A DNA stretch of 64,000 nt from a virus. Below, piece after piece: positions 1-64,000 of this stretch (position 1 is its first letter; each line of letters starts with the position of its first letter). The stretch lies in the IMG/VR virus record IMGVR_UViG_3300020438_000012, positions 38,474 to 102,473 of that record. The stretch is one strand, 5' to 3'. The position numbers and the translations under genes were made by a program. Below the pieces are notes generated by a model. It saw only the letters and a list, made by a program, of their open reading frames with translations, was not told the origin of the DNA and did not search any database.

Positions 1-2
1 GT

Positions 3-557
3 TCGCCTGGTAACTTCGTTGACAAGACCACCGGCGTTGAAGCTTTCCGTTCTTCTACTCTTGCGTCTGGTCCGGCATTCACCGGTACGGTTCGTGAGTG
101 GTATGAGACTCTTATCGAGACGATCATCGACGTTGGTAATACCATCCACCGTAAGACTCTCCGCGGCGCGGCGAACTTCATCGTGGTTGGCCCAGACGTT
201 GCAACGATCCTCGAGGCTTCTGTCTACTACCGTCCGTCTCTGAGCATCGACGGTGATGGTCAGGTTGCTACTCCATTCAGCCTAGGTGCTGAAAAGGTTG
301 GCACTCTTTCCAATCGTTTCACAGTCTACAAGGATCCATACTTCCCACGGAACAAGATTCTCGTCGGATACAAGGGTGGTTCCTACCTCGAGACTGGTTA
401 CGTCTACGCTCCGTACGTGCCGTTGATCATCACGCCTACAATCTTTGCCCCAGAGGACTTCACCCCGCGTAAGGGTGTTATGACTCGCTACGGCAAGAAG
501 CTTGTTCGTGCCGACTTCTACGGTACCGTCACCTGCCTTAAGATGAACATTATTTAA
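3..557 (+). CDS. Major capsid protein, gp23-like, C-terminal part (partial)
   Basis: The window opens inside this gene; the reading frame is open from base 3 to the TAA at 555-557, giving the last 184 residues. The C-terminal half has the T4 gp23 family signature: ETGYVYAPYVPL, then PRKGVMTRYGKK and RADFYGTVTC close to the end. gp23 forms the hexamers of the prohead shell and in T4 is matured by the gp21 protease. The start and the likely cleavage site lie upstream of the window. A strong terminator follows directly, so this gene ends a transcription unit, as expected for the most abundant structural protein. Confidence 0.93.
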   Translation, partial: SPGNFVDKTTGVEAFRSSTLASGPAFTGTVREWYETLIETIIDVGNTIHRKTLRGAANFIVVGPDVATILEASVYYRPSLSIDGDGQVATPFSLGAEKVGTLSNRFTVYKDPYFPRNKILVGYKGGSYLETGYVYAPYVPLIITPTIFAPEDFTPRKGVMTRYGKKLVRADFYGTVTCLKMNII

Positions 558-579
558 TCTTTTAGATTATTAATTTTCT

Positions 580-611
580 GGGTCGCCCTTTTGGGCGACC
601 CTTTTTTTTTA
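580..611 (+). terminator. Rho-independent terminator after the capsid gene
   Basis: A perfect 9-bp GC-rich stem (GGGTCGCCC / GGGCGACCC) with a TTTT loop is followed directly by a run of T. It lies 23 bases after the capsid stop codon. Confidence 0.95.
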
Positions 612-704
612 TAAAGCGTACAAACATACTTAGTAATAGTTCGGTTCAAATAATCACTCAACACCCCGGGGGGACCGAAGCATGGGGAGCAAGGAGAAAG
701 ATTT

Positions 705-1193
705 ATGCCAAAAGTAACAATTGATAACAGTAGAGGTCTCGTTCAAGAGACGGGGACCGGCGTGGTAATTAAAGCATCCGGGGCAATCGGTCAGAAATAT
801 ACCGCAGTCACATCACTCATCTCTGGCGGTGCCAACGATGTAGAAATGACACTAACACAACCTGCAAACTCTGTTCTTTGTGATGTAGGGTTTATTTTGA
901 CAACTGCAATTGCAGGTTCTAGTGGTAACTCAAACTTTAAGGTAGGAACTGCCGACGATGGCGCACAAATTGTTGCAGCAACTGCTTTGATGAGTTCAGC
1001 AACGGCTGCGGCAATTGGTTCCGGCATTACACTTTCTGGTCTTAAGAGTGAAGGAGCAGCAGCCCTTGCCATTGTAGCCGATGCTGCAGTCTACACGGCA
1101 ACAGAGCGAACACTTTTTCTTCGTCTTGAAAATTCTGCAGCAATTACTGCCGGTGCTGGAAAAGCATTCATTAGTTACATGATCTTGCCGTAG
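705..1193 (+). CDS. Putative virion structural protein, copy A of a tandem pair
   Basis: A 162-residue protein with AAGGAG 9 bases before the ATG. Not a family I can name with certainty. It is Ala/Gly/Thr-rich, predicted mostly beta, has no cysteine-based motif, and starts MPKVTIDNSRGLVQETGTG. It shares long identical or near-identical stretches with the next gene (ANDVEMTLTQPAN, TADDGA, SGLxSEG), so the two arose by duplication. Position directly after the capsid gene suggests a capsid decoration, fibre or other surface protein; this is inference from place and composition. It could instead be a minor tail or head protein. Confidence 0.75.
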   Translation: MPKVTIDNSRGLVQETGTGVVIKASGAIGQKYTAVTSLISGGANDVEMTLTQPANSVLCDVGFILTTAIAGSSGNSNFKVGTADDGAQIVAATALMSSATAAAIGSGITLSGLKSEGAAALAIVADAAVYTATERTLFLRLENSAAITAGAGKAFISYMILP

Positions 1194-1219
1194 GGTTAGG
1201 ATTACAAAGGAGAAAAATT

Positions 1220-1711
1220 ATGCCAAAAGTTGTAATTACAAATTCTAAAGGTTTGGTTCAAGAGACCGGAACTGGCTTCGAGCCAAACACGTCGGGTCTA
1301 GCAAGAGTTTTTTGGACTGCCACTACGACCTTAAACGCTGTAGGGGCTAATGATGTAGAAATGACACTAACACAGCCTGCAAACACGGTCATTACTGATA
1401 TGGGCTGGGTCTTTGATACGAATCAAATTGCAGGTACATCGGGAAATAGCAAAATTAAATTCGGAACTGCTGACGACGGTGCTGAGCTAGTTGCTCTTAC
1501 CGACATCATGAGCAGTGCAACTGCAACTGCTGCCGGATCTGGTATCTCGCTTTCAGGTCTTCGAAGCGAAGGAGATGCGGCTCTTGTCGTAGTTAACAGT
1601 GCACCGATGTACACGGCAACTGCGAGAACTGTTTTTATTCGCATTGAAAATTCAGCTGCAGTTACAGCAGGGGAAGGTCGTGCGTTTATAGTCTGCGAGA
1701 ATCTTGGATAA
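1220..1711 (+). CDS. Putative virion structural protein, copy B of a tandem pair
   Basis: A 163-residue paralogue of the preceding gene with its own AAAGGAG ribosome site. The N-terminal MPKVVITNSKGLVQETGTG, the central NDVEMTLTQPAN and the TADDGAELVAL/SSATATAAGSG stretches align without large gaps to copy A. The two diverge most around residues 20-35 and 60-75. Both may be made at once and co-assemble, or may decorate different positions on the virion. No enzymatic motif is visible. Confidence 0.75.
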   Translation: MPKVVITNSKGLVQETGTGFEPNTSGLARVFWTATTTLNAVGANDVEMTLTQPANTVITDMGWVFDTNQIAGTSGNSKIKFGTADDGAELVALTDIMSSATATAAGSGISLSGLRSEGDAALVVVNSAPMYTATARTVFIRIENSAAVTAGEGRAFIVCENLG

Positions 1712-1731
1712 ACATAGTTTGTTAAATGGTG

Positions 1732-1759
1732 GGAAAGGCTTTCCAAAAAAAGCCTTTCC
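1732..1759 (+). other. Hairpin without T-tract
   Basis: A 9-bp inverted repeat (GGAAAGGCT / AGCCTTTCC) has a 10-base loop between the second small structural gene and the next gene. There is no U-run after it. It is more likely an mRNA-processing or stability hairpin, or a weak attenuator, than a full terminator. Confidence 0.55.
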
Positions 1760-1792
1760 TACTTGAATTGATACATAGAATACGAGGTAAAA

Positions 1793-2044
1793 ATGGCGAC
1801 AAGAAAACTTAGCAATAAAGCTAGCAATGAGAAAGTAACAACATCAAAAAAAACTTCCACAACAAAGAAAGTTTCTACAGCAAAGAAAACTACGGTTGCA
1901 AAAAGACCGCTGCTTAGAAAACCTACCCATGAAGAACTCATGAGTGGCGGAAAAGGACTAAGTGGAGAAGCTAAACAGGTTGTAGAAGATTTTCTTGCAA
2001 ACAACCCTGATGCGCGTTTGTTTCTAGATCTAGCAAAAAAGTAG
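1793..2044 (+). CDS. Small Lys/Thr-rich basic protein
   Basis: An 83-residue protein. Residues 1-45 are a low-complexity Lys/Thr/Ser tract (TTSKKTSTTKKVSTAKK), like the tails of histone H1-like DNA-binding proteins. Residues 46-83 look like a short helical domain (THEELMSGG, EAKQVVEDFLANNPDARLFLDLAKK). It sits between capsid and neck genes, so a DNA-condensing or head-associated role is possible but unproven. The start is the first ATG after GAGGT. Confidence 0.7.
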   Translation: MATRKLSNKASNEKVTTSKKTSTTKKVSTAKKTTVAKRPLLRKPTHEELMSGGKGLSGEAKQVVEDFLANNPDARLFLDLAKK

Positions 2045-2098
2045 CTTATACAAATTCGGATTTGAAGTTAGCTTAGCTTGCTTCATCTCCGTTTGTTC

Positions 2099-2123
2099 CA
2101 CCTGTGATACTTATGTACAGGTG
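2099..2123 (+). promoter_or_regulatory. 7-bp palindrome around a late-promoter-like motif
   Basis: CACCTGT and ACAGGTG are perfect inverted arms 11 bases apart, and the spacer contains ATACTTAT (2107-2114), the motif found before many structural genes here. The right arm lies just before the ATG at 2129. It could be an operator or an RNA hairpin affecting the start of the neck gene. Confidence 0.5.
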
Positions 2124-2128
2124 AAACA

Positions 2129-3319
2129 ATGTCCTCCTTTACTACAACAGCAAATCCAACACCTTTTGGGTTCTTTGATGCCGATAGCGGCTTCCAGTCA
2201 GATGCCGACAGCATGGTCACTTTTGTCAAGCGAAAGCTTGGTGATGACGTTCTTTCTGTAGAGCTGACGAAAAAAATGGTCTGGGCATGCTTTGAAGAGG
2301 CAACCTTAGAATATAGTTCTATTATCAACATGCACGAAGCAGAAAGCACGTTGATGAATCTATTAGGTGTTGCAACTGGATCTGCAGTTTCCGGAAGCTT
2401 TAACATTGGACCTCACGGAAAAGAAGCACTGCTCCAGAGGTTTAATCTAGATTTTGCATCGAGGACTGCTTCTGCTTTTTCTACGGAAGCTTTTGTGGGT
2501 GGAGATTATAATCAAATTAGCGGGTCGATTCAGCTAGTTAGCGGACAGCAAGATTATGACATCTATTCAGAACTTAAAGATGAAGCCGGAACTGCGCTTA
2601 CTGCTTCAATGTCTTCTCCTGGGAAAATGAGAGTTACAGAAGTATTTCACTTCGACCCTCAGGCTGCCTATAGATTCTTCGATACGACTTCGGCCATGAA
2701 CTATCTTTCTAACGAATTTGCTTTTGAAAGTTTTACTCCCGAAACTGTTTTCTATGTTTTGCCTGTCTTTGAAGATGTTCTTCGAGCAGGGCAAATGGAT
2801 CTCTCTAATAGAGTTCGGCGCTCTAATTTTTCTTACAAGATTATTGGAACAAAGATTCGAGTGTATCCTACGCCAACGGCAGAAAGTCCTAAAAAGCTTT
2901 TTATGAGAGTTCTTCTCGGCGCAGATCCGTTTAATCCTGCGTATGAGGATGCATCAATATTTGGAACATCAAATGCTTCAAATGCCCCACTTGGACACCT
3001 AACATATCAGAACGTCAACTCGACGGGCAGACAGTGGATCAGGCAGTACTCGCTCTCTTGCGCAAAAGAACTTCTTGGAATGGTAAGAAATAAATTTTCA
3101 TCTGTCCCTATTCCTGGAGGCGACGTTACTTTAAATGGCGCCGAACTTGTATCACAGGGCCAAGCAGAAAAAGAAGCTTATCGAACTCAGCTAAAGGAGC
3201 AGCTCGACAAATTAACTTATGGCGCACTGATTACATCTGCTGCCGACGAAGCAGAAGCTTTAAACAGGTTGCTTAGGCTTATTCCAATGCCTAACGGTCT
3301 AACAATTTTTACGGGGTGA
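2129..3319 (+). CDS. Neck protein, gp13-like
   Basis: A 396-residue protein. The N-terminus (FGFFDADSGFQSDADSMVTFVKRKLGDD, quoted here in outline) followed by SVELTKKMVWACFEEATLEYSS is typical of T4-superfamily neck proteins placed just before gp14. T4 gp13 is 309 residues, so this one is longer. The neck proteins close the filled head and join head to tail. It is followed 3 bases later by the gp14-like gene, which matches the conserved 13-14-15 order. The assignment rests on N-terminal pattern and gene order, not on an alignment. Confidence 0.7.
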   Translation: MSSFTTTANPTPFGFFDADSGFQSDADSMVTFVKRKLGDDVLSVELTKKMVWACFEEATLEYSSIINMHEAESTLMNLLGVATGSAVSGSFNIGPHGKEALLQRFNLDFASRTASAFSTEAFVGGDYNQISGSIQLVSGQQDYDIYSELKDEAGTALTASMSSPGKMRVTEVFHFDPQAAYRFFDTTSAMNYLSNEFAFESFTPETVFYVLPVFEDVLRAGQMDLSNRVRRSNFSYKIIGTKIRVYPTPTAESPKKLFMRVLLGADPFNPAYEDASIFGTSNASNAPLGHLTYQNVNSTGRQWIRQYSLSCAKELLGMVRNKFSSVPIPGGDVTLNGAELVSQGQAEKEAYRTQLKEQLDKLTYGALITSAADEAEALNRLLRLIPMPNGLTIFTG

Positions 3320-3322
3320 TAA

Positions 3323-3994
3323 ATGGCCAGACTATTCATTACTTCTAGAGAGATTGACTTTATTGCCGACGTCACTAAAGAGCTGACGAAGGATGTCATA
3401 GGCCAGAAAATTTACTACTACCATGTTAGAGAAGACCTTTCCGAAGTAAACGAGGTTTACGAAGAAGCTCCCGAGAAAGTATTTGATCCTCCAGTTGAAA
3501 TTGAATGCCTCGTAGCCTTTCAGCCTGGCGAATTTGTTTCTAACCGTTTCGGCGTCGACGAAAAATACAAGCAAGAAGTCTACATTCAATGGAGAGATCT
3601 CGTTGACAAAGGTTTAAACGAAACCGTACAAACTGGTGATTATTACAGCTATGGTCCTAACTTCTTTGAGATTACATCCGTTGTTTTTGATAAAGAAGTA
3701 TTTGGACAGATCGATCACTATGTTGGCGTTACGATGTTAGGTGTTCAAGCACGTCAAGGTCAGATCAGGTTTCAGCCTATTGGCCCAATCGGCGAGGAGT
3801 ATACTGACGAAGGTGCCGTACAAGACGTATTTGTGCAGCAGAGGGGACTTGAAGAAAATAGACTTGGTGCTACTAACGATAAAAGAGCGTTGCAAGAGAA
3901 CGGTGTTCTAGACAGTCCAATTACAGGTCCTGCAGAGGTTAGCCCCCAGGGCTCCGATAGTAAGGCCGGTTCTTCATTTTATGATGAGTCATAA
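3323..3994 (+). CDS. Neck protein, gp14-like
   Basis: A 223-residue protein (T4 gp14 is 256). It contains KIYYYHVRED, a VEIECLVAFQPGEF stretch and QTGDYYSYGPNFFEITSV, a pattern I associate with the second neck/head-completion protein of T4-like phages. The last 50 residues are polar and probably disordered. It lies between the gp13-like and gp15-like genes and overlaps the next start (TAATG). Order 13-14-15 supports the call. Confidence 0.72.
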   Translation: MARLFITSREIDFIADVTKELTKDVIGQKIYYYHVREDLSEVNEVYEEAPEKVFDPPVEIECLVAFQPGEFVSNRFGVDEKYKQEVYIQWRDLVDKGLNETVQTGDYYSYGPNFFEITSVVFDKEVFGQIDHYVGVTMLGVQARQGQIRFQPIGPIGEEYTDEGAVQDVFVQQRGLEENRLGATNDKRALQENGVLDSPITGPAEVSPQGSDSKAGSSFYDES

Positions 3995-5289
3995 TGTCAA
4001 CAAGATACTCAAAAACTTCGAATCACGAATTTGACACTCCGCAAGGATATGAAGGGTCTACAGCTCCGGAAGACTTTACTATTCCTTCGTGCACCATTGA
4101 AGACGTTGACAAGGCCGTATTTAATCTTTTTGAAAAAGATATACCGCTTTTTTACCTGATAGGGAAAGAGACTAGAAGAATACCGGTAATATTCGCAACA
4201 GGCGAGCGTTTTGCTATACTTCGTAGAAAACAACCTTTAAGAGACGAAAATAGCGTTGTTATTCTTCCCTTAATATCAATCATGAGAACAAGCGTCGATC
4301 AGAAACCTTCGATTGGTAACGGACCTCAGCAAACACTCCCGCAAGTTATTAGGCGGCGACTTAGTAAAGAAGATCCAAAATATCAAAGACTCTTAAACAA
4401 ACTAGGTCTAAAAAACCAAGGCGAGCTTGGAGCAGAAGACACAAGAAGAACGACAGAGGGTGTTGACGATTATTTAAAGGAATCTGGGAATGTTTTACGT
4501 TCGGTTCTTAATAACAACTTAGTAGAAACGATAGAAATTCCACCGGTAAAATACTACCAAGCTAGTTACGAAATCACTGTTTGGACTCAGTATACCGCTC
4601 AGATGAATGACGTTCTATCTGCAATTATGTCATCATACACCAATATGCATATGCGTGAGTTTCGTCTCGAGACAGACAAAGGCTACTGGTTTGTTGGATA
4701 TGTCGATAGCACGTTTTCCCCAGGCAATAACTTTGATGAGTTCTCGTCCGAAGAAAGGATTGTAAGGTATTCTTTTAATTTAGATGTCGTTGCATACCTT
4801 ATTGAACCAGACATTCCAGGAAGGCCTGTTGGCGTTAGAAGCTTTGTGTCTGCACCAACACTCGAGTTTGTCGTAGAAGACATACCCGCATTACCACTTG
4901 CCGTTGGAGGTCCTGCCTCTGGCGATATCAATGCTTATGTTCTACAGGATTTAGATGCTGTTGATGCTTTACTTCCTGGTCAAGCCATTGGATCGTCTTC
5001 AACAGCTTCGGCTGCTATGGCTGCAAATGGCGAATCTGGAACCGGGGCTTATCGAGCATCTTCCGATGCCCGAAGCCCACAATCATCTGAGCCACCACTT
5101 CAGAAATCGACGTCTGTAGGAACGACAAGCTCCGGTCCGGGTACAGAAATAATTAGAAGAACAATTGTTGATGAACAGACAGGTAATCGGAAAGAAGTGC
5201 TAGTTAGAGTAAAGGGAAGAAACTCTAGAAAAGGTGAGACGGTTCTTCGCGGAGAGATAGGAACTACTCTTGAAGACATTGTCTCTTGA
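3994..5289 (+). CDS. Tail completion / sheath terminator protein, gp15-like
   Basis: A 431-residue protein (T4 gp15 is 272). Two blocks match the gp15 family: IPVIFATGERFAILRRKQPL near residues 64-83 (T4: IPVTYASKEHF), and YEITVWTQYTAQMNDVLSAI near residue 190 (T4: YELSIFTRYEDDMFQIV). gp15 caps the sheath and tube and docks the tail to the neck. The C-terminal 110 residues are Ser/Gly/Ala-rich, low complexity, and absent from T4 gp15. The sheath genes follow. Confidence 0.8.
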   Translation: MSTRYSKTSNHEFDTPQGYEGSTAPEDFTIPSCTIEDVDKAVFNLFEKDIPLFYLIGKETRRIPVIFATGERFAILRRKQPLRDENSVVILPLISIMRTSVDQKPSIGNGPQQTLPQVIRRRLSKEDPKYQRLLNKLGLKNQGELGAEDTRRTTEGVDDYLKESGNVLRSVLNNNLVETIEIPPVKYYQASYEITVWTQYTAQMNDVLSAIMSSYTNMHMREFRLETDKGYWFVGYVDSTFSPGNNFDEFSSEERIVRYSFNLDVVAYLIEPDIPGRPVGVRSFVSAPTLEFVVEDIPALPLAVGGPASGDINAYVLQDLDAVDALLPGQAIGSSSTASAAMAANGESGTGAYRASSDARSPQSSEPPLQKSTSVGTTSSGPGTEIIRRTIVDEQTGNRKEVLVRVKGRNSRKGETVLRGEIGTTLEDIVS

Positions 5290-5307
5290 CTTATCAAATT
5301 TGAAAGC

Positions 5308-5315
5308 ATATTTAT
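5308..5315 (+). promoter_or_regulatory. Late-promoter-like motif ATATTTAT before sheath gene
   Basis: ATATTTAT lies 27 bases before the sheath ATG in the gap after the gp15-like gene. The same element (ATA[C/T]TTA[T/G]) is found at similar distance before other structural genes in the window. Confidence 0.5.
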
Positions 5316-5342
5316 CGATGAACATATTGGGAGATAAGCTCC

Positions 5343-8300
5343 ATGGCGGAACAGACATTTAGATCACCAGGCTTCTTTGAGCAGGAGATCGACTTATCCG
5401 GTCGAACGCAAGCTGTTGAAGGCGTCCCGGCAGGAATTATTGGAACATCAAAGCGTGGACCAGCTTTTGTACCTGTTACAATCGGTACTTTTGCCGATTT
5501 TCAGCAAACATTCGGTGGACTAGATCCGAAGCGTTTTGCTCCTTATGCGGTTGAGCAATGGCTTAAGAATAGAACCGCTGTAACTTTTACAAGGGTCTTA
5601 GGCGCCGGCGCAAATAGAACAGCCGAAGATATTGCTCGAACGCGCCAGTATGGCGTTGCAAAGGCTGCAGGGTTCATCATCAGTGGATCTCAGAACGCAG
5701 GGGCTTCCTATGCACGTTCACAGGGTTCTGTAAAGTTTCTCTGTGCTGTGCACGATGCCGTTGCTCAAGAAACGCAAGGTTTCCCTGTCCTTACTGACAA
5801 TGCGTCGATTGCTAGTGCAGATGCTGCAAACCTAGTAAGAGGAATGGTTCTTCTAGCTTCCGGAACTTCGATGTTTGTTACGGGAACTGAGTTAGGCCTT
5901 AGTTCTATGACTCCAGCCTTGATTGCCGGAGATACGCTGGCTGACGACGCAACTGCTGATGCATCGGGAGACTTTAGAATTATTCTCTCATCGTCTGCCA
6001 CTAACTTTACAAACGATGCAGGCAAAAAGGGTGGAAACACTCAAGCAAAAATCTTTGCAGCATCTTTTGTTCCACAAAGTGAAAACTACATCGGAAAAGT
6101 TCTTAACACTGATCCACTAAAATTCCAGCAAGAGCAGCATCTATTATATGCCGACTTCCTTGTTGAAGACGAACTTGCAACTACAAAGTCAAAAGCGGTA
6201 GCAATCGTTTCAGGTTCGGCAACAACCGCCGCGCAGAGCGCAGCGGGCGGAACAACGGGTAAGTTTGAAGACTTCTTTGGAAGATTCGATGCTAGGTACA
6301 CAACACCAACCACGACAAACGTAACATCTCAGCCTTTCGGAAAAAAGGTTTATGATCTATTCAGGTTTGAAACGCTGGATGATGGTGAGTTTGCAAATAA
6401 TCGATTTAAGATTTCGATTGCAAACATTGTTGCTTCTACAGATCCTTCCAACAAGTTTGGAAAGTTTGATGTTCAGGTAAGAGCATTTAGTGACACGGAT
6501 CTAGCACCTCAGATTTTAGAAGTATTCCCAGAGTGTAATCTTGACCCTACGAGTGATCGATATATCGCCGCGGTAGTCGGTGACAAGAAAGTTGTCTTTG
6601 ATCATGATGCTCAAATTGCGGAAGAGCGCAGGCTTGTTATTACAGGCAAATATGCGAACGTTTCGAGATTCATAAGAGTGCTTCCGGAAACAGGCGTTCA
6701 AGATGGAGACGTTCCTAACGATGCACTTCCTTTCGGTTTCAGAGGCATTCCGGTTGTTAAGACATCAGATACAATGACCGACACTAAGGCCGCCCTGGCT
6801 TTTGATGGGCGGACCCTAGGCGTAGAATCAGCATTCAGACTGCACGGCGTTGTTTCGGAGACTAAGGCAACTGCCGCGGCCAACGGTCTAACAGGCTCAA
6901 TTGTTCCTCCGCTACCTCTTCGCTACAAAGTCACTCGCGGAGCTACTCTTGGAACTGGATACGAAGGCAATCCTGGCGCCGATGAAAGAACCGACGGTAG
7001 ATTCTATTGGGGTGTCAAGTTTGAAAAAATGGCACACACAGAATCGCTAGGAACCCCGGTTCTAAATCCCAATGTTTCTTCAACACCTAATCCTCTAGTT
7101 GCAGCATATACCAAGTTAACTGGAATCTCTAAGCTTGATATGAGCGTTACGGGATCCGGCGCCGATGCGTTTAACAATAATGCTTTCACTCTTTCTCGAG
7201 TGGCTGTCGGCCCTGATACGGATAACGGTACCCCTGCAACTCCGCCTACAAAGTTTGCTGAGATTACTGGATCTGCAAAAGCACACATGCTTTCATCGGT
7301 CTACGTAAGAAATGGTACTCTTAAGTCTAACGTTGTAGACTCAGTTACGCAACAATACGTTGTTGATACTTCGCTAAACTCTAACCGAGTTACTTTGGCG
7401 ACTTTGCTTGCGTCCTCTTCGGTTGTGTTTAATAGGTTTACTCCTTTTGCTAAGTTTACAATTCCATTCCACGGTGGCACAGACGGATTCAACTTGCTTG
7501 ATCCCGATGCCGGCTTTGGCAATGATCGATCTACGTCACAAGATGCAGGTGGTTTAGCAGGATCGACAGCAGATATCGGCCTAAGAGCAACTTCTTACAT
7601 TGCTGATGCTCCTGGGGAAAGCACTAACGCCATGGGAATTGGTTTTAACAACAACTCAATTTCTTCCTTTAGGACTGCTGCAGAAATTAACACAGACCCG
7701 TTTGCGGTTAGGATTAATCTTCTGGCGATTCCTGGAATTAAGGATGCGGCAGTTTCAGACTTTGCAAGTGAGCGCATGCGAGATTACAGCCAAGGGTTGT
7801 ACGTTATGGATATTCCTGAATTTGGAATGAAAGACGGAACTACATCAACTCGGCTGTTTGATGACAGCACTCTTCGCGCGGACGTTTTAGAAACTGCTGA
7901 GCAATTTGCCGGAAGAGCGCTTGACAACAGTTTCGTTACATCATATTTCCCAAGCGTTATTATTGAAGATAGTCAAAACAAGCGTCGAGTCAAGGTTCCG
8001 CCTTCGATTGCTGCGCTTGCTGCTTTTGGTTTTAATGATCGTGTTGCTTATCCATGGTTTGCGCCGGCAGGGTTTAACAGAGGCGCTCTTGAGTTTGTCA
8101 AGAATACATCTACTAGACTTACGCAAGCCGATAGAGATACCCTGTATGAAAACAGGATCAATCCGATTGCAAACTTCCCAACAGGTGGATTTGTTATCTT
8201 CGGGCAGAAGACACTTCAGCAGACCTCCTCTGCACTCGACCGTGTAAATGTTAGAAGAATGTTGCTTGAAGTGAAGAGAATTATTTCCCAAGTTGCAAGA

Positions 8301-8552
8301 AACCTCTTGTTCGAACAGAATAACGCAACTACGAGGAATCGCTTTGTCTCTCAGACAACGCCGCTTCTTGCGCTTATTCAAGCTCAGCAGGGAATTGAAT
8401 CTTTTCAAGTTGTCATGGACAATACAAATAATACCGAGCTCGACAGAGAGCAAAATAGGCTTAACGGCAGAATTGTTGTGGTCCCAACAAGAGCAATCGA
8501 GTTTGTTGCTATTGACTTCATCATAACAAATGCCGGAGTATCCTTCGAATGA
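5343..8552 (+). CDS. Tail sheath protein, gp18-like, copy 1
   Basis: A 1069-residue protein, far longer than T4 gp18 (659). It starts FRSPGFFEQEIDLSGRTQ, then PAGIIGTSKRGPAFVPVTIG, the conserved N-terminal pattern of myovirus sheath proteins. The C-terminal domain is also typical: YPWFAPAGFNRG, INPIANFPTGGFVIFGQKTL, SALDRVNVRRMLLEVKR. The sheath contracts to drive the tube through the envelope. The middle (about 150-650) is where sheath proteins carry variable outward domains. The next gene is a clear paralogue. Confidence 0.95.
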   Translation: MAEQTFRSPGFFEQEIDLSGRTQAVEGVPAGIIGTSKRGPAFVPVTIGTFADFQQTFGGLDPKRFAPYAVEQWLKNRTAVTFTRVLGAGANRTAEDIARTRQYGVAKAAGFIISGSQNAGASYARSQGSVKFLCAVHDAVAQETQGFPVLTDNASIASADAANLVRGMVLLASGTSMFVTGTELGLSSMTPALIAGDTLADDATADASGDFRIILSSSATNFTNDAGKKGGNTQAKIFAASFVPQSENYIGKVLNTDPLKFQQEQHLLYADFLVEDELATTKSKAVAIVSGSATTAAQSAAGGTTGKFEDFFGRFDARYTTPTTTNVTSQPFGKKVYDLFRFETLDDGEFANNRFKISIANIVASTDPSNKFGKFDVQVRAFSDTDLAPQILEVFPECNLDPTSDRYIAAVVGDKKVVFDHDAQIAEERRLVITGKYANVSRFIRVLPETGVQDGDVPNDALPFGFRGIPVVKTSDTMTDTKAALAFDGRTLGVESAFRLHGVVSETKATAAANGLTGSIVPPLPLRYKVTRGATLGTGYEGNPGADERTDGRFYWGVKFEKMAHTESLGTPVLNPNVSSTPNPLVAAYTKLTGISKLDMSVTGSGADAFNNNAFTLSRVAVGPDTDNGTPATPPTKFAEITGSAKAHMLSSVYVRNGTLKSNVVDSVTQQYVVDTSLNSNRVTLATLLASSSVVFNRFTPFAKFTIPFHGGTDGFNLLDPDAGFGNDRSTSQDAGGLAGSTADIGLRATSYIADAPGESTNAMGIGFNNNSISSFRTAAEINTDPFAVRINLLAIPGIKDAAVSDFASERMRDYSQGLYVMDIPEFGMKDGTTSTRLFDDSTLRADVLETAEQFAGRALDNSFVTSYFPSVIIEDSQNKRRVKVPPSIAALAAFGFNDRVAYPWFAPAGFNRGALEFVKNTSTRLTQADRDTLYENRINPIANFPTGGFVIFGQKTLQQTSSALDRVNVRRMLLEVKRIISQVARNLLFEQNNATTRNRFVSQTTPLLALIQAQQGIESFQVVMDNTNNTELDREQNRLNGRIVVVPTRAIEFVAIDFIITNAGVSFE

Positions 8553-8586
8553 AATATATATTACTAGCAAGATTGGAGCATAACAG

Positions 8587-11500
8587 ATGGCTGAGCTGAC
8601 TTTTAGAAGCCCCGGCGTTAGCACGAGGGAGATCGACCTCAGCGGTCCTCAACCGACACAACCTCAGGGAACACCTGCAGCGGTCGTTGGTACCGCAGAG
8701 AAAGGTCCGGCATTCGTTCCTGTGACCTTTGCATCCTATCGGGATTTTGCGTCAAAATTTGGCAACACCGATGGTGAAAAGTTTGGACCAATTGCAATTG
8801 CGCAGTGGTTTGCAAACAGGCAAGCCGGAACTTACTTAAGGGTTCTCGGCGCCGGCGATGGAAAAACAAGAGCCTCAGACGGATCTGTTACGAGAGCAGG
8901 CTTTGTCGTTGGCAGCCGGCTTCCTCAAGCCAGTGGATTGCTGGGAGATAATGTTCATGCAAACACAGGTGGCGTTGGTGAAGGTAGAACATTTTTTCTT
9001 GGCTGCTTCATGTCTGAATCAGCCGGAAGCACGATTTTTTCTGAAGCGGGATTAACTGGTAATAAGGCACACTCTATTCTCCGTGGCGTTATTCTGGCTC
9101 CTTCCGGAGTTGTTCCATTCCTTTCTTCAACACTCGAAACCGATAACGCTCCAAACGCCGCGGCTGGAGCTGCTGGTATTCCAAACTCGGCAGGTGGATC
9201 AGATGCCGGAGCATTGATTGGAACTGTTAATAAAGTTTCTCAAGAGTTTGTTCTTCTCCTTAATGGTCTTAAGCAAACCGAAAGCGAAGGAAAGAATATT
9301 ATTACAGCTTCTTTCGATCCGCAAGCTTCCAATTATTTCCCTAATGTCCTTAACACTGATCCGCTTCTTATCGAGTCTCAAGGTCATTTACTTTACCGTC
9401 ATTATGACGTCTACAGTTCATATGCTCAAATTACAGGAAGCGGATATGCCGGAAGCCTAGGCGCTCCCGTTCTCGGTGGAAATTTAGAGCAGGCAGCCTT
9501 TATTACAACAGGGTCACTTGCTAAGAATACCCAGTCTGCAGAAGTTCCAAACTTCGAAGCATTCAAAGATCGCTTCCAACATGCATTCTCTCCGTTCGTT
9601 GTTTCACAGAAATTTGGTGGTTCACCTACAAACCTCTTTAAGGTCCACTGCTTAGATGCTGGCTTGTATCCAAATAAGCGGTTTAAGGTAAGTGTTGAAA
9701 ACATTCAGAAGTCCAACAATCCAGACGTTAAGTTTGGAAAGTTTGACGTTGTTGTGCGAGAATTTGGCGATGATGACAGAAACCTAAGAGTTCTCGAAGC
9801 TTTCCGTGGCCTCTCTATTGATCCAAATTCAGAGAGATATGTCGCACGCGTCATTGGCGATCTAAACACTTTCTACGACTTTGATCAGAGACCCGGTAGC
9901 CAGAAGGTTGTTGTTGAGGGTAAGTTCCCTAATTCGTCAAACCTTATTCGAGTTCAGATGAACTCTGTGGTTGATGACGGAGAAATTGACCAAGAAGCTC
10001 TCCCGGTTGGCTTCAGAGGATTAAACCACCTCGTCACATCAGGAACTACCGCTGCTGGAAACGTTATGTTAGCGTCAACCGGTTCAACGGTTGGAGCTGT
10101 CGTTCATGTTTCGGCTTCATTGTTTAAGGGAACACCTGTTGAGCCACCTGTTCCATTCCGCAGAAACGTTGCAGTTGGAACCGGTACTGCTAAGAGATCA
10201 GATGCTCAGCTTTACTGGGGCGCTCAATTTGAGCCTCTGGACAGCTTGACACTGCCCAACAAGAATAACGCACCTCAAATCCAGCGTTCTCCGATGGATG
10301 CATACACAAATTACTTTGCAAACTACCATGTTGGTTCAAGAAATCCATCTGTCGGTGGTAACGAAGGAACGGCAAACGACGGCGGTGTTGTTCTAGACGC
10401 AGATGCGTTTAACAACAACATCTTCTCCCTAGAGAGGGTTCAGGTCGTAACAAGTTCAACCGACGTTGTTGATTCCAAGGAATGGCAGGCAGCCGTTTAC
10501 AGAAGAGACGAAGCACTGGCTTCGAGCCTTACTAAGAATGATGGAGTCACTCAACCTGGAAGATTCTTGAACATTGATAAAGACTTTGGTGATATTGCAT
10601 CTAAGCAATTCTTTAAGTTCTCATTCCCGGTTCAAGGTGGGTTTGACGGAGTAAACATCTTCGACGATGACAAGTCAAACCTTCTTGATGTTGCTATCAA
10701 GCGAGAGGTTGCCGACTCTAATCAGGGCGGCATCAACGGACCAACCGTACAGTCTTACAGAAAGGCTATAGACATTCTAGAAGAAAAGTCAGATGTCGAC
10801 ATTCAGTTGCTTGCAATTCCAGGTATCCGTCAGTCGCAGGTCACAGACTATGCCATTGACGCCGTTGAGAACAGGTTCGATGCTCTCTACATTATGGACA
10901 TCCCTGTTAGCGATGCCGAAAACAATGAAATTACCGGGTCGGCCGGCCTGCCAAATGTAACAAACACTGTTACGACATTCAAGGGTCGCCCACTCGATAG
11001 CAGCTTTGCCGCAGCGTACTTCCCCGACGTCGTCGTCACTGATCCAACTACCAACACTAACGTGCAAGTGCCGCCAAGTGTTGCTGTTCTCGGTGCCTTC
11101 GGTCTCAACGATGCCGTGGCTTTCCCTTGGTTCGCGCCTGCCGGGTTTGCCCGCGGTGCTCTTGCAGCCTCTGAGGTCGCAGTTAAGACGAACAGATCAA
11201 ACCTCGATGCTCTATACGACGCTAGGATTAATCCGATTACGGTATTCCCAGGTCAGGGTGGCCCAACGATCTTTGGACAGAAAACGTTGCAGGCCGCAGA
11301 GTCTGCGCTTGATCGTGTTAATGTTCGTCGCCTCCTTATCGAGATCAGACGCCAGGTCCGGCAGGTCGCGAACACCTTTATCTTCGAGCCGAACAGGGAG
11401 ACGACGCTTGCTCGATTCTCTGGCGCGGTAACTCCGATCCTTAATAGAATTCAGCAGCAGCAAGGTGTTGATAGGTTCAGAGTGCAGATTGATACGACAA

Positions 11501-11622
11501 CAACGACCCAGGCGGACGTTGAGAACAACACGGTGAGAGGAAAGATTTTCCTCCAGCCTACTCGCTCCGTCGAGTTCATCTCTCTTGACTTCGTCGTTTC
11601 GAACGCCGGTGCAGAGATCTAA
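8587..11622 (+). CDS. Tail sheath protein, gp18-like, copy 2
   Basis: A 1011-residue paralogue of the preceding gene. It shares FRSPGVSTREIDLSGPQ, KGPAFVPVTF, FPNVLNTDPLL, FPWFAPAGFARGAL, FGQKTL and SALDRVNVRRLLIEIRR. N- and C-terminal cores are closely similar; the middle domains are much more diverged. Codon use is similar to its neighbours, so a within-lineage duplication is likely. Both copies keep the C-terminal core needed for sheath contacts, so both could assemble, either mixed or as separate sections of the sheath. Confidence 0.95.
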   Translation: MAELTFRSPGVSTREIDLSGPQPTQPQGTPAAVVGTAEKGPAFVPVTFASYRDFASKFGNTDGEKFGPIAIAQWFANRQAGTYLRVLGAGDGKTRASDGSVTRAGFVVGSRLPQASGLLGDNVHANTGGVGEGRTFFLGCFMSESAGSTIFSEAGLTGNKAHSILRGVILAPSGVVPFLSSTLETDNAPNAAAGAAGIPNSAGGSDAGALIGTVNKVSQEFVLLLNGLKQTESEGKNIITASFDPQASNYFPNVLNTDPLLIESQGHLLYRHYDVYSSYAQITGSGYAGSLGAPVLGGNLEQAAFITTGSLAKNTQSAEVPNFEAFKDRFQHAFSPFVVSQKFGGSPTNLFKVHCLDAGLYPNKRFKVSVENIQKSNNPDVKFGKFDVVVREFGDDDRNLRVLEAFRGLSIDPNSERYVARVIGDLNTFYDFDQRPGSQKVVVEGKFPNSSNLIRVQMNSVVDDGEIDQEALPVGFRGLNHLVTSGTTAAGNVMLASTGSTVGAVVHVSASLFKGTPVEPPVPFRRNVAVGTGTAKRSDAQLYWGAQFEPLDSLTLPNKNNAPQIQRSPMDAYTNYFANYHVGSRNPSVGGNEGTANDGGVVLDADAFNNNIFSLERVQVVTSSTDVVDSKEWQAAVYRRDEALASSLTKNDGVTQPGRFLNIDKDFGDIASKQFFKFSFPVQGGFDGVNIFDDDKSNLLDVAIKREVADSNQGGINGPTVQSYRKAIDILEEKSDVDIQLLAIPGIRQSQVTDYAIDAVENRFDALYIMDIPVSDAENNEITGSAGLPNVTNTVTTFKGRPLDSSFAAAYFPDVVVTDPTTNTNVQVPPSVAVLGAFGLNDAVAFPWFAPAGFARGALAASEVAVKTNRSNLDALYDARINPITVFPGQGGPTIFGQKTLQAAESALDRVNVRRLLIEIRRQVRQVANTFIFEPNRETTLARFSGAVTPILNRIQQQQGVDRFRVQIDTTTTTQADVENNTVRGKIFLQPTRSVEFISLDFVVSNAGAEI

Positions 11623-11635
11623 GCAAGCAAACCTG

Positions 11636-11643
11636 ATACTTAT
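11636..11643 (+). promoter_or_regulatory. Late-promoter-like motif ATACTTAT before tail tube gene
   Basis: ATACTTAT lies 18 bases before the tail tube ATG. A strong AGGAG ribosome site follows it. Confidence 0.5.
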
Positions 11644-11661
11644 CGCTAGGAGAACAAAAAA

Positions 11662-12150
11662 ATGGCAGAGACACTTTCAGTCACCGATATGTTGCCGAAC
11701 AAGTTTGAGCCGAAGCGACAGTTTCGGTGGGTGTTCGCGATCGAGGGTATCGACGCGTTCCTCATGAAGACTGCTGCTCGTCCAACAATTAACACCGAGG
11801 AAGTGACGATTCCTTTTATCAACTCAACTCGCTACATCGCCGGCAAAACAACGTTTGATACGCTCAGCGTTACGCTCCACGATCCGATTGCACCTTCCGG
11901 TGCACAGCAGGTTATGGAATGGATCCGCACCCACTTTGAGTCTGTTTCAGGCCGCGCTGGTTATGCCGACTTTTACAAGCGAGATTGCCAGATCAAGATG
12001 CTTGACCCGGTCGGCACCGTCGTAGAGCTTTGGGACATCAAAGGATCGTTTATTACTTCTGCCGGGTTTGGAGACTTGAGCTACGATTCCTCAGATCCTT
12101 CTGAGATTTCGCTAACACTTAGGTTTGATAATTGCGTCCTGCAGTTCTGA
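11662..12150 (+). CDS. Tail tube protein, gp19-like
   Basis: A 162-residue protein (T4 gp19 is 163). It begins with a short helix and NKFEPKRQFRWVFAIEGID, then RPTINTEEVTIPFINSTRYIAGK and DTLSVTLHDPI, and ends SEISLTLRFDNCVLQF. This is the gp19/Hcp-like tube fold, which stacks as hexameric rings inside the sheath. It follows the sheath genes, as 18-19 do in T4. AGGAG sits 8-12 bases before the ATG. Confidence 0.93.
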   Translation: MAETLSVTDMLPNKFEPKRQFRWVFAIEGIDAFLMKTAARPTINTEEVTIPFINSTRYIAGKTTFDTLSVTLHDPIAPSGAQQVMEWIRTHFESVSGRAGYADFYKRDCQIKMLDPVGTVVELWDIKGSFITSAGFGDLSYDSSDPSEISLTLRFDNCVLQF

Positions 12151-12166
12151 TGTAGGGAAAACACTG

Positions 12167-12457
12167 ATGAAAATCACAAAACGACAACTTAGAAGAATCA
12201 TCAAGGAGGCAATGCACTCCGAGTATGAGGATCTCTTCGACAACTCCCCGCCTCGACGCAAGGAGTCAATGCACTCCGACCCTCGCGAAGAAGCGCGAGA
12301 TATTCTGCGACACTACGATATGATAGCGTCAGATGTTGGCGAGATCTATGTTGATGATTTAATCGATCACTGGGTTGGTCAAGGAAACCCTTCGCCAGGC
12401 CCTGGTGTTCGGGCGGAATTGATCAAGCTAAATTACGGAAACGAATATTTTAGGTGA
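12167..12457 (+). CDS. Leader-family protein 1
   Basis: A 96-residue protein that opens the leader array. Start chosen at the ATG that begins MKITKRQLRRIIKEA; a TTG further upstream would overlap the tube gene. Residues 1-15 are the shared basic amphipathic leader. The remainder (SEYEDLFDNSPPRRKES..., DDLIDHWVGQGNPSP) resembles no other array member. IKE followed by Ala fits the (L/I)xE cleavage pattern of T4-type prohead proteases. Function of the body is unknown. Confidence 0.85.
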   Translation: MKITKRQLRRIIKEAMHSEYEDLFDNSPPRRKESMHSDPREEARDILRHYDMIASDVGEIYVDDLIDHWVGQGNPSPGPGVRAELIKLNYGNEYFR

Positions 12458-12466
12458 TGGTTTAAA

Positions 12467-12733
12467 ATGCGAATTACAAAGCGACAGCTTAAAACAATCA
12501 TTAAGGAAGAGAGGTTCCGTCTTTTGAACGAGGCCTCGCTTCAGCGTTCCAAGGCCCAGGTAGAAAATGCTTTGGGCAGCTTGCTCGTTGATTACATGGA
12601 AGAGCACTTGGACATGAGCGGCTCAAATAGAGAAGACGCTTTGCGTCGTGCAAAGGAAGACCTCAAAAGCTTCGTTCGTGGCGCAATTGCAAACGCAGTA
12701 GACTTTGAACGAGATCCGCAGTCATACACTTGA
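12467..12733 (+). CDS. Leader-family protein 2
   Basis: An 88-residue protein beginning MRITKRQLKTIIKEERFRLLNEA. The LNE-Ala at residues 20-23 fits the (L/I)xE prohead-protease pattern. The body is helical and charged (SKAQVENALGSLLVDYMEEHLDM, quoted in outline) with no recognised domain. It starts 9 bases after the previous stop. Confidence 0.85.
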   Translation: MRITKRQLKTIIKEERFRLLNEASLQRSKAQVENALGSLLVDYMEEHLDMSGSNREDALRRAKEDLKSFVRGAIANAVDFERDPQSYT

Positions 12734-12751
12734 TACACTTAGGGAAATACA

Positions 12752-13015
12752 ATGAAAATTACAAAGAGACAACTTAGAAGAATCATCAAGGAAGAGAGAA
12801 CGCGCATTCTCAGTGAGAACATGCATGACGCTCAGGGTTTCTACGAGAAGAAGCTCACAATTCTCAACACAGCACTTTCGGCCCTAGAGGCAGCCAAGGA
12901 TCACGAGAGAACAAGTGCAATGGGCGAAGATCCTGATCTAAACCAGCTTGTTAACATGGTCATTGGTTACATCGATGCCGTTGGTTCCATGGTTCAAATG
13001 GGAAGGCGCAGATAA
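12752..13015 (+). CDS. Leader-family protein 3
   Basis: An 87-residue protein with leader MKITKRQLRRIIKEERTRILSEN. LSE at residues 20-22 matches the putative cleavage pattern. The body is a predicted helical hairpin (YEKKLTILNTALSALEAAKD, then LNQLVNMVIGYIDAVGSM). No recognised domain. An AGGG ribosome site precedes the ATG. Confidence 0.85.
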   Translation: MKITKRQLRRIIKEERTRILSENMHDAQGFYEKKLTILNTALSALEAAKDHERTSAMGEDPDLNQLVNMVIGYIDAVGSMVQMGRRR

Positions 13016-13016
13016 A

Positions 13017-13355
13017 ATGAAAATCACTAAAAGACAACTAAGAAGAATCATCAAGGAAGCCGCTATGCCGGGAGAAATGGTCAAAGTCACCGTTTCAATG
13101 GACGTTCCGTTCGGCTTGTTCCTTGATGTCGACGACCGCCGGCCGAACCCAGAAATGGAAAGTTTGGAAGATATTGAGATGAATATCGAGGACGCATTGC
13201 GCGACTGGTTACAGCAATCTCTCAGAGAATTTCAGGGAGGCAACAGTGCTGCGTTTAAGGGCAAGCAGGGTGTTGAGCAACTTAGTCATGTCGAAATAAT
13301 TGAAACCGCAACCTATTCAGCAATGGATGACATCAAAGTATCAGTGAAGAGGTAA
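13017..13355 (+). CDS. Leader-family protein 4
   Basis: A 112-residue protein. Start chosen at the ATG for MKITKRQLRRIIKEAAMPG, one base after the previous stop; an upstream in-frame start would run through gene 3. IKE-Ala gives a cleavage-like site at residue 14. The body (MVKVTVSMDVPFGLFLDVDD, then acidic helices and NIEDALRDWLQQSLREF) is a mixed alpha/beta fold that I do not recognise. Confidence 0.85.
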   Translation: MKITKRQLRRIIKEAAMPGEMVKVTVSMDVPFGLFLDVDDRRPNPEMESLEDIEMNIEDALRDWLQQSLREFQGGNSAAFKGKQGVEQLSHVEIIETATYSAMDDIKVSVKR

Positions 13356-13357
13356 CC

Positions 13358-13618
13358 ATGAAAATCACAAAGTCACAACTGAAGAGAATCATCAAGGAAG
13401 AAAGAGCTAAACTCGTGAACGAGGCTCCTTCGGAAGACCTTATTACACTAGCCGCCATAGAAAACCATATTGGCATGCTAAAGCGTATGCTTGATGTGGC
13501 GGTAGACGGGGGCATGATGTCCTACAATGAACATGACGACCTGGTCGACGCGCTCTACGATGTGGAAGGCGCGCTTCAAAAAGTAGCAGAAGGCGGCTCC
13601 GGCGCTCCGAGTTTCTAA
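13358..13618 (+). CDS. Leader-family protein 5
   Basis: An 86-residue protein with leader MKITKSQLKRIIKEERAKLVNEA, the cleavage-like VNE-Ala at residues 20-23. The body is two predicted helices (LAAIENHIGMLKRMLDVAVD and YNEHDDLVDALYDVEGALQK) with a short Gly/Ser tail. Unknown function. Confidence 0.85.
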   Translation: MKITKSQLKRIIKEERAKLVNEAPSEDLITLAAIENHIGMLKRMLDVAVDGGMMSYNEHDDLVDALYDVEGALQKVAEGGSGAPSF

Positions 13619-13634
13619 AAGGATTACCAAGCAT

Positions 13635-14051
13635 ATGAAAATCACGAAGCGCCAGCTTAGAAGAATCATCAAGGAAGAGTTGACTCGCGGTAGATACGAT
13701 GAGTTAACCGACGAGTTGTCAGACTTGTACTCCAAGATCGAAGACGCAAAAAGTTTACCTGAACCAAATCGCACTGCCTCTTTTCAGTTTTACCAGAATG
13801 CCATCAATCAGCTTCAAGCTTATCTTGCAAAAGCTCGTGCGGAAGGCCTTTCAGAAATAAGCGAAGACTCGAATCCCGGTGATTACTACGCCAGAAAGGA
13901 TCGAGAAGCTCGCGCACTTTCCGGCCAAGTTAATGCAATGCGTAAAAAGTTAAGCGGTTTACGTCAAGGTTCTCCCGAGCATCGCAAAGCCACTAAAGAA
14001 CTCCGGGGACTAGAACAACGCCTTGAGTTAGCAAAGTATGTAGGAGATTAA
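13635..14051 (+). CDS. Leader-family protein 6
   Basis: A 138-residue protein with leader MKITKRQLRRIIKEELTRG. The body is almost all helix and probably coiled coil (ELTDELSDLYSKIEDAK; QVNAMRKKLSGLRQ; KELRGLEQRLELAKYV). No recognised domain. The next start lies 1 base after its stop. Confidence 0.85.
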   Translation: MKITKRQLRRIIKEELTRGRYDELTDELSDLYSKIEDAKSLPEPNRTASFQFYQNAINQLQAYLAKARAEGLSEISEDSNPGDYYARKDREARALSGQVNAMRKKLSGLRQGSPEHRKATKELRGLEQRLELAKYVGD

Positions 14052-14052
14052 C

Positions 14053-14322
14053 ATGAAAATTGCAAAACGACAGCTTAGAAGAATTATCAGGGAAGAGAAG
14101 CAGAGAGTCATCAATGAAAAACTTGCCGGACACCAGCATCAAAGACTGCTTGAAGACATTAGCATCATGTTTGAGAAAGAAATAAACACAAGGCTCAGCC
14201 AGGTCGACGGCGACTGGTATAGAGACCCTGAAACAGTGCAGGCTGTATCCGATATGCTTGACATGCTAAAGCGGCAAATGAAGTCATATGGGAAAGAGCG
14301 CTCTTGGTGGAGGGAGCGGTGA
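14053..14322 (+). CDS. Leader-family protein 7
   Basis: An 89-residue protein with leader MKIAKRQLRRIIREEKQRVINEK; INE at residues 20-22 fits the cleavage pattern. The body is helical (LLEDISIMFEKEINTRLSQ; ETVQAVSDMLDMLKRQMKS). Its stop codon overlaps the next gene's GTG start (GTGA). Confidence 0.85.
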   Translation: MKIAKRQLRRIIREEKQRVINEKLAGHQHQRLLEDISIMFEKEINTRLSQVDGDWYRDPETVQAVSDMLDMLKRQMKSYGKERSWWRER

Positions 14323-14585
14323 AAATCACAAGGCACCAACTCAGAAGAATCATTAAGGAAGAGAAGGCCCGGCTAGCCGAGGCAAACCCTGACGGAACTG
14401 TGTCCGACAACGAGGATGCAGAGATTTTTGTCTTTCTTGCCGACGTTGAGGAACGCATCGAAGAGCTCGCGCAATTCATTGTAATGGAGTCTGAGAGAAT
14501 CGGTGGTCGCTTCAGAGCACCCGGGCTTAGAAAGAGAGCGTTTCAGTCGATCCTCGAAATCATTCGTGAAGACTATAGGTTTTAG
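14319..14585 (+). CDS. Leader-family protein 8
   Basis: An 88-residue protein. GTG start chosen because it begins VKITRHQLRRIIKEEKARLAEA exactly at the leader and overlaps the previous stop by 4 bases. LAE-Ala at residues 19-22 fits the (L/I)xE pattern. The body has an acidic stretch and a helix (AEIFVFLADVEERIEELAQF). Unknown function. Confidence 0.82.
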   Translation: MKITRHQLRRIIKEEKARLAEANPDGTVSDNEDAEIFVFLADVEERIEELAQFIVMESERIGGRFRAPGLRKRAFQSILEIIREDYRF

Positions 14586-14657
14586 AGTTTCGCGACGAAG
14601 CTCGTCAGCGTATCATGAACAATTTAGAGCACGCTTCAAACCAAAAAGGAAAGTAAA

Positions 14658-15083
14658 ATGAGAATCACAAAGAGGCAGCTTAGAAGAATTATTAAGGAAG
14701 AGAGATCACGTCTGCTTGCGGAGACCCGCGTTCGCCGTTTTGTAAGACGAAAGCTTATGGAACAGCGCGGAACTGCGGTCATTGATGAACTTGCCGTGGA
14801 CTTGCTGAGGGATCTCACCATGTATCACCAGCGAGGCGTCGACTCTCTGGCTAATGAGTACAGATCTAGAGTTGCTGCACTTGGGCTTAGCAGAGAAGAT
14901 TTCGAGGAGCAACTCGGCGATGCCTTCACTGACGGTGATCCAGAGGCTGCATCTCGTTTTGAAGAGTATCGTGATGAGGAAGACGCAATGCGCGACGGAA
15001 TGCCTCACAACGAAGAGATGGCTGCAGCATGGGACGACTTTGGTTTGATCCGGCGTGATTTGGCAGCAGCACTGTACCGATAG
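14658..15083 (+). CDS. Leader-family protein 9
   Basis: A 141-residue protein with leader MRITKRQLRRIIKEERSRLLAET. Residues 40 to about 105 (AVIDELAVDLLRDL..., LGLSREDFEEQLGDAFTDGDP) match the C-terminal domain of the next gene, so these two are true paralogues, unlike most array members. The domain is helical and acidic. Function unknown. Confidence 0.85.
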   Translation: MRITKRQLRRIIKEERSRLLAETRVRRFVRRKLMEQRGTAVIDELAVDLLRDLTMYHQRGVDSLANEYRSRVAALGLSREDFEEQLGDAFTDGDPEAASRFEEYRDEEDAMRDGMPHNEEMAAAWDDFGLIRRDLAAALYR

Positions 15084-15091
15084 GAAGTTCT

Positions 15092-15982
15092 GTGCGAATT
15101 AGAATTACGAGAACTCAGCTGCGTAGAGTCATTAGGGAATCCTGCCGCAGGATGGGTTCTCGTAATTCCTCTATTCGCTTGCTAGAAGATAATCACACCT
15201 ATTGGGACCGATACCACGCGAAATGGCTCGAAACCGCACAGATGAGTGAGGAAGATTTTCAAGCGCTCGCGGACGAGTACAGGGCCATGGCCGCCGCCGG
15301 TGAAAAGGCGGCGAAGGGATACAAGGAGCGCGACCCAGACAACGTCCCTCAGGGTCCATGGACCGGTAATCGCGAGTATTGGAAAAACCCTGACATGAAA
15401 GGTTACAAGTTTACAGCGCGTCATCGGAATGTCGTCCCGCCCATGAATCTTGACATTCGACCCGAATACCCTATATTGTTTGGTATGTCTCTCGAAGATG
15501 CTTACAATATCCACGCGGCCTCGCCCGCCGGGTTATATCCCTATGGTTCTGGCAAGCCGGCGGGGACGGGGTACGCGGACTACGTGGAATACTACACGCG
15601 GAAAGACGTGAAGGCTCGCATTGCTCAAGCGAAAAAAAAATTCGCAAGTACACCGAAAGCCAAGCGTGATTTTGAAGACGAGCGCTACAGATGGGCGATC
15701 TGGCAGGTCGGCGACGAAGGACCTCCAGAAGCAGTCATAGATGATCTTGCTTTGGACTTGTTGAGAAACGTTCGCAAGTACGCCAAGAGCGGCGTCGGGC
15801 GCCTGGCCGGCAGATACAGGAAAAAAATCCTTAAGCTTGGAATGAGTAAGGAAGATTTTGACACTGCGTTTGGCGATGCCATGACGGACGGTGATCCAGA
15901 AGTCTCTGACCGATTTTACAGGTACAAGGGTGATGATCTCCCGCAACTCATAAATGACTTAGTGTCAAAAATATATCGATAA
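15092..15982 (+). CDS. Leader-family protein 10, long form
   Basis: A 296-residue protein, the largest of the array, with a GTG start and a diverged leader (VRIRITRTQLRRVIRES). Residues 214-296 (AVIDDLALDLLRNV..., LGMSKEDFDTAFGDAMTDGDP) are homologous to residues 40-141 of the previous protein. The middle, about 35-213, is an extra segment rich in Tyr, Lys and Pro (SEEDFQALADEYRAMAAAGE; EYPILFGMSLEDAYNIHAAS) that I cannot assign. Confidence 0.82.
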   Translation: MRIRITRTQLRRVIRESCRRMGSRNSSIRLLEDNHTYWDRYHAKWLETAQMSEEDFQALADEYRAMAAAGEKAAKGYKERDPDNVPQGPWTGNREYWKNPDMKGYKFTARHRNVVPPMNLDIRPEYPILFGMSLEDAYNIHAASPAGLYPYGSGKPAGTGYADYVEYYTRKDVKARIAQAKKKFASTPKAKRDFEDERYRWAIWQVGDEGPPEAVIDDLALDLLRNVRKYAKSGVGRLAGRYRKKILKLGMSKEDFDTAFGDAMTDGDPEVSDRFYRYKGDDLPQLINDLVSKIYR

Positions 15983-15991
15983 GGAATTTCA

Positions 15992-16186
15992 ATGCGAATC
16001 ACAAAGCGCCAGCTTAAAAGAATCATTCTCGAAATGTACCATGATGACCAGCCGGATAGCATCTCGCAGAGACTAAAACTACGAAATGATATCGGAGAGC
16101 TGTCAATGAGCTTTGTTAGAACCGGTCTTGACAGAGACGAGGTTGCAGGAATCTTGCGTGACGTTGCAGACGGAATTGAGAGATAG
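15992..16186 (+). CDS. Leader-family protein 11
   Basis: A 64-residue protein with leader MRITKRQLKRIILEMYHDD; ILE at 12-14 fits the cleavage pattern. The rest (LRNDIGELSMSFVRTGLDRD, EVAGILRDVADGIER) resembles the C-terminal half of the leader protein at 29966. It closes the array. Confidence 0.82.
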   Translation: MRITKRQLKRIILEMYHDDQPDSISQRLKLRNDIGELSMSFVRTGLDRDEVAGILRDVADGIER

Positions 16187-16204
16187 TAAAAAAACGTAAG
16201 CTCT

Positions 16205-16240
16205 CTATTTATCTTTTACACAACCACGTTATGATTGTGT
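16205..16240 (+). promoter_or_regulatory. Late-promoter-like motif and hairpin before gp26-like gene
   Basis: CTATTTAT (16205-16212) resembles the late motif. It is followed by a 6-bp inverted repeat ACACAA/TTGTGT (16218-16223, 16235-16240) and then a GAGAGG ribosome site before ATG 16255. Confidence 0.4.
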
Positions 16241-16254
16241 GAGAGGTTTATAGT

Positions 16255-17082
16255 ATGAGCAACCGTGGATCAAACGCCGTCTTTTCGGGTGGCATTCAAC
16301 AAACAGACGTAATGAAGGATTCTTTCGGCTACGAAGTGCCGGTTGAATCTGTTCCCCTGCCATCGCTTGGAAAGGCGTATCCAGAAGGAAACCCTCTCAG
16401 CGGTCAGGAAACCGTTGAGATTCGGGCAATGACAGCAAGAGAGGAAGATATCCTAACCTCTCGTGCGCTTATTAAAAAGGGCACTGTTATCACCCATCTT
16501 ATTAAGTCTTGCCTCACAAACAAGTCTATCGATGTCCGGAACATGATTTCTGGCGATCGTAACGCTTTGATGATCTCGCTGCGAATCACGGGTTACGGCC
16601 AAGAGTACGGTGTCGAGGTTGAGTGTCCGGCATGCGGAACTCGCTCAAAACAAGACTTTGATCTTGCAGCACTCGAGGTTAAGACCCTTGATATCGACCC
16701 GGTCACTCCCGGTACAAACGAATTTGAATTTGTTCTTCCGGTTACAAAGAAAAAAGTAACCTTTAAGTTTCTAACAGGGGCAGACGAAGAAGAGATTGCA
16801 GTTGTTCAAGAGCGCAAGAAGAAGAGTGGCTTTAAGTCCGATAATCTTATTACAACGCGCCTTATGTATTCCATTGTTTCAATCGACGGAATTACGGACA
16901 AATCAAAAATCAACGGCTTTATTCGAAACATGCCGGCTCGAGACTCACTCTTACTTCGCCGCTATATTGATCAGAATGAGCCAGGCATCGACATGAAGTC
17001 TTGGATGTCCTGCCAGAGTTGCTTTACTGATTCGGAGGTACGGTTGCCACTGGGCGCCACGTTTTTTTGGCCTGACGCCTAG
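16255..17082 (+). CDS. Baseplate hub/assembly protein, gp26-like zinc protein (zero-frame product)
   Basis: A 275-residue protein of the T4 baseplate (gp26-type) family by overall pattern: PLPSLGKAYP, VEIRAMTAREEDILTSRALI, then a C-terminal domain with FIRNMPARDSLLLRRYI. Cysteine pairs CPAC (124-127) and CQSC (253-256) can bind one zinc. In T4, gp26 and gp51 are needed for hub assembly and lie near the tail-length gene. The zero frame ends a few codons after a seven-T run at 17062-17068, and a second open frame continues, so a frameshifted longer product is likely. Confidence 0.7.
   Translation: MSNRGSNAVFSGGIQQTDVMKDSFGYEVPVESVPLPSLGKAYPEGNPLSGQETVEIRAMTAREEDILTSRALIKKGTVITHLIKSCLTNKSIDVRNMISGDRNALMISLRITGYGQEYGVEVECPACGTRSKQDFDLAALEVKTLDIDPVTPGTNEFEFVLPVTKKKVTFKFLTGADEEEIAVVQERKKKSGFKSDNLITTRLMYSIVSIDGITDKSKINGFIRNMPARDSLLLRRYIDQNEPGIDMKSWMSCQSCFTDSEVRLPLGATFFWPDA
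17062..17068 (+). other. Candidate translational frameshift site (T7 run)
   Basis: The zero frame reads ACG TTT TTT TGG and stops at 17080-17082. A second frame is open from 16997 to 17332. A +1 or -2 shift on the seven T bases would fuse the two. Tail-assembly genes just before tape-measure genes often use such a shift (lambda G/GT at -1, Mu at -2). Confidence 0.6.
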
Positions 17083-17332
17083 CGACAAAGAGGTCTACCT
17101 CGAACAGATCTTTCTCTTGATGTACTACATGGGCTTCAGCTATAACGAAGGCTATGACCTTCCGATCTGGAAGCGGGTGTGGTTTATCAAGAGAATTAAC
17201 GATGAGATTAAGAAGTCTAACGATGCCAACGCCCCGGCTTCTCGTGCTGCTCACGATAACACACCCGATCAAAGAGCGGTTTCAGGTAGAAGTCGTGCAA
17301 ACGTTCCTGCAAAGCTCAGAAGGTTCACATAA
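17069..17332 (+). CDS. Frameshift extension of the gp26-like gene (or separate gp51-like gene)
   Basis: After the T run this frame encodes GLTPSDKEVYLEQIFLLMYYMG, then YDLPIWKRVWFIKRINDEIKK and a polar tail, about 88 residues. It looks fully protein-like before its first ATG (17120), and neither 17117 TTG, 17120 ATG nor 17129 ATG has a ribosome site. Translation by frameshift from the gene above is therefore the simpler reading. If started internally it would be a 71-residue protein. Position before the tape measure fits a tail-assembly chaperone. Confidence 0.6.
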   Translation, partial: GLTPSDKEVYLEQIFLLMYYMGFSYNEGYDLPIWKRVWFIKRINDEIKKSNDANAPASRAAHDNTPDQRAVSGRSRANVPAKLRRFT

Positions 17333-17334
17333 CG

Positions 17335-17556
17335 ATGGATAAAAAACAGCGGCATGATATTGCGACCTATTTGTTAGGTGCCTCAGAGATGCCAACTGGA
17401 ATCTCTGGAAACACTCAGCAGGCCGCCTTTGCAACCAAAAAGCTTAAGATGGCTCTTGACACTGGTGACATTGGTGGTATTTCTGATGCGATAAAGGTCA
17501 GGAGCACCGCCGCGGCGGCATACACGGTTCAAACTAAAAAGCCTTGGCCCTTTTGA
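17335..17556 (+). CDS. Small protein between chaperone-like gene and tape measure
   Basis: A 73-residue protein starting 2 bases after the previous stop. It is Ala-rich with a helical N-terminus (KKQRHDIATYLLGAS) and ends TKKPWPF. I do not recognise a family. Its place suggests a tail-assembly role. Confidence 0.65.
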   Translation: MDKKQRHDIATYLLGASEMPTGISGNTQQAAFATKKLKMALDTGDIGGISDAIKVRSTAAAAYTVQTKKPWPF

Positions 17557-17572
17557 GCACCCGCGCAAGAGA

Positions 17573-17580
17573 ATACTTAT
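17573..17580 (+). promoter_or_regulatory. Late-promoter-like motif ATACTTAT before tape measure
   Basis: ATACTTAT lies 17 bases before the GTG start of the tape measure, with GAGGA between. Confidence 0.5.
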
Positions 17581-17597
17581 AGCCTGAGGATTCTGAC

Positions 17598-20500
17598 GTG
17601 GCAGACGATCTAGGAACACAACTGGGCATTCAGAACGAGATCAACAAAGTTCTCGTTGCACGCGAAGCAATAATGAAGCGTAATGCAAGCTTGCTTCAAG
17701 GACAGGCTCAGCTTGCTAAAGAACTTTGCAATGCTCTGCGCTGCGAAAATTTAGACGGCATGGATGACCGGCTAAGAGGCATCAACGATGCCATGGAAGA
17801 TGCTGCAAATGCTGCTCAAAATGCCGGAAATAACTTTAATAGCACAACAGAAGAAATTGGGCAAATGGTCGATGAGCTCGATAGCGCTTCGACTTCGACC
17901 AAAGCCTTAACCGCTGCGTCTCAAGGACTTAAGGCCGTCGGCTCGGCTTTTAAGGTTGTCGGCGGATCGATTATGGGAGCCTTTAGTGCTGCATTTAACG
18001 CGGTATCTGCAGTGGCGGCCGGCATTGGAAAAGCATTTAGTGCAATCTTGGCGGCTTCAAATGAAGCTGCAGCTGCCGGAAGGGCCGTGGCGGAAGCGTT
18101 TGAGGACGTTCGTGAAACATTCGGAGACCTTTCGACAGGCGAAGGCTTAGCGGTTACCGAAGCTTTTCATCACGTCGATAAAGCGGCTAACGATTTTGGC
18201 GTAAGCCTAGGAAGCCGTTTTGGTCCTTTTGCCGAGGGTACTGTTGCAAAGCTAAAGGCTATGTCGGCGGCGATGGAGAATCTAGGATCTTTAGGTCCGC
18301 TACTTGAAAAGCAATTTACTGGAAAAGTCGTATTTGCAATGGATAGCCTTGCAAAGGGAGCAGGAATTAGCGGAGAAGCTTTCCAGTCCCTTGCAAATAG
18401 ATCCCTAAACGCAGGCCAGTCCCTGGAAGGAGTTCTTGAGCAGACTTCCAAAAGCATTGCGGCTGTCGCAAGGGGAATCGGCGTTAGTACAAAAACCCTT
18501 GGCAAGAGCTTTGATGCAATCGCTAAAGATGTTTCAAACTTTGGACATCTAACCGTTCAGGAGATGACAAACCTTGCGGCCGTCATGACAAAGACCGGTA
18601 TCACGATGACAACGGTTCAAGGGGTTGCTTCAAAGTTCGATCAGTTCGACAGTGCGGCAGAAAGTGTTGCAAAACTGACTCAAGCGTTTGGCTTAAACCT
18701 TAATGCGATTGATCTGCTAAACGCATCCGATGAAGAGCGACTTCAAATGCTTAAGACTTCCTTCATGCAGCAAGGAAAGTCGATCGACCAACTTAGTAGA
18801 CAAGAGAGAGCTTACCTAGCATCTAGCGCCGGTATAGCAGATTCCGATCTCGAGCGTGTCTTCGGAGACCAAGCTGGCTCAATTGATGAAACTGCAACGG
18901 CGGCCGAGAGAGCACAGGAAGCTCAGATCACCATGGCAGCTTCAATGCAGGAAATGGAGAAGAGCATCAAGAAAATATTCGGCCCTCTTCTTTCTCTAAC
19001 CGGCTTGTTTTCATCTTTCTTTGAAGGGTTTGACAAAGCGTTCTTATTGAGTGGAATCCTAAGTCCTCTTAGGCAAGTACTTCAGGAAATATTTGATCTA
19101 GGTTTTAAGTCCGGGACTGACTTTGCGGCGGCGATTAAAAGTATCAATGAAAATCTAGGCGGCTTGGACGGAGCTCTGGGGGGCTTAAAGAAACCGTTTG
19201 AGATACTCAGGGATTTTTTCTTTGAGATTAAAATTGCATTTCAGGAAGGGTTTGAAGAAGACATTTTTGGAAATAAAACTTTCAACCCCGGCTATCTCAA
19301 AACTGCGTTTCTCAACTTTTTCAATCGTTCTATAACAGTGATTGAATCAGTTGTAACCGAAGTTGCACCTACAATTGCAACTGCCATGGGATCCGTGTTT
19401 GGTGCTGCGATGCAGGCAGTCAAAAATAACCCTGGTGCTATTGCTTCAATTCAGACAGGGGTTAGTGAAGCGCTTACTTTTGTGTTTGATCAACTTACTA
19501 GTTTTCTTACAAGTGGCCCTGGGAAAGCACTAATGATGGCTTCGGCCGGCGCCATTGCTGTCTCTTACGGTCCGATGATAATTGCGATGTTTGCTCCTCT
19601 AATGGCGTTTGCTGGTCCTTCAATCAAAACCGGCCTTGAAGCAGTCGGATCTATATCACCGGCAACGGTCGGCAAAGCTGCCCTAGCAATTGGGGCTCTG
19701 GCACTTCTGGCGTCAGGTAGTCTGTTTCTGTTTGGTCAAGCGCTAGGATCTATGGCCGGATTAACGATGCAAAACGTAAAAGTCGGTGCAGCGGTAATGT
19801 TGTTTGCGCTTGGTAGCATTGGTGCAATTGCAGTAGCGGCCGGTATTATGGGGGCCGTATTGTCCGCACCGCCGATTGTGTTTGCCGTTGGCGTCGGAGC
19901 AGTTGCTATTGCAGCGTTTGGGGTCTTTCTAACAAAGGTTCTGGTTCCGTTAGCTGTTCAAATGGTGGATGGTTTAAAGAAAATTAAGCCTGGAGCTGCG
20001 AAAAAAGCTTCTGAAGTTGCCTCTGACCTAACGTCTGCAGCAGCATCTCTGGCTGCCCTCGGCGCCGTTCTTGCAGGGACAAGTGTGGCTGGTGCAGCAT
20101 CGGGAGTTGTTTCATTCCTAACCGGCGGCAAAATAAGCCCGGAAGATGGTATGAAAAAACTGGTTAGCGTTGGAATGCTTGCTGCAAAACACATGCCTAG
20201 GCTTGACAGAGCTATATCGAAAGCCAACGTCGATGCGGATGCGATTTCAGCATTTACAAGAGACACGATCCGAACCGGTATCAATATATCGAAATTTGCC
20301 GGCGGGATCAAAGAAATGTCTGAAAGTCTAGACATTGCCAAAGAAGCACTTGGTTCTGGAAATGCAGGAGCGCTGGCTGTTGCAACCGCCCTAGTGACAG
20401 ATTATAACTTGGTTGTCGACGAACTTCGAAAGCTAGGACACAACGGTGTTGATCTTGACGCTACGATTGACACGATTCAGAAAGGAATTACAACCAATAA

Positions 20501-20654
20501 AACGAAAATTACAATCGATAGAGATAAGATTGAGTTGAACGTTAAGCTAAATGTCAACCTTGTTGCGGACAAGCTAGCCGAAGCTCTTTCTGACCGAAGC
20601 GTTGTTAGCGACGAATTCAGACTGGTAAGATCCGGCGGCGGAGTGAATGTATAA
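17598..20654 (+). CDS. Tail tape measure protein
   Basis: A 1018-residue protein with a GTG start after GAGGA. The composition is typical: very Ala/Gly-rich, long helices, heptad-like N-terminus, and hydrophobic membrane-like stretches (about 680-790, e.g. PPIVFAVGVGAVAIAAFGVF). The phage has a contractile tail and this is the longest hydrophobic-helical protein in the tail block, so it should set tail length; at about 1.5 A per residue it implies a tail near 150 nm. It is much longer than T4 gp29 (590). Two small chaperone-like genes precede it. Confidence 0.87.
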   Translation: MADDLGTQLGIQNEINKVLVAREAIMKRNASLLQGQAQLAKELCNALRCENLDGMDDRLRGINDAMEDAANAAQNAGNNFNSTTEEIGQMVDELDSASTSTKALTAASQGLKAVGSAFKVVGGSIMGAFSAAFNAVSAVAAGIGKAFSAILAASNEAAAAGRAVAEAFEDVRETFGDLSTGEGLAVTEAFHHVDKAANDFGVSLGSRFGPFAEGTVAKLKAMSAAMENLGSLGPLLEKQFTGKVVFAMDSLAKGAGISGEAFQSLANRSLNAGQSLEGVLEQTSKSIAAVARGIGVSTKTLGKSFDAIAKDVSNFGHLTVQEMTNLAAVMTKTGITMTTVQGVASKFDQFDSAAESVAKLTQAFGLNLNAIDLLNASDEERLQMLKTSFMQQGKSIDQLSRQERAYLASSAGIADSDLERVFGDQAGSIDETATAAERAQEAQITMAASMQEMEKSIKKIFGPLLSLTGLFSSFFEGFDKAFLLSGILSPLRQVLQEIFDLGFKSGTDFAAAIKSINENLGGLDGALGGLKKPFEILRDFFFEIKIAFQEGFEEDIFGNKTFNPGYLKTAFLNFFNRSITVIESVVTEVAPTIATAMGSVFGAAMQAVKNNPGAIASIQTGVSEALTFVFDQLTSFLTSGPGKALMMASAGAIAVSYGPMIIAMFAPLMAFAGPSIKTGLEAVGSISPATVGKAALAIGALALLASGSLFLFGQALGSMAGLTMQNVKVGAAVMLFALGSIGAIAVAAGIMGAVLSAPPIVFAVGVGAVAIAAFGVFLTKVLVPLAVQMVDGLKKIKPGAAKKASEVASDLTSAAASLAALGAVLAGTSVAGAASGVVSFLTGGKISPEDGMKKLVSVGMLAAKHMPRLDRAISKANVDADAISAFTRDTIRTGINISKFAGGIKEMSESLDIAKEALGSGNAGALAVATALVTDYNLVVDELRKLGHNGVDLDATIDTIQKGITTNKTKITIDRDKIELNVKLNVNLVADKLAEALSDRSVVSDEFRLVRSGGGVNV

Positions 20655-20878
20655 TGAAAGTTTATGACTATATGATGGAAAACAAGATGCTAAGTGGACT
20701 GATCGATGCGTGCGAATCGGATGATCAGAAAGAAGCCATTAAGGCATACGCAAAAGATGTTTGCGAAAAGTACGAACCATTCCTGAAGAGCGTTAGAGAA
20801 AACGTTAAGACAAAAGATGACAGAGACGCTCTTTTAAAAGCAATTATGAATTCAAGGAAGCGTGGAAATGCCGACTGA
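20654..20878 (+). CDS. Small helical protein after tape measure
   Basis: A 74-residue charged protein overlapping the tape-measure stop (TAATG). It contains two likely helices (LSGLIDACESDDQKEAIKAY; CEKYEPFLKSVRENVKTK). The family is not recognised. It overlaps the next gene, so it belongs to the same tail operon. Confidence 0.7.
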   Translation: MKVYDYMMENKMLSGLIDACESDDQKEAIKAYAKDVCEKYEPFLKSVRENVKTKDDRDALLKAIMNSRKRGNAD

Positions 20879-23800
20879 TCCACCTGACAATTATCTAATC
20901 GATGATACGAATGGAAGCGGAGACTTTAACGAGGGCGACGATCTTAAGCCCGCGTTAAAAAGAACTCTTGGTAGCTTTATTTCTGAGCTTACAAAGACGC
21001 AACCTACCAAGAATTCGTATCAGATTGAACCTGATATTGTCGAGCCGGCATCTTTTCAAGAAGTAACAAACCGAACTCCCGGAATGGTTTCTGCAACAAG
21101 TACGCTTTCTGATTCTTTTATTAAAGAAGTTTCAGAAGATGCAAAGGCTTATTTCGAGTCTCTTAACCAGGGCGACTACGGCGGCGGAAAAAATCCTCTC
21201 ATTGATATATTTGACAAAGAGCTTCGCCAGGCAAAGCACGGTGAAAAAATTGCGGCCATTACCGGGAAAGGCCGAAAAACAAAAATTGAGAAAAAAGTTT
21301 CAGAAGTTCTAAAGAATAACAGGTTTCACCCCGGCGGAAACACTCCGTATGTAAACAATAGAGGGATTTCAAAAGATCTCAGAGTTCAGAAACTTTTTGG
21401 CGAGTACATACCCGAAGGCGAAAACGGCGCTTCCGATTATAGCATCGACGACATGCAGCGAATTGCATATTCGCTTTTGCTCAAAGCATCAGGAAGATTA
21501 CAGTCCGATGACAACCCAGATGAATTTGACTCCGGAAAAATTCTAACGACAACCGGCGGTGAAGGAGTTCAGGTTGCTACGGTACGTGTTGGAAATAAAA
21601 AGGTAGACACCGGCGATATGTACGCCGCAAACGCTTACCAAGGTCCAAACAACGAAAAGATCGTAAAAGAAAATGCTGCCGAATACTTTGTCAACGACCC
21701 TGAATTAAACGAGAAGGCAGGTCCAGGTGGATTCAGAAAGCCTGGAACATCGTTCGGTCAGACGTACAGTCACCTCGAACAATTTGCTCCGTTTGGCGCT
21801 TATTCACCATCGCCTATCGCTCTACTGGTCCCTCAGTTTGTCACAATTGCTGCGTCCACTGCAGCCGTCGGAGCTCTTCTTCAGCTTCTTGTTTTAGGGT
21901 TTGATCTTGGTGCTAACGATTTAGACCCTAATTCTAATGTTTTACCTTTTGGAAAGTCAAAAGAATCCGTAAGAGACACTTCTCCCTTAGGTTTTCCTCC
22001 AAGCTTTCGAAGTATATTAGGGATTCCTTACTTAGAGCACGGTCCTTCTTTGATAGTCAATGTTGCATTAGGTCTTGGCTGGTTTCAGGCAGCTTCGTTA
22101 TGGGGCGGAGCAGGATTTGTAACCTCTGTCCAAAGAACTGTTGCACGAGACGTTGTCGATTTTATGGGAACTTTTACTGATCCCAATGGGCCTTTCTCTG
22201 GTGGACCAATCTCTGACTTATTCGGGGTTGGGGTTGTCATAGACTCGCTACTTAGATCACCGTTCTATCGCTTTGTAGTCGTAATGATGATTATTGGCGA
22301 CAAGATTCAAGCAAAGCGTCTCTACAAGACTGACGATATTGATCCCAAGGATCTCCCCAAGCATAGGGGAGGCGCAAACAGAAAAGTCTCTGGTGAAAAA
22401 TCACTTGTATGGGCCTCGAACCAATCTAAAAGTGCTTACATCGAACCTACACTGTTGCCTAAGGATAACCAATTTAAAAAACCTACAAGTGGCAACGATC
22501 AATTTTTCCCCCTTGAAAAAGGAATCTCTAGAATCTCTGCCGACAATGTAAGGGAAATTGAAGACAACCTCGACGCCGAGTACATGCCTTTCTATTTTCA
22601 AGACCTTAGAACGAATGAAATAATTTCTTTTCATGCGTTTTTGTCTAACATATCTGATTCATATTCTCCAACCATTAATTCACAGACTGGCATTGGTAGA
22701 ATTGAGCCTGTATTGATTTATGGAGGAACAAGCAGATCAATTTCGCTTGAATTTGTTGTTGCTTCACTTAATCCTGCTGACCATAATTCAATGTACACAA
22801 AAATCAATAAGCTTACGACCATGGTCTATCCTCAGTTTTCACGCGGTAAGCAGCTTTTAATTGAAGATGGCGGCAAGTTTGTGCAGCCTTTCTCACAAGT
22901 TCAGACGTCTAGTCCCTTAATTCGAGTCAGACTTGGTGACATTCTTTCTTCGAATTATACAACAGCTGCAATCCAAAGACTTTTTGGCTTACAGAAAGAA
23001 GGTACTTTTGAGTCACCAACGCCACAGCCTGAGGGACAAAGCGCCGGCGACGATAATGCCGCTGAAGTGTCTCAGAAAGAAATTGAAATAGAAGCATCAC
23101 GATACGAAACACCTAAGTTTCCCGGGGATCCAAGCAGCGGACTAAAGCCAGGTGATAAGGTTGATCTAATTGGTCTTCCTAGCATCGGCGTTAAAAAACC
23201 GACAACTTTACCTACGTCACCGTTTGATTTTCAAGTTCCGGTAATTGGTGGCGCCCCGATATCTTTGACAATTAACGCCATGGTCGGGTTTCAGTATTAC
23301 AGAAAAGACCCTTCAGGGTTAAGTCCGAATGCGTTAGTATTAGCCGGTGCCGGCGCTAAGCCGTCGCCAGATTCGGACATAATTTTAAGTGACCCGATAT
23401 ACTCCGCAACATACTCTAAAGAAACTTTTGATGAACTCAGTCGAAACGTTGATTTTCCAATAGTTCAAACTACTACGATTACGCATCGCACATTCCAGGG
23501 TTTTGGATTTTTAAATGGAAAATTTTTAACAGACGAGGCAAGAAGACAGATAGGTGGTGATGCTGCGAACCAAGCGTTTAAAGAAGATTTTTTCGCACCA
23601 GAAAAGAACGCAATTATTCGTAGCTTCGAATCTACGCGCGGAAGAGGCTTGGCGGGCATGATTACAAACCTTGACATTAAGTGGGGAGATACATGGTCGG
23701 TCGACAAAGGATCGAGGGCTCCTAAGTACTGCACAATTTCAATCGGATTCTCGCCGATACATGATATTACTCCGGGAATCGACCATAACGGAATCAATAG

Positions 23801-23879
23801 ATCTCCAATATACGGTGTTGGATCTACGTCTAGATCAATTAGAGGTGGAGACGTTTACGACAGTGAGGACGAATCATGA
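20868..23879 (+). CDS. Large baseplate/tail structural protein
   Basis: About 1003 residues from ATG 20868 (AAGGA 11 bases upstream); a GTG at 20862 is an alternative. The N-terminal 270 residues are polar. Near residues 305-350 there is a hydrophobic stretch (IALLVPQFVTIAASTAAVGA) and more hydrophobic segments up to about 470. The C-terminal half has a beta domain with GGTSRSISLEFVVASLNPAD and KINKLTTMVYPQF, which resembles tail-tube-cap or baseplate proteins with a LysM partner downstream. A gp48/gp54-like role is possible but not proven. The membrane-like part might be ejected during infection. Confidence 0.7.
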   Translation: MPTDPPDNYLIDDTNGSGDFNEGDDLKPALKRTLGSFISELTKTQPTKNSYQIEPDIVEPASFQEVTNRTPGMVSATSTLSDSFIKEVSEDAKAYFESLNQGDYGGGKNPLIDIFDKELRQAKHGEKIAAITGKGRKTKIEKKVSEVLKNNRFHPGGNTPYVNNRGISKDLRVQKLFGEYIPEGENGASDYSIDDMQRIAYSLLLKASGRLQSDDNPDEFDSGKILTTTGGEGVQVATVRVGNKKVDTGDMYAANAYQGPNNEKIVKENAAEYFVNDPELNEKAGPGGFRKPGTSFGQTYSHLEQFAPFGAYSPSPIALLVPQFVTIAASTAAVGALLQLLVLGFDLGANDLDPNSNVLPFGKSKESVRDTSPLGFPPSFRSILGIPYLEHGPSLIVNVALGLGWFQAASLWGGAGFVTSVQRTVARDVVDFMGTFTDPNGPFSGGPISDLFGVGVVIDSLLRSPFYRFVVVMMIIGDKIQAKRLYKTDDIDPKDLPKHRGGANRKVSGEKSLVWASNQSKSAYIEPTLLPKDNQFKKPTSGNDQFFPLEKGISRISADNVREIEDNLDAEYMPFYFQDLRTNEIISFHAFLSNISDSYSPTINSQTGIGRIEPVLIYGGTSRSISLEFVVASLNPADHNSMYTKINKLTTMVYPQFSRGKQLLIEDGGKFVQPFSQVQTSSPLIRVRLGDILSSNYTTAAIQRLFGLQKEGTFESPTPQPEGQSAGDDNAAEVSQKEIEIEASRYETPKFPGDPSSGLKPGDKVDLIGLPSIGVKKPTTLPTSPFDFQVPVIGGAPISLTINAMVGFQYYRKDPSGLSPNALVLAGAGAKPSPDSDIILSDPIYSATYSKETFDELSRNVDFPIVQTTTITHRTFQGFGFLNGKFLTDEARRQIGGDAANQAFKEDFFAPEKNAIIRSFESTRGRGLAGMITNLDIKWGDTWSVDKGSRAPKYCTISIGFSPIHDITPGIDHNGINRSPIYGVGSTSRSIRGGDVYDSEDES

Positions 23880-24169
23880 TTAGACGCTACACTAATGACA
23901 ACAAGATTCGTACTGGCAGAATGATTGGAACTCCAAAGGCTTCAAGAATTCTTTCAAAGGCAGTTCGAAACGGAACAATTCGAGTAAACAATCGAGTGCT
24001 TAAAGAAGGCGAACGGCTAGACTCTATCGCCGGAGAACTCTACGGAGATGCAAGACTCTGGTGGATCATTGCTGCGTGTAGCGGCGTCGGATGGGCGCTA
24101 CAAGCTCCGGGCGGAACAATTCTGAAAATACCGGCTTCGCTGGCGCAAGTTCGGGCATTGGTGGGTTAA
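23876..24169 (+). CDS. LysM-like baseplate protein (gp53/gpX-like)
   Basis: A 97-residue protein overlapping the previous stop (ATGA). The C-terminal half reads GERLDSIAGELYGDARLWWI, then a hydrophobic turn and ILKIP, a classic phage LysM-like domain as in T4 gp53 and P2 gpX. These proteins help join the hub to the wedges or tube. The N-terminal 45 residues are basic and probably extended. Confidence 0.78.
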   Translation: MIRRYTNDNKIRTGRMIGTPKASRILSKAVRNGTIRVNNRVLKEGERLDSIAGELYGDARLWWIIAACSGVGWALQAPGGTILKIPASLAQVRALVG

Positions 24170-24170
24170 A

Positions 24171-26981
24171 ATGGCCGTTGATTCTAATGGCACAAGCCTT
24201 GCTGCGCTGCAAGAGCTGGCGGCTTACTTCGGAGGAAAAAGCGAGGTTGAAAACCAGGCATTCACCGTTTCCGAAGGAAAGATGCTTCTTGATGAAGTCA
24301 GAAGCTACTTGCACAAAGAAGTCCTTCCAAGGATTACTCGGAGTGAACTTGGCGGAGCAACAGCTCTGCAGCTTGCACAAATCATAACAACTGGCATCGA
24401 TCAAGAAGATGTCAACGCCGCAAGGAAGATTATTGCAATCACGGCAGAGGCTGGTGCTGGTAAATTTGAAACGGCAGTAAAGCCTTCCGAATGTGTTTTT
24501 GGCCTCGAGTCTGGAGACAACGAAAGCGTGTCGGCAATACAGGTATTTCCGGTGGATCTCAGTTTTTCCGGAAGAAGCAGCGAGATTCTCGATGTTTTTT
24601 TCAACGGAATCCCGAACATCGAATGGTCAAGGTGCGTTCCGTTCTTCGACCTCATGATTGTGTCATCGAGATTTCCCACAGATGAAGGGGGCAAACCGAG
24701 CACCATGAGCCAGTCGTTGTTCCTGTCAAGCGGTGAGTCACTAGATCCAGACATCGGCATGAAGATTGCAAAAGCGAAGCCGGAGGGATTCAAACCACCA
24801 GGCGGTGCCGATGAGGATGAGCAGTTCACGGTTTCCGGGATGGAGCTGTTTACCTCACCACAGACGCTAGTAAACGCCGATAACGAATACTTCGAGGTTG
24901 ACGAAACCGGGCAGGGAGGCACTGCGATCCTAGACCGCTTCCGGCCGTTCATGACAATCAAGTCGTTCGCCGTTAACGTTACACCGGCTTTCGGTCTTCA
25001 GGGATTCAAGAAGGCAAAGATGTCCCTCACCCTGCACGATCGATCTCGCCTAGGGCAGATCGAGCCGCTTGTCCAGCCAGACATGTACGGAAAAACAGAG
25101 CTAAGGGTTGAGTACGGTTGGTCACATCCAGCAATCAACGATCCCGGAACGAATCCTATAGGTGAGTTCCTCAACTCTCTTCGCGTAAAAGAAAAGTACG
25201 GAATCATCAATTCAAGCTTTTCGTTTACTGACGATGGCCAGGTCGACATAAACCTAGAGCTTGCGATGAGAGGTGCTTCGGACTCATTCACCACAAACGT
25301 GAATGACACGGCCACGTCCTCAAACTTGCTCGAGCAGCTGGATGGCACGGTAGAGAAACTGCAGGAAGAATTGTCAAGAATCCGAGGTGCGAACACGAAG
25401 CTCTCGGATGTTGTCGGAAAAACAATCATTCCCGCATCGTCAAGCACGAGCTCGGTTTTAAGAATCAGCGATAAGGATCGAGTCGTAATCCAGCAGTTCA
25501 TAAGAAACAGATCAAATAAAGGGACCGAACTTCAGAAACTGTTGAAAGATTTGTTTGGAACGAAAGGCGACGACGGCCAGAGAGGTAAAATAGTAGATTC
25601 ATCTTCCAGTACCTTTACAGAAAAAATCAGAATCTTAAGTAATGGTAATGATCCGTTTGCCTCTCGATTTCCTTCTCAAGCAATGACGACGGCAGACTAT
25701 GACAATGATTTTTCCACAAGCCGCGGCGTGATGAAAGAATCGTACTGCTCGCTAGGCAAGCTGCTGATGAACTTTGTTGGTGCGCCCCTGGCAGCGACCG
25801 GTAAATTTGATGAAGTGCAGTTCATCTTTTATTCGTTTAATAGGCTGGCTGGCCACGTTAGACATCACAACATTGCTCAGTTTCCAATCAGTGTCAGCGA
25901 TTTCAATACGAAGTTCAAGAAGGAGTTTCCGCTAAAGGACTGCACGATCAGGCAGTTCATCGATTTCATAAATCGTGAATTCATTCAAGACGAGTTTACA
26001 AGCAAGGTCTATCGTCTAGACAGTCTTTATCAGGCCGGAGATGACGGAAATATAGAGGTCAAGCCTGCGTACGAAGACCCGTCAGACCTTGCTGACGAAA
26101 AGACTAAATCACTAAAGCAGGCATACCCAGAAAATTCTTCGATTGAGTTTAGAAAACCCCAGCTTCAAATGGTCATGGAAGCGGTTCCTGGAATCACCAT
26201 TGAAGGTGATGCGTACTCTGTGGACGAGGAAAAAACAATCCTTCGCATATTCATGTTCGACAAGTCGGCAACGACATCAGAGTCGCAGGCAATGATCTAC
26301 AACTCTCTCGCCCGACAGAACTTTGGAATATCCCAAACAACCTCAACCGAGAAGAACGAACTTGATAACAGCGGGTTCGAGGAACAAGGATCGATCGCAG
26401 GTCACAACGAAAGGCTTGCCAAGATTCTTGCAAACCTTGACGCATCGGGTGCAATTGAATCACCGGTCGCGGCAGAAACATCGGAGGGAACTCAGGCTGC
26501 GACCGAAAACCTCATTAAGCCACGCGTTTCTGCAAGAGCGCTCAAGGAAGCTCTCAAGAAAACCACGCCTAGCTGCCTGATCGGCTCGACCGGAAACCCT
26601 GTCATCAACGCTCAGCTTTCTAGCATGAATGATCCAGCATTGGCATCAATTAGAATTGCAAACAACGCCTCTTCGAAGGGCTCAGCAACGGGCAACGACG
26701 ACCAAGGGTTTCCAACATTCATTCAGCCAACACAACTTAACGTCACCATGTTTGGAATGCCACTAATCTCATATGGGACAGAGATGTTCTTTGATTTTGG
26801 TACAAACACAAACGTTGATAACTTCTACGTCTGTACGGGAATCGATCATAGCTTCTCGCCTGGAGAATTCAAGACGAACGCAAAGTTCACACAGGTCGAC
26901 GGGTTTGAGAAGTTCCGATCGGCAATCACCCAAGTTCAGGCCATTCAGTCAACCCTGAAGGAAATCAACGAAAAAGACTAG
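24171..26981 (+). CDS. Large baseplate hub-like protein
   Basis: A 936-residue protein starting 1 base after the LysM gene. The part around residues 260-330 (VTPAFGLQGFKKAKMSLTLH, RSRLGQIEPLVQPDMYG, LRVEYGWSHP) resembles the hub fold used by gp27/gpD-type proteins, where loads are carried by two tandem tube-like domains. The middle is coiled coil (LEQLDGTVEKLQEELSRIRG). A beta domain near the C-terminus (FGMPLISYGTEMFFDFG, DHSFSPGEFKTNAKF) is typical of the last hub domain. No lysozyme motif was seen. It ends the tail block; a hub identity is likely but not certain. Confidence 0.72.
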   Translation: MAVDSNGTSLAALQELAAYFGGKSEVENQAFTVSEGKMLLDEVRSYLHKEVLPRITRSELGGATALQLAQIITTGIDQEDVNAARKIIAITAEAGAGKFETAVKPSECVFGLESGDNESVSAIQVFPVDLSFSGRSSEILDVFFNGIPNIEWSRCVPFFDLMIVSSRFPTDEGGKPSTMSQSLFLSSGESLDPDIGMKIAKAKPEGFKPPGGADEDEQFTVSGMELFTSPQTLVNADNEYFEVDETGQGGTAILDRFRPFMTIKSFAVNVTPAFGLQGFKKAKMSLTLHDRSRLGQIEPLVQPDMYGKTELRVEYGWSHPAINDPGTNPIGEFLNSLRVKEKYGIINSSFSFTDDGQVDINLELAMRGASDSFTTNVNDTATSSNLLEQLDGTVEKLQEELSRIRGANTKLSDVVGKTIIPASSSTSSVLRISDKDRVVIQQFIRNRSNKGTELQKLLKDLFGTKGDDGQRGKIVDSSSSTFTEKIRILSNGNDPFASRFPSQAMTTADYDNDFSTSRGVMKESYCSLGKLLMNFVGAPLAATGKFDEVQFIFYSFNRLAGHVRHHNIAQFPISVSDFNTKFKKEFPLKDCTIRQFIDFINREFIQDEFTSKVYRLDSLYQAGDDGNIEVKPAYEDPSDLADEKTKSLKQAYPENSSIEFRKPQLQMVMEAVPGITIEGDAYSVDEEKTILRIFMFDKSATTSESQAMIYNSLARQNFGISQTTSTEKNELDNSGFEEQGSIAGHNERLAKILANLDASGAIESPVAAETSEGTQAATENLIKPRVSARALKEALKKTTPSCLIGSTGNPVINAQLSSMNDPALASIRIANNASSKGSATGNDDQGFPTFIQPTQLNVTMFGMPLISYGTEMFFDFGTNTNVDNFYVCTGIDHSFSPGEFKTNAKFTQVDGFEKFRSAITQVQAIQSTLKEINEKD

Positions 26982-26983
26982 TC

Positions 26984-27011
26984 TGTAAAGCCGCTGTTTT
27001 GTGGTTAAGAT
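26984..27011 (+). promoter_or_regulatory. Candidate promoter TGTAAA-N16-TAAGAT
   Basis: TGTAAA (26984-26989) is 16 bases before TAAGAT (27006-27011), exactly at the border of the structural and replication blocks. The same -35 and spacing occur at 41958, 52699 and 56664. The -10 is weak. If real, the transcript would begin near 27018, so the polymerase start would be at 27062 rather than 27017. Confidence 0.35.
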
Positions 27012-27016
27012 TTTGC

Positions 27017-28186
27017 ATGCAGTACTTTATCAATAGTTGTGTTATTGGAACCGATGCCCACATGAATGTTCAAGATGGCTATCGATGGACATCAGAGATC
27101 CCTGACGATAAATGGGCTCTTGGAGATAGAAGACATCTCATGAACATCGAAAGCATGGCTGAGTTATTCCGAGCCGAGGTTACGACGTTTATGTCGCTTC
27201 CTCAGGCAAAGTTCTTTTCGTCACTTGGAATCAAGCCAAAAGAAATTGGATGGTCTAAAGCCATCGATCCCAAGGTCTATAGGAAGACTATGGAAGACCT
27301 TATCAGTGGTTGCTCTGGCATCTTAGAGGAACTTGAAAAATCAGGCTATGAAAATACGTACATCAATAATCAGAAGTTTCTAAGAACCCTTCAGGGCGCG
27401 CATGTAGACCAAAAAGCTGTTGAACGAGCAATGAGGACTGAGGGTGACAGCACGCAGCTAACAAACCTTCGTAGTTTTAAGTCCGATTCTGGAGTTGTGA
27501 AAAGGGTCGTATACAATGTTACCGAGAGCTCGACCGGTCGGATGAAGGTTAAGTCTGGTCCAAAGATCCTAACTCTCAAGAGGGAACATAGGAGTATTGT
27601 AAAGTCTCGCTTTACAAACGGTGAAATTATATCAATTGATTATTCAAGCCTTGAGCCTAGGATCGCTTTAGCACTTCAGGGACACAACCCAAAAGGGGAT
27701 GTGTATTCATGGATTGACAAGTCGATATTTGACGGAAAATTAGGAAGGTCAACGGCAAAAATCATGACACTTTCAATCATTTATGGAATGTCTATTCATG
27801 CCGCCGGAAGAAAGTATGGAAAAGTAACACGCAATCAGCAAAAACAATTAAGAGAAATTTTTGGAATCGATAAGATCGAAAAACTAGACGCCGAGTACAA
27901 TGCATATGGCCGGCCTATTTATCCTGATAGCGATCGAAAAAAGTTTAACTCATATATTCAAAGCACTGCTGTAGATGCTGCAGTGCTCGGGTTTTCTAAA
28001 ATACATGATATGGGATGCACAGAAGCAATTCCCTTATTTATGATTCACGATGAACTTGTCTGTGATGTCCCGGAAGGTTACAGCAAGTTTGTCAAACACA
28101 TACTTAGTAATGGGATAACTGTTGATTTGCTTGGAAAGCCTGCAAATCTCGAAGTTAAAGTGGAGACGTTCGGTGGATGCAATTAA
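27017..28186 (+). CDS. Small family A DNA polymerase (polymerase domain only)
   Basis: About 389 residues from the first ATG (TTG 26999 and ATG 27062 are alternatives; none has a good ribosome site). All family A motifs are visible: TESSTGRM in the palm, motif A DYSSLEPRIAL (residues 208-218, Asp208), motif B R244-STA-K248-IMT-L252-SII-Y256-G, and motif C MIHDEL (His344-Asp345). There is no 3'-5' or 5'-3' exonuclease domain; T7 polymerase is 704 residues. The position equal to E. coli Phe762 is Leu. The window also holds a Pol III alpha, so this enzyme may do gap filling or a special replication step. Confidence 0.88.
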   Translation: MQYFINSCVIGTDAHMNVQDGYRWTSEIPDDKWALGDRRHLMNIESMAELFRAEVTTFMSLPQAKFFSSLGIKPKEIGWSKAIDPKVYRKTMEDLISGCSGILEELEKSGYENTYINNQKFLRTLQGAHVDQKAVERAMRTEGDSTQLTNLRSFKSDSGVVKRVVYNVTESSTGRMKVKSGPKILTLKREHRSIVKSRFTNGEIISIDYSSLEPRIALALQGHNPKGDVYSWIDKSIFDGKLGRSTAKIMTLSIIYGMSIHAAGRKYGKVTRNQQKQLREIFGIDKIEKLDAEYNAYGRPIYPDSDRKKFNSYIQSTAVDAAVLGFSKIHDMGCTEAIPLFMIHDELVCDVPEGYSKFVKHILSNGITVDLLGKPANLEVKVETFGGCN

Positions 28187-28667
28187 GCTATTAGTCGAAA
28201 AAAGAACCCGAGCAGGAAATGATGTTGTTTCCTCATATCCCGGGCGACCTCGAGATGATCTAAGGCTTAAAAAGCCAAAAGAGATTTTTAGAAAACTAGG
28301 AATTTCTGGCGCATCGAAAAAAAATACTGCAACCGAGGCCGTGGGTGATTTAATCCAGACCGCAAGGAAAGAGCAAGCATTCAGAAATGCTTTTGGACCG
28401 CCAATCGGTGTTCTGGATAATAATGGAATAAAAGGCATTTTCGTACCAATCGGAAATATCGACATTAAGTCTATGACTCAGTATCTTGCCTTATTCTTAA
28501 TTGCAGCATTTGATGGTGGCTTCATTAGAAATATCGACGACGTTAGAGTTCAGCACGAGACAACCGGCCGTGGGGTAATTGTGTATGCTACGAAAGGCGG
28601 AAAATCTAGGTGGAGCGGTAAAGCAGTTCCCGCTAAAACCACTGAACAAACTGATAAAAACGAATAA
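28173..28667 (+). CDS. Conserved-looking unknown protein after polymerase
   Basis: About 164 residues from GTG 28173, which overlaps the polymerase stop by 14 bases and follows GGAGACG; an upstream TTG at 28122 is less likely. It begins with a basic helix (DAIKLLVEKRTRAG), then a charged region, then FGPPIGVLDNNGIKGIFVPIG and LALFLIAAFDGGF. No family recognised. Overlap suggests it works with the polymerase. Confidence 0.65.
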   Translation: MDAIKLLVEKRTRAGNDVVSSYPGRPRDDLRLKKPKEIFRKLGISGASKKNTATEAVGDLIQTARKEQAFRNAFGPPIGVLDNNGIKGIFVPIGNIDIKSMTQYLALFLIAAFDGGFIRNIDDVRVQHETTGRGVIVYATKGGKSRWSGKAVPAKTTEQTDKNE

Positions 28668-28686
28668 CATTTAACCGGAGGGTTAG

Positions 28687-29259
28687 ATGGATATCGAAAG
28701 TTTGTGGGCTCAATATAGTTCTTTTGCAAAGTCAGCGTTTAGTGACCCTAAGCCGCTAGAGTCCTTGTTCGATCAACTCGGCGAACGTATCATCATGACA
28801 CCAAGTACTAGATTTGTTCATGAAACCGGGTGCGAGCCTGGTGGAATGATTTATACGTCTATGCAGGTTGCAAAGACTGCGATGAAGTTAGTCGAGGCTT
28901 ATAATTTTGACATGAGTCTAAAGCGATCAATTATTAAAGTTGCACTACTTCACGACCTTGGAAAGATTGGTGATTTAGAGCACGACTGGCTTCTGCCTCA
29001 AGACAACGGCTGGTATAGAGATAAGCACGGCGCGCACTATAAGTTTAATGATGCAGATGGAGTTCAGAAGATGTCCGTCTCTCATAGGACGCTCTATCTA
29101 CTTCAGCATTTTGGTGTAAAGCTCTCGAGGGATGAATGGCTGGCAATTCAACTTGCTAATGGCTTTCACTTTGAGGAGAATCGCTGGTACGTTTACAGCG
29201 AGCCTGATATTGCCACAGTTATCCAGCATGCAAAACATATCGTTTTAAAACGAGCCTAA
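28687..29259 (+). CDS. HD-domain phosphohydrolase
   Basis: A 190-residue protein with strong SD (CCGGAGGG). Metal-site motifs of the HD superfamily are seen: His near residue 45 (VHETGCEPGG), the LLHDLGK signature near residues 92-98, and a downstream His in SVSHRTLYLLQHFG. HD enzymes cut phosphate from nucleotides or cyclic nucleotides, or hydrolyse dNTPs. The place beside polymerase and SSB genes suggests nucleotide metabolism, but a counter-defence role against nucleotide signals is also possible. Confidence 0.82.
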   Translation: MDIESLWAQYSSFAKSAFSDPKPLESLFDQLGERIIMTPSTRFVHETGCEPGGMIYTSMQVAKTAMKLVEAYNFDMSLKRSIIKVALLHDLGKIGDLEHDWLLPQDNGWYRDKHGAHYKFNDADGVQKMSVSHRTLYLLQHFGVKLSRDEWLAIQLANGFHFEENRWYVYSEPDIATVIQHAKHIVLKRA

Positions 29260-29266
29260 TATTTAT
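29259..29266 (+). promoter_or_regulatory. Late-promoter-like motif ATATTTAT
   Basis: ATATTTAT spans the stop of the HD gene and lies 19 bases before the ATG at 29286, starting a short block of likely virion proteins inside the replication region. Confidence 0.45.
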
Positions 29267-29285
29267 AAAAGCGTTGGGTGGTTAA

Positions 29286-29531
29286 ATGTCAGAGCGGCAA
29301 ATTAGATCTTTTGTTCGTCGTGTTCTCGAATCATCAGTGATCGACGAGGACGACGAACAAGAAGGCGAAGAAAAAGACGAAGTCTCGGCCGGAGGAGTTG
29401 CAGGGGTTTCAACACCACTGGGAACTGGTCCTAGCTATCCAAACCGCGAGAAGTCACGCCGTGTACCTCCCTACGTTGCAGCAGGAAAGGCTTTCGGCAA
29501 CGCAAAGCTAAAAAAGAAAAAGAGAAAATAA
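29286..29531 (+). CDS. Small acidic/basic protein, prohead-core-like
   Basis: An 81-residue protein with a basic amphipathic N-terminus (SERQIRSFVRRVLESSVIDE), a highly acidic middle (DEDDEQEGEEKDE) and a Lys-rich end. In size and charge pattern it recalls T4 prohead-core proteins such as gp67 (80 residues). IDE-Asp at 18-21 fits the (L/I)xE protease pattern. It is followed by one structural-like and two leader-family genes. Identity is inference. Confidence 0.6.
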   Translation: MSERQIRSFVRRVLESSVIDEDDEQEGEEKDEVSAGGVAGVSTPLGTGPSYPNREKSRRVPPYVAAGKAFGNAKLKKKKRK

Positions 29532-29938
29532 TGGCAGTTTCATATAACAGGGCGCCGCTAGGTCTTACACTATCGCATGTTACACCAACCGGTGCAACGC
29601 ACTCTAACGCATTTCACACTATTTCTTCGTGCTATGTAAATAATAAAAGAATCAACAACAATGTCACGGTTAAAGTAGAAATATATAATAGCCTTTCTGA
29701 CTACAACGCAGGGAAGCCCCAAATTGATGATTTGAACTTTACTTTTACCTTGTTGAAGAATTTAGTCAACAAGCAGACTGTTACCAGAAGAGACGATATA
29801 CTAGTGCAAGCATATAATAATCTTATGACTCTTAATGCACCTGATGGATCTGCAACCAACTATTCTGGGGTTAAAAACGATAGTACCTCCACAGAGGATA
29901 ATGAAACTCGGAAAGGCAAAGACAACACAGAAGTATAG
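29531..29938 (+). CDS. Unknown beta-rich protein
   Basis: A 135-residue protein overlapping the previous stop (TAATG). Residues 1-95 alternate polar and hydrophobic residues (KVEIYNSLSDYNAGKP, LNFTFTLLKNLV), suggesting beta sheet; residues 100-135 are a polar tail. No family recognised. It may be a virion protein given its neighbours. Confidence 0.6.
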   Translation: MAVSYNRAPLGLTLSHVTPTGATHSNAFHTISSCYVNNKRINNNVTVKVEIYNSLSDYNAGKPQIDDLNFTFTLLKNLVNKQTVTRRDDILVQAYNNLMTLNAPDGSATNYSGVKNDSTSTEDNETRKGKDNTEV

Positions 29939-29965
29939 TCGCAAAATATAAAAGGATTCTAAATA

Positions 29966-30184
29966 ATGAAGATCACTAAAAGACAGTTAAGAAAACTTGT
30001 GCTTGAAGCACAGAGTACCGAAGCAACATACGTTTCGCCCGATGTAGTTTCTAAGTACATGCGAGAGATCGAGGCTAAGCTAAACGAACTTTCTGACATG
30101 GGGATGACGAACGATCAGCTCGTTATTATTATGGAAGAAATTACTCAAGACATCAGAGATGGATTCGTAGGAGAATCAACATGA
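29966..30184 (+). CDS. Leader-family protein 12
   Basis: A 72-residue protein with leader MKITKRQLRKLVLEA, far from the main array. VLE-Ala at 12-15 fits the cleavage pattern. The C-terminal half (LNELSDMGMTNDQLVIIMEE, ITQDIRDGF) resembles the leader protein at 15992, so the two are probably related over their full length. It overlaps the next start (ATGA). Confidence 0.82.
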   Translation: MKITKRQLRKLVLEAQSTEATYVSPDVVSKYMREIEAKLNELSDMGMTNDQLVIIMEEITQDIRDGFVGEST

Positions 30185-30417
30185 AAATCACAAAGAGACA
30201 ACTTAAGAAGCTTATTAACGAAGAAAAGGCTCGTCTAACCGAAGCAGCTAGCATTACGGCAACAGACAACTTAGAGACCGCCATGGATGAGTACGTTAGT
30301 TCATATCTAAGGATTTCTAAGGGACAAGACATGAGTGGTGCGCTTGCATCCTTAAGTGAGCAAGTTGAAGGATACATCGAGTTCCAGAGCGGTCTAGACG
30401 AACCCGAGCGACCATAG
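30181..30417 (+). CDS. Leader-family protein 13
   Basis: A 78-residue protein with leader MKITKRQLKKLINEEKARLTEA. LTE-Ala at 19-22 fits the cleavage pattern. The body is helical (TATDNLETAMDEYVSSYLRI; ALASLSEQVEGYIEF). Unknown function. Confidence 0.82.
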   Translation: MKITKRQLKKLINEEKARLTEAASITATDNLETAMDEYVSSYLRISKGQDMSGALASLSEQVEGYIEFQSGLDEPERP

Positions 30418-30445
30418 ATTTTCTTCCGTAACAAACAAAAACTAT

Positions 30446-30496
30446 TTGAAAATTTACTACATTTAATATACAGTTTGGTGAGTGAAAAAACTCACT
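30446..30496 (+). promoter_or_regulatory. Promoter-like sequence and hairpin before SSB gene
   Basis: TTGAAA (30446-30451) is 15 bases before TATACA (30467-30472). Shortly after is GTGAGT-GAAAAA-ACTCAC, a perfect 6-bp inverted repeat in the leader of the SSB message. In T4, gp32 binds its own leader RNA to repress translation, so this could be an autoregulatory site or an operator. Confidence 0.5.
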
Positions 30497-30532
30497 GAAA
30501 CACGATAGCAAGTTACCAATTTGGAGGTTTGA

Positions 30533-31342
30533 ATGGCTATTGACTTTGATGCGCTTCGCCGGAAGCTCGGCCAGCTTAGTGGCAATAACTCTCGTCGCAA
30601 CATTATGTGGCGACCACAAGAAGGCGAAACCTCAACCGTTCGTCTCATTGCTTTTCCCGACAACGACGGACAGCCTTTTGCTGAGCGCTGGTTCTATTAT
30701 GGGATTGGTGCAAACCGCGGTCTTCTAACGCCGCATCAGTTCGGTAATCCAGATCCTTTTCAGGAGCTTATCAATAAGCTTCGAGATGATGGTTCAAAGG
30801 AGTCTTACGAACTGGCAAAGAAGCTTTATCCGAAGATGCGTAGTTACGCATACGTTGTCGTCAGAGGTGAGGAAGACAAGGGTCCTCGGATCTGGTCCTT
30901 TGGCAAAACGGTCTATCAGGATCTTCTAAACATCATGCTTGATGAAGATTTTGGAGACATTACAGATCCGCTCGAAGGGTTTGACATCAAGGTCGAATGC
31001 GTTAAGCAGCCTGGCCGTAAGTGGGCTAACACCAGCGTCCGCGCTCGACCTCGATCGACACCTCTCTCCGAGGACAAGGCGCAAATCAAGCAGTGGACGG
31101 ATAGTCTTCCAAGTCTAGACGACATGTTTAGTTGCAAGTCGTACGAGGAGCTTGAAAAGATTATTAACGAGTGGCTAGACGCCGGAGCACCGGACGAGGA
31201 CACTGCTCGAGCGAGTCAGGCTTCAAGTGGACGTTCAAATCCATTTTCTTCAGAGCAGAAGCCAAAAAATGACTCCGTAACTTCTTCAAGTCCTAAGTAC
31301 AAGGACCTCGATGATGCATTCAGTGACCTAGCTAACTTTTAG
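30533..31342 (+). CDS. Single-stranded DNA-binding protein, gp32-like
   Basis: A 269-residue protein (T4 gp32 is 301) with strong SD (GGAGG). The core begins NIMWRPQEGETSTVRLIAFP, then ERWFYYGIG, a pattern typical of gp32-like OB folds. The tail is Ser-rich and ends in acidic YKDLDDAFSDLANF, the usual partner-binding tip. The zinc-binding Cys/His set of T4 gp32 is absent. It coats ssDNA and recruits helicase, recombinase and polymerase. A terminator follows, so it is a single-gene unit, useful for high expression. Confidence 0.87.
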   Translation: MAIDFDALRRKLGQLSGNNSRRNIMWRPQEGETSTVRLIAFPDNDGQPFAERWFYYGIGANRGLLTPHQFGNPDPFQELINKLRDDGSKESYELAKKLYPKMRSYAYVVVRGEEDKGPRIWSFGKTVYQDLLNIMLDEDFGDITDPLEGFDIKVECVKQPGRKWANTSVRARPRSTPLSEDKAQIKQWTDSLPSLDDMFSCKSYEELEKIINEWLDAGAPDEDTARASQASSGRSNPFSSEQKPKNDSVTSSSPKYKDLDDAFSDLANF

Positions 31343-31369
31343 TTAAGTCATTTCTGAGTTGATCGTTGA

Positions 31370-31397
31370 ACAGCGCCTTCGGGCGCTGTATTTTTTT
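31370..31397 (+). terminator. Rho-independent terminator after SSB gene
   Basis: A stem CAGCGCC / GGGCGCTG with a TTC loop is followed by TATTTTTTT. Confidence 0.9.
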
Positions 31398-31410
31398 ATG
31401 TGAGGTTTTT

Positions 31411-32583
31411 ATGGCAAAGAAGAAGAAGCAAGAAGAAGATTTTACGGCAGAACTAATTTCTCAACTTAACAAGGACTGTGGTTCAAAAGTTGCATATAAT
31501 CTAGCATATGATGATTCACCAACCCATGTCAATCGATGGATTAGTACAGGGTCTAGGCAGCTTGATACGATTATTGCAAACAGAATAGACGGTGGATTCC
31601 CTGAAGGCAGAATTGTTGAAATTTTTGGTCCTCCCTCTATCGGTAAATCGCACATCGCAATCCAACTAGCCGTAAGTACGCAAAGGGTTGGTGGAATAGT
31701 AGTCTACATCGATACTGAAAACGCAACATCCGTTGAGAATCTATCGCTGCTAGGCGTTAATATCAAGAAGAGGTTTGTGTATGTTGACACGCATTGCACA
31801 GAGGAAGTCCTAAGCATTGCGGAAGCAACAATCATGAAGGCTCGCGCTATGCAAAAAGATGTTCCAATTACGATCATCTGGGATTCTGTTGCAGCCTCTT
31901 CGCCTAAGGCGGAACTTGTTGGAGACTACGACAAGGACAGCATCGGACTACAGGCTCGAGCAATCTCAAAAGGCATGAGAAAGATTAACGGCATCATCGC
32001 AAATCAAAAGGTTTTGTTTGTTTGCCTTAACCAGATTCGAACGAAGATTGGTGTCATGTACGGCGATCCGACTACAACACCTGGCGGTAAAGCAATTCCA
32101 TTCCACTCTTCGGTTCGAATCAAGCTTGGTGCAGGTCGCCCAATTGAGAATAAGGACAAGGAAGTAATCGGCATTAATGTTTCTGCAAAGACGATCAAGA
32201 ATAAGGTCGCGCCTCCTTTCAGAACAGTTAAATTTCAAATTCACTTTGGAAAGGGAATCTTTGAGCACGAAGAGTTGTTTGACGAGCTTCGTAGATTTGA
32301 CCCTATTACGGTAGACGGCAAAGAAGTTAACGTGTCTGGAACCGGTGCTTGGAAACACTTTACTGTCGACGATGTTAAAACTGGCAAGTCTATTGTTAGC
32401 AAGAAGTTTTACAAAGCTGACTTTGCAGAGATCGTAAATAATGCAGAATACAAGCAATACATCGACGCGTTAATCGAAAACGCGTTTGTTAGACGGGCTG
32501 AGGTTGACGTTGATACAGAATCGTACGAAGAAGTTAGAGCAATTTCCATGGAGCTTGAAGACGATTTTGTTGCACCGGAGTAA
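31411..32583 (+). CDS. uvsX: RecA/UvsX-type recombinase
   Basis: A 390-residue protein (T4 UvsX 391) from ATG 31411 after GAGG; an upstream TTG would run through the terminator. Walker A is GPPSIGKS, preceded by PEGRIVEIF as in RecA. VVYIDTENA, TIIWDSVAA (Walker B), VLFVCLNQIRTKIG and GGKAIPFHSSVRIKL are the RecA core motifs in order. It drives strand exchange and recombination-dependent replication. The last 40 residues are acidic. No intein is visible. Confidence 0.93.
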   Translation: MAKKKKQEEDFTAELISQLNKDCGSKVAYNLAYDDSPTHVNRWISTGSRQLDTIIANRIDGGFPEGRIVEIFGPPSIGKSHIAIQLAVSTQRVGGIVVYIDTENATSVENLSLLGVNIKKRFVYVDTHCTEEVLSIAEATIMKARAMQKDVPITIIWDSVAASSPKAELVGDYDKDSIGLQARAISKGMRKINGIIANQKVLFVCLNQIRTKIGVMYGDPTTTPGGKAIPFHSSVRIKLGAGRPIENKDKEVIGINVSAKTIKNKVAPPFRTVKFQIHFGKGIFEHEELFDELRRFDPITVDGKEVNVSGTGAWKHFTVDDVKTGKSIVSKKFYKADFAEIVNNAEYKQYIDALIENAFVRRAEVDVDTESYEEVRAISMELEDDFVAPE

Positions 32584-32585
32584 CC

Positions 32586-33530
32586 ATGGTCCTATTAGTT
32601 GATGGGATGAATTGCTTTATTCGGCATTACATAGCGAATCCGTCGATGACAAACAATGGGGATCCTGCGGGTGGCGTCGTAGGGTTTCTTAGAATGTTAG
32701 CGAGTCTTTCGGAAAAGTTTTCACCAAGTGAAATTCACGTTGTTTGGGAAGGTGGCGGCAGTCTTCGCCGGCGGGCAATCTTTTCCGACTACAAGAAAGG
32801 TAAGAAGCCTAAGAAGATGAATCGCTACTACGGCGATGAGATTCCTGATTCACATCAAAACAAGATTGGACAAGTTGAGTTTCTCACAAAGTGTTTAAGA
32901 CATCTTCCAGTTACGCAACACTACGTAAAAGACTGTGAGGCAGATGATGTAATTGGCTACCTCGGAAGGTACAAGTTTAAAAATACGGAAGTAGTAATAG
33001 TGTCTTCGGACAAAGATTTCTATCAATTGATCGATGACCGCGTTACTGTTTGGTCACCAAATCAGAAAAAAATAATCGGTAAGGCGGACGTTCTGGAGAA
33101 AATGCATTCATTGCCATCAAATATGACAGTGGTAAGGGCTTGTGTCGGAGACTCTAGTGACAACATTGGCGGTGTCAAGAGAGTTGGTTTAAAAAGTTTG
33201 TCAAACCGAGTTGAGATTTTGCGGTCAACCGAGAATGTCAGCTTAGACGATTTATTTATAGAGTGCCAAGAACGAGCGAAGACGTCTAAACTTCAAATCT
33301 ATGCGAGCATACTAGAAAGCAAAGATCTCATCAGGCGCAACTTTAAACTCATGCATCTCGACATTTCAAACTTGGCAGGCAATCAAATACAAAAAATTGA
33401 AGGAAGCTTAGAGATCTATGAGAAGTCATATAACAAGATTGCATTCTTGAGCTGTCTTAAAAAATTTGGTTTAGTAAACTATGATCCTTCGCGGTTATTC
33501 TTGTCCATGAACATTCTCAATAGGCGATAA
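32586..33530 (+). CDS. 5'-3' exonuclease / flap endonuclease, copy 1
   Basis: A 314-residue protein of the FEN/T4 RNase H/Pol I-N family. It has MVLLVDGMNCFIRHY at the N-terminus, KDCEADDVIGYL, VVIVSSDKDFYQLID and VGDSSDNIGGVKRVGLKS (helix-hairpin-helix), which hold the metal-binding Asp/Glu residues. It removes RNA primers and flaps. It lies 2 bases after the recombinase gene and before the helicase. A second FEN-type gene is at 54077. Confidence 0.88.
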   Translation: MVLLVDGMNCFIRHYIANPSMTNNGDPAGGVVGFLRMLASLSEKFSPSEIHVVWEGGGSLRRRAIFSDYKKGKKPKKMNRYYGDEIPDSHQNKIGQVEFLTKCLRHLPVTQHYVKDCEADDVIGYLGRYKFKNTEVVIVSSDKDFYQLIDDRVTVWSPNQKKIIGKADVLEKMHSLPSNMTVVRACVGDSSDNIGGVKRVGLKSLSNRVEILRSTENVSLDDLFIECQERAKTSKLQIYASILESKDLIRRNFKLMHLDISNLAGNQIQKIEGSLEIYEKSYNKIAFLSCLKKFGLVNYDPSRLFLSMNILNRR

Positions 33531-33532
33531 AA

Positions 33533-34945
33533 ATGCAAGCAGAAAAAGTAGAACTACACGGGAACAATTCATGTTTTTCACATTATGGAAAACCGTTTCA
33601 GGAAAAGATCTTCCAAGGTCTCCTTATGGATCGAGAATGGGCTTCCCAGATGTACGAGGTCATGCTCCCGGAGTTCTTTGATCTCAATTATCTGAACTAC
33701 CTAACAAAACTATACTTCAAGTACTACGGCCAATACAAGGCGTTTCCTACACTTCAGCTTCTCATAACGATTATCAAGGAAGATCTGAGCGAGGGAAATG
33801 ATGTGATTCTAAGAGATCAGATTGTTGAGTTTCTTCACAGGCTCAAGTCTAATCCTCATCCTGGTGATATTGGATATGTTAAGGACAAGACACTAGACTT
33901 CTGCAAGCGCCAGGCTTTTAAGGACGCTTTGCACAAGGCCGTTGAACTGATCCAGACAGATCGCTTTGATAGCGTCATTGCACTAATGAAAGATGCTGTC
34001 GCGGTGGGCATGCCTCACTCTATTGGTCATGATTTCTTTGAAGATATCGAAGCTCGATTTGTTAAGTCGCACCGTATTCCTTGTCCTACCGGCTTGCGTA
34101 AACTCGATGCTCCAGACATCTTTGACGGAGGGTTGGGTCGTGGAGAGATCGGTGTTGTAACTGCAAATACCGGTGTTGGTAAGTCTCACTACCTTGTCGC
34201 GATGGGCGCAAACGCTCTTCGTTATGGGAAGAACGTTCTCCATTACACGTTTGAGTTAACCGAGACGGCGGTCGGCCGGCGATACGATGCAAACCTAGCC
34301 GGCATTGATGTCAATGATTTACTTTCCTCAAAGAAGAAAGTTCTTGATTTTTACGAAAACGAGAAACTCGGCCGACTCATTATCAAGGAATACCCGACAG
34401 GGTCGGCTAGCGTTATTACGATTAGAAACCACGTAGAGAAGCTTTCGCTTAAGGGTTTCAAGCCTAACCTAATCGTAATTGATTATGCTGACATTATGAA
34501 GTCAACTAAGTCTTATGACTCGCTTAGGCATGAGCTTAAGCTTGTTTACGAAGAGCTTCGCAACCTTGCAATGGAGATGAACATTCCTGTCTGGACTGCA
34601 AGTCAGGCAAATAGAGATTCTGCAAATAGTGACATTGTCGGCCTTGAGAACATGTCAGAAGCTTACGGAAAAGCCATGGTTGCAGATGTTGTTGTTTCTT
34701 TGAGTAGAAAGGCAATGGAAAAATCGACCGGTCATGGTCGTCTGTATATTGCCAAAAACAGAGCTGGTCGTGATGGAATTTTATTTCCCATGAATATCAA
34801 TACAGCGCAGTCTAGAATTACGTTGCTGGATGAGTCTGAGCTATCGCTCAACGAAGCTGTGAATCAAGATAGCAATGCCGAAAAGAAGCTACTACGCAAG
34901 AAGTGGCGAGAAGTGACACACAAACTTAAGAACGGAGAAGAATAA
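33533..34945 (+). CDS. Replicative helicase, DnaB/gp41-like
   Basis: A 470-residue protein. The N-terminal 170 residues are helical, as in DnaB/gp41. The RecA-type motor has Walker A TANTGVGKS, H/Walker B region NLIVIDYADIM, PVWTASQANRDSAN (motif H3 region) and YIAKNRAGRDGILF (Arg finger region). It unwinds the fork ahead of the polymerase. It overlaps the next gene by one base (TAATG). No primase was seen in the window. Confidence 0.9.
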   Translation: MQAEKVELHGNNSCFSHYGKPFQEKIFQGLLMDREWASQMYEVMLPEFFDLNYLNYLTKLYFKYYGQYKAFPTLQLLITIIKEDLSEGNDVILRDQIVEFLHRLKSNPHPGDIGYVKDKTLDFCKRQAFKDALHKAVELIQTDRFDSVIALMKDAVAVGMPHSIGHDFFEDIEARFVKSHRIPCPTGLRKLDAPDIFDGGLGRGEIGVVTANTGVGKSHYLVAMGANALRYGKNVLHYTFELTETAVGRRYDANLAGIDVNDLLSSKKKVLDFYENEKLGRLIIKEYPTGSASVITIRNHVEKLSLKGFKPNLIVIDYADIMKSTKSYDSLRHELKLVYEELRNLAMEMNIPVWTASQANRDSANSDIVGLENMSEAYGKAMVADVVVSLSRKAMEKSTGHGRLYIAKNRAGRDGILFPMNINTAQSRITLLDESELSLNEAVNQDSNAEKKLLRKKWREVTHKLKNGEE

Positions 34946-36801
34946 TGGAAATCGCGTCAAAGATTTTGTCTGACGTAACGGTTCACATGAAGTACGCACG
35001 CTATGATTCCGAAAAGTTTCGGCGCGAAACTTTCGATGAGATCGTCAAAAGAAATGTGGCCATGCATGTAAAAAAGCACCCAGAACTAAAAGAAGAGATC
35101 GAAGAGGCCTACAAGTTTGTCTATGATCGAAAAATTCTTCCTTCTATGCGTTCTATGCAGTTTGGTGGCAAACCTATCGAGGTAGCTCCAAACAGAATCT
35201 ACAATTGTGCATATATGCCAATCGATGATCCCCGTGCTTTTTCGGAAGCCATGTTCCTTCTTCTTGGCGGAACCGGGGTAGGGTACTCAGTTCAGGCTCA
35301 TCATGTAGAAAATCTTCCAGAAATTAGTCTTCCAAACTTAAATCGCACTCGCCGTTTTTTAGTTGGTGATTCAATTGAAGGATGGGCGGATGCCGTAAAG
35401 GCTCTTCTGCATTCTTATTTTAAGGGCACATCAAAGTTACGCTTTGACTTCTCTGACATTCGGCCTAAGGGTGCTAGGCTTGTAACATCGGGTGGAAAAG
35501 CTCCAGGTCCACAACCACTGAAAGAGTGTTTGGTTAAGGTCGAAGGCATCTTGGCTTGCAAACAAACCGGTGATAAGCTTACGCCTATCGAGTGTCACGA
35601 TATCATGTGCCACATTGCCGATGCCGTTCTTGCCGGCGGAATCCGGCGCGCCGCACTTATTTGTCTATTCTCCGCAGATGACGGAGAGATGATTTCTTGT
35701 AAGTCTGGAAACTGGTGGGAAACAAATCCGCAGCGTGGTAGAGCTAACAATTCCGTTGTTCTTCTGCGTCACCTTATTGACAAGGAGTATTTTGACGATC
35801 TCTGGGAGCGTATTCGAGCGTCAGGGGCTGGTGAGCCAGGGATCTACTTATCACACGACAAAGACTGGGGAACAAATCCTTGTTGTGAAATTGCTCTTCG
35901 TCCAAATCAGTTCTGCAATCTTACCGAGATCAATGTTTCCAACGTTGATAGCCAGGAAGAATATGAGGCTCGTGTTCGAGCAGCTACGTTTATTGGAACG
36001 CTGCAGACTTCTTATACCGACTTCCATTACCTGAGACCTGTTTGGCAACGTAATACCGAAAAGGATGCTCTCATAGGTGTTTCAATGACCGGCATTGCTT
36101 CTGGGCAAGTGCTAAACCTCGACATGAAGGCCGGCGCAAAAATTGTAAAGGAAGAGAATGCCCGCGTAGCAGCGCTTCTAGGGGTTAATCCTGCAGCTCG
36201 AACTACTTGTGTCAAGCCAGCTGGAACAACTTCTCTAACGCTAGGGACTTCTTCAGGTATTCACGCTTGGCATAACGGATATTATATTCGTCGCCTTCGC
36301 GTTGGAAAGAACGAAGCAATCTACAAATATCTGGCTCAGTTTCATCCGGAGCTTATTGAAGATGAGTTCTTTAGACCACACGACACGGCAGTTATTTCTG
36401 CCCCTCAAAAGGCTCCACCTGGCGCGATCCTTCGTTCTGAACCTGCACTCGAGCTTCTAGAAAGAGTTAAGCGAGTTAGCGTAGATTGGATTCGCAATGG
36501 CCACAGGAAAGGTCAAAATACACACAATGTTTCGGCAACTATAAACATTGAAGAAGATGAGTGGGACGACGTTCGCGAATGGATGTGGGAAAACAGAGAT
36601 CACTACAATGGACTGTCTGTATTGCCAGCTTCTGATCACACCTACAAGCAAGCGCCATTTGAAGATTGTGATGTGGAAACTTACAATCGACTTATGGAAA
36701 GTATGAAAAATGTAGATCTTACCAACGTTATCGAGATGGAAGACAACACAGAGCTAACGGATCAAGCGGCTTGTGCTGGCGGTGCTTGTGAAATTATCTA
36801 A
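34945..36801 (+). CDS. nrdJ: Class II (B12-dependent) ribonucleotide reductase
   Basis: A 618-residue protein that makes dNTPs from ribonucleotides with adenosylcobalamin, without a second subunit. Visible: YNCAYMP (first redox Cys), NPCCEIALRPNQFCNLTEIN (thiyl Cys and catalytic Glu), KPAGTTSLTLGTSSG (phosphate loop), and C-terminal CAGGACEII redox pair. The NRTRR...GDSIEGWADAVKALL segment is typical of monomeric RTPR-like enzymes. It needs B12 from the host and works without oxygen. It is co-transcribed with helicase. Confidence 0.93.
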   Translation: MEIASKILSDVTVHMKYARYDSEKFRRETFDEIVKRNVAMHVKKHPELKEEIEEAYKFVYDRKILPSMRSMQFGGKPIEVAPNRIYNCAYMPIDDPRAFSEAMFLLLGGTGVGYSVQAHHVENLPEISLPNLNRTRRFLVGDSIEGWADAVKALLHSYFKGTSKLRFDFSDIRPKGARLVTSGGKAPGPQPLKECLVKVEGILACKQTGDKLTPIECHDIMCHIADAVLAGGIRRAALICLFSADDGEMISCKSGNWWETNPQRGRANNSVVLLRHLIDKEYFDDLWERIRASGAGEPGIYLSHDKDWGTNPCCEIALRPNQFCNLTEINVSNVDSQEEYEARVRAATFIGTLQTSYTDFHYLRPVWQRNTEKDALIGVSMTGIASGQVLNLDMKAGAKIVKEENARVAALLGVNPAARTTCVKPAGTTSLTLGTSSGIHAWHNGYYIRRLRVGKNEAIYKYLAQFHPELIEDEFFRPHDTAVISAPQKAPPGAILRSEPALELLERVKRVSVDWIRNGHRKGQNTHNVSATINIEEDEWDDVREWMWENRDHYNGLSVLPASDHTYKQAPFEDCDVETYNRLMESMKNVDLTNVIEMEDNTELTDQAACAGGACEII

Positions 36802-36809
36802 CTTAGGTG

Positions 36810-36817
36810 ATATTTAT
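36810..36817 (+). promoter_or_regulatory. Late-promoter-like motif ATATTTAT
   Basis: ATATTTATAAAGGAG lies just after the reductase stop and before two small membrane protein genes. The motif is 26 bases before ATG 36843. Confidence 0.4.
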
Positions 36818-36842
36818 AAAGGAGAACCCGGGACTCCGCAGT

Positions 36843-37241
36843 ATGAAAATTTTACAGAACCTTAAGCAAATACTCGTCTACTCCGACAGCGAGTTAACTG
36901 AGTTGATGTTGGTTCTAGTTCTTCTTTTCGTAGATCCTATGCGGTCCCATGTATTTTGCTGCTCACCAGCCACCTGGTCGGCAGTTGGAGTTATATCTGG
37001 GATCGTTTTATTTTTTGGACTTGTATTTTCTAAACTTAGGGTCAGACAAGTCGGCCTGCTTATTGCAGTCGCTTTTTTCATTGCAGCTAGCATGATTGAA
37101 TTTAATCATGGCCACTGGAATTATTCTGATCATGGAACCTATTTAGTCCAAGCTTTAGTGGCAATGTTTTTGTGGGTTAGAGACGATAAGGAAAGACTGG
37201 TAATGTCTGCAAAGAGGAGAGCAAAAAATGGAACAGAGTGA
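36843..37241 (+). CDS. Small multi-pass membrane protein
   Basis: A 132-residue protein with three to four predicted membrane helices: LMLVLVLLFVDP, SAVGVISGIVLFFGLVF, VGLLIAVAFFIAASMIEF and YLVQALVAMFLWV, and a basic C-terminus. AAAGGAG is 19 bases upstream of this ATG, so a GTG start at 36807 is also possible. The topology and the following coiled-coil membrane protein would fit a holin-like or superinfection/lysis function, but no family is recognised. Confidence 0.65.
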   Translation: MKILQNLKQILVYSDSELTELMLVLVLLFVDPMRSHVFCCSPATWSAVGVISGIVLFFGLVFSKLRVRQVGLLIAVAFFIAASMIEFNHGHWNYSDHGTYLVQALVAMFLWVRDDKERLVMSAKRRAKNGTE

Positions 37242-37569
37242 CATCATAACGCTTCTAGTAGCGGTAGTTGGCACACTCGGCGGTGCTTCTGCATGGCAAT
37301 TTTATCAGAAAAAGCTTGAAATAAAAGCTGCATCTGAAGAAAAAGATAAAGCGCAGCAGCACGTATATCGCGATGACCTCAGGGAACGAGTTGCAATTCT
37401 AGAAGCTAAGCTTGACACTTCTAGAAGTGAAAGAGACGAACTTCTAGAAAAACTTAGAATCTTAGCAGAAGAAACCGCTGCGCTCCGAGTCGAAGTTCAG
37501 TTCCTTAGAGAAGAGAGAGAAAAGCTAACCGCTCTTGTCGAGAAGCTAAGTATGAAAGGTAACTCTTAA
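37228..37569 (+). CDS. Membrane-anchored coiled-coil protein
   Basis: A 113-residue protein overlapping the previous gene by 14 bases. Residues 5-25 (DIITLLVAVVGTLGGASAWQ) form one membrane helix. Residues 28-108 are a long heptad coiled coil (LRERVAILEAKLDTSRSERD, EKLRILAEETAALRVEVQFL). This layout occurs in phage lysis accessory proteins and spanin-like proteins, but there is no lipobox. Partnership with the preceding membrane protein is inferred from overlap. Confidence 0.68.
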   Translation: MEQSDIITLLVAVVGTLGGASAWQFYQKKLEIKAASEEKDKAQQHVYRDDLRERVAILEAKLDTSRSERDELLEKLRILAEETAALRVEVQFLREEREKLTALVEKLSMKGNS

Positions 37570-37812
37570 ATTACTTTCCTCATATTTTTGAATCTGCAAT
37601 TTTATATTTCAATTTTTTGTATAATCGGATCATTTACGATATATTGTTGAGTCGGTGAGAAACCATGGCGTTCTATAGTGGTTTCCCCTCGATAATAAAT
37701 CGGATCACAGTCCATGCTATTCTTTAGAAAGCAATGCGTTGTGCATTAAATCATTGCCATGTCTGGTTTATCAGTAACTTTAAAATCGTATAATAATTCA
37801 AAAGGAGACAAC
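37570..37812 (+). other. Largest intergenic region: promoters and hairpins
   Basis: This 243-base AT-rich gap is the longest non-coding stretch. It has TATAAT at 37620-37625 and again at 37789-37794, both without a clear -35. A 10-base direct repeat AATCGGATCA occurs at 37623 and 37698. There are two inverted repeats: GAAACCA/TGGTTTC (37658-37685) and GCAATG/CATTGC (37731-37757). No tRNA features were found. It could hold a small RNA or a regulatory region for the genes that follow. Confidence 0.5.
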
Positions 37813-38031
37813 ATGGATAAGATTACATTAGGCGACCCGGCAATTGCAGAAATTGCACGACTGGTTCAGCTTGCAATTCTCACAGGGACGGACGTAACAG
37901 ATCAACTTCGGACCCTGTCCCTTACGGTTGAAGATTCAGTTCTATACCCTCATCCTGAATTTACCGAATACATTGAATCATCGATCGAAAAGCTTCTTCA
38001 GGAAGCAGAAAACATTAAGGTCGAGGCTTGA
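37813..38031 (+). CDS. Small conserved T4-like phage protein
   Basis: A 72-residue protein from ATG 37813 with perfect AAAGGAG; an upstream in-frame ATG at 37759 is probably not used. It starts MDKITLGDPAIAEIARLVQL and has TGTDVTDQLRTL and YPHPEFTEYIESSIEKLL. I associate this pattern with short proteins of unknown function in marine T4-like phages. Its stop overlaps the next start. Confidence 0.75.
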   Translation: MDKITLGDPAIAEIARLVQLAILTGTDVTDQLRTLSLTVEDSVLYPHPEFTEYIESSIEKLLQEAENIKVEA

Positions 38032-38273
38032 AATACAGTGAAGGCGACCTAGTTATCTGCCGAACACCTTTTATGATGTTCTTTGATTCCGAGGATGAAC
38101 AGCTACTAATGGCACCTGCACAGTTAGAGCCGGGTGATGTTGGAATGTGTATCGACTCTTCTAGGGTCGGCGAAACAGCTTTCATGTTTGGTAATGCAGT
38201 TTTGTATCACCTTGAAAATGGTTTAGATTTTAGTGTCAATAAAATCGAGGATTGCATTGAAGTCTTTTTGTAG
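38028..38273 (+). CDS. Small unknown protein
   Basis: An 81-residue protein with a TTG start overlapping the previous stop (TTGA). It is beta-rich: GDLVICRTPFMMFF, LEPGDVGMCIDSSRVGE, AVLYHLENGLDF. The GDVG turn and overall length are like small SH3-type barrels. No family assigned. A terminator follows. Confidence 0.65.
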   Translation: MKYSEGDLVICRTPFMMFFDSEDEQLLMAPAQLEPGDVGMCIDSSRVGETAFMFGNAVLYHLENGLDFSVNKIEDCIEVFL

Positions 38274-38314
38274 CAAAGCTGTATAGAGAATTTTTAAAAC
38301 TTTATCTAAACTAG

Positions 38315-38346
38315 TTGCCTGCCTTGAAAAAGGCAGGCAATTTTAT
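38315..38346 (+). terminator. Rho-independent terminator
   Basis: A perfect 9-bp stem TTGCCTGCC / GGCAGGCAA with an 8-base loop is followed by TTTTATT. It ends the small-gene unit before the DNA polymerase III gene. Confidence 0.9.
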
Positions 38347-38374
38347 TATGATTAGACCAAAGAGAGGTATTAAC

Positions 38375-41300
38375 ATGAGCAAAGTTCCATCTAGGTTTGT
38401 TGGCCTACACGCACATTCCGGCTTTTCAACTTTTGACGGTCTTGGGTATCCGCAAGAGCACATTGACTTTGTTCGTGAAAACGGCATGGATGCATGGTCG
38501 CTAACTGACCATGGTCACATGAATGGTTTCGCTCATGCATATCTGCATTCAGAGAAACTAAATTCTAAGGGTGCAAACTTCAAGTTTATTCCTGGATGTG
38601 AGATGTATGTGCATCCTGATCTTACTGCCTGGAATCTTGATTACGAAATTAAGAGAGCAGCTAAGAAAGGAGATTCACTAGCGCTAGCAAAGCTCCGTCG
38701 CATGCGAGAAGAACTGGTTACGCCACTAAAGGTCCAGACTGACGAAGACGATGAGATCGTTGATATTGCAATTGAAGAAGCCGGTCTTACTGTTGAAAAT
38801 GAGGAAGAAACAAAATCTGGCAAGTTCTACGACCCTATTAAGCGCCGCCATCACCTTGTTGTATTGCCAAAGACCTCTGTAGGCCTCGAGAGACTATTTG
38901 GTCTTGTTAGTCGTGGTTACTCAGAGGGATTTTATAGGTTTCCCCGTGTGGACTACGGCATGCTAAAAGAGGCAGCGAAGGGTGACCATCTTCTTGTTAG
39001 TACAGCATGTCTAGGTGGGCCTCTAGCATATGAAGCTTTTTCACATCTTCAGAAAGTTGAGTTCGATGATTTGAACGCAAAGCTTCTAGACAATCCGGCA
39101 CTTCTAAAAAAGATGATGAATTCGGTTGGCAATGGGTATGAAATGCTTGCCGATGCCGTAGGTAGTCATAACGTCATGCTAGAGATTCAGTTCAACCAAC
39201 TTTCGGCTCAGCATCTTGTCAATAGGGCAATCATTGAGTTTGCTAAGCAAAACGGTCTTTCCGATCAGCTAGTTGTGACTTGTGATTCACACTACGCGCA
39301 TCCAGAACACTGGAAAGAGCGTGAGCTGTACAAGAAGCTTGGATGGCTTAACTACAAGGATTTTGATCCCTCTAAACTTCCTCAGTCAAGAGAAGACTTA
39401 AAGTGTGAACTATATCCTAAGAATGCAAACCAGGTTTGGGAAACTTATCACGCAACAAAGCAAGGTTACGATTTCTACGATGATGATGTTGTTTGCGCAG
39501 CAATCGAAAGAACACATGACATCGCACACGAAGTTATTGGAGATATTCAACCTGATAAGTCAATGAAGCTTCCTTCGTACACAATCCCTGCTGGAAAGAC
39601 AGCAAACGATGCTTTGCTAGAAGCTTCAAAAGATGGGTTGATAAAGAAGAATCTCCACCAAAAGCCGGAGTATGTCTCACGTCTTAAGGAAGAGCTTCAG
39701 GTTATTTTTGATAAGAAGTTCTCTGAGTACTTTCTTACAACAAAGGCAATCATCGATCTTGCCAAGACACAGATGCGAGTTGGCCCAGGCCGTGGTTCCG
39801 GAGCTGGCTCTCTGGTAAACTATGTTCTAGGAATTACGGACGTCGATCCGTTGAAGTACGGTCTTCTATTTTCTCGCTTTATGGATCCCACACGTACTGA
39901 TTATCCCGATATCGACACTGACGTTGGAGACCGCGACAAGCTACTTGGTCTACTTCGAGGTGAGTTTGGTGAAGACAACATTGTACCTATCTCTAACTAC
40001 AATAGGTTTCAACTGAAGTCTCTCGTCAAGGATATTTCACGCTTTTACGGAATAGAGTTTGCAAAGGTAAACCGTGCTCTTGGTCCTCTTGACAAGGACA
40101 TTAAGTCTGGTCTCAAGCGTGACAAAATTCCAATTAACGGACCAATTACCCCTACCCTTGAGTGGGCGCTCGAGTATTCTGAATCTTTTCGCAAGCTAGC
40201 GTCTGAATGTCCAGAGATCATCGAGCCTATCGGGGTTTTGTTTCAACAGAACAAGTCGCTTGGCCGCCACGCTGGAGGTGTCATTGTTTCTGAGAACATC
40301 AAGGAAAGGATGCCGCTTATCCTTTCAAAGGGAGAACTCCAGACTCCGTGGGTAGAAGGCGCCTCCTATAAGCATCTTGAGCACTTTGGCTGGATTAAGT
40401 TTGACCTTCTAGGCCTAGAAACACTTCGAATGATCGATCGAGCCATTGAACTAATCTTGGTACGAAAGCATGGTATTGAAAATCCAACCTATGCAGACGT
40501 TACCGAGTGGTTTGAAAACAACATGGCAAATGAAGTGATTGACTTCGAAGACCCAGAGGTCTACCGTGTCTATGCAGAAGCTAGGTGGGGCGGCGTCTTT
40601 CAGTGCACGAACCACGGCGCGCAGCGTTTGTTTAAAAAGGCTAAGCCAAAATCAATTGAAGAAATTGCTGCGCTGACTTCTATCTACCGACCAGGTCCGC
40701 TTGCAATGAAGATTGACAAAAAGTATTTGCAGTCTAAGGCAGACCCTGATAGCGTTATTTACAAACACCCTATCCTAGAAGAGATTCTTGCACCTACGTT
40801 TGGTCATATTGTCTTTCAGGAACAGACTATGGCAATCGTTAACCGTGTTGCAGGTATTCCACTGAAGGAATGCAACTCTGTTCGGAAGATGATGAAGCCT
40901 CAGCAGTCTTCTGGTGATGCTGCAAAAAAGGCAAAGGCTCTTAAGAGCAAAATCATTGATGGCTTTGTTGGTAACGGTATGGACCAATACGATGCCGAAA
41001 ATCTATACGACGACATCATGAAGTTTACCGCTTACTCGTTCAACAAGTCGCACGCTGTTTCTTACGCTATTGATTCGTTCTACTGCGCTTGGCTGATGAC
41101 TTACTACGAAGAGGAGTGGCTCTGCGCTTATCTTGAGTCGATGGAAGGCAATCCTGACAAGCGCGCAAAGGCATTCAGTGAAGTTGCCGCGCTAGGCTAT
41201 AAGATTGTCCCACTTGATATCAACGAAGCTCAAAAGAGCTGGACAATTCTCAGCGGAAAGAGGTTCATGCCGTCATTTATGTCTTGCAAGGGAGTTGGAG

Positions 41301-41962
41301 AATCTGCTATTGATGAGATCATGGAGAATCGGCCCTATCGCGACGTTAAGTCAATGTTGTGGACTGACGAAGGAAAGTGGCGACACTCCAAGTTTAACAA
41401 GAAGACCATGGAATCGCTGATTCGTATTCGTGCTTTTGAGTCTATGGGAATTGTCGGCAAGGAGTTTGAATCTTATAAACACATGCTCAATACTATGATT
41501 CCGAATTGGAACTCTCTTCGAAAGTCGCTTAAGAGAAATCGGTGGGAAGGATATGACAACTTCATGCGCGTTAGCTTAATAAACTCCGGCATGCCAGAGT
41601 TTACGAAGAATGAGATTATTGCAAACGAGAACGATCTATTCGGGTACGTGAGTCCTGATACTATTATTACCGAAGAACAGATTAGGCGGCTTCGGGATAA
41701 TGATGTAAGACCAATCGGCGAATGGGACAACGAGTGGATGTACTGGTTTGTTCCTACAACCGTTCAGGAAAAGAGAACTCGCAACGGCAAGAACTATCTT
41801 CGAATGAAGGTAACATCAAATGACGGTAACAGCGAATGGATGAACTGCTGGGGCTGGGATGGAAAAACCAAGATTCACCCTTACAGTATCTGCGTTTCAA
41901 TTATTAGCGAGCAAGAAGGTTGGGGCAAGTCTTGCCGTTGGTCTAAGTTCAAGATCATGTAA
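38375..41962 (+). CDS. dnaE: DNA polymerase III alpha subunit (family C), DnaE-type
   Basis: A 1195-residue protein from ATG 38375 (SD AGAGAGG); E. coli DnaE is 1160. The PHP domain has VGLHAHSGFSTFDGLGYP and WSLTDHGHMNG. The polymerase core has GPGRGSGAGSLVNYVLGITD, the catalytic YPDIDTDVGDRDKL (two Asp), GRHAGGVIVSE, and KFDLLGLETLRMID. The fingers carry FQCTNHGAQRLFKKAKPKSI and IYRPGPLAM. The C-terminus has an OB-fold-like part. It is a full-size replicase, unusual for a T4-type phage, which normally has a family B enzyme. No separate epsilon or clamp was seen in the window. Confidence 0.95.
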   Translation: MSKVPSRFVGLHAHSGFSTFDGLGYPQEHIDFVRENGMDAWSLTDHGHMNGFAHAYLHSEKLNSKGANFKFIPGCEMYVHPDLTAWNLDYEIKRAAKKGDSLALAKLRRMREELVTPLKVQTDEDDEIVDIAIEEAGLTVENEEETKSGKFYDPIKRRHHLVVLPKTSVGLERLFGLVSRGYSEGFYRFPRVDYGMLKEAAKGDHLLVSTACLGGPLAYEAFSHLQKVEFDDLNAKLLDNPALLKKMMNSVGNGYEMLADAVGSHNVMLEIQFNQLSAQHLVNRAIIEFAKQNGLSDQLVVTCDSHYAHPEHWKERELYKKLGWLNYKDFDPSKLPQSREDLKCELYPKNANQVWETYHATKQGYDFYDDDVVCAAIERTHDIAHEVIGDIQPDKSMKLPSYTIPAGKTANDALLEASKDGLIKKNLHQKPEYVSRLKEELQVIFDKKFSEYFLTTKAIIDLAKTQMRVGPGRGSGAGSLVNYVLGITDVDPLKYGLLFSRFMDPTRTDYPDIDTDVGDRDKLLGLLRGEFGEDNIVPISNYNRFQLKSLVKDISRFYGIEFAKVNRALGPLDKDIKSGLKRDKIPINGPITPTLEWALEYSESFRKLASECPEIIEPIGVLFQQNKSLGRHAGGVIVSENIKERMPLILSKGELQTPWVEGASYKHLEHFGWIKFDLLGLETLRMIDRAIELILVRKHGIENPTYADVTEWFENNMANEVIDFEDPEVYRVYAEARWGGVFQCTNHGAQRLFKKAKPKSIEEIAALTSIYRPGPLAMKIDKKYLQSKADPDSVIYKHPILEEILAPTFGHIVFQEQTMAIVNRVAGIPLKECNSVRKMMKPQQSSGDAAKKAKALKSKIIDGFVGNGMDQYDAENLYDDIMKFTAYSFNKSHAVSYAIDSFYCAWLMTYYEEEWLCAYLESMEGNPDKRAKAFSEVAALGYKIVPLDINEAQKSWTILSGKRFMPSFMSCKGVGESAIDEIMENRPYRDVKSMLWTDEGKWRHSKFNKKTMESLIRIRAFESMGIVGKEFESYKHMLNTMIPNWNSLRKSLKRNRWEGYDNFMRVSLINSGMPEFTKNEIIANENDLFGYVSPDTIITEEQIRRLRDNDVRPIGEWDNEWMYWFVPTTVQEKRTRNGKNYLRMKVTSNDGNSEWMNCWGWDGKTKIHPYSICVSIISEQEGWGKSCRWSKFKIM

Positions 41963-41985
41963 AAGTAAAAAGACAAACGTATAAT
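41958..41985 (+). promoter_or_regulatory. Promoter TGTAAA-N16-TATAAT before ThyA-family gene
   Basis: TGTAAA (41958-41963) overlaps the dnaE stop codon and is 16 bases before a perfect TATAAT (41980-41985). AAAGGAAA and ATG 42001 follow. Confidence 0.65.
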
Positions 41986-42000
41986 CAGTAAAGGAAAAAC

Positions 42001-42879
42001 ATGCAAACATACAAGAATCTAAACGAAGCCTTTGTCGAATCTCTAAAGTTGTTAAACAAAGGCTCGATCGTGAATTCTAGAGGTTCAAAGCAGAAAGAGA
42101 TTCTTTGGCACTCAATGATGATCGAAGATCCAACCGCTCTTTCTATCGAAGTTCCAGCTAGAAAGTTTCGCCCTTCGTATGCCGTGGCAGAATGGCTCTG
42201 GTATCTTTCTGAAGACCGCAATGTTGAGAACATTGGTAAACTAGCCAGCATTTGGCAAAGAATCGCCAATGATAAAAATGAAGTTGAATCGAATTATGGA
42301 TTCTGGATTCACGGACTTGAGAATAGCAAGACAGGAAAGAACCAGTGGGACTGGGTTGTTGAAGAGCTATTGAATGATTGTGATACAAGGCGAGCCAGTG
42401 TTACTATCAATCAATCTCATCACAAAGGTCAAAATAATTCCGATTATCCATGCACGCAATACATTCACTTCTTTATTCGTGACAACAAGCTGCATCTAGG
42501 CGTTCACATGAGATCTAATGATGCAGTCTTTGGTTTCTGCAATGACGTGTTTACGTTCTGCATGTATCAGCAGTTAATGCTTAACGAGCTTAATGCAAGG
42601 GTTTCTGGAGATAAGATCGAGCTAGGGCACTATTACCATTCAGCAGGTTCGTTTCATATTTACGAATCTCACTTTGCAATGATGGACAAGATCGTTGCAA
42701 ATTATGGAGCCAACCATCCTGACAGTATTCCTTACCCAGATCTTAAGAAGTACACGCTTCGTGATTCACTAACTCGCAATAAGTTGTGGCAAATGCACGT
42801 GAATCTACCATCATATAAACTTACAAAGGAAGAGATCAATACTCGGACCGAAGAAAAAATGGAGTTAATCTATGTCTAA
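42001..42879 (+). CDS. Thymidylate synthase family enzyme (ThyA or dUMP hydroxymethylase)
   Basis: A 292-residue protein of the ThyA superfamily. The catalytic Cys lies in SDYPCTQYIHFF (usual ThyA: PPCH). The nucleotide-binding parts are HMRSNDAVFGFCNDVFTF, where the Asn of CND matches E. coli Asn177 and favours dUMP over dCMP, and GHYYHSAGSFHIYESH. It would add a methyl or hydroxymethyl group to dUMP using a folate. The altered PCT motif and the modification-like operon at 60841 make hydroxymethyl-dUMP a real option. Confidence 0.82.
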   Translation: MQTYKNLNEAFVESLKLLNKGSIVNSRGSKQKEILWHSMMIEDPTALSIEVPARKFRPSYAVAEWLWYLSEDRNVENIGKLASIWQRIANDKNEVESNYGFWIHGLENSKTGKNQWDWVVEELLNDCDTRRASVTINQSHHKGQNNSDYPCTQYIHFFIRDNKLHLGVHMRSNDAVFGFCNDVFTFCMYQQLMLNELNARVSGDKIELGHYYHSAGSFHIYESHFAMMDKIVANYGANHPDSIPYPDLKKYTLRDSLTRNKLWQMHVNLPSYKLTKEEINTRTEEKMELIYV

Positions 42880-43141
42880 CATTTTAGAACAAGCAAATGA
42901 AATCGTCAATAATCGTTCTGAAGAAAAAGAGCGTGAGTACGGACCATTTGGTGAGGGCATGAAGCGAGCAGCAAAGATTGCCTCAGGGATGTCCGGCAAG
43001 GACATGACTAGTCATGATATGTACATTGCACTAGTTGCACTAAAGCTAAGCCGCCAGTCTTACAATTTTAAGAAAGATAACCTGCTGGATGCCGTTGCAT
43101 ACCTCGGCGCCTGGCAAAATCACATTGAGGGAAAGTCATGA
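42872..43141 (+). CDS. DUF6378-like small phage protein
   Basis: An 89-residue protein overlapping the ThyA-family stop. EREYGPFGEGMKRAAKIASG, then MYIALVALKLSRQSYNFKKD and NLLDAVAYLGAWQNH matches the small phage proteins of the DUF6378 type (EYG..., LK..R, KDN.LD..GY). They are usually found near nucleotide metabolism genes. The reaction is unknown. Confidence 0.6.
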   Translation: MSNILEQANEIVNNRSEEKEREYGPFGEGMKRAAKIASGMSGKDMTSHDMYIALVALKLSRQSYNFKKDNLLDAVAYLGAWQNHIEGKS

Positions 43142-43575
43142 GAATCAGCAAGGTTAGAGAAGTAAAGACTCCGACGCGTGGTACAGATAAGAGCGCAGGA
43201 ATTGACTTCTACGTTCCGCGTAGTACAGAATACATAACGCTAAGTCCTGGAGAGTCCTGTCTTATCCCGAGCGGCATTAAAGCCGATGTCCCAAAGGATC
43301 ATGCACTAATTGCGTTTAACAAGAGCGGGGTCGCCGTTAAGAAAGGTTTGCACGTTGGTGCATCCGTAGTTGACGAAGACTATCAGGGCGAGATACATAT
43401 TAACCTGATGAACGTAAGCGACAAAGAGGTTGTAATCTCCCCTGGAGAAAAAATTATTCAGTTTCTTTTAGTACCTGTTTTTTATGACAGCATTGAAGTT
43501 GTAGAAGAAGAAAACTTATTCAAAGCCGTGACTGAGCGTGGCACCGGCGGATTTGGAAGTACAGGGGTTTCCTGA
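43138..43575 (+). CDS. dut: dUTPase (dUTP diphosphatase)
   Basis: A 145-residue trimeric-type dUTPase. Motif 1 GTDKSAGIDFYVP, motif 2 AFNKSGVAVKKGL, motif 3 GASVVDEDYQGEIHINLMN, motif 4 EKIIQFLLVPV and motif 5 RGTGGFGSTG are all present. It turns dUTP into dUMP, feeding the ThyA-family enzyme and keeping uracil out of DNA. It overlaps its neighbours on both sides (ATGA and TGATG). Confidence 0.95.
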   Translation: MRISKVREVKTPTRGTDKSAGIDFYVPRSTEYITLSPGESCLIPSGIKADVPKDHALIAFNKSGVAVKKGLHVGASVVDEDYQGEIHINLMNVSDKEVVISPGEKIIQFLLVPVFYDSIEVVEEENLFKAVTERGTGGFGSTGVS

Positions 43576-44417
43576 TGACAGTTGCCAGACCGAGTGAAGT
43601 AGATTGCGTAATTTATCATGCTAATTGCAACGATGGGTTCGGAGCTGCTTTTTCTGCTTGGAAATTTCTTGGTAATAGGGCGGAATACCATGCGTGCAGT
43701 CACGGTGATCCGCCTCCGGACGTAAAAGGAAAGAACGTTGCAGTTCTTGACTTTTCGTTCAACAATGCAACCACAAAGAGGATGATCGAAGAAGCAGAAA
43801 GTTTCATCATCATTGATCACCACAAGTCTGCAATGGTTGAACTCCATGACGTCTCGCACGCCATGTTTGATATGAACCACAGTGGTGCAATGCTAGCTTG
43901 GAACTTTTTTCACCCTGGAAAGGAATCACCAAAGTTTATTCAGTACATTGAAGACAGGGACCTTTGGAAGTGGGAGCTTCCATACAGCAAAGAGTTCAGT
44001 GCTGCCTTTGACATGGTCCCGTGGGAGTTTGAAGAGTACGAGAAGTTTGAAGACGACAGCGTTTTTGATGATGCAGTCAAGCGCGGATCGTTTATTCTTG
44101 CATACTCTAAGACCGTTGTGAAGAAAGTTTGCGAACGAGCACAGCCTAGAAAGCTAGGTGGACATAATGTTCTGATAGTTAACTCGCCTCACTGGATGTC
44201 GGAGATTGGATCTAGGCTAGCTCCCGATTGCGACTTTGCCGTAATCTGGTACTGGGATCATTCAGATCATATGACCAAGGTTTCCCTTAGGGCATTCCAT
44301 GAGACGGTCGATGTTAGTGAGATTGCCAAGAAGTTCGGAGGCGGCGGTCATAAAAAGGCTGCCGGTTTTACTCTGCCTGCTGGAAAGCACATCGAGGAGA
44401 TTTTTGATGCGCCCTAG
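43575..44417 (+). CDS. DHH-family phosphoesterase
   Basis: A 280-residue protein. VIYHANCNDGFGAAFSAW (DHH motif I region), VAVLDFSF, IIIDHHKSA (the DHH triad) and C-terminal FGGGGHKKAAGFTL (DHHA1 glycine motif) are present. Such enzymes cut short oligonucleotides, pAp or ssDNA. In this nucleotide operon it may recycle small oligonucleotides into mononucleotides. RecJ-like DNA exonuclease action is less likely because extra RecJ domains are missing. Confidence 0.87.
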   Translation: MTVARPSEVDCVIYHANCNDGFGAAFSAWKFLGNRAEYHACSHGDPPPDVKGKNVAVLDFSFNNATTKRMIEEAESFIIIDHHKSAMVELHDVSHAMFDMNHSGAMLAWNFFHPGKESPKFIQYIEDRDLWKWELPYSKEFSAAFDMVPWEFEEYEKFEDDSVFDDAVKRGSFILAYSKTVVKKVCERAQPRKLGGHNVLIVNSPHWMSEIGSRLAPDCDFAVIWYWDHSDHMTKVSLRAFHETVDVSEIAKKFGGGGHKKAAGFTLPAGKHIEEIFDAP

Positions 44418-44814
44418 TTGGGACAAAATCTGGATGAGGTTTGCAAAGTCAGTTTCAGAAAGATCTTACGATCCTCGCTTTAAAGTTGGGTCTGTTGTAG
44501 TAACATCAGACAACACACAGGTACTTGCCATGGGCTACAATGGCAACTACGCTGGTGGTCCAAACGAAGCAGAGTCTGCAGAACCTGGTAAATCCGGTAT
44601 GCTACACTCCGAAATTAATGCTCTCATTAAGCTTGATTACAACAATCCAAAAAAGAAAAAGCTGTATGTCACATTGTCGCCATGTAGAATGTGTGCTAAA
44701 GCCATCATCAATGCTGGAATCAGTGAAGTAATCTACGGCGAGCAGTATCGTGACAGTAGCGGCATCGAACTACTAGAGTCTGTTGGGATCCTAGTCAGGA
44801 GAACACATATTTAG
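44407..44814 (+). CDS. dCMP deaminase
   Basis: A 135-residue protein from ATG 44407, overlapping the DHH gene by 11 bases. The zinc site is MLHSEINAL (His, catalytic Glu) and LSPCRMCAK (two Cys); the N-terminal SWDKIWMRFAKSVSERSYDP and GYNGNYAGGPNEA are also typical. It makes dUMP from dCMP for the ThyA-family enzyme. The last codons hold ATATTTAG, a late-like motif for the following gene. Confidence 0.93.
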   Translation: MRPSWDKIWMRFAKSVSERSYDPRFKVGSVVVTSDNTQVLAMGYNGNYAGGPNEAESAEPGKSGMLHSEINALIKLDYNNPKKKKLYVTLSPCRMCAKAIINAGISEVIYGEQYRDSSGIELLESVGILVRRTHI

Positions 44815-44830
44815 TCTTGAGGAATAACTT

Positions 44831-46057
44831 ATGTCCGATAAAGAGTTTTCGATAAGGCTTGCAGAAAAAGCCTACAGAATTGCATACTTCGATGCAGGGA
44901 ACATTATTTCCGAAGGTAACATTTCAATTCTTACCGAGCGCGTAACAGACAAAGAGGTCGAACGACTAAAGAAGAATTTGGATGCTACAAAGAAAGCAAT
45001 GGACGATCTAAGGAAAATGGTCCCTGAGCAAATGACCAACGTCACTTTGTATCTAGATAAAATTGATGCTGAGTTTGGTGACATAAACCCTGCAAAAATT
45101 AAACTAGTTGGAAACAAGAAGAGGGTTGCAAAAATTATTGGCAGTGCTGCATCTGCAATTGAAAAAATGCAAAGCATAACTCAGAGCGTTACAACTGCAT
45201 TTGAGGATCTTAAGTCAGCAATTGCCGCAGATAGTTTAGCAAAGCAGTCGCTTAAAGCTAACGCCAAAGATGTAAGGCAGCTTTCCATCGAACAATTTAT
45301 GGAAAAGCATGATGGACTCGGGTCTCTTGATGATGCAACATTTCGGAAGGGAATCAAGAACGCTTATAGAAAACCGCCTAAAGCAAAAGGTTTTTTTGCT
45401 AAAATCGTAAGAGCTCTAGGGTTCGAGGCACTGCCACCATCAGACGCTAAGTTTGTTGAAGACTTGATGAAAATTCCTCTAGAAAAAATTATTGCGTGGA
45501 AACCAACTCCTGCGATGGGGGGAGTTTCGACGCCTGAGGCCGATGATGCCGTTGGCGATGCAACCAATGCCGTGGTTGATGACGTCGAAGATCTTTATGG
45601 TGCCGGCGGTCGTACCGAAACGCCGGCGGAACAGCCAGTTAAACCAAGTAAATCAAATGAACCAGCTGAACCAGATGAACCAGATGAGACCGGTGAAGCG
45701 GAGGAAGCGGAGGAAGTAGAGCCGCAAGAAGAAGAGGCCGAGCTACCAAGGCTTTCAGATCTTTTATTTGAGCCTATTGATCCTGAAAACAAGGAGAAAG
45801 GCATGAGAGTAAAAGAGCCAGAGGGAGAAGCTGCAAAGGCAATAGAGATTGCCTTAAATAACATTGCAGACACAAGCCTTCGTTCAAGCTATCAGGGGCT
45901 TAAAAATAGTCCAAACACTGCAAACAGGAGAAGCTTTATGAGCAACCTCAGTAATCTAAAGGGGGCTCTTGAAAAAGTCAAGATGGAATCTAAGAAAGAA
46001 AACGGCGACCTCATTGTAGAAAGATGGAGCAAACTAGCGGGTATGGAAAATGAATAA
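44831..46057 (+). CDS. Acidic low-complexity protein, probable virion component
   Basis: A 408-residue protein with GAGGA before the ATG. Residues 1-210 are helical (LKKNLDATKKAMDDLRKMV, SAIEKMQSITQSVTTAFEDL). Residues about 240-310 are a Glu/Pro/Asp-rich stretch (NEPAEPDEPDETGEAEEAEE). Residues 340-408 are helical again. ISE-Gly near residue 27 fits the (L/I)xE pattern. It opens the block of unknown genes up to 54102. Core/scaffold-like or internal virion roles are possible; the family is not recognised. Confidence 0.7.
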   Translation: MSDKEFSIRLAEKAYRIAYFDAGNIISEGNISILTERVTDKEVERLKKNLDATKKAMDDLRKMVPEQMTNVTLYLDKIDAEFGDINPAKIKLVGNKKRVAKIIGSAASAIEKMQSITQSVTTAFEDLKSAIAADSLAKQSLKANAKDVRQLSIEQFMEKHDGLGSLDDATFRKGIKNAYRKPPKAKGFFAKIVRALGFEALPPSDAKFVEDLMKIPLEKIIAWKPTPAMGGVSTPEADDAVGDATNAVVDDVEDLYGAGGRTETPAEQPVKPSKSNEPAEPDEPDETGEAEEAEEVEPQEEEAELPRLSDLLFEPIDPENKEKGMRVKEPEGEAAKAIEIALNNIADTSLRSSYQGLKNSPNTANRRSFMSNLSNLKGALEKVKMESKKENGDLIVERWSKLAGMENE

Positions 46058-46334
46058 AACAATTTTAGAATCAATGAGAAGAGTAATGCTTCGAAGGATT
46101 GTTGAAAACCTAGACGAAGCAGACGTAACCGATTCGCGCGGAAACATTGTAATCAGTAAAGATCTTAAAATTCGGCATGTTCCTTCACAGTTTGAATACA
46201 CGGTTGCAGACGTCATCCACGGTCGCGATGGAATTCAGATAGTTTTAAGATCTCCAGAGTCATCTAGATTCGAACCTGGCACAGATCTCGTAATTTCTGA
46301 AGACGAGTTTGAAAAAGAATACGAGGTGAAATAA
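46050..46334 (+). CDS. Leader-like small protein
   Basis: A 94-residue protein overlapping the previous stop by 8 bases. The N-terminus (MNKTILESMRRVMLRRIVEN) is a basic amphipathic helix and is followed by LDE-Ala at 22-25, like the leader family. The rest is beta-rich (IVISKDLKIRHVPSQFEYTV, DGIQIVLRSPESS). Unknown function. Confidence 0.7.
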   Translation: MNKTILESMRRVMLRRIVENLDEADVTDSRGNIVISKDLKIRHVPSQFEYTVADVIHGRDGIQIVLRSPESSRFEPGTDLVISEDEFEKEYEVK

Positions 46335-47035
46335 TGAAGCTCAAATTTGATGATCTTGAATTAAGAGAGCTACGTAATGTAGTTAGGAAGAATACACACG
46401 TTGTAACAATGAACGAAGCATACGTGGTTCAATCCCCGAAAAACAGAATTGAGACCGAAGCACTAAGCGAGAAGTCTAAAAAGATTCTACAGAGCAAGTT
46501 AGATCTCTATGCTTCGGAATTAAATTTTGTCAGCGCCAAGCTTGACTCAACAGCCCGTGACGTTGCAATGCCCGATGCATCTGCATACAACTCCCTGAAG
46601 GCTCAGGAAGGCCGTCTGCTGCAACTTAGTTTTTTCCTAGGTTTGCACTCAACGAATATTGGAGACCCTCAGTCAAGCCTCGCCATGGACACCCTGACAT
46701 ACATGAGACTCGAGAGGGATTGGGGAACGTTTGATTCTTGGCAGAAAGATTTTATTGCATGCGCAATGACTGCAGGTAACTTTGCTGTAACGGCATACAG
46801 CTATGACCTTCGAAGATACATGAACCTAGTTGTTGACAGCATGCACGCTCTTCCACCAAATGTTACACCGGTTATTAGCTTGGCTGTAATGCCCGATCTA
46901 TACGTTAGAGACTATCTTGATGATAGAAAATCATATGTCTTTTCAATGATTAAAGAACTCAACTGGGATAAGATCGATGCAAGGTTCAAAAGAGCAGAAA
47001 GAGCTGCCGCAGCCTATGAAGGAAGGGAACGATGA
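46334..47035 (+). CDS. Superoxide-dismutase-fold protein lacking metal ligands
   Basis: A 233-residue protein. After a leader-like N-terminus ending MNEA (about residue 29), the pattern follows Fe/Mn SOD: ALSEKSKKILQSKLDLYASE, then RLLQLSFFLGLHSTN, then WGTFDSWQKDFIACAMTAGN, and PDLYVRDYLDDRKSYV with ELNWDKIDARF. The metal ligands are not there: the usual DVWEHAYYLDY reads AVMPDLYVRDY, and the two N-terminal His are replaced. So the fold is kept but not the chemistry. It may be a virion structural protein. The match is by eye. Confidence 0.65.
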   Translation: MKLKFDDLELRELRNVVRKNTHVVTMNEAYVVQSPKNRIETEALSEKSKKILQSKLDLYASELNFVSAKLDSTARDVAMPDASAYNSLKAQEGRLLQLSFFLGLHSTNIGDPQSSLAMDTLTYMRLERDWGTFDSWQKDFIACAMTAGNFAVTAYSYDLRRYMNLVVDSMHALPPNVTPVISLAVMPDLYVRDYLDDRKSYVFSMIKELNWDKIDARFKRAERAAAAYEGRER

Positions 47036-47637
47036 GACTAAATTTTGACAAGGCAAGACGGGCAATGCTGAACGAAGACATCTCGACCGTGGGTGCTACA
47101 CCTTCCGAAGAAGTTGCAATGGATTCAATCGAGGCCGGCCGAGAGTCGCGTGAGTTTGCCGAAGCAGATATTATTCGTGAACAAGAAGAGGAAGAAGAAG
47201 AGGAGAGCGACGACGAGGACGAAGTTGAAGAAGTTTCTCCGGATGACAAAGAATCTCTAGAAAAATCTGTAGACGATGCTATCGAAGGAATCTTGGTAGA
47301 CTATGAATCTAATGCAAGAAAATCGGCTGAGCTTCAAACCGAGTCAAGGTATTCTCTTAGGCGCTACCTCTTAACGGAAGCTGATGACAAACTTGATGTT
47401 GACATGTTCTCATCAGACGTCGCTAGACTAATAAAAAACTACGATACGCTTCTTGACATGGAAGCCATCATTATCAATAAGGCTATACAGTTCTTAGAAA
47501 AGAATTATGATTCAGATATAGCTGAGGAATTTGTCGAACTGCTCGATGTTCGACATGACATTTCGATCGGTGAAGATCCTGATGAGTTGGAGCAACCAAT
47601 TGCCGTAGGCGCGTCAGGAGGCGGAGGAGCTGCTTGA
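47032..47637 (+). CDS. Acidic protein with leader-like segments
   Basis: A 201-residue protein overlapping the previous stop (ATGA). N-terminus MRLNFDKARRAMLNED has a LNE site; then a strongly acidic run (REQEEEEEEESDDEDEVEEV) at 49-68; then SRYSLRRYLLTEADDKLD near residue 105, a second leader-like piece with LTE-Ala. The C-terminal half is helical with a Gly/Ala end. This resembles a prohead-core type protein with internal cleavage sites, but this is inference. Confidence 0.68.
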   Translation: MRLNFDKARRAMLNEDISTVGATPSEEVAMDSIEAGRESREFAEADIIREQEEEEEEESDDEDEVEEVSPDDKESLEKSVDDAIEGILVDYESNARKSAELQTESRYSLRRYLLTEADDKLDVDMFSSDVARLIKNYDTLLDMEAIIINKAIQFLEKNYDSDIAEEFVELLDVRHDISIGEDPDELEQPIAVGASGGGGAA

Positions 47638-47915
47638 GTCAGTTTAACGATTTTGAGACTCGCGTCTCAACTCACATTGCACTTGAAAAATGGTGTCATG
47701 GAGAGTTCAGAAAACTTCTTATTGACTACAATCTGTCAATGCAGGAAGTTTTTCGAGAGTTTGTTTCAAGAACTGTGTCAAAAGACAAGTACATCATCGA
47801 TATGCTAGAAAGATTAGAATACGAGAAAAGAAACAAAATCGTTAAAAAGAGAGTTGCAAAAGCCGATGCTGAATCTATTTTCAAAGAGATTGAACAATCA
47901 ACGCCTTTTGGGTGA
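47634..47915 (+). CDS. Small helical protein
   Basis: A 93-residue protein with a TTG start that overlaps the previous stop and follows a strong GGAGGAG. Helical and charged: HIALEKWCHGEFRKLLIDYN, MQEVFREFVSRTVSKD, EYEKRNKIVKKRV. The family is not recognised. Confidence 0.65.
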   Translation: MSQFNDFETRVSTHIALEKWCHGEFRKLLIDYNLSMQEVFREFVSRTVSKDKYIIDMLERLEYEKRNKIVKKRVAKADAESIFKEIEQSTPFG

Positions 47916-48123
47916 GGTTGATGATCTAAAAAAAAGAATTGATGAGCTTGAAGAAGAAAATCAAAAGCTTGTATCTGCATTAAGGAAAACCCAAGACGTT
48001 GTAGCCGCAGTGTCAAAAGCTCAAAGCGAATTTATAGTAGAGTTCAACCGGGTGCTTTTGCCGGTTCTGGATGCAGCCAGAGAATCTCACCAGGTGTTTT
48101 TTCAAGATGAAGATTGGAACTAA
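47908..48123 (+). CDS. Short coiled-coil protein
   Basis: About 71 residues from TTG 47908, which overlaps the previous stop; ATG 47866 would give a longer form. No clear ribosome site for either. EVDDLKKRIDELEEENQKLV is a strong coiled coil, followed by a helical end and FFQDEDWN. It overlaps the next gene. Unknown role. Confidence 0.55.
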   Translation: MGEVDDLKKRIDELEEENQKLVSALRKTQDVVAAVSKAQSEFIVEFNRVLLPVLDAARESHQVFFQDEDWN

Positions 48124-48964
48124 ACAAAAAATAGTAATCGTTTTTTCTGCTGTCCTTTTGCTTGTACTCGGAGCTTGGTTCGGATCATACGTAACTACAT
48201 TCATAAAAGATCGAGAGATTGAAGAAATACTCGGAATCAATGAAACGCTGCATAAAAAAATAGCTTTAACGAAAACCAGAACAACTAGCCTTTCAAAGTC
48301 ATTGAAAAACCTGACAGATGAAAACACGCAACTAGTTGACCTTGTTACCGAACTTAGGGATAGGCCGGCAAAAATTCAGTATGTTACAAGGGTAGAAACG
48401 GTAGTTGTTCCTGTAGAAACCGAAAAGGCATTTTCAGAGCCCCCTAAAGAATACTTGTTTGAGTTAAAGCCAAACCTTTCTGTTGCCAGGTTTTCCTACG
48501 ACAAGGAACTCCAAGAGCCATACAGGTTTGAAACATACTCTCTAAGTTTTAGAAACAGTATTGTGGTTTCCAAAAAGAGTGCCACTGCTCTACTTCAGAT
48601 TTCGTCTAGCGGCAATCCAGGTCAGTTTATCGACATTCCTATCGATGAATTGTCAGTTGATTTTGTAGAAGAGCAGAAACTCTTTGAACCCAACATTGGT
48701 GTTGGAATGACAGTTGCTGCAAGTCCCTCTCCTGATTTACTAGGCTCTGTTTTCATTTCTTTTATTCATCCCACAAAAAATATCGACGTCGCAGGCTTAA
48801 GAATTGCAGCAAACGGATCGACTGCTCATTTCTCTTTTGACGCCGTGGGATATAACATCGGTCATCACATTCCTATTTTCACCGATTTATGGGTTCATGC
48901 GGGAGTCGGGGTCGATATTTATGCACATCCACATGGTCACGTTTCGCTAGGCACGAAATTTTAG
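48107..48964 (+). CDS. Membrane-anchored protein with coiled coil and beta domain
   Basis: A 285-residue protein. KQKIVIVFSAVLLLVLGAWF is an N-terminal membrane anchor, followed by a coiled coil (ETLHKKIALTKTRTTSLSKS) up to about residue 85. Residues 120-285 are beta-rich (ARFSYDKELQEPYRFETYSL, LLGSVFISFIHPTKN, HHIPIFTDLWVHAGVGV). Layout suggests a protein projecting into the periplasm, so spanin- or entry-related roles can be considered, but no family is recognised. Confidence 0.65.
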   Translation: MKIGTKQKIVIVFSAVLLLVLGAWFGSYVTTFIKDREIEEILGINETLHKKIALTKTRTTSLSKSLKNLTDENTQLVDLVTELRDRPAKIQYVTRVETVVVPVETEKAFSEPPKEYLFELKPNLSVARFSYDKELQEPYRFETYSLSFRNSIVVSKKSATALLQISSSGNPGQFIDIPIDELSVDFVEEQKLFEPNIGVGMTVAASPSPDLLGSVFISFIHPTKNIDVAGLRIAANGSTAHFSFDAVGYNIGHHIPIFTDLWVHAGVGVDIYAHPHGHVSLGTKF

Positions 48965-48970
48965 CGAAGA

Positions 48971-48978
48971 TTATTTAT
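48971..48978 (+). promoter_or_regulatory. Late-promoter-like motif TTATTTAT
   Basis: TTATTTATC lies 14 bases before the ATG at 48993, with AGAGG between. Confidence 0.4.
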
Positions 48979-48992
48979 CTTTAGAGGTCAAA

Positions 48993-50273
48993 ATGTCAAA
49001 GAAAAACTTAGATCGCCTTGTTGAATCAGTGATTTTTGAAAATTACTTGAATGAAGACATGGGCAGTCGAGCTGTAGCACCGGGAACTTTACATGCAGAC
49101 CCAGTGCTTGGTAGCACTGGTTATGGTAAGCTTGTTGCTAAAAAGAATCCCGACACAACAGTCGGAGAAGATTTACCATTAGCCCCGTCTTCAGTGATGA
49201 GTGCACAGTTAACGGATGAACTACCGCCTGTTGACGACCCAAATTACAAGCCAAAGACGGCATCTGATTTTGGCTTGGCAATGCACGCAATAGTAAATGA
49301 TTTGCCGGAGGATCAAATGGAAAAACTTTACAGATCAATTCGAAGAGCTGCTGAAAAAATGCTTGGTAGAATTAACGAGCAGGCCGGCGACGACTATTAC
49401 ATGGGTCTTACCGACGAAGATTTGTTTGACGGAATTACCGACGAGGAAAAGAAAGAGCTTCAGGCACTTGCGGATAAGCTAAAAGCTGCTGGTGAAAATG
49501 TTCCGGCAAGCTGGGATACAATCTTAACTTCCGACGATCCTATTAAAAAAATCAAAGGTTCGTATGGTGACAATGCACCAGGAGAAGTCGTCGCACCGGT
49601 TGAGGTAACAAAAGACGGTATGACGCTAGAAGACCTTGCGGATGTTATGGGAATTGGTGTTTCCGGAGCAAGGCAAGCTGTAGAAAAACTAGTTCGAAGA
49701 ACTGGTACACTTGAAAAAATTCTGTCACCACAAGATCTTAAGTCACTAGAAATATTTGCAACAATCCAGTTTATCAAAGGTCTTGCTCCGTTTGTAGAAC
49801 CGGATGACATTGACGAGCTTAAGCTTAATCGAGACATCACTAGGGACTTAGAATCTTATCGATTTTTCTTCGTTAACTCATTTATTCTGCCTGTGTATAA
49901 TAAACTCTATCGAACAGCATCAAAAGATATCGAAGCTCGTTTGATTAACAGTGGTTTTCCAAAGCGTTCTGCTTTAACAATTAAGAACATTATGTTCGGC
50001 GAATCTATGATGACACCTGAGAAGCTAAAGAAGAAAATTCAAAAGGATATTACGGCCGAAGGATTAGAAGTAGACGTTGAAACTTTGGTTGATCGTCTTA
50101 AAGGATTTTACTCTACCCTTAGAAAAATTGCCAGTCTAGACGGTGCTGACGTTACCGGAATGGCAAGAGCTCGATGGGAAAAATTTTCAGACAAGCGAAA
50201 ATCTCAGGAAATTGAGAAAGCGCTAAATGCAACACAGGCGTTCCAAGATGAATTTGAAGGCAAGGATGCTTAG
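48993..50273 (+). CDS. Unknown virion-like protein with an internal helix-turn-helix-like motif
   Basis: A 426-residue protein. The N-terminus (MSKKNLDRLVESVIFENYLN then ED) is leader-like with LNE at 19-21. Residues 100-130 are helical. Residues 209-236 (MTLEDLADVMGIGVSGARQA, then VEKLVRRTG) resemble the HTH of sigma region 4 or similar regulators. The C-terminal 180 residues are helical. The family is not recognised. It could be a DNA-binding protein carried in the virion. Confidence 0.65.
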   Translation: MSKKNLDRLVESVIFENYLNEDMGSRAVAPGTLHADPVLGSTGYGKLVAKKNPDTTVGEDLPLAPSSVMSAQLTDELPPVDDPNYKPKTASDFGLAMHAIVNDLPEDQMEKLYRSIRRAAEKMLGRINEQAGDDYYMGLTDEDLFDGITDEEKKELQALADKLKAAGENVPASWDTILTSDDPIKKIKGSYGDNAPGEVVAPVEVTKDGMTLEDLADVMGIGVSGARQAVEKLVRRTGTLEKILSPQDLKSLEIFATIQFIKGLAPFVEPDDIDELKLNRDITRDLESYRFFFVNSFILPVYNKLYRTASKDIEARLINSGFPKRSALTIKNIMFGESMMTPEKLKKKIQKDITAEGLEVDVETLVDRLKGFYSTLRKIASLDGADVTGMARARWEKFSDKRKSQEIEKALNATQAFQDEFEGKDA

Positions 50274-50646
50274 AGAAATTTTTGATTTGAGCGATGACCC
50301 ACATGTGGAGAAAACACAGTTTGAGTTTTTACCGCCAAGGGAAAGAATCAAATCACCAGGTTCACCTATCGGTGCTTGGACTGGCATGGGCTGGGCCATG
50401 TCGATGTGCAAGACAAAGCTTAGTCGAAGATTTGCGTTTCCAAACAAGCAATCAAGAGACGTTTTTGTTCTTGATATTATGGATCTTGAACGAACAACCG
50501 GTCACAACGTTGATTACCATGTCTGTGACTATGATGTCTCGGTAGTTCTAACAACAAAAGATATTGATGAAGTCACAGACATGGACATGAAGTGCGCTAA
50601 ACACCTGTCAGACTGTGAAGAAGAGATTAGGTCGTCTGCAATTTGA
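50266..50646 (+). CDS. Small unknown protein
   Basis: About 126 residues from ATG 50266 (GAAGG just upstream; overlaps the previous stop); ATG 50248 would add six residues. It has FDLSDDPHVEKTQFEFLPP, a Trp/Gly/Met-rich turn (GAWTGMGWAMSM) and DYDVSVVLTTKDIDEVTDMD. Mixed alpha/beta. No family recognised. Confidence 0.62.
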   Translation: MLREIFDLSDDPHVEKTQFEFLPPRERIKSPGSPIGAWTGMGWAMSMCKTKLSRRFAFPNKQSRDVFVLDIMDLERTTGHNVDYHVCDYDVSVVLTTKDIDEVTDMDMKCAKHLSDCEEEIRSSAI

Positions 50647-50666
50647 TACTTAGGGTAGGGTGAAAG

Positions 50667-50828
50667 ATGAAAAACTTTGAATTTGACAAATTTATGAATG
50701 ACATTGAGAAGCGAGAAAAGCCAATCAGTGAAATCAAAAAGGCTCCAGAAACACCTCAGGAGTATCTTCACCGCCGCTACCGAGAAGACTACCGTCACAG
50801 GATGAAGGTAAAGGTTGACAAAAAATGA
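50667..50828 (+). CDS. Very small charged protein
   Basis: A 53-residue open frame (MKNFEFDKFMNDIEKREKPI ... YREDYRHRMKVKVDKK) with ATACTTAG and GGGTGAAAG before its ATG. Its TGA overlaps the next ATG (ATGA), as real neighbours do here. It is helical and charged. Function unknown. Confidence 0.6.
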   Translation: MKNFEFDKFMNDIEKREKPISEIKKAPETPQEYLHRRYREDYRHRMKVKVDKK

Positions 50829-51337
50829 ATACTAGAAAAGCAAAGCTGCTTAAGCGACTTATATCTGAGGCAACTGACGAGCGGTCTATACAAAAGAAAT
50901 TTTCAAGAGATCAAAAGCCGTTTAGACTTCGGAGAAAAAAGACAACATCAGAAATGCAAGAGCATGATGATGAAAAAGAAAGCGAAGCAATTGATACGCC
51001 GTCGTACGCAAGAGTCATTGACAAGCTCAACCTCATGCGAAGTGGTAAGTCAGTGAAGGACAAAGAAGTTTCTGCTCAAGTCAAAAAGTACTTTAACTCC
51101 TTAAGTGGCCCAGAACGTACTGCATTGTTTGCTTACCTTGATGCTCTAACGGAAATTATGTCCGGTGGAGAAGACGCATCCAAGGTTGAAGACCCATCCG
51201 AAGACCCCTACTTCCTAACCATTGACCGTAAAGGCGGCGGTGCAAAGAAGCAGCAAAAAAAGCAGAAGCCTTCCGGAAAGAAAAAGTCTCCTGAAGTTGA
51301 TAAAGCCAAGGGTGCGGCGATCGTCGTAGGACAGTAG
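50825..51337 (+). CDS. Leader-like basic protein
   Basis: A 170-residue protein beginning MNTRKAKLLKRLISEATDER; LISE-Ala at 12-16 fits the (L/I)xE pattern. Residues 20-50 are basic, the middle is helical (VSAQVKKYFNSLSGPERTAL), and the end is a Lys-rich tail (KKQQKKQKPSGKKK). This resembles internal head proteins that bind DNA. Inference only. Confidence 0.68.
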   Translation: MNTRKAKLLKRLISEATDERSIQKKFSRDQKPFRLRRKKTTSEMQEHDDEKESEAIDTPSYARVIDKLNLMRSGKSVKDKEVSAQVKKYFNSLSGPERTALFAYLDALTEIMSGGEDASKVEDPSEDPYFLTIDRKGGGAKKQQKKQKPSGKKKSPEVDKAKGAAIVVGQ

Positions 51338-51338
51338 A

Positions 51339-52298
51339 ATGCAAAAGCCAGACGTAATTGAAGAACTGTTTAAGCTTAGCGACATTAAAGGTGGACTGGA
51401 AAATGCTAGAGATGTCACCAAGGTTGTTGCCGGCAGCTTTTTGCAAATGGTCAGAGAGTTAGCACTGCCATTTAGAATTGCATTTAGTCTAGGCGATGAT
51501 GAAAAGCTGAAGAAAACAATTGACAATTATAAAAAAGCAACTGAAGATTACAATTCCAACACAAGGCGAGACTTGAGAGCACTGGGTGCATTCGAGGTTG
51601 ATCCGGATCAATTGATTTACAATCCTATTGGTTTTTTTCTAACGCTACCAATGAACTCTTATAGGTTCATGATGGATGATCCGGGAGCAGACGATCTTCC
51701 TCCTTTTCTTGAAAAAACCCTGAGAGACATGAGTGGGGATACCAAGGAGCTAAGGAAAGGGTTATCGGCTCTAGAGAAAATATTCTTTGAATCAAAAAAT
51801 TCTGTTGAAATTCTCATCTCTGAACAGAAAGTTCCTAAGGGCCTTACGGCAAAAGCAGTCGATGAGCTTCTTTCATTTTTTGGAATTGACGCTAAAAGCC
51901 AAAGAGACAAACACTTTGATACACTGATTGATATGCTAGAGCAGGGAAAAGCATCGATCGAACAAAGAACAAAGATCATCGAGATGATGAAAAAAGTTGA
52001 TAATGTCGAAACGCTAAAGTCACTTGTCAAAGCACTCAACGCTTCCGGGGCCAAAGTAGATGTTGGAAAAATTGATAAGCTGATCAAAGACTTTCAGGAA
52101 AATAGCCCTGAAAGTGACGATATCAAAGATCTAATGATTAGTTTAGTTAACTCCGGAGTTGCAGAACTTAAGTCAGACATTAAAAAGTTTCTTGACAGGG
52201 CTCCCGAAGAAGAAGATCTAAAGGCATCTGAAGATAGCAGAGCAGGTCAGGCGCTAAACATTATCAATCAAATCAAAAGTTTGGAATCTCGCATTTAA
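51339..52298 (+). CDS. Unknown all-helical protein
   Basis: A 319-residue protein starting 1 base after the previous stop. It is helical over nearly its full length (KLKKTIDNYKKATEDYNSNT; IEQRTKIIEMMKKVDNVETL; FLDRAPEEEDLKASEDSRAG). Residues 85-105 have a Tyr/Phe-rich turn (PIGFFLTLPMNSYRFMMDDP). No known family. It is probably made together with the preceding gene. Confidence 0.65.
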   Translation: MQKPDVIEELFKLSDIKGGLENARDVTKVVAGSFLQMVRELALPFRIAFSLGDDEKLKKTIDNYKKATEDYNSNTRRDLRALGAFEVDPDQLIYNPIGFFLTLPMNSYRFMMDDPGADDLPPFLEKTLRDMSGDTKELRKGLSALEKIFFESKNSVEILISEQKVPKGLTAKAVDELLSFFGIDAKSQRDKHFDTLIDMLEQGKASIEQRTKIIEMMKKVDNVETLKSLVKALNASGAKVDVGKIDKLIKDFQENSPESDDIKDLMISLVNSGVAELKSDIKKFLDRAPEEEDLKASEDSRAGQALNIINQIKSLESRI

Positions 52299-52346
52299 CC
52301 TTTTTATGTTTTTGCTTTATTATTGAGCAACACTTGAGAGGAAAAG

Positions 52347-52697
52347 ATGAGTAGCAATTGGATTCCAGAGTTTTGTTATGAAGAAGACCAGGAAGGAATA
52401 ACATCAAATATTCCGTTTGTACCGGTTCCCAAAGACGAACAGATGCCTGGTTTTATTTTTGTGTTTGAGTCAAGAGAAACTGGCGAGTTTGAACCAGGGG
52501 CTGAAGGCGAAGAGCTTCCAGTTACCGAGATGATCCTTCACCAATATGCAGATATGCAAACCCTGAAGGAGAGATTAAGTCCGATTGAATTTGACAATGT
52601 CAGATTTGCGCTAGGCCTAGAACCTCTCAGCGTTGCTGCAGCGAAGGGAAAACAAATTACTGCCAACGTTAGAGACGTCGTTTCTCCTCAGCAATAG
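52347..52697 (+). CDS. Small acidic protein
   Basis: A 116-residue acidic protein with GAGAGG before the ATG. FCYEEDQEGITSNIPFVPVP, GFIFVFESRETGEFEPG and LKERLSPIEFDNVRFALGLE suggest a small mixed fold. No family recognised. Confidence 0.65.
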   Translation: MSSNWIPEFCYEEDQEGITSNIPFVPVPKDEQMPGFIFVFESRETGEFEPGAEGEELPVTEMILHQYADMQTLKERLSPIEFDNVRFALGLEPLSVAAAKGKQITANVRDVVSPQQ

Positions 52698-52698
52698 C

Positions 52699-52726
52699 TG
52701 TAAACTGCACTAATGACTGATATACT
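52699..52726 (+). promoter_or_regulatory. Promoter TGTAAA-N16-TGA-TATACT before nuclease gene
   Basis: TGTAAA (52699-52704) is 16 bases before TATACT (52721-52726), with a TGn extended -10 (52718). GGAGGT and ATG 52742 follow. Confidence 0.6.
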
Positions 52727-52741
52727 CATACTGGAGGTTTG

Positions 52742-53536
52742 ATGTATATCAGTCGAAACCAAACAGAGAACGCAGTTAAGAACATGCAGCAGTTTTATAG
52801 TTCCCTAAGGAAAGTCTACGCCGACTCTGGCATGAACGTCGAAGAAGATCTTGGGCGAAGGAATATTTTGATGTCAGGTCCTCAGGAATACTATTTTGCA
52901 GAGCAAATTAAAAGTAACTTTCCAAACGCTTACAACAATGGAAAGACAGGGGAGCCTGACATTGTGATTCCTGAGATTTCAAAGAATCTTGAATGTAAGC
53001 TTACGACCCGTCATCGATCAGGCGCATTAAGCTTTCAATCAGATTCAATGACCTTTGAAGGCAATAAGGATGGCGTAGATTTTCTATATGTTGTTGCAGA
53101 CGATTACTTTGAAAAATTTGCCGTCCTTCACTTTGAGGGATTGGTAAGAGATGATTTTCATGTAGAGTCACCTGGTGCCCGTGGAAGAGTTCGCATGAAG
53201 AAGCATGTTGCAATGGATAAGTGCAATGTTCTTATGGGCAACGTAGTTGATCGCCGCAACGAATTTATTTCGCAGTACGAAGTCGAACTCAACTCTGTTT
53301 CTCAAAGTCGCGCAGAAAGAATTGCAAGCCTGAATAGCAGGTTGACTAAGGAAACTCCAGCTAAAGCAAACAAGACGGTTAAGATTATCAATCGCGAGCT
53401 AGTTAGGTTCTCAAAGAAAATGAATAGAATCAACGAAAAGATTTCGTTGTGGAAGTCAAAGAATCCTAGTTACACAGTGGTTCTTGAAAATATTGATGGA
53501 GATAACATATGTCAAAATTCAACTTACGCGGCGTGA
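52742..53536 (+). CDS. PD-(D/E)XK nuclease, restriction-endonuclease-like
   Basis: A 264-residue protein from ATG 52742 after GGAGGT. TGEPDIVIPEISKNLECKL (near residues 68-86) gives the Asp ... Glu-x-Lys active site of the restriction-endonuclease fold. The part before it (GPQEYYFAEQIKSNFPN) holds a helix often seen in type II enzymes. The last 70 residues are a long basic coiled coil. No methyltransferase is next to it. It might degrade host or rival DNA, with phage DNA protected by base modification, or act as a homing or repair nuclease. Confidence 0.65.
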   Translation: MYISRNQTENAVKNMQQFYSSLRKVYADSGMNVEEDLGRRNILMSGPQEYYFAEQIKSNFPNAYNNGKTGEPDIVIPEISKNLECKLTTRHRSGALSFQSDSMTFEGNKDGVDFLYVVADDYFEKFAVLHFEGLVRDDFHVESPGARGRVRMKKHVAMDKCNVLMGNVVDRRNEFISQYEVELNSVSQSRAERIASLNSRLTKETPAKANKTVKIINRELVRFSKKMNRINEKISLWKSKNPSYTVVLENIDGDNICQNSTYAA

Positions 53537-53739
53537 TACGCCAAGAAATAGTTCGCTCGCTTGAACAGCGTGGAGATTCTTCCGCAAGGTTTGAAATTTC
53601 TAGACTTCAGAAGTCTAAAAGTCTTTCTGATGCTTTTGGTTTTGCAGGTCCAGGTTTTCAGAGTTCGAACAACCGAGGCTCGACTTCAATCGGTGCAGGT
53701 GGAACGAAAGGTTTTGTAGGTCCAGGATTTAAAAAGTAG
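53509..53739 (+). CDS. Small Gly/Phe-rich-tailed protein
   Basis: A 76-residue protein overlapping the nuclease gene by 28 bases. The N-terminus is a basic helix (MSKFNLRGVIRQEIVRSLEQ), the tail has two GPGF repeats (FGFAGPGFQSS and GFVGPGFKK). The layout (basic helix plus tail) is like the leader proteins but no clear (L/I)xE is present. Unknown function. Confidence 0.6.
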   Translation: MSKFNLRGVIRQEIVRSLEQRGDSSARFEISRLQKSKSLSDAFGFAGPGFQSSNNRGSTSIGAGGTKGFVGPGFKK

Positions 53740-53748
53740 GAGTTACTA

Positions 53749-54102
53749 ATGAATGTAGGCGATGTTGCATATGTTAGAGTTACCGCTAGAGGCGGCAGTG
53801 AACAGCTTATGCCAATTAAGGTTGCGGAAAAGATTGTTCGTGAAACTCTGGAAGGAAAAATTATTTCCTACGTGGTTAGATCTCCGACAGGGGAAGACTA
53901 CGAGCTAGATCCAGAAAGGGAAGAGTACTTTACGGGAATTAAAGCAGCAGAAGATACGATCACTAACGAAGCAATGGTCAAGATTGATAAGATCATCTCT
54001 CAGGCAAAAAGACTTGAACAAAAGTACTTTGGTCGTGATATTATAAAGCATGAACCAATACCTGATGTGAGTGACAATGACCAAGACGATACTGCTGCTT
54101 GA
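53749..54102 (+). CDS. Small unknown protein
   Basis: A 117-residue protein with AGGAG before the ATG. Residues 1-60 look like a small beta barrel (MNVGDVAYVRVTARGGSEQL, ISYVVRSPTGEDYELDPE). Residues 65-117 are helical and acidic. It overlaps the next gene. No family recognised. Confidence 0.65.
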   Translation: MNVGDVAYVRVTARGGSEQLMPIKVAEKIVRETLEGKIISYVVRSPTGEDYELDPEREEYFTGIKAAEDTITNEAMVKIDKIISQAKRLEQKYFGRDIIKHEPIPDVSDNDQDDTAA

Positions 54103-54886
54103 TGGTGCAAACTTAATGCAACGAGCTCGTTTCTCCAGTAGGAGGAACTTGGGAGATAGGGACAATGCAATTGTCTATGCATTCTTCAGGTCTCTTCGAC
54201 CTCTCGTTGAGAAGTTTAGTCCATCAAAGATTGTCCTAGCTCTCGAGGGCCGTCCAGTCAAAAGACTGCAGGCTCACGAAGGCTACAAGGCAACGAGAGT
54301 TTTTGACTCTTCAGACAACTATGGTGAGCAGCGTAAGAAGATTCTAGACTTGTTGAAGAGTATGCCAATCGAGGTTGTACGACACCCTGAACGTGAAGCA
54401 GACGACGTCATTGGTCACTATGCTCTTTCAGGTGATTGGGATCGCAGAGTCGTTATTTCAAGTGACACCGACTTCCTTCAGTTGCTAAATCAAGATTCTC
54501 GTTGCGAATTGTATAATCCGATTGCAAAGAAGTTTCGAGAAACGCCATGCGATGACTATGTTAGCTGGAAAGCTCTCGTCGGAGATAAGTCAGATAACAT
54601 TGAAGGCTTCAGGGGAGTAGGGAACAAGACTGCCTTGAAGCTTTTGAACTCACCCGAGAAGCTTCATCAGTTCCTCTCTGACAAAGATGGTCACGAAAAG
54701 TACGAGCTCAATCGCACCCTCATTCAGTTTGAACACCTGGACGAATCCGATGTGGAAGTTAGTCAAGGAAAAACAAACTGGGATACATTGCGCGATGCTT
54801 TTCGTGACCTAGGGTTTTGGTCGATGGTAAACAACACGGCTTGGACCAATTATACTACAACATTCAAAGGAGTTTTAAATGATTGA
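54077..54886 (+). CDS. 5'-3' exonuclease / flap endonuclease, copy 2
   Basis: About 269 residues from ATG 54077 (GTG 54071 also possible). The FEN/T4 RNase H/5'-exonuclease motifs are ILLLDGANLMQRAR, PEREADDVIGHYAL, RRVVISSDTDFLQLL and VGDKSDNIEGFRGVGNKTAL. It is only distantly similar to the FEN-type gene at 32586. One copy may be the primer-removing enzyme and the other a recombination or repair enzyme; which is which cannot be told from the sequence. Confidence 0.87.
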   Translation: MTKTILLLDGANLMQRARFSSRRNLGDRDNAIVYAFFRSLRPLVEKFSPSKIVLALEGRPVKRLQAHEGYKATRVFDSSDNYGEQRKKILDLLKSMPIEVVRHPEREADDVIGHYALSGDWDRRVVISSDTDFLQLLNQDSRCELYNPIAKKFRETPCDDYVSWKALVGDKSDNIEGFRGVGNKTALKLLNSPEKLHQFLSDKDGHEKYELNRTLIQFEHLDESDVEVSQGKTNWDTLRDAFRDLGFWSMVNNTAWTNYTTTFKGVLND

Positions 54887-55064
54887 ACAACCTCTAAACG
54901 ACAGTGTCCAGCATGATCTACGTGCAAAGGGCATTCTTTCTGAAAATGAGATTGCGGTTAAAGCCGGAGACCTTCACGTTGCACAAAACGTTGTTACCGG
55001 AGATCGCCGAGTCATTACAGTTATTGAATCTGTTACAGAGACTAAGCAAGTCCTGAGGGGATAA
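54879..55064 (+). CDS. Small protein before GroEL
   Basis: A 61-residue protein with AAAGGAG, overlapping the FEN stop and the GroEL start. [20 protein letters not shown] and [18 protein letters not shown] look like a tiny beta domain. It sits where groES would be, but it lacks the GroES mobile loop and length (about 97). Whether it helps the chaperonin is unknown. Confidence 0.6.
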
Positions 55065-56662
55065 TGTCTAGACAAGACCGCGTCGTTGAGTTTGACACCT
55101 CTGCACGACGAAAAATGCTTGATGGGATTAATGTCCTTGCTGGTGCCGTAAGGGTAACCATGGGACCTCGTGGTCGCAACGTGGTAATTGAGCAGGACCA
55201 CGGTCCTCCAGTTCTTACAAAGGACGGCGTGACCGTTGCTAAGGCGTTAAACCTAAGAGATCAATATCCAGATCTAGGCGTACAGCTTGTTAAGGAGGCG
55301 GCAGGTAGAACTGCTGAGGTTGCTGGAGATGGTACGACAACAGCAACCGTACTAGCTCAAGCACTTTGTAATGAAGGTATGAGGGCATTAGAAGCTGGGT
55401 ATGACTATGCAGACCTTAAGAGGGGAATGATTTGGGCACATTCCTGGATTAATAACTCTCTTCAGGAAATGTCAACACCAGTAAGCAATAGCGATCAGAT
55501 TTCAAATGTTGCACTTATCAGTGCAAATGGTGAAGAAGATATTTCTAAGATTATCGTTGAAGCGATTGAAGCCGTTGGTCCCGATGGCCCGGTTACTGTT
55601 GAAGAAGCAAGGGGCTTTAAGAGTTCTCTTGAAGTAATTGACGGTACAGAGATCGATCGTGGTTACCTATCTCCCTATTTTGCCGATGATCAACAGCGTA
55701 TGATCTGTACACTGGAAAACCCTAGGGTCTTAATTGTAAACAAGACTATTGAAACACTGCAGGAAATTGTTCCGATTCTAGAAAAGATTCACTCTTCTTC
55801 ATCCCCGCTTTTGATTGTGGCCGATGGCATTGAGGGTGAAGCACTTCAGATGCTTGTCTTGAATAGAATGAAGAACGTTCTAAAGGTTTGTGCAATTGCA
55901 TCGCCAGAGTTCGGGCAAGGCAGGATCAATGCACTTGATGACCTTGCTTTCCTTTTAGGGACTCGGGTTTTTGGTGCAGCAGACATCGATGATTTAAAAG
56001 ACGCGTCTATTGAGGATTTAGGAACCTGTTCCAAGGCTGTGATTCATCGCCGTAGAAGTATCTTTATTGGAACTAACGCTGATAGTGATGATACTGCTGA
56101 AAGGATTTCAGAACTAAAGTCTCAAACAGAAGACCCTAGTATTTCTGATGACCACAAGAACGTGTTGCTTCGTAGGGTAAGGCGTCTGTCTTCCGGAATC
56201 TGTGTTCTGCGTGTCGGCGGAAGCACTCAGATAGAACTTCAGGAAAGAAAGGATCGCGTCGACGACGCTCTTCATGCAACACGGGCAGCAGTTGTTTCTG
56301 GAATTCTTCCGGGTGGTGGATCAGCACTAGCAAAAGCATCCAAAGGTCTAAAGGTTCCTAAGAACAGTTCAGGTAGCTTTAGGGTTGGTGTCGAGGTTGT
56401 TTCTCGTGCATGTACAGCTCCCTTGAGGCAGATTATTGAAAACGCCGGCGGAGTTCCAGACATTGTTATTCAGAAAGTTTTGCGCTCAAGGAATGCAGAA
56501 TATGGATACGATGCAAGGAACGAGCGATATTGCAATATGGTAGAGTCAGGAATCATTGACCCTACACTGGTTGCTACATCTGCTTTAGAGAATGCCGTGT
56601 CTGTTTCTGTAAACTTCCTATCCGTTGGTGCAGCAATGATTTCCGATGAAGGCGAAATCTGA
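55064..56662 (+). CDS. groEL: GroEL-type chaperonin
   Basis: A 532-residue group I chaperonin (E. coli 548). Conserved: [38 protein letters not shown] (ATP site, Asp87), [10 protein letters not shown] and ENPRVLIV in the apical domain, [12 protein letters not shown] with the ATPase Asp398 and ILPGGGSAL. So the ATPase looks intact. The C-terminal Gly-Gly-Met tail is missing (ends ISDEGEI). It may fold the phage capsid or tail proteins. GroES is not found in the window, so it would need the host GroES or none. Confidence 0.96.
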
Positions 56663-56663
56663 G

Positions 56664-56718
56664 TGTAAACCCAGGGTTCCTGTGGTATAATAACAAAGTG
56701 AGCGGATAACTGTTCACT
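56664..56718 (+). promoter_or_regulatory. Strong promoter with lac-operator-like palindrome
   Basis: TGTAAA (56664-56669), 16 bases, then TGG-TATAAT (56683-56691), an extended -10. Six bases later is GTGAGCGGATAAC (56698-56710), identical over 13 bases to one side of lacO1. It lies in an imperfect palindrome with arms AGTGA/TCACT (56697-56701, 56714-56718). This would be the start region for the gene pair leading to the sigma factor. It looks like a repressible promoter. Confidence 0.7.
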
Positions 56719-56763
56719 CTTTAAATTATGTGACTACATTAATAAAGTAAGTCGAGGTTGAAA

Positions 56764-56994
56764 TTGCGTAACAAGTCTTTGCCACTCGATACATACGAGC
56801 TCGCAGTCATGGATGAAAGCGTCCTTCGAAGCATGCTCGGTAGTGTTCGCCGAGCACTTGGTCGTACAAAGGATCGTAGCATCCGCCAGGGCCTAGAGCT
56901 AAATGCCTGCTATCTCTATCGTGAGATTGAGATTCGTGAGAATCGACGAAAAGCACATCAACAATGGATTTCAAAAAGAAAGGGAGTAGCATGA
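56764..56994 (+). CDS. Small basic protein before sigma factor
   Basis: About 76 residues from TTG 56764 (GAGG at 56752 gives better spacing than for TTG 56758). LDTYELAVMDESVLRSMLGS and VRRALGRTKDRSIRQGLELN, then CYLYREIEIRENRRKAHQQW are basic helices. The stop overlaps the sigma ATG (ATGA), so translation is coupled. Function unknown, possibly regulatory. Confidence 0.65.
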   Translation: MRNKSLPLDTYELAVMDESVLRSMLGSVRRALGRTKDRSIRQGLELNACYLYREIEIRENRRKAHQQWISKRKGVA

Positions 56995-57725
56995 GTTTAA
57001 CCTCTTATTTCAGTAATGTCGGTAGTCACAAACTGCTGACGAGAGAAGAGGAAGTAGAACTAGCCAAGAGGATTAAGGCTGGCGATAAGTCGGCACGAGA
57101 CCAAATGGTCTCAGCAAATCTTCGGTTGGCGGTTTCTATTGCCAAGAAGTATCAAAATCGTGGTTCTGATTTTGAAGACCTTATTCAAGAGTCGAATATC
57201 GGCTTGATGAAGGCGGTTGATCGGTTTGATCATACGCGGGGTTTTAAGTTTTCAACGTATGCCGTATGGTGGATTCGTCAAGCCGTATTGAAGCATATTG
57301 GAAACCACAAGACAGACGTGAGGATTCCTTCCCACCTTCGACTGATTGCATGGAAAGCAAACCAGTATGAGAAGGAATATGAAGAAGAGTTCGGCATTCT
57401 TCCAACGGCTGATGAACTGGCCGCTGCACTAGACGTTAGTGTAAAGCTACTTCGCCGAGTCCGCGCCATGCATCATGGCTTCGTGTCTCTTGATGCAGAG
57501 GTTGGTTCAGAGGATGGCTCTCGTAAACTTGGCGAGGTTATTCCTGATGAAAACATGATTGATCCAGCAACTGCACTTGACAGTGCAAAGATGCAGTCGA
57601 TTATTCGTAACGCCATGCGTAGTCTATCCCCTAGGGAAGAGGCAGTGTTACGCATGCGTTTTGGAATCGGACCTGATGATAGTGATCGAAAATACTTGGA
57701 GGAGCAGCAAAATGGGAATGCCTAA
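56991..57725 (+). CDS. Sigma-70 family factor without region 4.2
   Basis: A 244-residue RNA polymerase sigma factor from ATG 56991 after AAAGGGAG. Region 1.2: LLTREEEVELAKRIKAGD. Region 2: LRLAVSIAKKYQNRGSDFED, LIQESNIGLMKAVDRFD, FKFSTYAVWWIRQAV. Region 3: RIPSHLRLIAWK and LPTADELAAALDVS. Region 4.1: AMRSLSPREEAVLRMRFGIG. The protein then stops (EEQQNGNA) where the -35-binding HTH (4.2) should be. The next gene, overlapping by 14 bases, encodes an HTH that resembles region 4.2. So the sigma factor seems split in two. T4 late sigma gp55 also lacks region 4. Confidence 0.9.
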   Translation: MSLTSYFSNVGSHKLLTREEEVELAKRIKAGDKSARDQMVSANLRLAVSIAKKYQNRGSDFEDLIQESNIGLMKAVDRFDHTRGFKFSTYAVWWIRQAVLKHIGNHKTDVRIPSHLRLIAWKANQYEKEYEEEFGILPTADELAAALDVSVKLLRRVRAMHHGFVSLDAEVGSEDGSRKLGEVIPDENMIDPATALDSAKMQSIIRNAMRSLSPREEAVLRMRFGIGPDDSDRKYLEEQQNGNA

Positions 57726-57984
57726 CGGAAAGAAGTTTAATCACGGATACGGTTCAAAGGCCCCCGATGGAATTGGCTATCGGGAGATTGCAGAGCGAAT
57801 GACTGCATCTGGAGATAAGATGAATCATTCAACTGCCCGCAACGTTTGCCTAAGGGCTTTAGAAAAGATTGCCGTTCCTCTTTGCAATGCGTTCTCAGAT
57901 GAACTCGGCAGCGACCCGCAGGTCATTGCAAAGGATCCCAGGTTTCAAGAGAGTATGATCGCCATGCTCCGTGATATTTATTGA
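57712..57984 (+). CDS. HTH protein resembling sigma region 4.2
   Basis: A 90-residue protein from ATG 57712 with GGAGGAG; its start overlaps the sigma stop in another frame. DGIGYREIAERMTASGDKMN and HSTARNVCLRALEKIAVPL follow the sigma 4.2 pattern (hydrophobic-x-EIAE.., S/T-x-A-R, then ALEKI). The C-terminal 35 residues are helical. It may supply -35 recognition in trans, or act like a co-activator that takes the place of region 4. The similarity is by eye. Confidence 0.7.
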   Translation: MGMPNGKKFNHGYGSKAPDGIGYREIAERMTASGDKMNHSTARNVCLRALEKIAVPLCNAFSDELGSDPQVIAKDPRFQESMIAMLRDIY

Positions 57985-57988
57985 GGAA

Positions 57989-58270
57989 ATGTTTACTTTC
58001 CTGACAGACAGAATCGCTTCGGTCCGAGCACATACCTCACTTCTCGAGGCTTGTGACTGGGATGACGAGGTGGCTGAAAGAGTGGTGAAAGATCTAGACA
58101 GAAGTTTGGCATCATTTTCCGGTGCTTCACTTAGCGAACTGACTATCCATGTTAGAAAAGATCTTAGAGAAAAATATGATGACGAGATCGTAAAACAGGT
58201 TTTAGATCTCATGAAAGTAGAAGTTTCCATGGAAGTCAGGGAACTGCAAATTACTAGGGGTGAAGCATGA
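57989..58270 (+). CDS. Small helical protein
   Basis: About 93 residues from ATG 57989 (GTG 57971 gives a longer form). MFTFLTDRIASVRAHTSLLE and VVKDLDRSLASFSGASLSEL, then KYDDEIVKQVLDLMKVEVSM are helices. The stop overlaps the next ATG (ATGA). No family recognised. Confidence 0.6.
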   Translation: MFTFLTDRIASVRAHTSLLEACDWDDEVAERVVKDLDRSLASFSGASLSELTIHVRKDLREKYDDEIVKQVLDLMKVEVSMEVRELQITRGEA

Positions 58271-58557
58271 ATGTAAGTTGGGATTTTTTCTCGAAGCGTA
58301 GAAGAATTGATTTGAAAGACTTTGTATCAAAGTTTTCTTCGTATAACGAGATTTGTGAATGGTGCGAAGCAAAAGGTGTTAATCCTCCTTCAGAGGCAGC
58401 GGTCAAGGTAATTCTTAATCCGCCAAAGCCTAAACCGGTTAGGAAACCTAGGGTCGCAAAGCCTAAGGCCGTGACCAAAGCTACCAATAAAAATGAAAGC
58501 AGAAATGCCCCACCAGCAAATAAAACCGTGGTAGGAAAAAAGAAGTCGGATGTATAA
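58267..58557 (+). CDS. Small protein with Lys/Pro-rich tail
   Basis: A 96-residue protein. Residues 1-50 are ordered (DFVSKFSSYNEICEWCEAKG then VNPPSEAAVKVIL), residues 52-96 are a Lys/Pro/Ala-rich tail (NPPKPKPVRKPRVAKPK), probably nucleic-acid binding. It overlaps its neighbours. The family is not recognised. Confidence 0.65.
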   Translation: MNVSWDFFSKRRRIDLKDFVSKFSSYNEICEWCEAKGVNPPSEAAVKVILNPPKPKPVRKPRVAKPKAVTKATNKNESRNAPPANKTVVGKKKSDV

Positions 58558-58747
58558 ACCCGGGCAGCTAAAAATAGTTCCAAATGGATTTTATCTTGTA
58601 AAAGATGGGAATGCCCCTTACTATTTTAAAGTCTGTGGTGACCAGCCTGGTCTTATACTTGATCGGCTCACAGACAAAAAAGATACAAGATACATCGTTT
58701 TAGTTAACGACAAGCCTTTAATAGTAGAAAGTTTTAAACTAGCCTAG
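58550..58747 (+). CDS. Small beta protein
   Basis: A 65-residue protein (QLKIVPNGFYLVKDGNAPYY, FKVCGDQPGLILDRL, RYIVLVNDKPLIVES), likely a single small beta domain. It overlaps the previous gene by 8 bases. Unknown function. Confidence 0.6.
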   Translation: MYKPGQLKIVPNGFYLVKDGNAPYYFKVCGDQPGLILDRLTDKKDTRYIVLVNDKPLIVESFKLA

Positions 58748-58760
58748 AGTGGAGAAAATA

Positions 58761-58973
58761 ATGCGACATTTTGTAATTGAACTTGCCAACGAAATCAACC
58801 GAATTGAGAACGAAAAGACATTGCTTACAGAGCAACTCAAGGAGACTTACGCTAGCTATGAAGATAAGTTAGATACAAAGGCATTCAAGGCAGCACTGCG
58901 CATTGCAAAGATCAAGGCGAGGCACAAGGGAAGCGATGTTGAACTTGATAATATTCTTGAAGCTCTTAGCTGA
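58761..58973 (+). CDS. GapR/DUF2312-like small coiled-coil protein
   Basis: About 70 residues from ATG 58761 after GTGGAG (GTG 58749 also possible). ELANEINRIENEKTLLTEQL then KETYASYEDKLDTKAFKAAL and ELDNILEAL have the layout of GapR/DUF2312 (IERIE.LEEEKK....KEVYAEAK..GFD.KALR..). GapR binds overtwisted AT-rich DNA. The similarity is partial and by eye, so a different coiled-coil protein is possible. Confidence 0.6.
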   Translation: MRHFVIELANEINRIENEKTLLTEQLKETYASYEDKLDTKAFKAALRIAKIKARHKGSDVELDNILEALS

Positions 58974-58980
58974 TATTTAT
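58973..58980 (+). promoter_or_regulatory. Late-promoter-like motif ATATTTAT
   Basis: ATATTTAT overlaps the stop of the GapR-like gene and lies 17 bases before ATG 58998, with GGGAGA between. Confidence 0.45.
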
Positions 58981-58997
58981 GTTCGGGAGATCTGGAC

Positions 58998-59465
58998 ATG
59001 AAAGAACTTGAGATTGCAATTAGCCTCGCCCTTGCGGGGCTTCGTATTACGCCAGAACAACAGATGGCAATTTCGGAAGCTAAGTTTGTTGACCTAGTTG
59101 ACCTAGGTCTTTCTCTTGATGAGATTGCAAACCTTAAAAACGCAACTACAAAAGAAATGCAAAGGTCAATTGCTCAGTTTGCATCATACGGCGATAAGAG
59201 CGAGATGCTTTCTGAAGGTCATGGAATGCACATGGACAACATGGCTGCTCGCGACTTTGATTACGGAAGCGGCGAAGCAAAAATGACAAAGCGACAGCTT
59301 TATCACATTGCAAAGAATGCAATGATGCTTCACGAATCATTGATGGATGGCGATGACCTTCCAGAGTGGTGCCAGTCAAAAATTGCCCAAGCTGAACAGG
59401 CCGTCGATGATGTTGCTGAGTATCTAGAATATAAGATGCTTAACAGTATGATGCAAGAGTCTTGA
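58998..59465 (+). CDS. Virion-like protein ending at a possibly read-through TGA
   Basis: A 155-residue protein. N-terminus is helical (LEIAISLALAGLRITPEQQM, ISEA). Residues 95-145 (MTKRQLYHIAKNAMMLHESL then DGDDLPEWCQSKIAQAEQAV) match a short domain I associate with marine T4-like phage proteins. The stop is TGA at 59463, but the same frame stays open and protein-like for 62 more codons to TAG at 59652-59654. So either read-through gives a 218-residue form, or the gene has a nonsense change. Confidence 0.75.
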   Translation: MKELEIAISLALAGLRITPEQQMAISEAKFVDLVDLGLSLDEIANLKNATTKEMQRSIAQFASYGDKSEMLSEGHGMHMDNMAARDFDYGSGEAKMTKRQLYHIAKNAMMLHESLMDGDDLPEWCQSKIAQAEQAVDDVAEYLEYKMLNSMMQES

Positions 59466-59654
59466 AGCGGTTCACGCTCAGCGGTCGCTGAGCTCGATGA
59501 GGACGACGATCCTCTCGGCGGTAGCGATCCTGGAGAAGGATATCAGAAAGCAACAGCCAAGAAAATGTTTCTAGATCCACAGAGTGGCGGCTACGAAGAC
59601 AAAAGCAAAGAGAACGTTTTAAGATTCCTAAGAAGCCTAGGCTTGATGTCTTAG
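59466..59654 (+). other. In-frame coding extension after TGA
   Basis: The frame of the previous gene goes on as SGSRSAVAELDEDDDPLGGS, then a Lys/Tyr-rich part and SKENVLRFLRSLGLMS. It has no ATG/GTG/TTG start with a ribosome site before residue 34 (ATG 59565). The acidic linker and helical end look like true protein. It would be expressed only by reading through TGA, or it is the lost C-terminus of a broken gene. Confidence 0.6.
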
Positions 59655-59656
59655 CC

Positions 59657-60724
59657 TTACTTCTTTTTCTTTGCTTTAGATTTCTTGACAACAGCCCATG
59701 GTTTAGAAGGAGTCGCAGAGTTAACTCTGGCATGAGCCCACTGGTGTTGCGACATTCCTTTTCTAGATCCGGAAGATGCCCAAGCAGCTAATCCCTTCTT
59801 GTACTCAGCGTAGACTGAACCAGGGGTTAGCCCTCTTTTTTCTGCTTTCTTTTTAAGAGTTGCCTTAGTCTTCTTGCTAAGCTCTTCTCGGATGATACTT
59901 CGGATTCTACGTAGGTCTTTTGATTCGTTCTTTGTATCTTTTCTTTGAACGTTTCGGAAGCTTTTCTTACTTAGCTCTTTCTTTTCCATTCTTTCTCTCC
60001 TACGATATGCTTTTTGTTTAAGCTTTTCGGCTTGCTTTGTTTTACCTTGCTTCTTAAGTTCGGCAGCTTTCTTCAAGTCAGCCTGAGATTGATCAAGTTG
60101 TTTATCTCTCTTCGAACCTTGCGGAGCACCGTACTGCTTAAGGTGAGGCCTATCGGATTCTGCAATTTCATCCTCAGGAACCATATCCATTTCATCTGGG
60201 CCTTTAGGATCGATGCCTACTAACGGACCACGTCCATCTGGCACCACAACTTTGCCTGTGACGTTTTTACCATTTTTCTTGTAAGAAACAGTGTCACCTT
60301 TTTTAACCTCGCTTAGAAGGTCATCCAGTGGCAACAGGCTACTTTCATTTTTTGCTTTTTTATCGGCTGCGTCCATCTGTCTTACCCTTGCATTTGCCCA
60401 ACTACGACCAGGGTTTCCTCCCCACAGAAGCCAGGCAACATAGCCTCGATCTTCGTAGGGCTTTTTGCCTTTGTCGATTTTGGAGTTTTTTTCATGGCGA
60501 TCGAAAAAAGCTTTCATTCGTCGCACAACTCGAGGAGACATGTTGCTTCTTTTTTTCAAGCTAGATGCTCTTGAAACTCCGCTGCCGATTCCTAATGACC
60601 CAGCTTGCTTCGAAGTAAGACCACCACCACCGCCTTTCTTACGATATTCAAGTCCTCGCTCCGCTGCTTTGGCCATGGCCTCAGTAGGTTTAAAATTGAT
60701 ATGAGAATACTTCTTTGCAGGCAT
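59657..60724 (-). CDS. Multi-domain protein with DUF5824/DUF5872-like modules
   Basis: A 355-residue basic protein, the only minus-strand gene. Residues 90-125 (YEDRGYVAWLLWGGNPGRSW then ANARVRQMDAADK) and 305-335 (YKKGLAAWASSGSRKGMSQHQ then WAHARVNS) are two small modules found in phage proteins of unknown function. Residues 138-185 look like a KOW/SH3-type barrel (KKGDTVSYKKNGKNVTGKVV). Between them are basic coiled coils and DLRRIRSIIREEL, like the leader family. LSE and IRE sites could be protease cuts. The DUF names are from memory and should be checked. Confidence 0.72.
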   Translation of the reverse strand: MPAKKYSHINFKPTEAMAKAAERGLEYRKKGGGGGLTSKQAGSLGIGSGVSRASSLKKRSNMSPRVVRRMKAFFDRHEKNSKIDKGKKPYEDRGYVAWLLWGGNPGRSWANARVRQMDAADKKAKNESSLLPLDDLLSEVKKGDTVSYKKNGKNVTGKVVVPDGRGPLVGIDPKGPDEMDMVPEDEIAESDRPHLKQYGAPQGSKRDKQLDQSQADLKKAAELKKQGKTKQAEKLKQKAYRRRERMEKKELSKKSFRNVQRKDTKNESKDLRRIRSIIREELSKKTKATLKKKAEKRGLTPGSVYAEYKKGLAAWASSGSRKGMSQHQWAHARVNSATPSKPWAVVKKSKAKKKK

Positions 60725-60840
60725 TTTGTCTCCAAATATATTTAGTTGCCAAAAACAATAAAATACTCAACTAATATTACACTTTTCGGCGTACAAGTAG
60801 AAACCTCGCAATATAATCAACTAAGTTTTTTGGAGGACCT
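60725..60840. promoter_or_regulatory. Divergent intergenic region with promoter
   Basis: 116 AT-rich bases between the minus-strand gene and the next + gene. On + it has TATAAT at 60812-60817 and GGAGG at 60832 before ATG 60841; the -35 (CGTACA, 16 bases upstream) is weak. On minus, AAATATATTTGGAG precedes the divergent gene start, with the ribosome site GGAG. Confidence 0.55.
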
Positions 60841-61896
60841 ATGATCATAAGCCCTATTAATAATCATGCGAATCGCACTTACTCGCATCGAACAGGTTGG
60901 GGAAGGATGTGGGCCAACTGTCTTGATACTGAAGTCGGCTTCAATTCCGATTGGTCGAATGAGGAACGTGTCTATCTTGAACACGGCATGGAATGGAAGG
61001 TTGGAGCAAAGTCCATCAACTACTTTCTTGCATCGGAAAAGCAGCTTCAAGAACTTGCAGATGAAAACAAGCAAAGAGTTGCAGATGGAAAAGATTCGAA
61101 GCTTTCTGCTTGGGACAAGCTGGCCGCGAAGGCCCGAATGTTTGAACAGTTTGAAGGTGAGCTGTTCTCCTTAGACGTTGATTGCCCAATGTACGGAACC
61201 CTTCTTAAAACCCGGGTGAAGCCTTGGGTCCCTGATTCATTCCAGAGCTTGGACTTTGACAAAATTGATGAGGTCTGCAGTCGTGCTAAGACAATCAGGC
61301 AAGAGCATCTTGGCCGAGACTTCGTTGTATTTGGAGACTCGCACTCACTTTCTGCATGGCACCCGGAAGCTGCACTATCAAGAAACGACGGGCAAACTTT
61401 AAACGGAGCAATAAAGAAGGGGTTCGACGCCTGGCTTCAGCCGTTTCATGACGAAACACAGATTAAGAAGCTAAGGACTTACCTTGGGAACATTGATATT
61501 CGTCACCACATCTGCCGTATCTACGAACACGAAGATCAGCTTGAAGCTACTCGCAAACTTGTTTGGAGATATTTTGAAGAACTTGGTCGAGTAAAGTTGC
61601 TTTACGGAATTAAACACATCGAAGTTGTTGCAGCAATTCCTATCGAGAACATTAGTCGGAAGTTACCGAAAACTGGTTATCATAAAGGCAAGCCGTACTG
61701 GGGAACTTGGGAACAGCGAACGGCAATAGTCAAAGAGTTCAACGACTATAGTCGACTTCTTTGCGATCATCCAAGCTATAGATTTATTGAGTGGCCAAAT
61801 CATTTTAAAAATGATTCAGACGAGTTAGACTTCCAGTACATGGAGCGACCTCAGTCGGTGCACATCTCGCCAGAACACTACAAGTGGGGCATCTAA
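60841..61896 (+). CDS. Unknown enzyme-like protein with GDSH motif
   Basis: A 351-residue protein with GGAGG. DFVVFGDSHSLSAWHPEA near residue 160 resembles block I of SGNH/GDSL hydrolases, NIDIRHHICRIYEHED near 220 and the C-terminal ERPQSVHISPEHYKW (last block, His) could hold other active-site residues. PIENISRKLPKTGYHKGKPY is another conserved-looking block. It overlaps the next gene by 13 bases or more, so both work in one pathway. Reaction unknown; role in base modification is inferred from neighbours. Confidence 0.7.
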   Translation: MIISPINNHANRTYSHRTGWGRMWANCLDTEVGFNSDWSNEERVYLEHGMEWKVGAKSINYFLASEKQLQELADENKQRVADGKDSKLSAWDKLAAKARMFEQFEGELFSLDVDCPMYGTLLKTRVKPWVPDSFQSLDFDKIDEVCSRAKTIRQEHLGRDFVVFGDSHSLSAWHPEAALSRNDGQTLNGAIKKGFDAWLQPFHDETQIKKLRTYLGNIDIRHHICRIYEHEDQLEATRKLVWRYFEELGRVKLLYGIKHIEVVAAIPIENISRKLPKTGYHKGKPYWGTWEQRTAIVKEFNDYSRLLCDHPSYRFIEWPNHFKNDSDELDFQYMERPQSVHISPEHYKWGI

Positions 61897-62981
61897 TGGA
61901 AGACAAGATCAGGTTGAATGAGTACTACTACGACTTTCTGGAGTACTATAAAAAGGCAAAGCATGTCCAAGGTCACTCGAACCTTGGAGGTAATCCCTAT
62001 ATTGGTTCTTGCGGTGACGATCTAATCGAAAACGTAACGATTTACGACACGGTTGAACGAAGGCATGCCGGATTTCAGAACATGCTGCAGGACCTTTGGT
62101 TCGGAAGCAATGCTCCAAAGTACTATAAGTGGACTGAAGAACACAAGCAGCGAAATCAATCATATGATAGGCAGCATGAACATTGGTCGGGATCCCGACA
62201 ATGGCTCTGGATCTGCATGTTTCACAGAATCACGGGAAGTGGGGCATCATTTGAGGAAGACCATGGCTATCGAAACACTGTTATCCCAGAGTTGGCAAAG
62301 CTAAAGACGTGCGAAGAAATGGCTGAATGGGTGAAGCATAACGACGACATGCCAATGTTTACCTCAATCGGAAACCAGATACCAATGTTTCCGAGCAAGC
62401 ACCTATGGGAATCTCTTAACAAATCTGGTTTTGAATATAAGACTCCGGGAAAGTTATGGATCAGTGAATGTATGACAGACCTTGTTGATGACACTTGGAA
62501 ATTCATCTTCAAGATTCGTGATCTAGAAAATCGAAAGGCCAACATACGAGAAATTGTAGACTTCATGTGCGAGTGGAACAGGGAAAGAGGGATAAAGCGT
62601 TTCCACTTTCAGTTCACTGCAACCGCGGCTGATATTGCAGATTACTACCCAGACCTTGTAGATCCTTTGTCACACATGTATTATGGTAAGAACGCTAAGG
62701 AATCCATGGACCTGTTCGCTGAAAAGCTAGGTCGCTACAAAAAGGATCTTTACTATGACTACGTAATGGAAGCAGCTGTTAGGGATACTGGCGGTGCCCC
62801 AAGGGACCTCGAGGATGTAATGTGCGATTACATTAGGTGGGTTGAAAACTATATTCCTGATAGCAAGAAGAAAACTTACGAGCATCTTGATCGAACATCA
62901 ATCTGGAATACATCAGCCATTGCTAATCACCCTAAGGGAAGGCAGCGTTGGATGATCGGAACAAACAAATGGGAGTGGTAA
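61896..62981 (+). CDS. Alpha-glutamyl/putrescinyl thymine pyrophosphorylase-like protein
   Basis: About 361 residues from ATG 61896; TTG/GTG forms upstream are possible. WLWICMFHRITGSGASFEED then HGYRNTVIPEL, PMFTSIGNQIPMFPSK, and REIVDFMCEWNRERGIKRFH then FQFTATAADIADYYPDLVDP form a pattern I link to the aGPT-pyrophosphorylase clades. These replace a pyrophosphate on hydroxymethyl-dU in DNA with an amino acid or polyamine. The PLP enzyme next to it fits that pathway. The link is from memory, so a profile search is needed. Confidence 0.6.
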   Translation: MEDKIRLNEYYYDFLEYYKKAKHVQGHSNLGGNPYIGSCGDDLIENVTIYDTVERRHAGFQNMLQDLWFGSNAPKYYKWTEEHKQRNQSYDRQHEHWSGSRQWLWICMFHRITGSGASFEEDHGYRNTVIPELAKLKTCEEMAEWVKHNDDMPMFTSIGNQIPMFPSKHLWESLNKSGFEYKTPGKLWISECMTDLVDDTWKFIFKIRDLENRKANIREIVDFMCEWNRERGIKRFHFQFTATAADIADYYPDLVDPLSHMYYGKNAKESMDLFAEKLGRYKKDLYYDYVMEAAVRDTGGAPRDLEDVMCDYIRWVENYIPDSKKKTYEHLDRTSIWNTSAIANHPKGRQRWMIGTNKWEW

Positions 62982-63872
62982 ATGGCACACAATAAGCATG
63001 TAGTTGATGGAATCAACAAAGACCTTCAGCTTCGGACAAAAGAAGAGTGGTTAGCAATGACCGAAGGTTGGGTTGACCCTTATGGTCTGCCGATCGTTGC
63101 TCGTCATGAGGGCGTCAACGTTGTTCGCGATGACCACATGGTCGGATCAAAGTGCCGGTTTGCAGATATGTTGATGGCTTCCACAAAGGAAGATACTATA
63201 GTTTACGTCCAGCCTCGGTTCGGACTAGCGGGGCCTTCTATTGTCGAAGCCGCAAGTCGTTACAACAAGAAGGTTGTTCTGTTTATGCCTGCCTCTAAGA
63301 AGATTTCACAACATCAGGCGGTCTGTATTGAGCGAGGGGCAGAAGTTCGGTTTGTTAGAATTGCTGCAATGCCAAACCTTAACGGATATGCAAAAAAGTG
63401 GGCAGAAGAACGTGGCGCTGCATTCATTCCTCTCGGCCTCCGTCACGAATTAGTAACAGCTTGTGCGGTTCGTGTTGTTGAAAACATCCGAGAGGTTTAC
63501 GGAGATCCGGGTCACGTCTGGTTTGCCATTTCAACCGGCGTGCTTGGCCGCTCACTTCAGATTGGCTGGCAAAATTCTGAGCATCATGCAATTGCAGTTT
63601 CAAGAAATTTAAAGGCTGGAGAACTAGGCGTCGCTTCTGTAGATTCTGATTCACTTGCATTTGCTCAGATGGAAAAGAAACATAACTTCCCTCCTTTTCC
63701 GACCGTTGGAAACTATGATGCAAAAGTTTGGAAGTACATTCCAAAGAATCGACCGGAAGAAAATCACTGGATGTGGAACGTTGGAAAGGAACCAAACTTA
63801 AACGATCAAACTATTTTTGACAAGGTCGACTCGTATCGTGACTGGAACGACAAGAGAGACCTGTTGTCTTAA
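62982..63872 (+). CDS. PLP-dependent enzyme, fold type II (Trp synthase beta/ACC deaminase-like)
   Basis: A 296-residue protein starting on the base after the previous stop. VVRDDHMVGSKCRFADML gives the PLP Lys in the typical D-x-x-x-GSKxR form of fold type II. TIVYVQPRFGLAGPSIVEAA (a substrate loop region) and KKVVLFMPASKKISQHQAV, then ERGAEVRFVR are also typical. VWFAISTGVLGRSLQIG fits the phosphate-binding Ser/Gly loop. It probably acts on an amino acid attached to, or meant for, a modified thymine. A free amino-acid substrate is the alternative. Confidence 0.75.
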   Translation: MAHNKHVVDGINKDLQLRTKEEWLAMTEGWVDPYGLPIVARHEGVNVVRDDHMVGSKCRFADMLMASTKEDTIVYVQPRFGLAGPSIVEAASRYNKKVVLFMPASKKISQHQAVCIERGAEVRFVRIAAMPNLNGYAKKWAEERGAAFIPLGLRHELVTACAVRVVENIREVYGDPGHVWFAISTGVLGRSLQIGWQNSEHHAIAVSRNLKAGELGVASVDSDSLAFAQMEKKHNFPPFPTVGNYDAKVWKYIPKNRPEENHWMWNVGKEPNLNDQTIFDKVDSYRDWNDKRDLLS

Positions 63873-63902
63873 CCCTGAGTGCAGATTCGGCGGTTTGCGT
63901 GT

Positions 63903-63908
63903 TATAGT
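63903..63908 (+). promoter_or_regulatory. Extended -10 promoter before UV endonuclease
   Basis: TGT-TATAGT (63900-63908) is an extended -10 element in the gap after the PLP gene. No clear -35. CGGAGG and ATG 63932 follow. Confidence 0.5.
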
Positions 63909-63931
63909 AAACATGATCGGAGGTTAAAAAC

Positions 63932-64000
63932 ATGAGACTAGGTTACGCATGCATCAACGAAACGCTAACAAACCAAGGGATCAAGGCAAACCGCACAGCA
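63932..64000 (+). CDS. UV-damage endonuclease (UvdE/UvsE-like), N-terminus only
   Basis: The first 23 codons before the window ends: MRLGYACINETLTNQGIKAN then RTA. RLGYACIN-x-TL and the following N-R-T are the conserved N-terminus of the UVDE family of TIM-barrel repair nucleases. It nicks 5' of UV photoproducts. CGGAGG precedes the ATG. Only the first strand is visible. Confidence 0.65.
   Translation, partial: MRLGYACINETLTNQGIKANRTA

Follow-up and report, generated by a model that had tools for sequence, protein, structure and literature searches.

In bacteriophage T4, the internal proteins IPI, IPII and IPIII (and Alt) carry a capsid targeting sequence that is cut by gp21 (PMC9026906, PMC3012670). 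The corresponding T4 N-termini (NC_000866) read MKTYQEFIAE|A in IPII/IPIII, MLKEQLIAE|A in gp22 and MAKINELLRE|S in gp24, with cut marks placed from the motif and the literature. In the phiKZ-like giant phage SPN3US, processing by the prohead protease (gp245) removes N-terminal propeptides from many head and ejected proteins by cutting after the Glu of a short motif, two of these propeptides being 20 and 24 residues long and most 111-254 residues (PMC10052503). From the sequence of a 64,000-nucleotide stretch of viral DNA (the window) and its relatives, a group of uncultured T4-like phages seems to place one label, later cut off, on dozens of unrelated small proteins for packing into the head.

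The leader and its genes

All eleven tandem ORFs that the first-pass annotation had described as sharing an N-terminal leader are present on the + strand at 12167-16186 of the window, spaced by -4 to 72 bases, and a purine-rich ribosome-binding stretch lies 5' of most of them. The cassette is bounded on its left by a tail tube gene (11662..12150, +; phrog_4542; close relatives 96-97% identical) and on its right by a baseplate hub gene (16255..17082, +; phrog_150; close relatives 93-95% identical). A second (L/I/V)xE site just after the leader, which had been noted for many of these proteins, occurs in six of the eleven: leader proteins 2 (88 aa, 12467..12733; LNE|A, residue 22), 3 (87 aa, 12752..13015; LSE|N), 5 (86 aa, 13358..13618; VNE|A), 7 (89 aa, 14053..14322; INE|K), 8 (88 aa, GTG start, 14319..14585; LAE|A) and 9 (141 aa, 14658..15083; LAE|T). 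The other five lack it. In four of these, an IxE closes the leader, and the next residue is A, A, S and M, respectively: proteins 1 (96 aa, 12167..12457; IIKE|A), 4 (112 aa, 13017..13355; IIKE|A), 10 (296 aa, GTG start, 15092..15982; VIRE|S), the most divergent of the array and longer by two residues in its leader, and 11 (64 aa, 15992..16186; IILE|M). The fifth, protein 6 (138 aa, 13635..14051), is about 58 residues longer than its relatives and has no clear candidate site in its first 35 residues except IKE|E. Two further copies lie outside the array on the same strand, proteins 12 (72 aa, 29966..30184; leader ending LVLE|A) and 13 (78 aa, 30181..30417; second site LTE|A), and the rest of the 102,473-base contig has no leader match.

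The consensus common to these 13 window ORFs, MKITKRQLRRIIKE, is a basic N-terminal helix, and identity averages 76% at the amino acid level over 15 residues, leaving out the divergent 15092. Because identical leader residues often use different codons (40% of them within one genome, again leaving out 15092), the leader is a protein-level feature. Nor is its recurrence due to chance, since approximately 870 ORF starts from 193 environmental loci match an iterated leader profile and stand apart from non-matches by a sharp gap. The leader is basic and amphipathic, with a net charge of about +4.7 when E14 is excluded; its helical moment is modestly above that of shuffles, about 10% of which reach the same value.

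Glu motif, protease and head genes

Among 763 non-redundant leader proteins, a hydrophobic-x-Glu motif ends at residue 14 in 94.5%, at residue 21 in 14% and at residue 22 in 29%, as against approximately 2% in the bodies. Sites at residues 21/22 total 328, compared to 54 in composition-preserving shuffles (largest shuffle, 76), and versions of the motif with Asp or Lys are not enriched to the level of Glu. Residue 14 is E in 712 proteins and D in 2; at residues 21/22 following a hydrophobic P3, E accounts for 46% and D for 2.4%, whereas the bodies have 9% E and 13% D. Both the DNA search pattern and the profile included Glu14, making ascertainment bias possible for this residue, but it is still E in 91-97% of leaders when residues 1-11 alone are used to find them; residues 15 and 17-26 lie outside both pattern and profile. 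When residue 15 is Glu, the second site is present in 78% of proteins, compared to 41% otherwise (Fisher p ~1e-20), and when it is not Glu, A is enriched 4.8x and S 2.9x. The two candidate cut positions, at the end of the leader or at residues 21/22, thus complement each other, and the propeptide is predicted to comprise 14 residues, extended to 21-22 in proteins with Glu at residue 15. The conserved stretch ends with the predicted cut site and not with a boundary in the DNA.

Counting against a protease-cut leader, 41% of the proteins that would not require a second site carry one, and approximately 10% of leader proteins have no clear candidate site within the first 35 residues. A C-terminal cleavage motif, also sought, showed no enrichment. 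Some proteins contain internal leaders (29 at high score), and 15 of these 29 have hydrophobic-x-Glu at most 8 residues upstream, against a random mean of 3.4 and a maximum of 11 in 2,000 trials.

A gp21-type prohead protease is encoded at contig positions 33087-33698, upstream of the window (phrog_207, E 1e-48), and its His and Ser active-site motifs are conserved, DHP and SSRG aligning with T4 gp21. The gene for the major capsid protein (1..557, +; phrog_138) reaches into the window with its 3' end only; the remainder, with ALRE|S as the predicted site of maturation, lies upstream. The capsid proteins of nine genomes have [VLA][LI][RK]E|[ASQ] at the position that corresponds to the T4 gp23 cleavage site. 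With pI values of 4.2-4.7, the scaffold-like proteins are acidic, and they contain 4-7.5 motifs per 100 residues, versus 1.8 elsewhere. When 1,855 other proteins from nine genomes were ranked by their likeness to the leader, 12 of the 18 top places were filled by two conserved head genes, which sit directly downstream of the protease.

Of 45 contigs with the leader, 29 encode the protease, among them every one of the 20 that measure 135 kb or more, and the 16 others have no capsid gene either. The suggested link between the leader and gp21 in other phages is thereby supported: every leader-bearing contig with a capsid gene also has the protease, and there is no counter-example genome. This co-occurrence is partly trivial, however, because the records with a head module appear to be all of one T4-like group.

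Bodies and distribution of the leader proteins

The leader is found on more than 900 different environmental phage proteins, and single genomes carry 25-41 leader genes, the maximum being in a genome of 201 kb. A search of 50,697 phage records with four variants of the leader consensus matched solely the uncultured 484-kb LR756508, which also has the protease, and no cultured phage. The nearest cultured relatives, chosen by portal protein (Microcystis phage Mel-JY01, Flavobacterium phage immuto and Rhodothermus phage RM378), have the protease and no leader match, and no description of the leader appeared in the literature that our searches found. The placement of the array between tail tube and baseplate genes, as originally described, applies to the present phage and its close relatives; in most other genomes examined, tens to hundreds of kb separate the arrays from those genes, and in one they flank the head protease. 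Arrays exchange genes often, and their content differs strongly between close relatives whose tube and hub genes are >93% identical. T4-like late promoters (TATAAATA) are no more frequent than chance in the window.

As had been claimed for the array, the bodies are mostly unrelated, save that 14658 and 15092 share a C-terminal domain some 100 residues long. Clustering of 941 leader proteins yielded 545 body clusters, 445 of them singletons. Protein 3 has body homologues in related arrays, and the body family of protein 8 (NPDGT..NED) has at least seven members, with a dN/dS of 0.07 against its closest relative; among genes also present in relatives, dN/dS values, where dS is unsaturated, are 0.07-0.37 and indicate purifying selection. 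Bodies are mostly acidic, with a median pI of 4.7. A scan of 150 diverse leader proteins returned 12 Pfam, 3 PADLOC and 17 PHROG families, and since each appeared in one member only, these matches point to no general body function. Several of the weak Pfam matches are probably compositional, and in profile scans the window proteins gave marginal matches only. There are a few enzyme domains among the bodies, one of (p)ppGpp hydrolase type and one L,D-transpeptidase included. The sole reliably modelled body is that of 14319, predicted as three helices (pLDDT 77) with nothing similar in the PDB; the predicted structure of 15092 is poor (pLDDT 48).

Proposed packing of leader proteins and known systems

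Independent sequence tests support the earlier proposal that the leader is a capsid-targeting propeptide which a gp21-type protease removes: the presence of the protease, the enrichment of the Glu motif, the matching motif at the capsid site, the leader-like head genes and the absence of a counter-example genome all argue that the leader is very probably a prohead-targeting, protease-cut propeptide. We infer from these patterns both the packing of leader proteins into the head and the cutting of the leader. The basic, amphipathic leader helix, some 14 residues long, would bring each protein into the prohead core after its synthesis, with the strongly acidic scaffold protein as a likely docking partner. 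During maturation, the gp21-type protease would cut after the Glu of hydrophobic-x-Glu, either at the leader end (IIKE|A/S) or at the second site near residues 21/22, the latter in proteins with Glu as residue 15; the propeptide would be released and the mature body would remain in the head with the DNA. By analogy with T4, the leader-bearing proteins are probably injected, and we lean toward ejection of most of the cargo into the cell, where it may take early-infection roles such as counter-defence; that the cargo acts as effectors is suggested by the same analogy, helped by the few enzyme domains.

Other explanations account for parts of these data. Extracellular contractile injection systems use an N-terminal signal on unrelated effectors, which are loaded into the tail tube of a contractile particle without a prohead protease, and the position of the present array beside tail tube and baseplate hub genes, repeated in close relatives, would suit a leader that directs cargo to the tail tube and not to the head. 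We consider this highly improbable: most other genomes have arrays far from tail genes and one has them around the head protease, the sequences closest to the leader belong to head genes, and Glu-specific cleavage motifs would be unexpected. It is about as improbable that the leader directs proteins to a non-virion structure (membrane, nucleoid or phage nucleus), the Glu being merely part of an amphipathic helix. Such a destination agrees with the basic and amphipathic character of the leader, though its helical moment is modest, but a helix needing an acid would accept Asp, contrary to the E:D ratios both at residue 14 and, relative to the bodies, at residues 21/22; it also leaves the capsid-site match, the complementarity of the two sites and the head genes unaccounted for. 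Least credible is a mere repeat effect, the leader being spread as DNA through recent duplication or by a recombination hotspot and having no function as a peptide; tandem arrays with frequent gene exchange are compatible with it, but the codon differences and the end of conservation at the cut site speak against it.

The alternative with most to recommend it, although still unlikely, accepts packing into the prohead but holds that the proteins are structural or DNA-condensing components and not injected effectors. Conserved head genes bear the same type of leader, and T4 heads too hold packed internal proteins with structural consequence. However, the turnover of content between close relatives, the large share of singleton body clusters, the mostly acidic bodies, unlike DNA-binding proteins, and the enzymes among them all speak against it. 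The best overall explanation, and one we hold with considerable confidence on the sequence evidence, is a T4-internal-protein-like capsid-targeting propeptide serving a much expanded, hypervariable cargo cassette. More tentatively, it is possible that a large, mostly marine T4-like lineage uses one head-targeting code for 10-40 swappable cargo genes per genome, including polyprotein-like fusions whose internal leader is cut on both sides, such that the virion delivers a changeable counter-defence and host-takeover cocktail at infection.

Sequence alone is enough to recognise the leader. If this explanation is true, hundreds of small proteins that are unrelated and lack annotation would become one defined class of virion cargo with exactly predicted mature N-termini. 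They would constitute a direct candidate list of injected counter-defence and host-takeover factors, and the leader would serve as a second, independent tag by which foreign proteins could be directed into phage heads.

Among known systems, the leader proteins are most like the T4 internal proteins, with which they have in common a short N-terminal propeptide (a predicted one in the leader proteins) ending in hydrophobic-x-Glu|Ala, one leader on unrelated bodies, a gp21-type protease in the same phage and cargo that varies between related phages. The likeness is one of general layout only, with no detectable homology: the present leader is more basic, and its predicted length slightly exceeds the 10-19 residues of the T4 targeting sequence. 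Whereas T4 has three IPs, the leader phages, all uncultured, have up to 41 cargo genes per genome, and they further differ in arranging these genes in tandem, in having two alternative predicted cut positions as well as internal leaders, and in their mostly acidic bodies. SPN3US differs in its motif, A/S-x-E as opposed to hydrophobic-x-Glu, and no leader common to many small genes is described for it (PMC10052503). The tail cargo of contractile injection systems is encoded with the tail module, and in most genomes examined leader arrays are not, the present phage and its close relatives being the exception.

The leader-bearing gene cassette

The window spans bases 38474-102473 of an environmental virus record that is 102,473 bases long. 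Eleven tandem ORFs at 12167-16186, on the + strand, carry a near-identical basic N-terminal leader (consensus MKITKRQLRRIIKEE), confirming what the first-pass annotation had described, and two further leader ORFs start at 29966 and 30181. Because 40% of the codons for identical leader residues differ within this genome, the leader is conserved at the protein level, and dN/dS values of 0.07-0.37 relative to related phages (for comparisons with unsaturated dS) indicate that the leader ORFs are real genes. Their bodies differ, as had been claimed, with the exception of a C-terminal domain that is common to proteins 9 and 10 of the array (starting at 14658 and 15092).

The virion module of this phage is T4-like (terminase, portal, protease, scaffold-like protein, capsid protein, two sheath genes, tube and hub). 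Upstream of the window lie most of the head module and a gp21-type prohead protease (phrog_207, E 1e-48) in which the T4 gp21 motifs DHP (His) and SSRG (Ser) are retained; the capsid protein is of the gp23 type (phrog_138, E 4e-70). The array is flanked by the tube and hub genes, which are 96-97% and 93-95% identical, respectively, in close relatives, and between these flanks the relatives have 5, 10 or 11 array genes with only partly common bodies: the array is thus a hypervariable cassette. The window also contains two divergent tail-sheath genes in tandem (5343-8552 and 8587-11622), retained in most related genomes, and, directly after the capsid protein gene, a small gene in two copies (705-1193 and 1220-1711; 162 and 163 aa) that possibly encodes a decoration protein.

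Leader proteins drawn from loci fetched after scans of environmental virus contigs, for which all counts are lower bounds, amount to at least 941 different complete proteins among the matches listed, and when grouped by body these form 545 clusters, of which 445 are singletons. In nine records examined along their whole length, the genes of the virion module follow one common order, and each record has 9-41 leader genes. Array places vary among them (about 32 consecutive genes in G004, 21 in G018, and a pair adjoining the protease in G030), so that the proposed location between tail tube and baseplate genes is not a general feature. G018 also contains two adjoining capsid protein genes (176269 and 178261) with identical N-termini. 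A search of 84,980 species genomes of bacteria and archaea found the leader only at six loci on five contigs, all in metagenome bins; because one contig matches virus-collection record 2788500220_000014 in length and range, these contigs are probably of phage origin and mis-binned. The loci (L307, L308, L309, L310, L311 and L312) come from bacterial metagenome assemblies (Methylococcaceae TMED69, Halobacteriovorax, Peribacter, Flavobacteriales), which might alternatively hint at hosts.

Predicted cleavage sites and internal leaders

In 763 non-redundant leader proteins from the matches listed, hydrophobic-x-Glu, the predicted cleavage motif of a gp21-type protease, ends at residue 14 in 94.5%. 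Because Glu14 is part of both search pattern and profile, its frequency was determined again among leaders recognised from residues 1-11 alone, where it is 94-97% (91-97% without seed-pattern matches). A second motif clusters at residues 18, 19, 21 and 22, with 29% at residue 22 versus about 2% in bodies, and sites at 21/22 number 328, compared with a mean of 54 and a maximum of 76 after within-protein shuffling of residues 15-30. This signal is Glu-specific, because Glu far exceeds Asp at residue 14 (712 versus 2) and, after a hydrophobic P3, at residues 21/22 (46% versus 2.4%), but not in bodies (9% Glu, 13% Asp); in T4, Asp at the cleavage Glu position stops processing and leaves targeting intact (PMC9026906). 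The two predicted sites are complementary: the second is present in 78% of proteins with Glu15 versus 41% of those with Ala, Ser, Val, Thr or Gln15 (p about 1e-20). The expectation of (L/I)xE-type motifs at or after the leader is borne out by Glu-specific enrichment at residue 14 and at 21/22, and the idea of a second site stands, with the number of proteins having it corrected.

At a score threshold yielding one match in 1,854 non-leader proteins, 29 proteins contain a second, internal leader. Hydrophobic-x-Glu ends the internal leader in 28 of the 29 and occurs no more than 8 residues upstream in 15 (random mean 3.4), the pattern expected if internal leaders were excised from two-part cargo proteins.

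Links to the head genes

Capsid proteins of all nine genomes have VLRE/A, ALRE/S, VLRE/Q, LLKE/A, VIRE/A or similar (slash, predicted cut) at the T4 gp23 cut position, letters nearly equal to the leader end (IIRE/A, VIRE/S). The acidic scaffold-like protein contains 4-7.5 motifs per 100 residues versus 1.8 elsewhere, as would be expected if it undergoes T4 gp22-like degradation. Capsid sites and scaffold motif density offer independent support for the predicted protease motif. Proteins other than those of the leader set (1,855 in all) were ranked by the resemblance of their N-terminal region to the leader. Twelve of the 18 top ranks across genomes went to two conserved genes that directly follow the protease gene (MAKISKTALKGLIKECLVEILQEG... 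and MKKMSVTRLRKFILEEAAKVNE... in the window's phage). These conserved neighbours, which occupy the position of the T4 core genes, thus have a leader-type N-terminus.

The protease is encoded in 29 of 45 leader-bearing contigs, including all 20 of at least 135 kb, and the 16 protease-free contigs have no capsid gene either, and are therefore fragments without the head module. The suggested check of whether the leader is linked with gp21 genes accordingly produced no counter-example in the 45 contigs. The support that this lends to the protease-cut reading is weak, since every record with a head module seems to belong to one phage group. In two large phage genomes, the protease (L313:130-1857, - strand, contig G042; L314:181-1905, + strand, uncultured record LR756508) has an intein-like insertion of ~365 residues beside the catalytic His, beginning at Cys and ending TGN|S.

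Cargo bodies and comparison with T4

With a median pI of 4.7, most bodies are acidic, and few of 150 diverse leader proteins match any known family. Matches include an L,D-transpeptidase with catalytic motif (L184:6258-7055), a zeta toxin-like P-loop protein (L176:4122-5516) and a protein with a (p)ppGpp hydrolase domain of the RelA/SpoT type (L031:8038-8979; E 4e-13 to its best solved relative). The last protein runs leader, hydrolase domain, LTEN, internal leader and another domain; it is a possible virion-delivered alarmone hydrolase, which, if phage-delivered, would suit early action against the stringent response.

Judged from sequence, the evidence supports the first-pass annotation's idea of a capsid-targeting, protease-cut leader, with its claims on array position and on the number of second sites corrected. 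The basic helix would bring the protein into the core of the prohead, where the acidic scaffold may be its docking partner; the protease would then release the body, the propeptide would depart, and the body would be packed alongside the DNA and probably ejected. Targeting sequences of T4 follow the same working scheme, with 10-19 residues cut at L/I-x-E (PMC9026906), and T4 internal proteins are diverse, the targeting sequence being their only conserved part (PMC3012670). Although homology between the leader and T4 N-termini (from NC_000866) is not detectable, their layout is similar, and the best reading, by analogy, is that the leader system functions like the T4 internal-protein system. 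Its novelty lies in the scale, in one code shared throughout an uncultured lineage, in the hypervariability of the cassette and in the presence of internal leaders.
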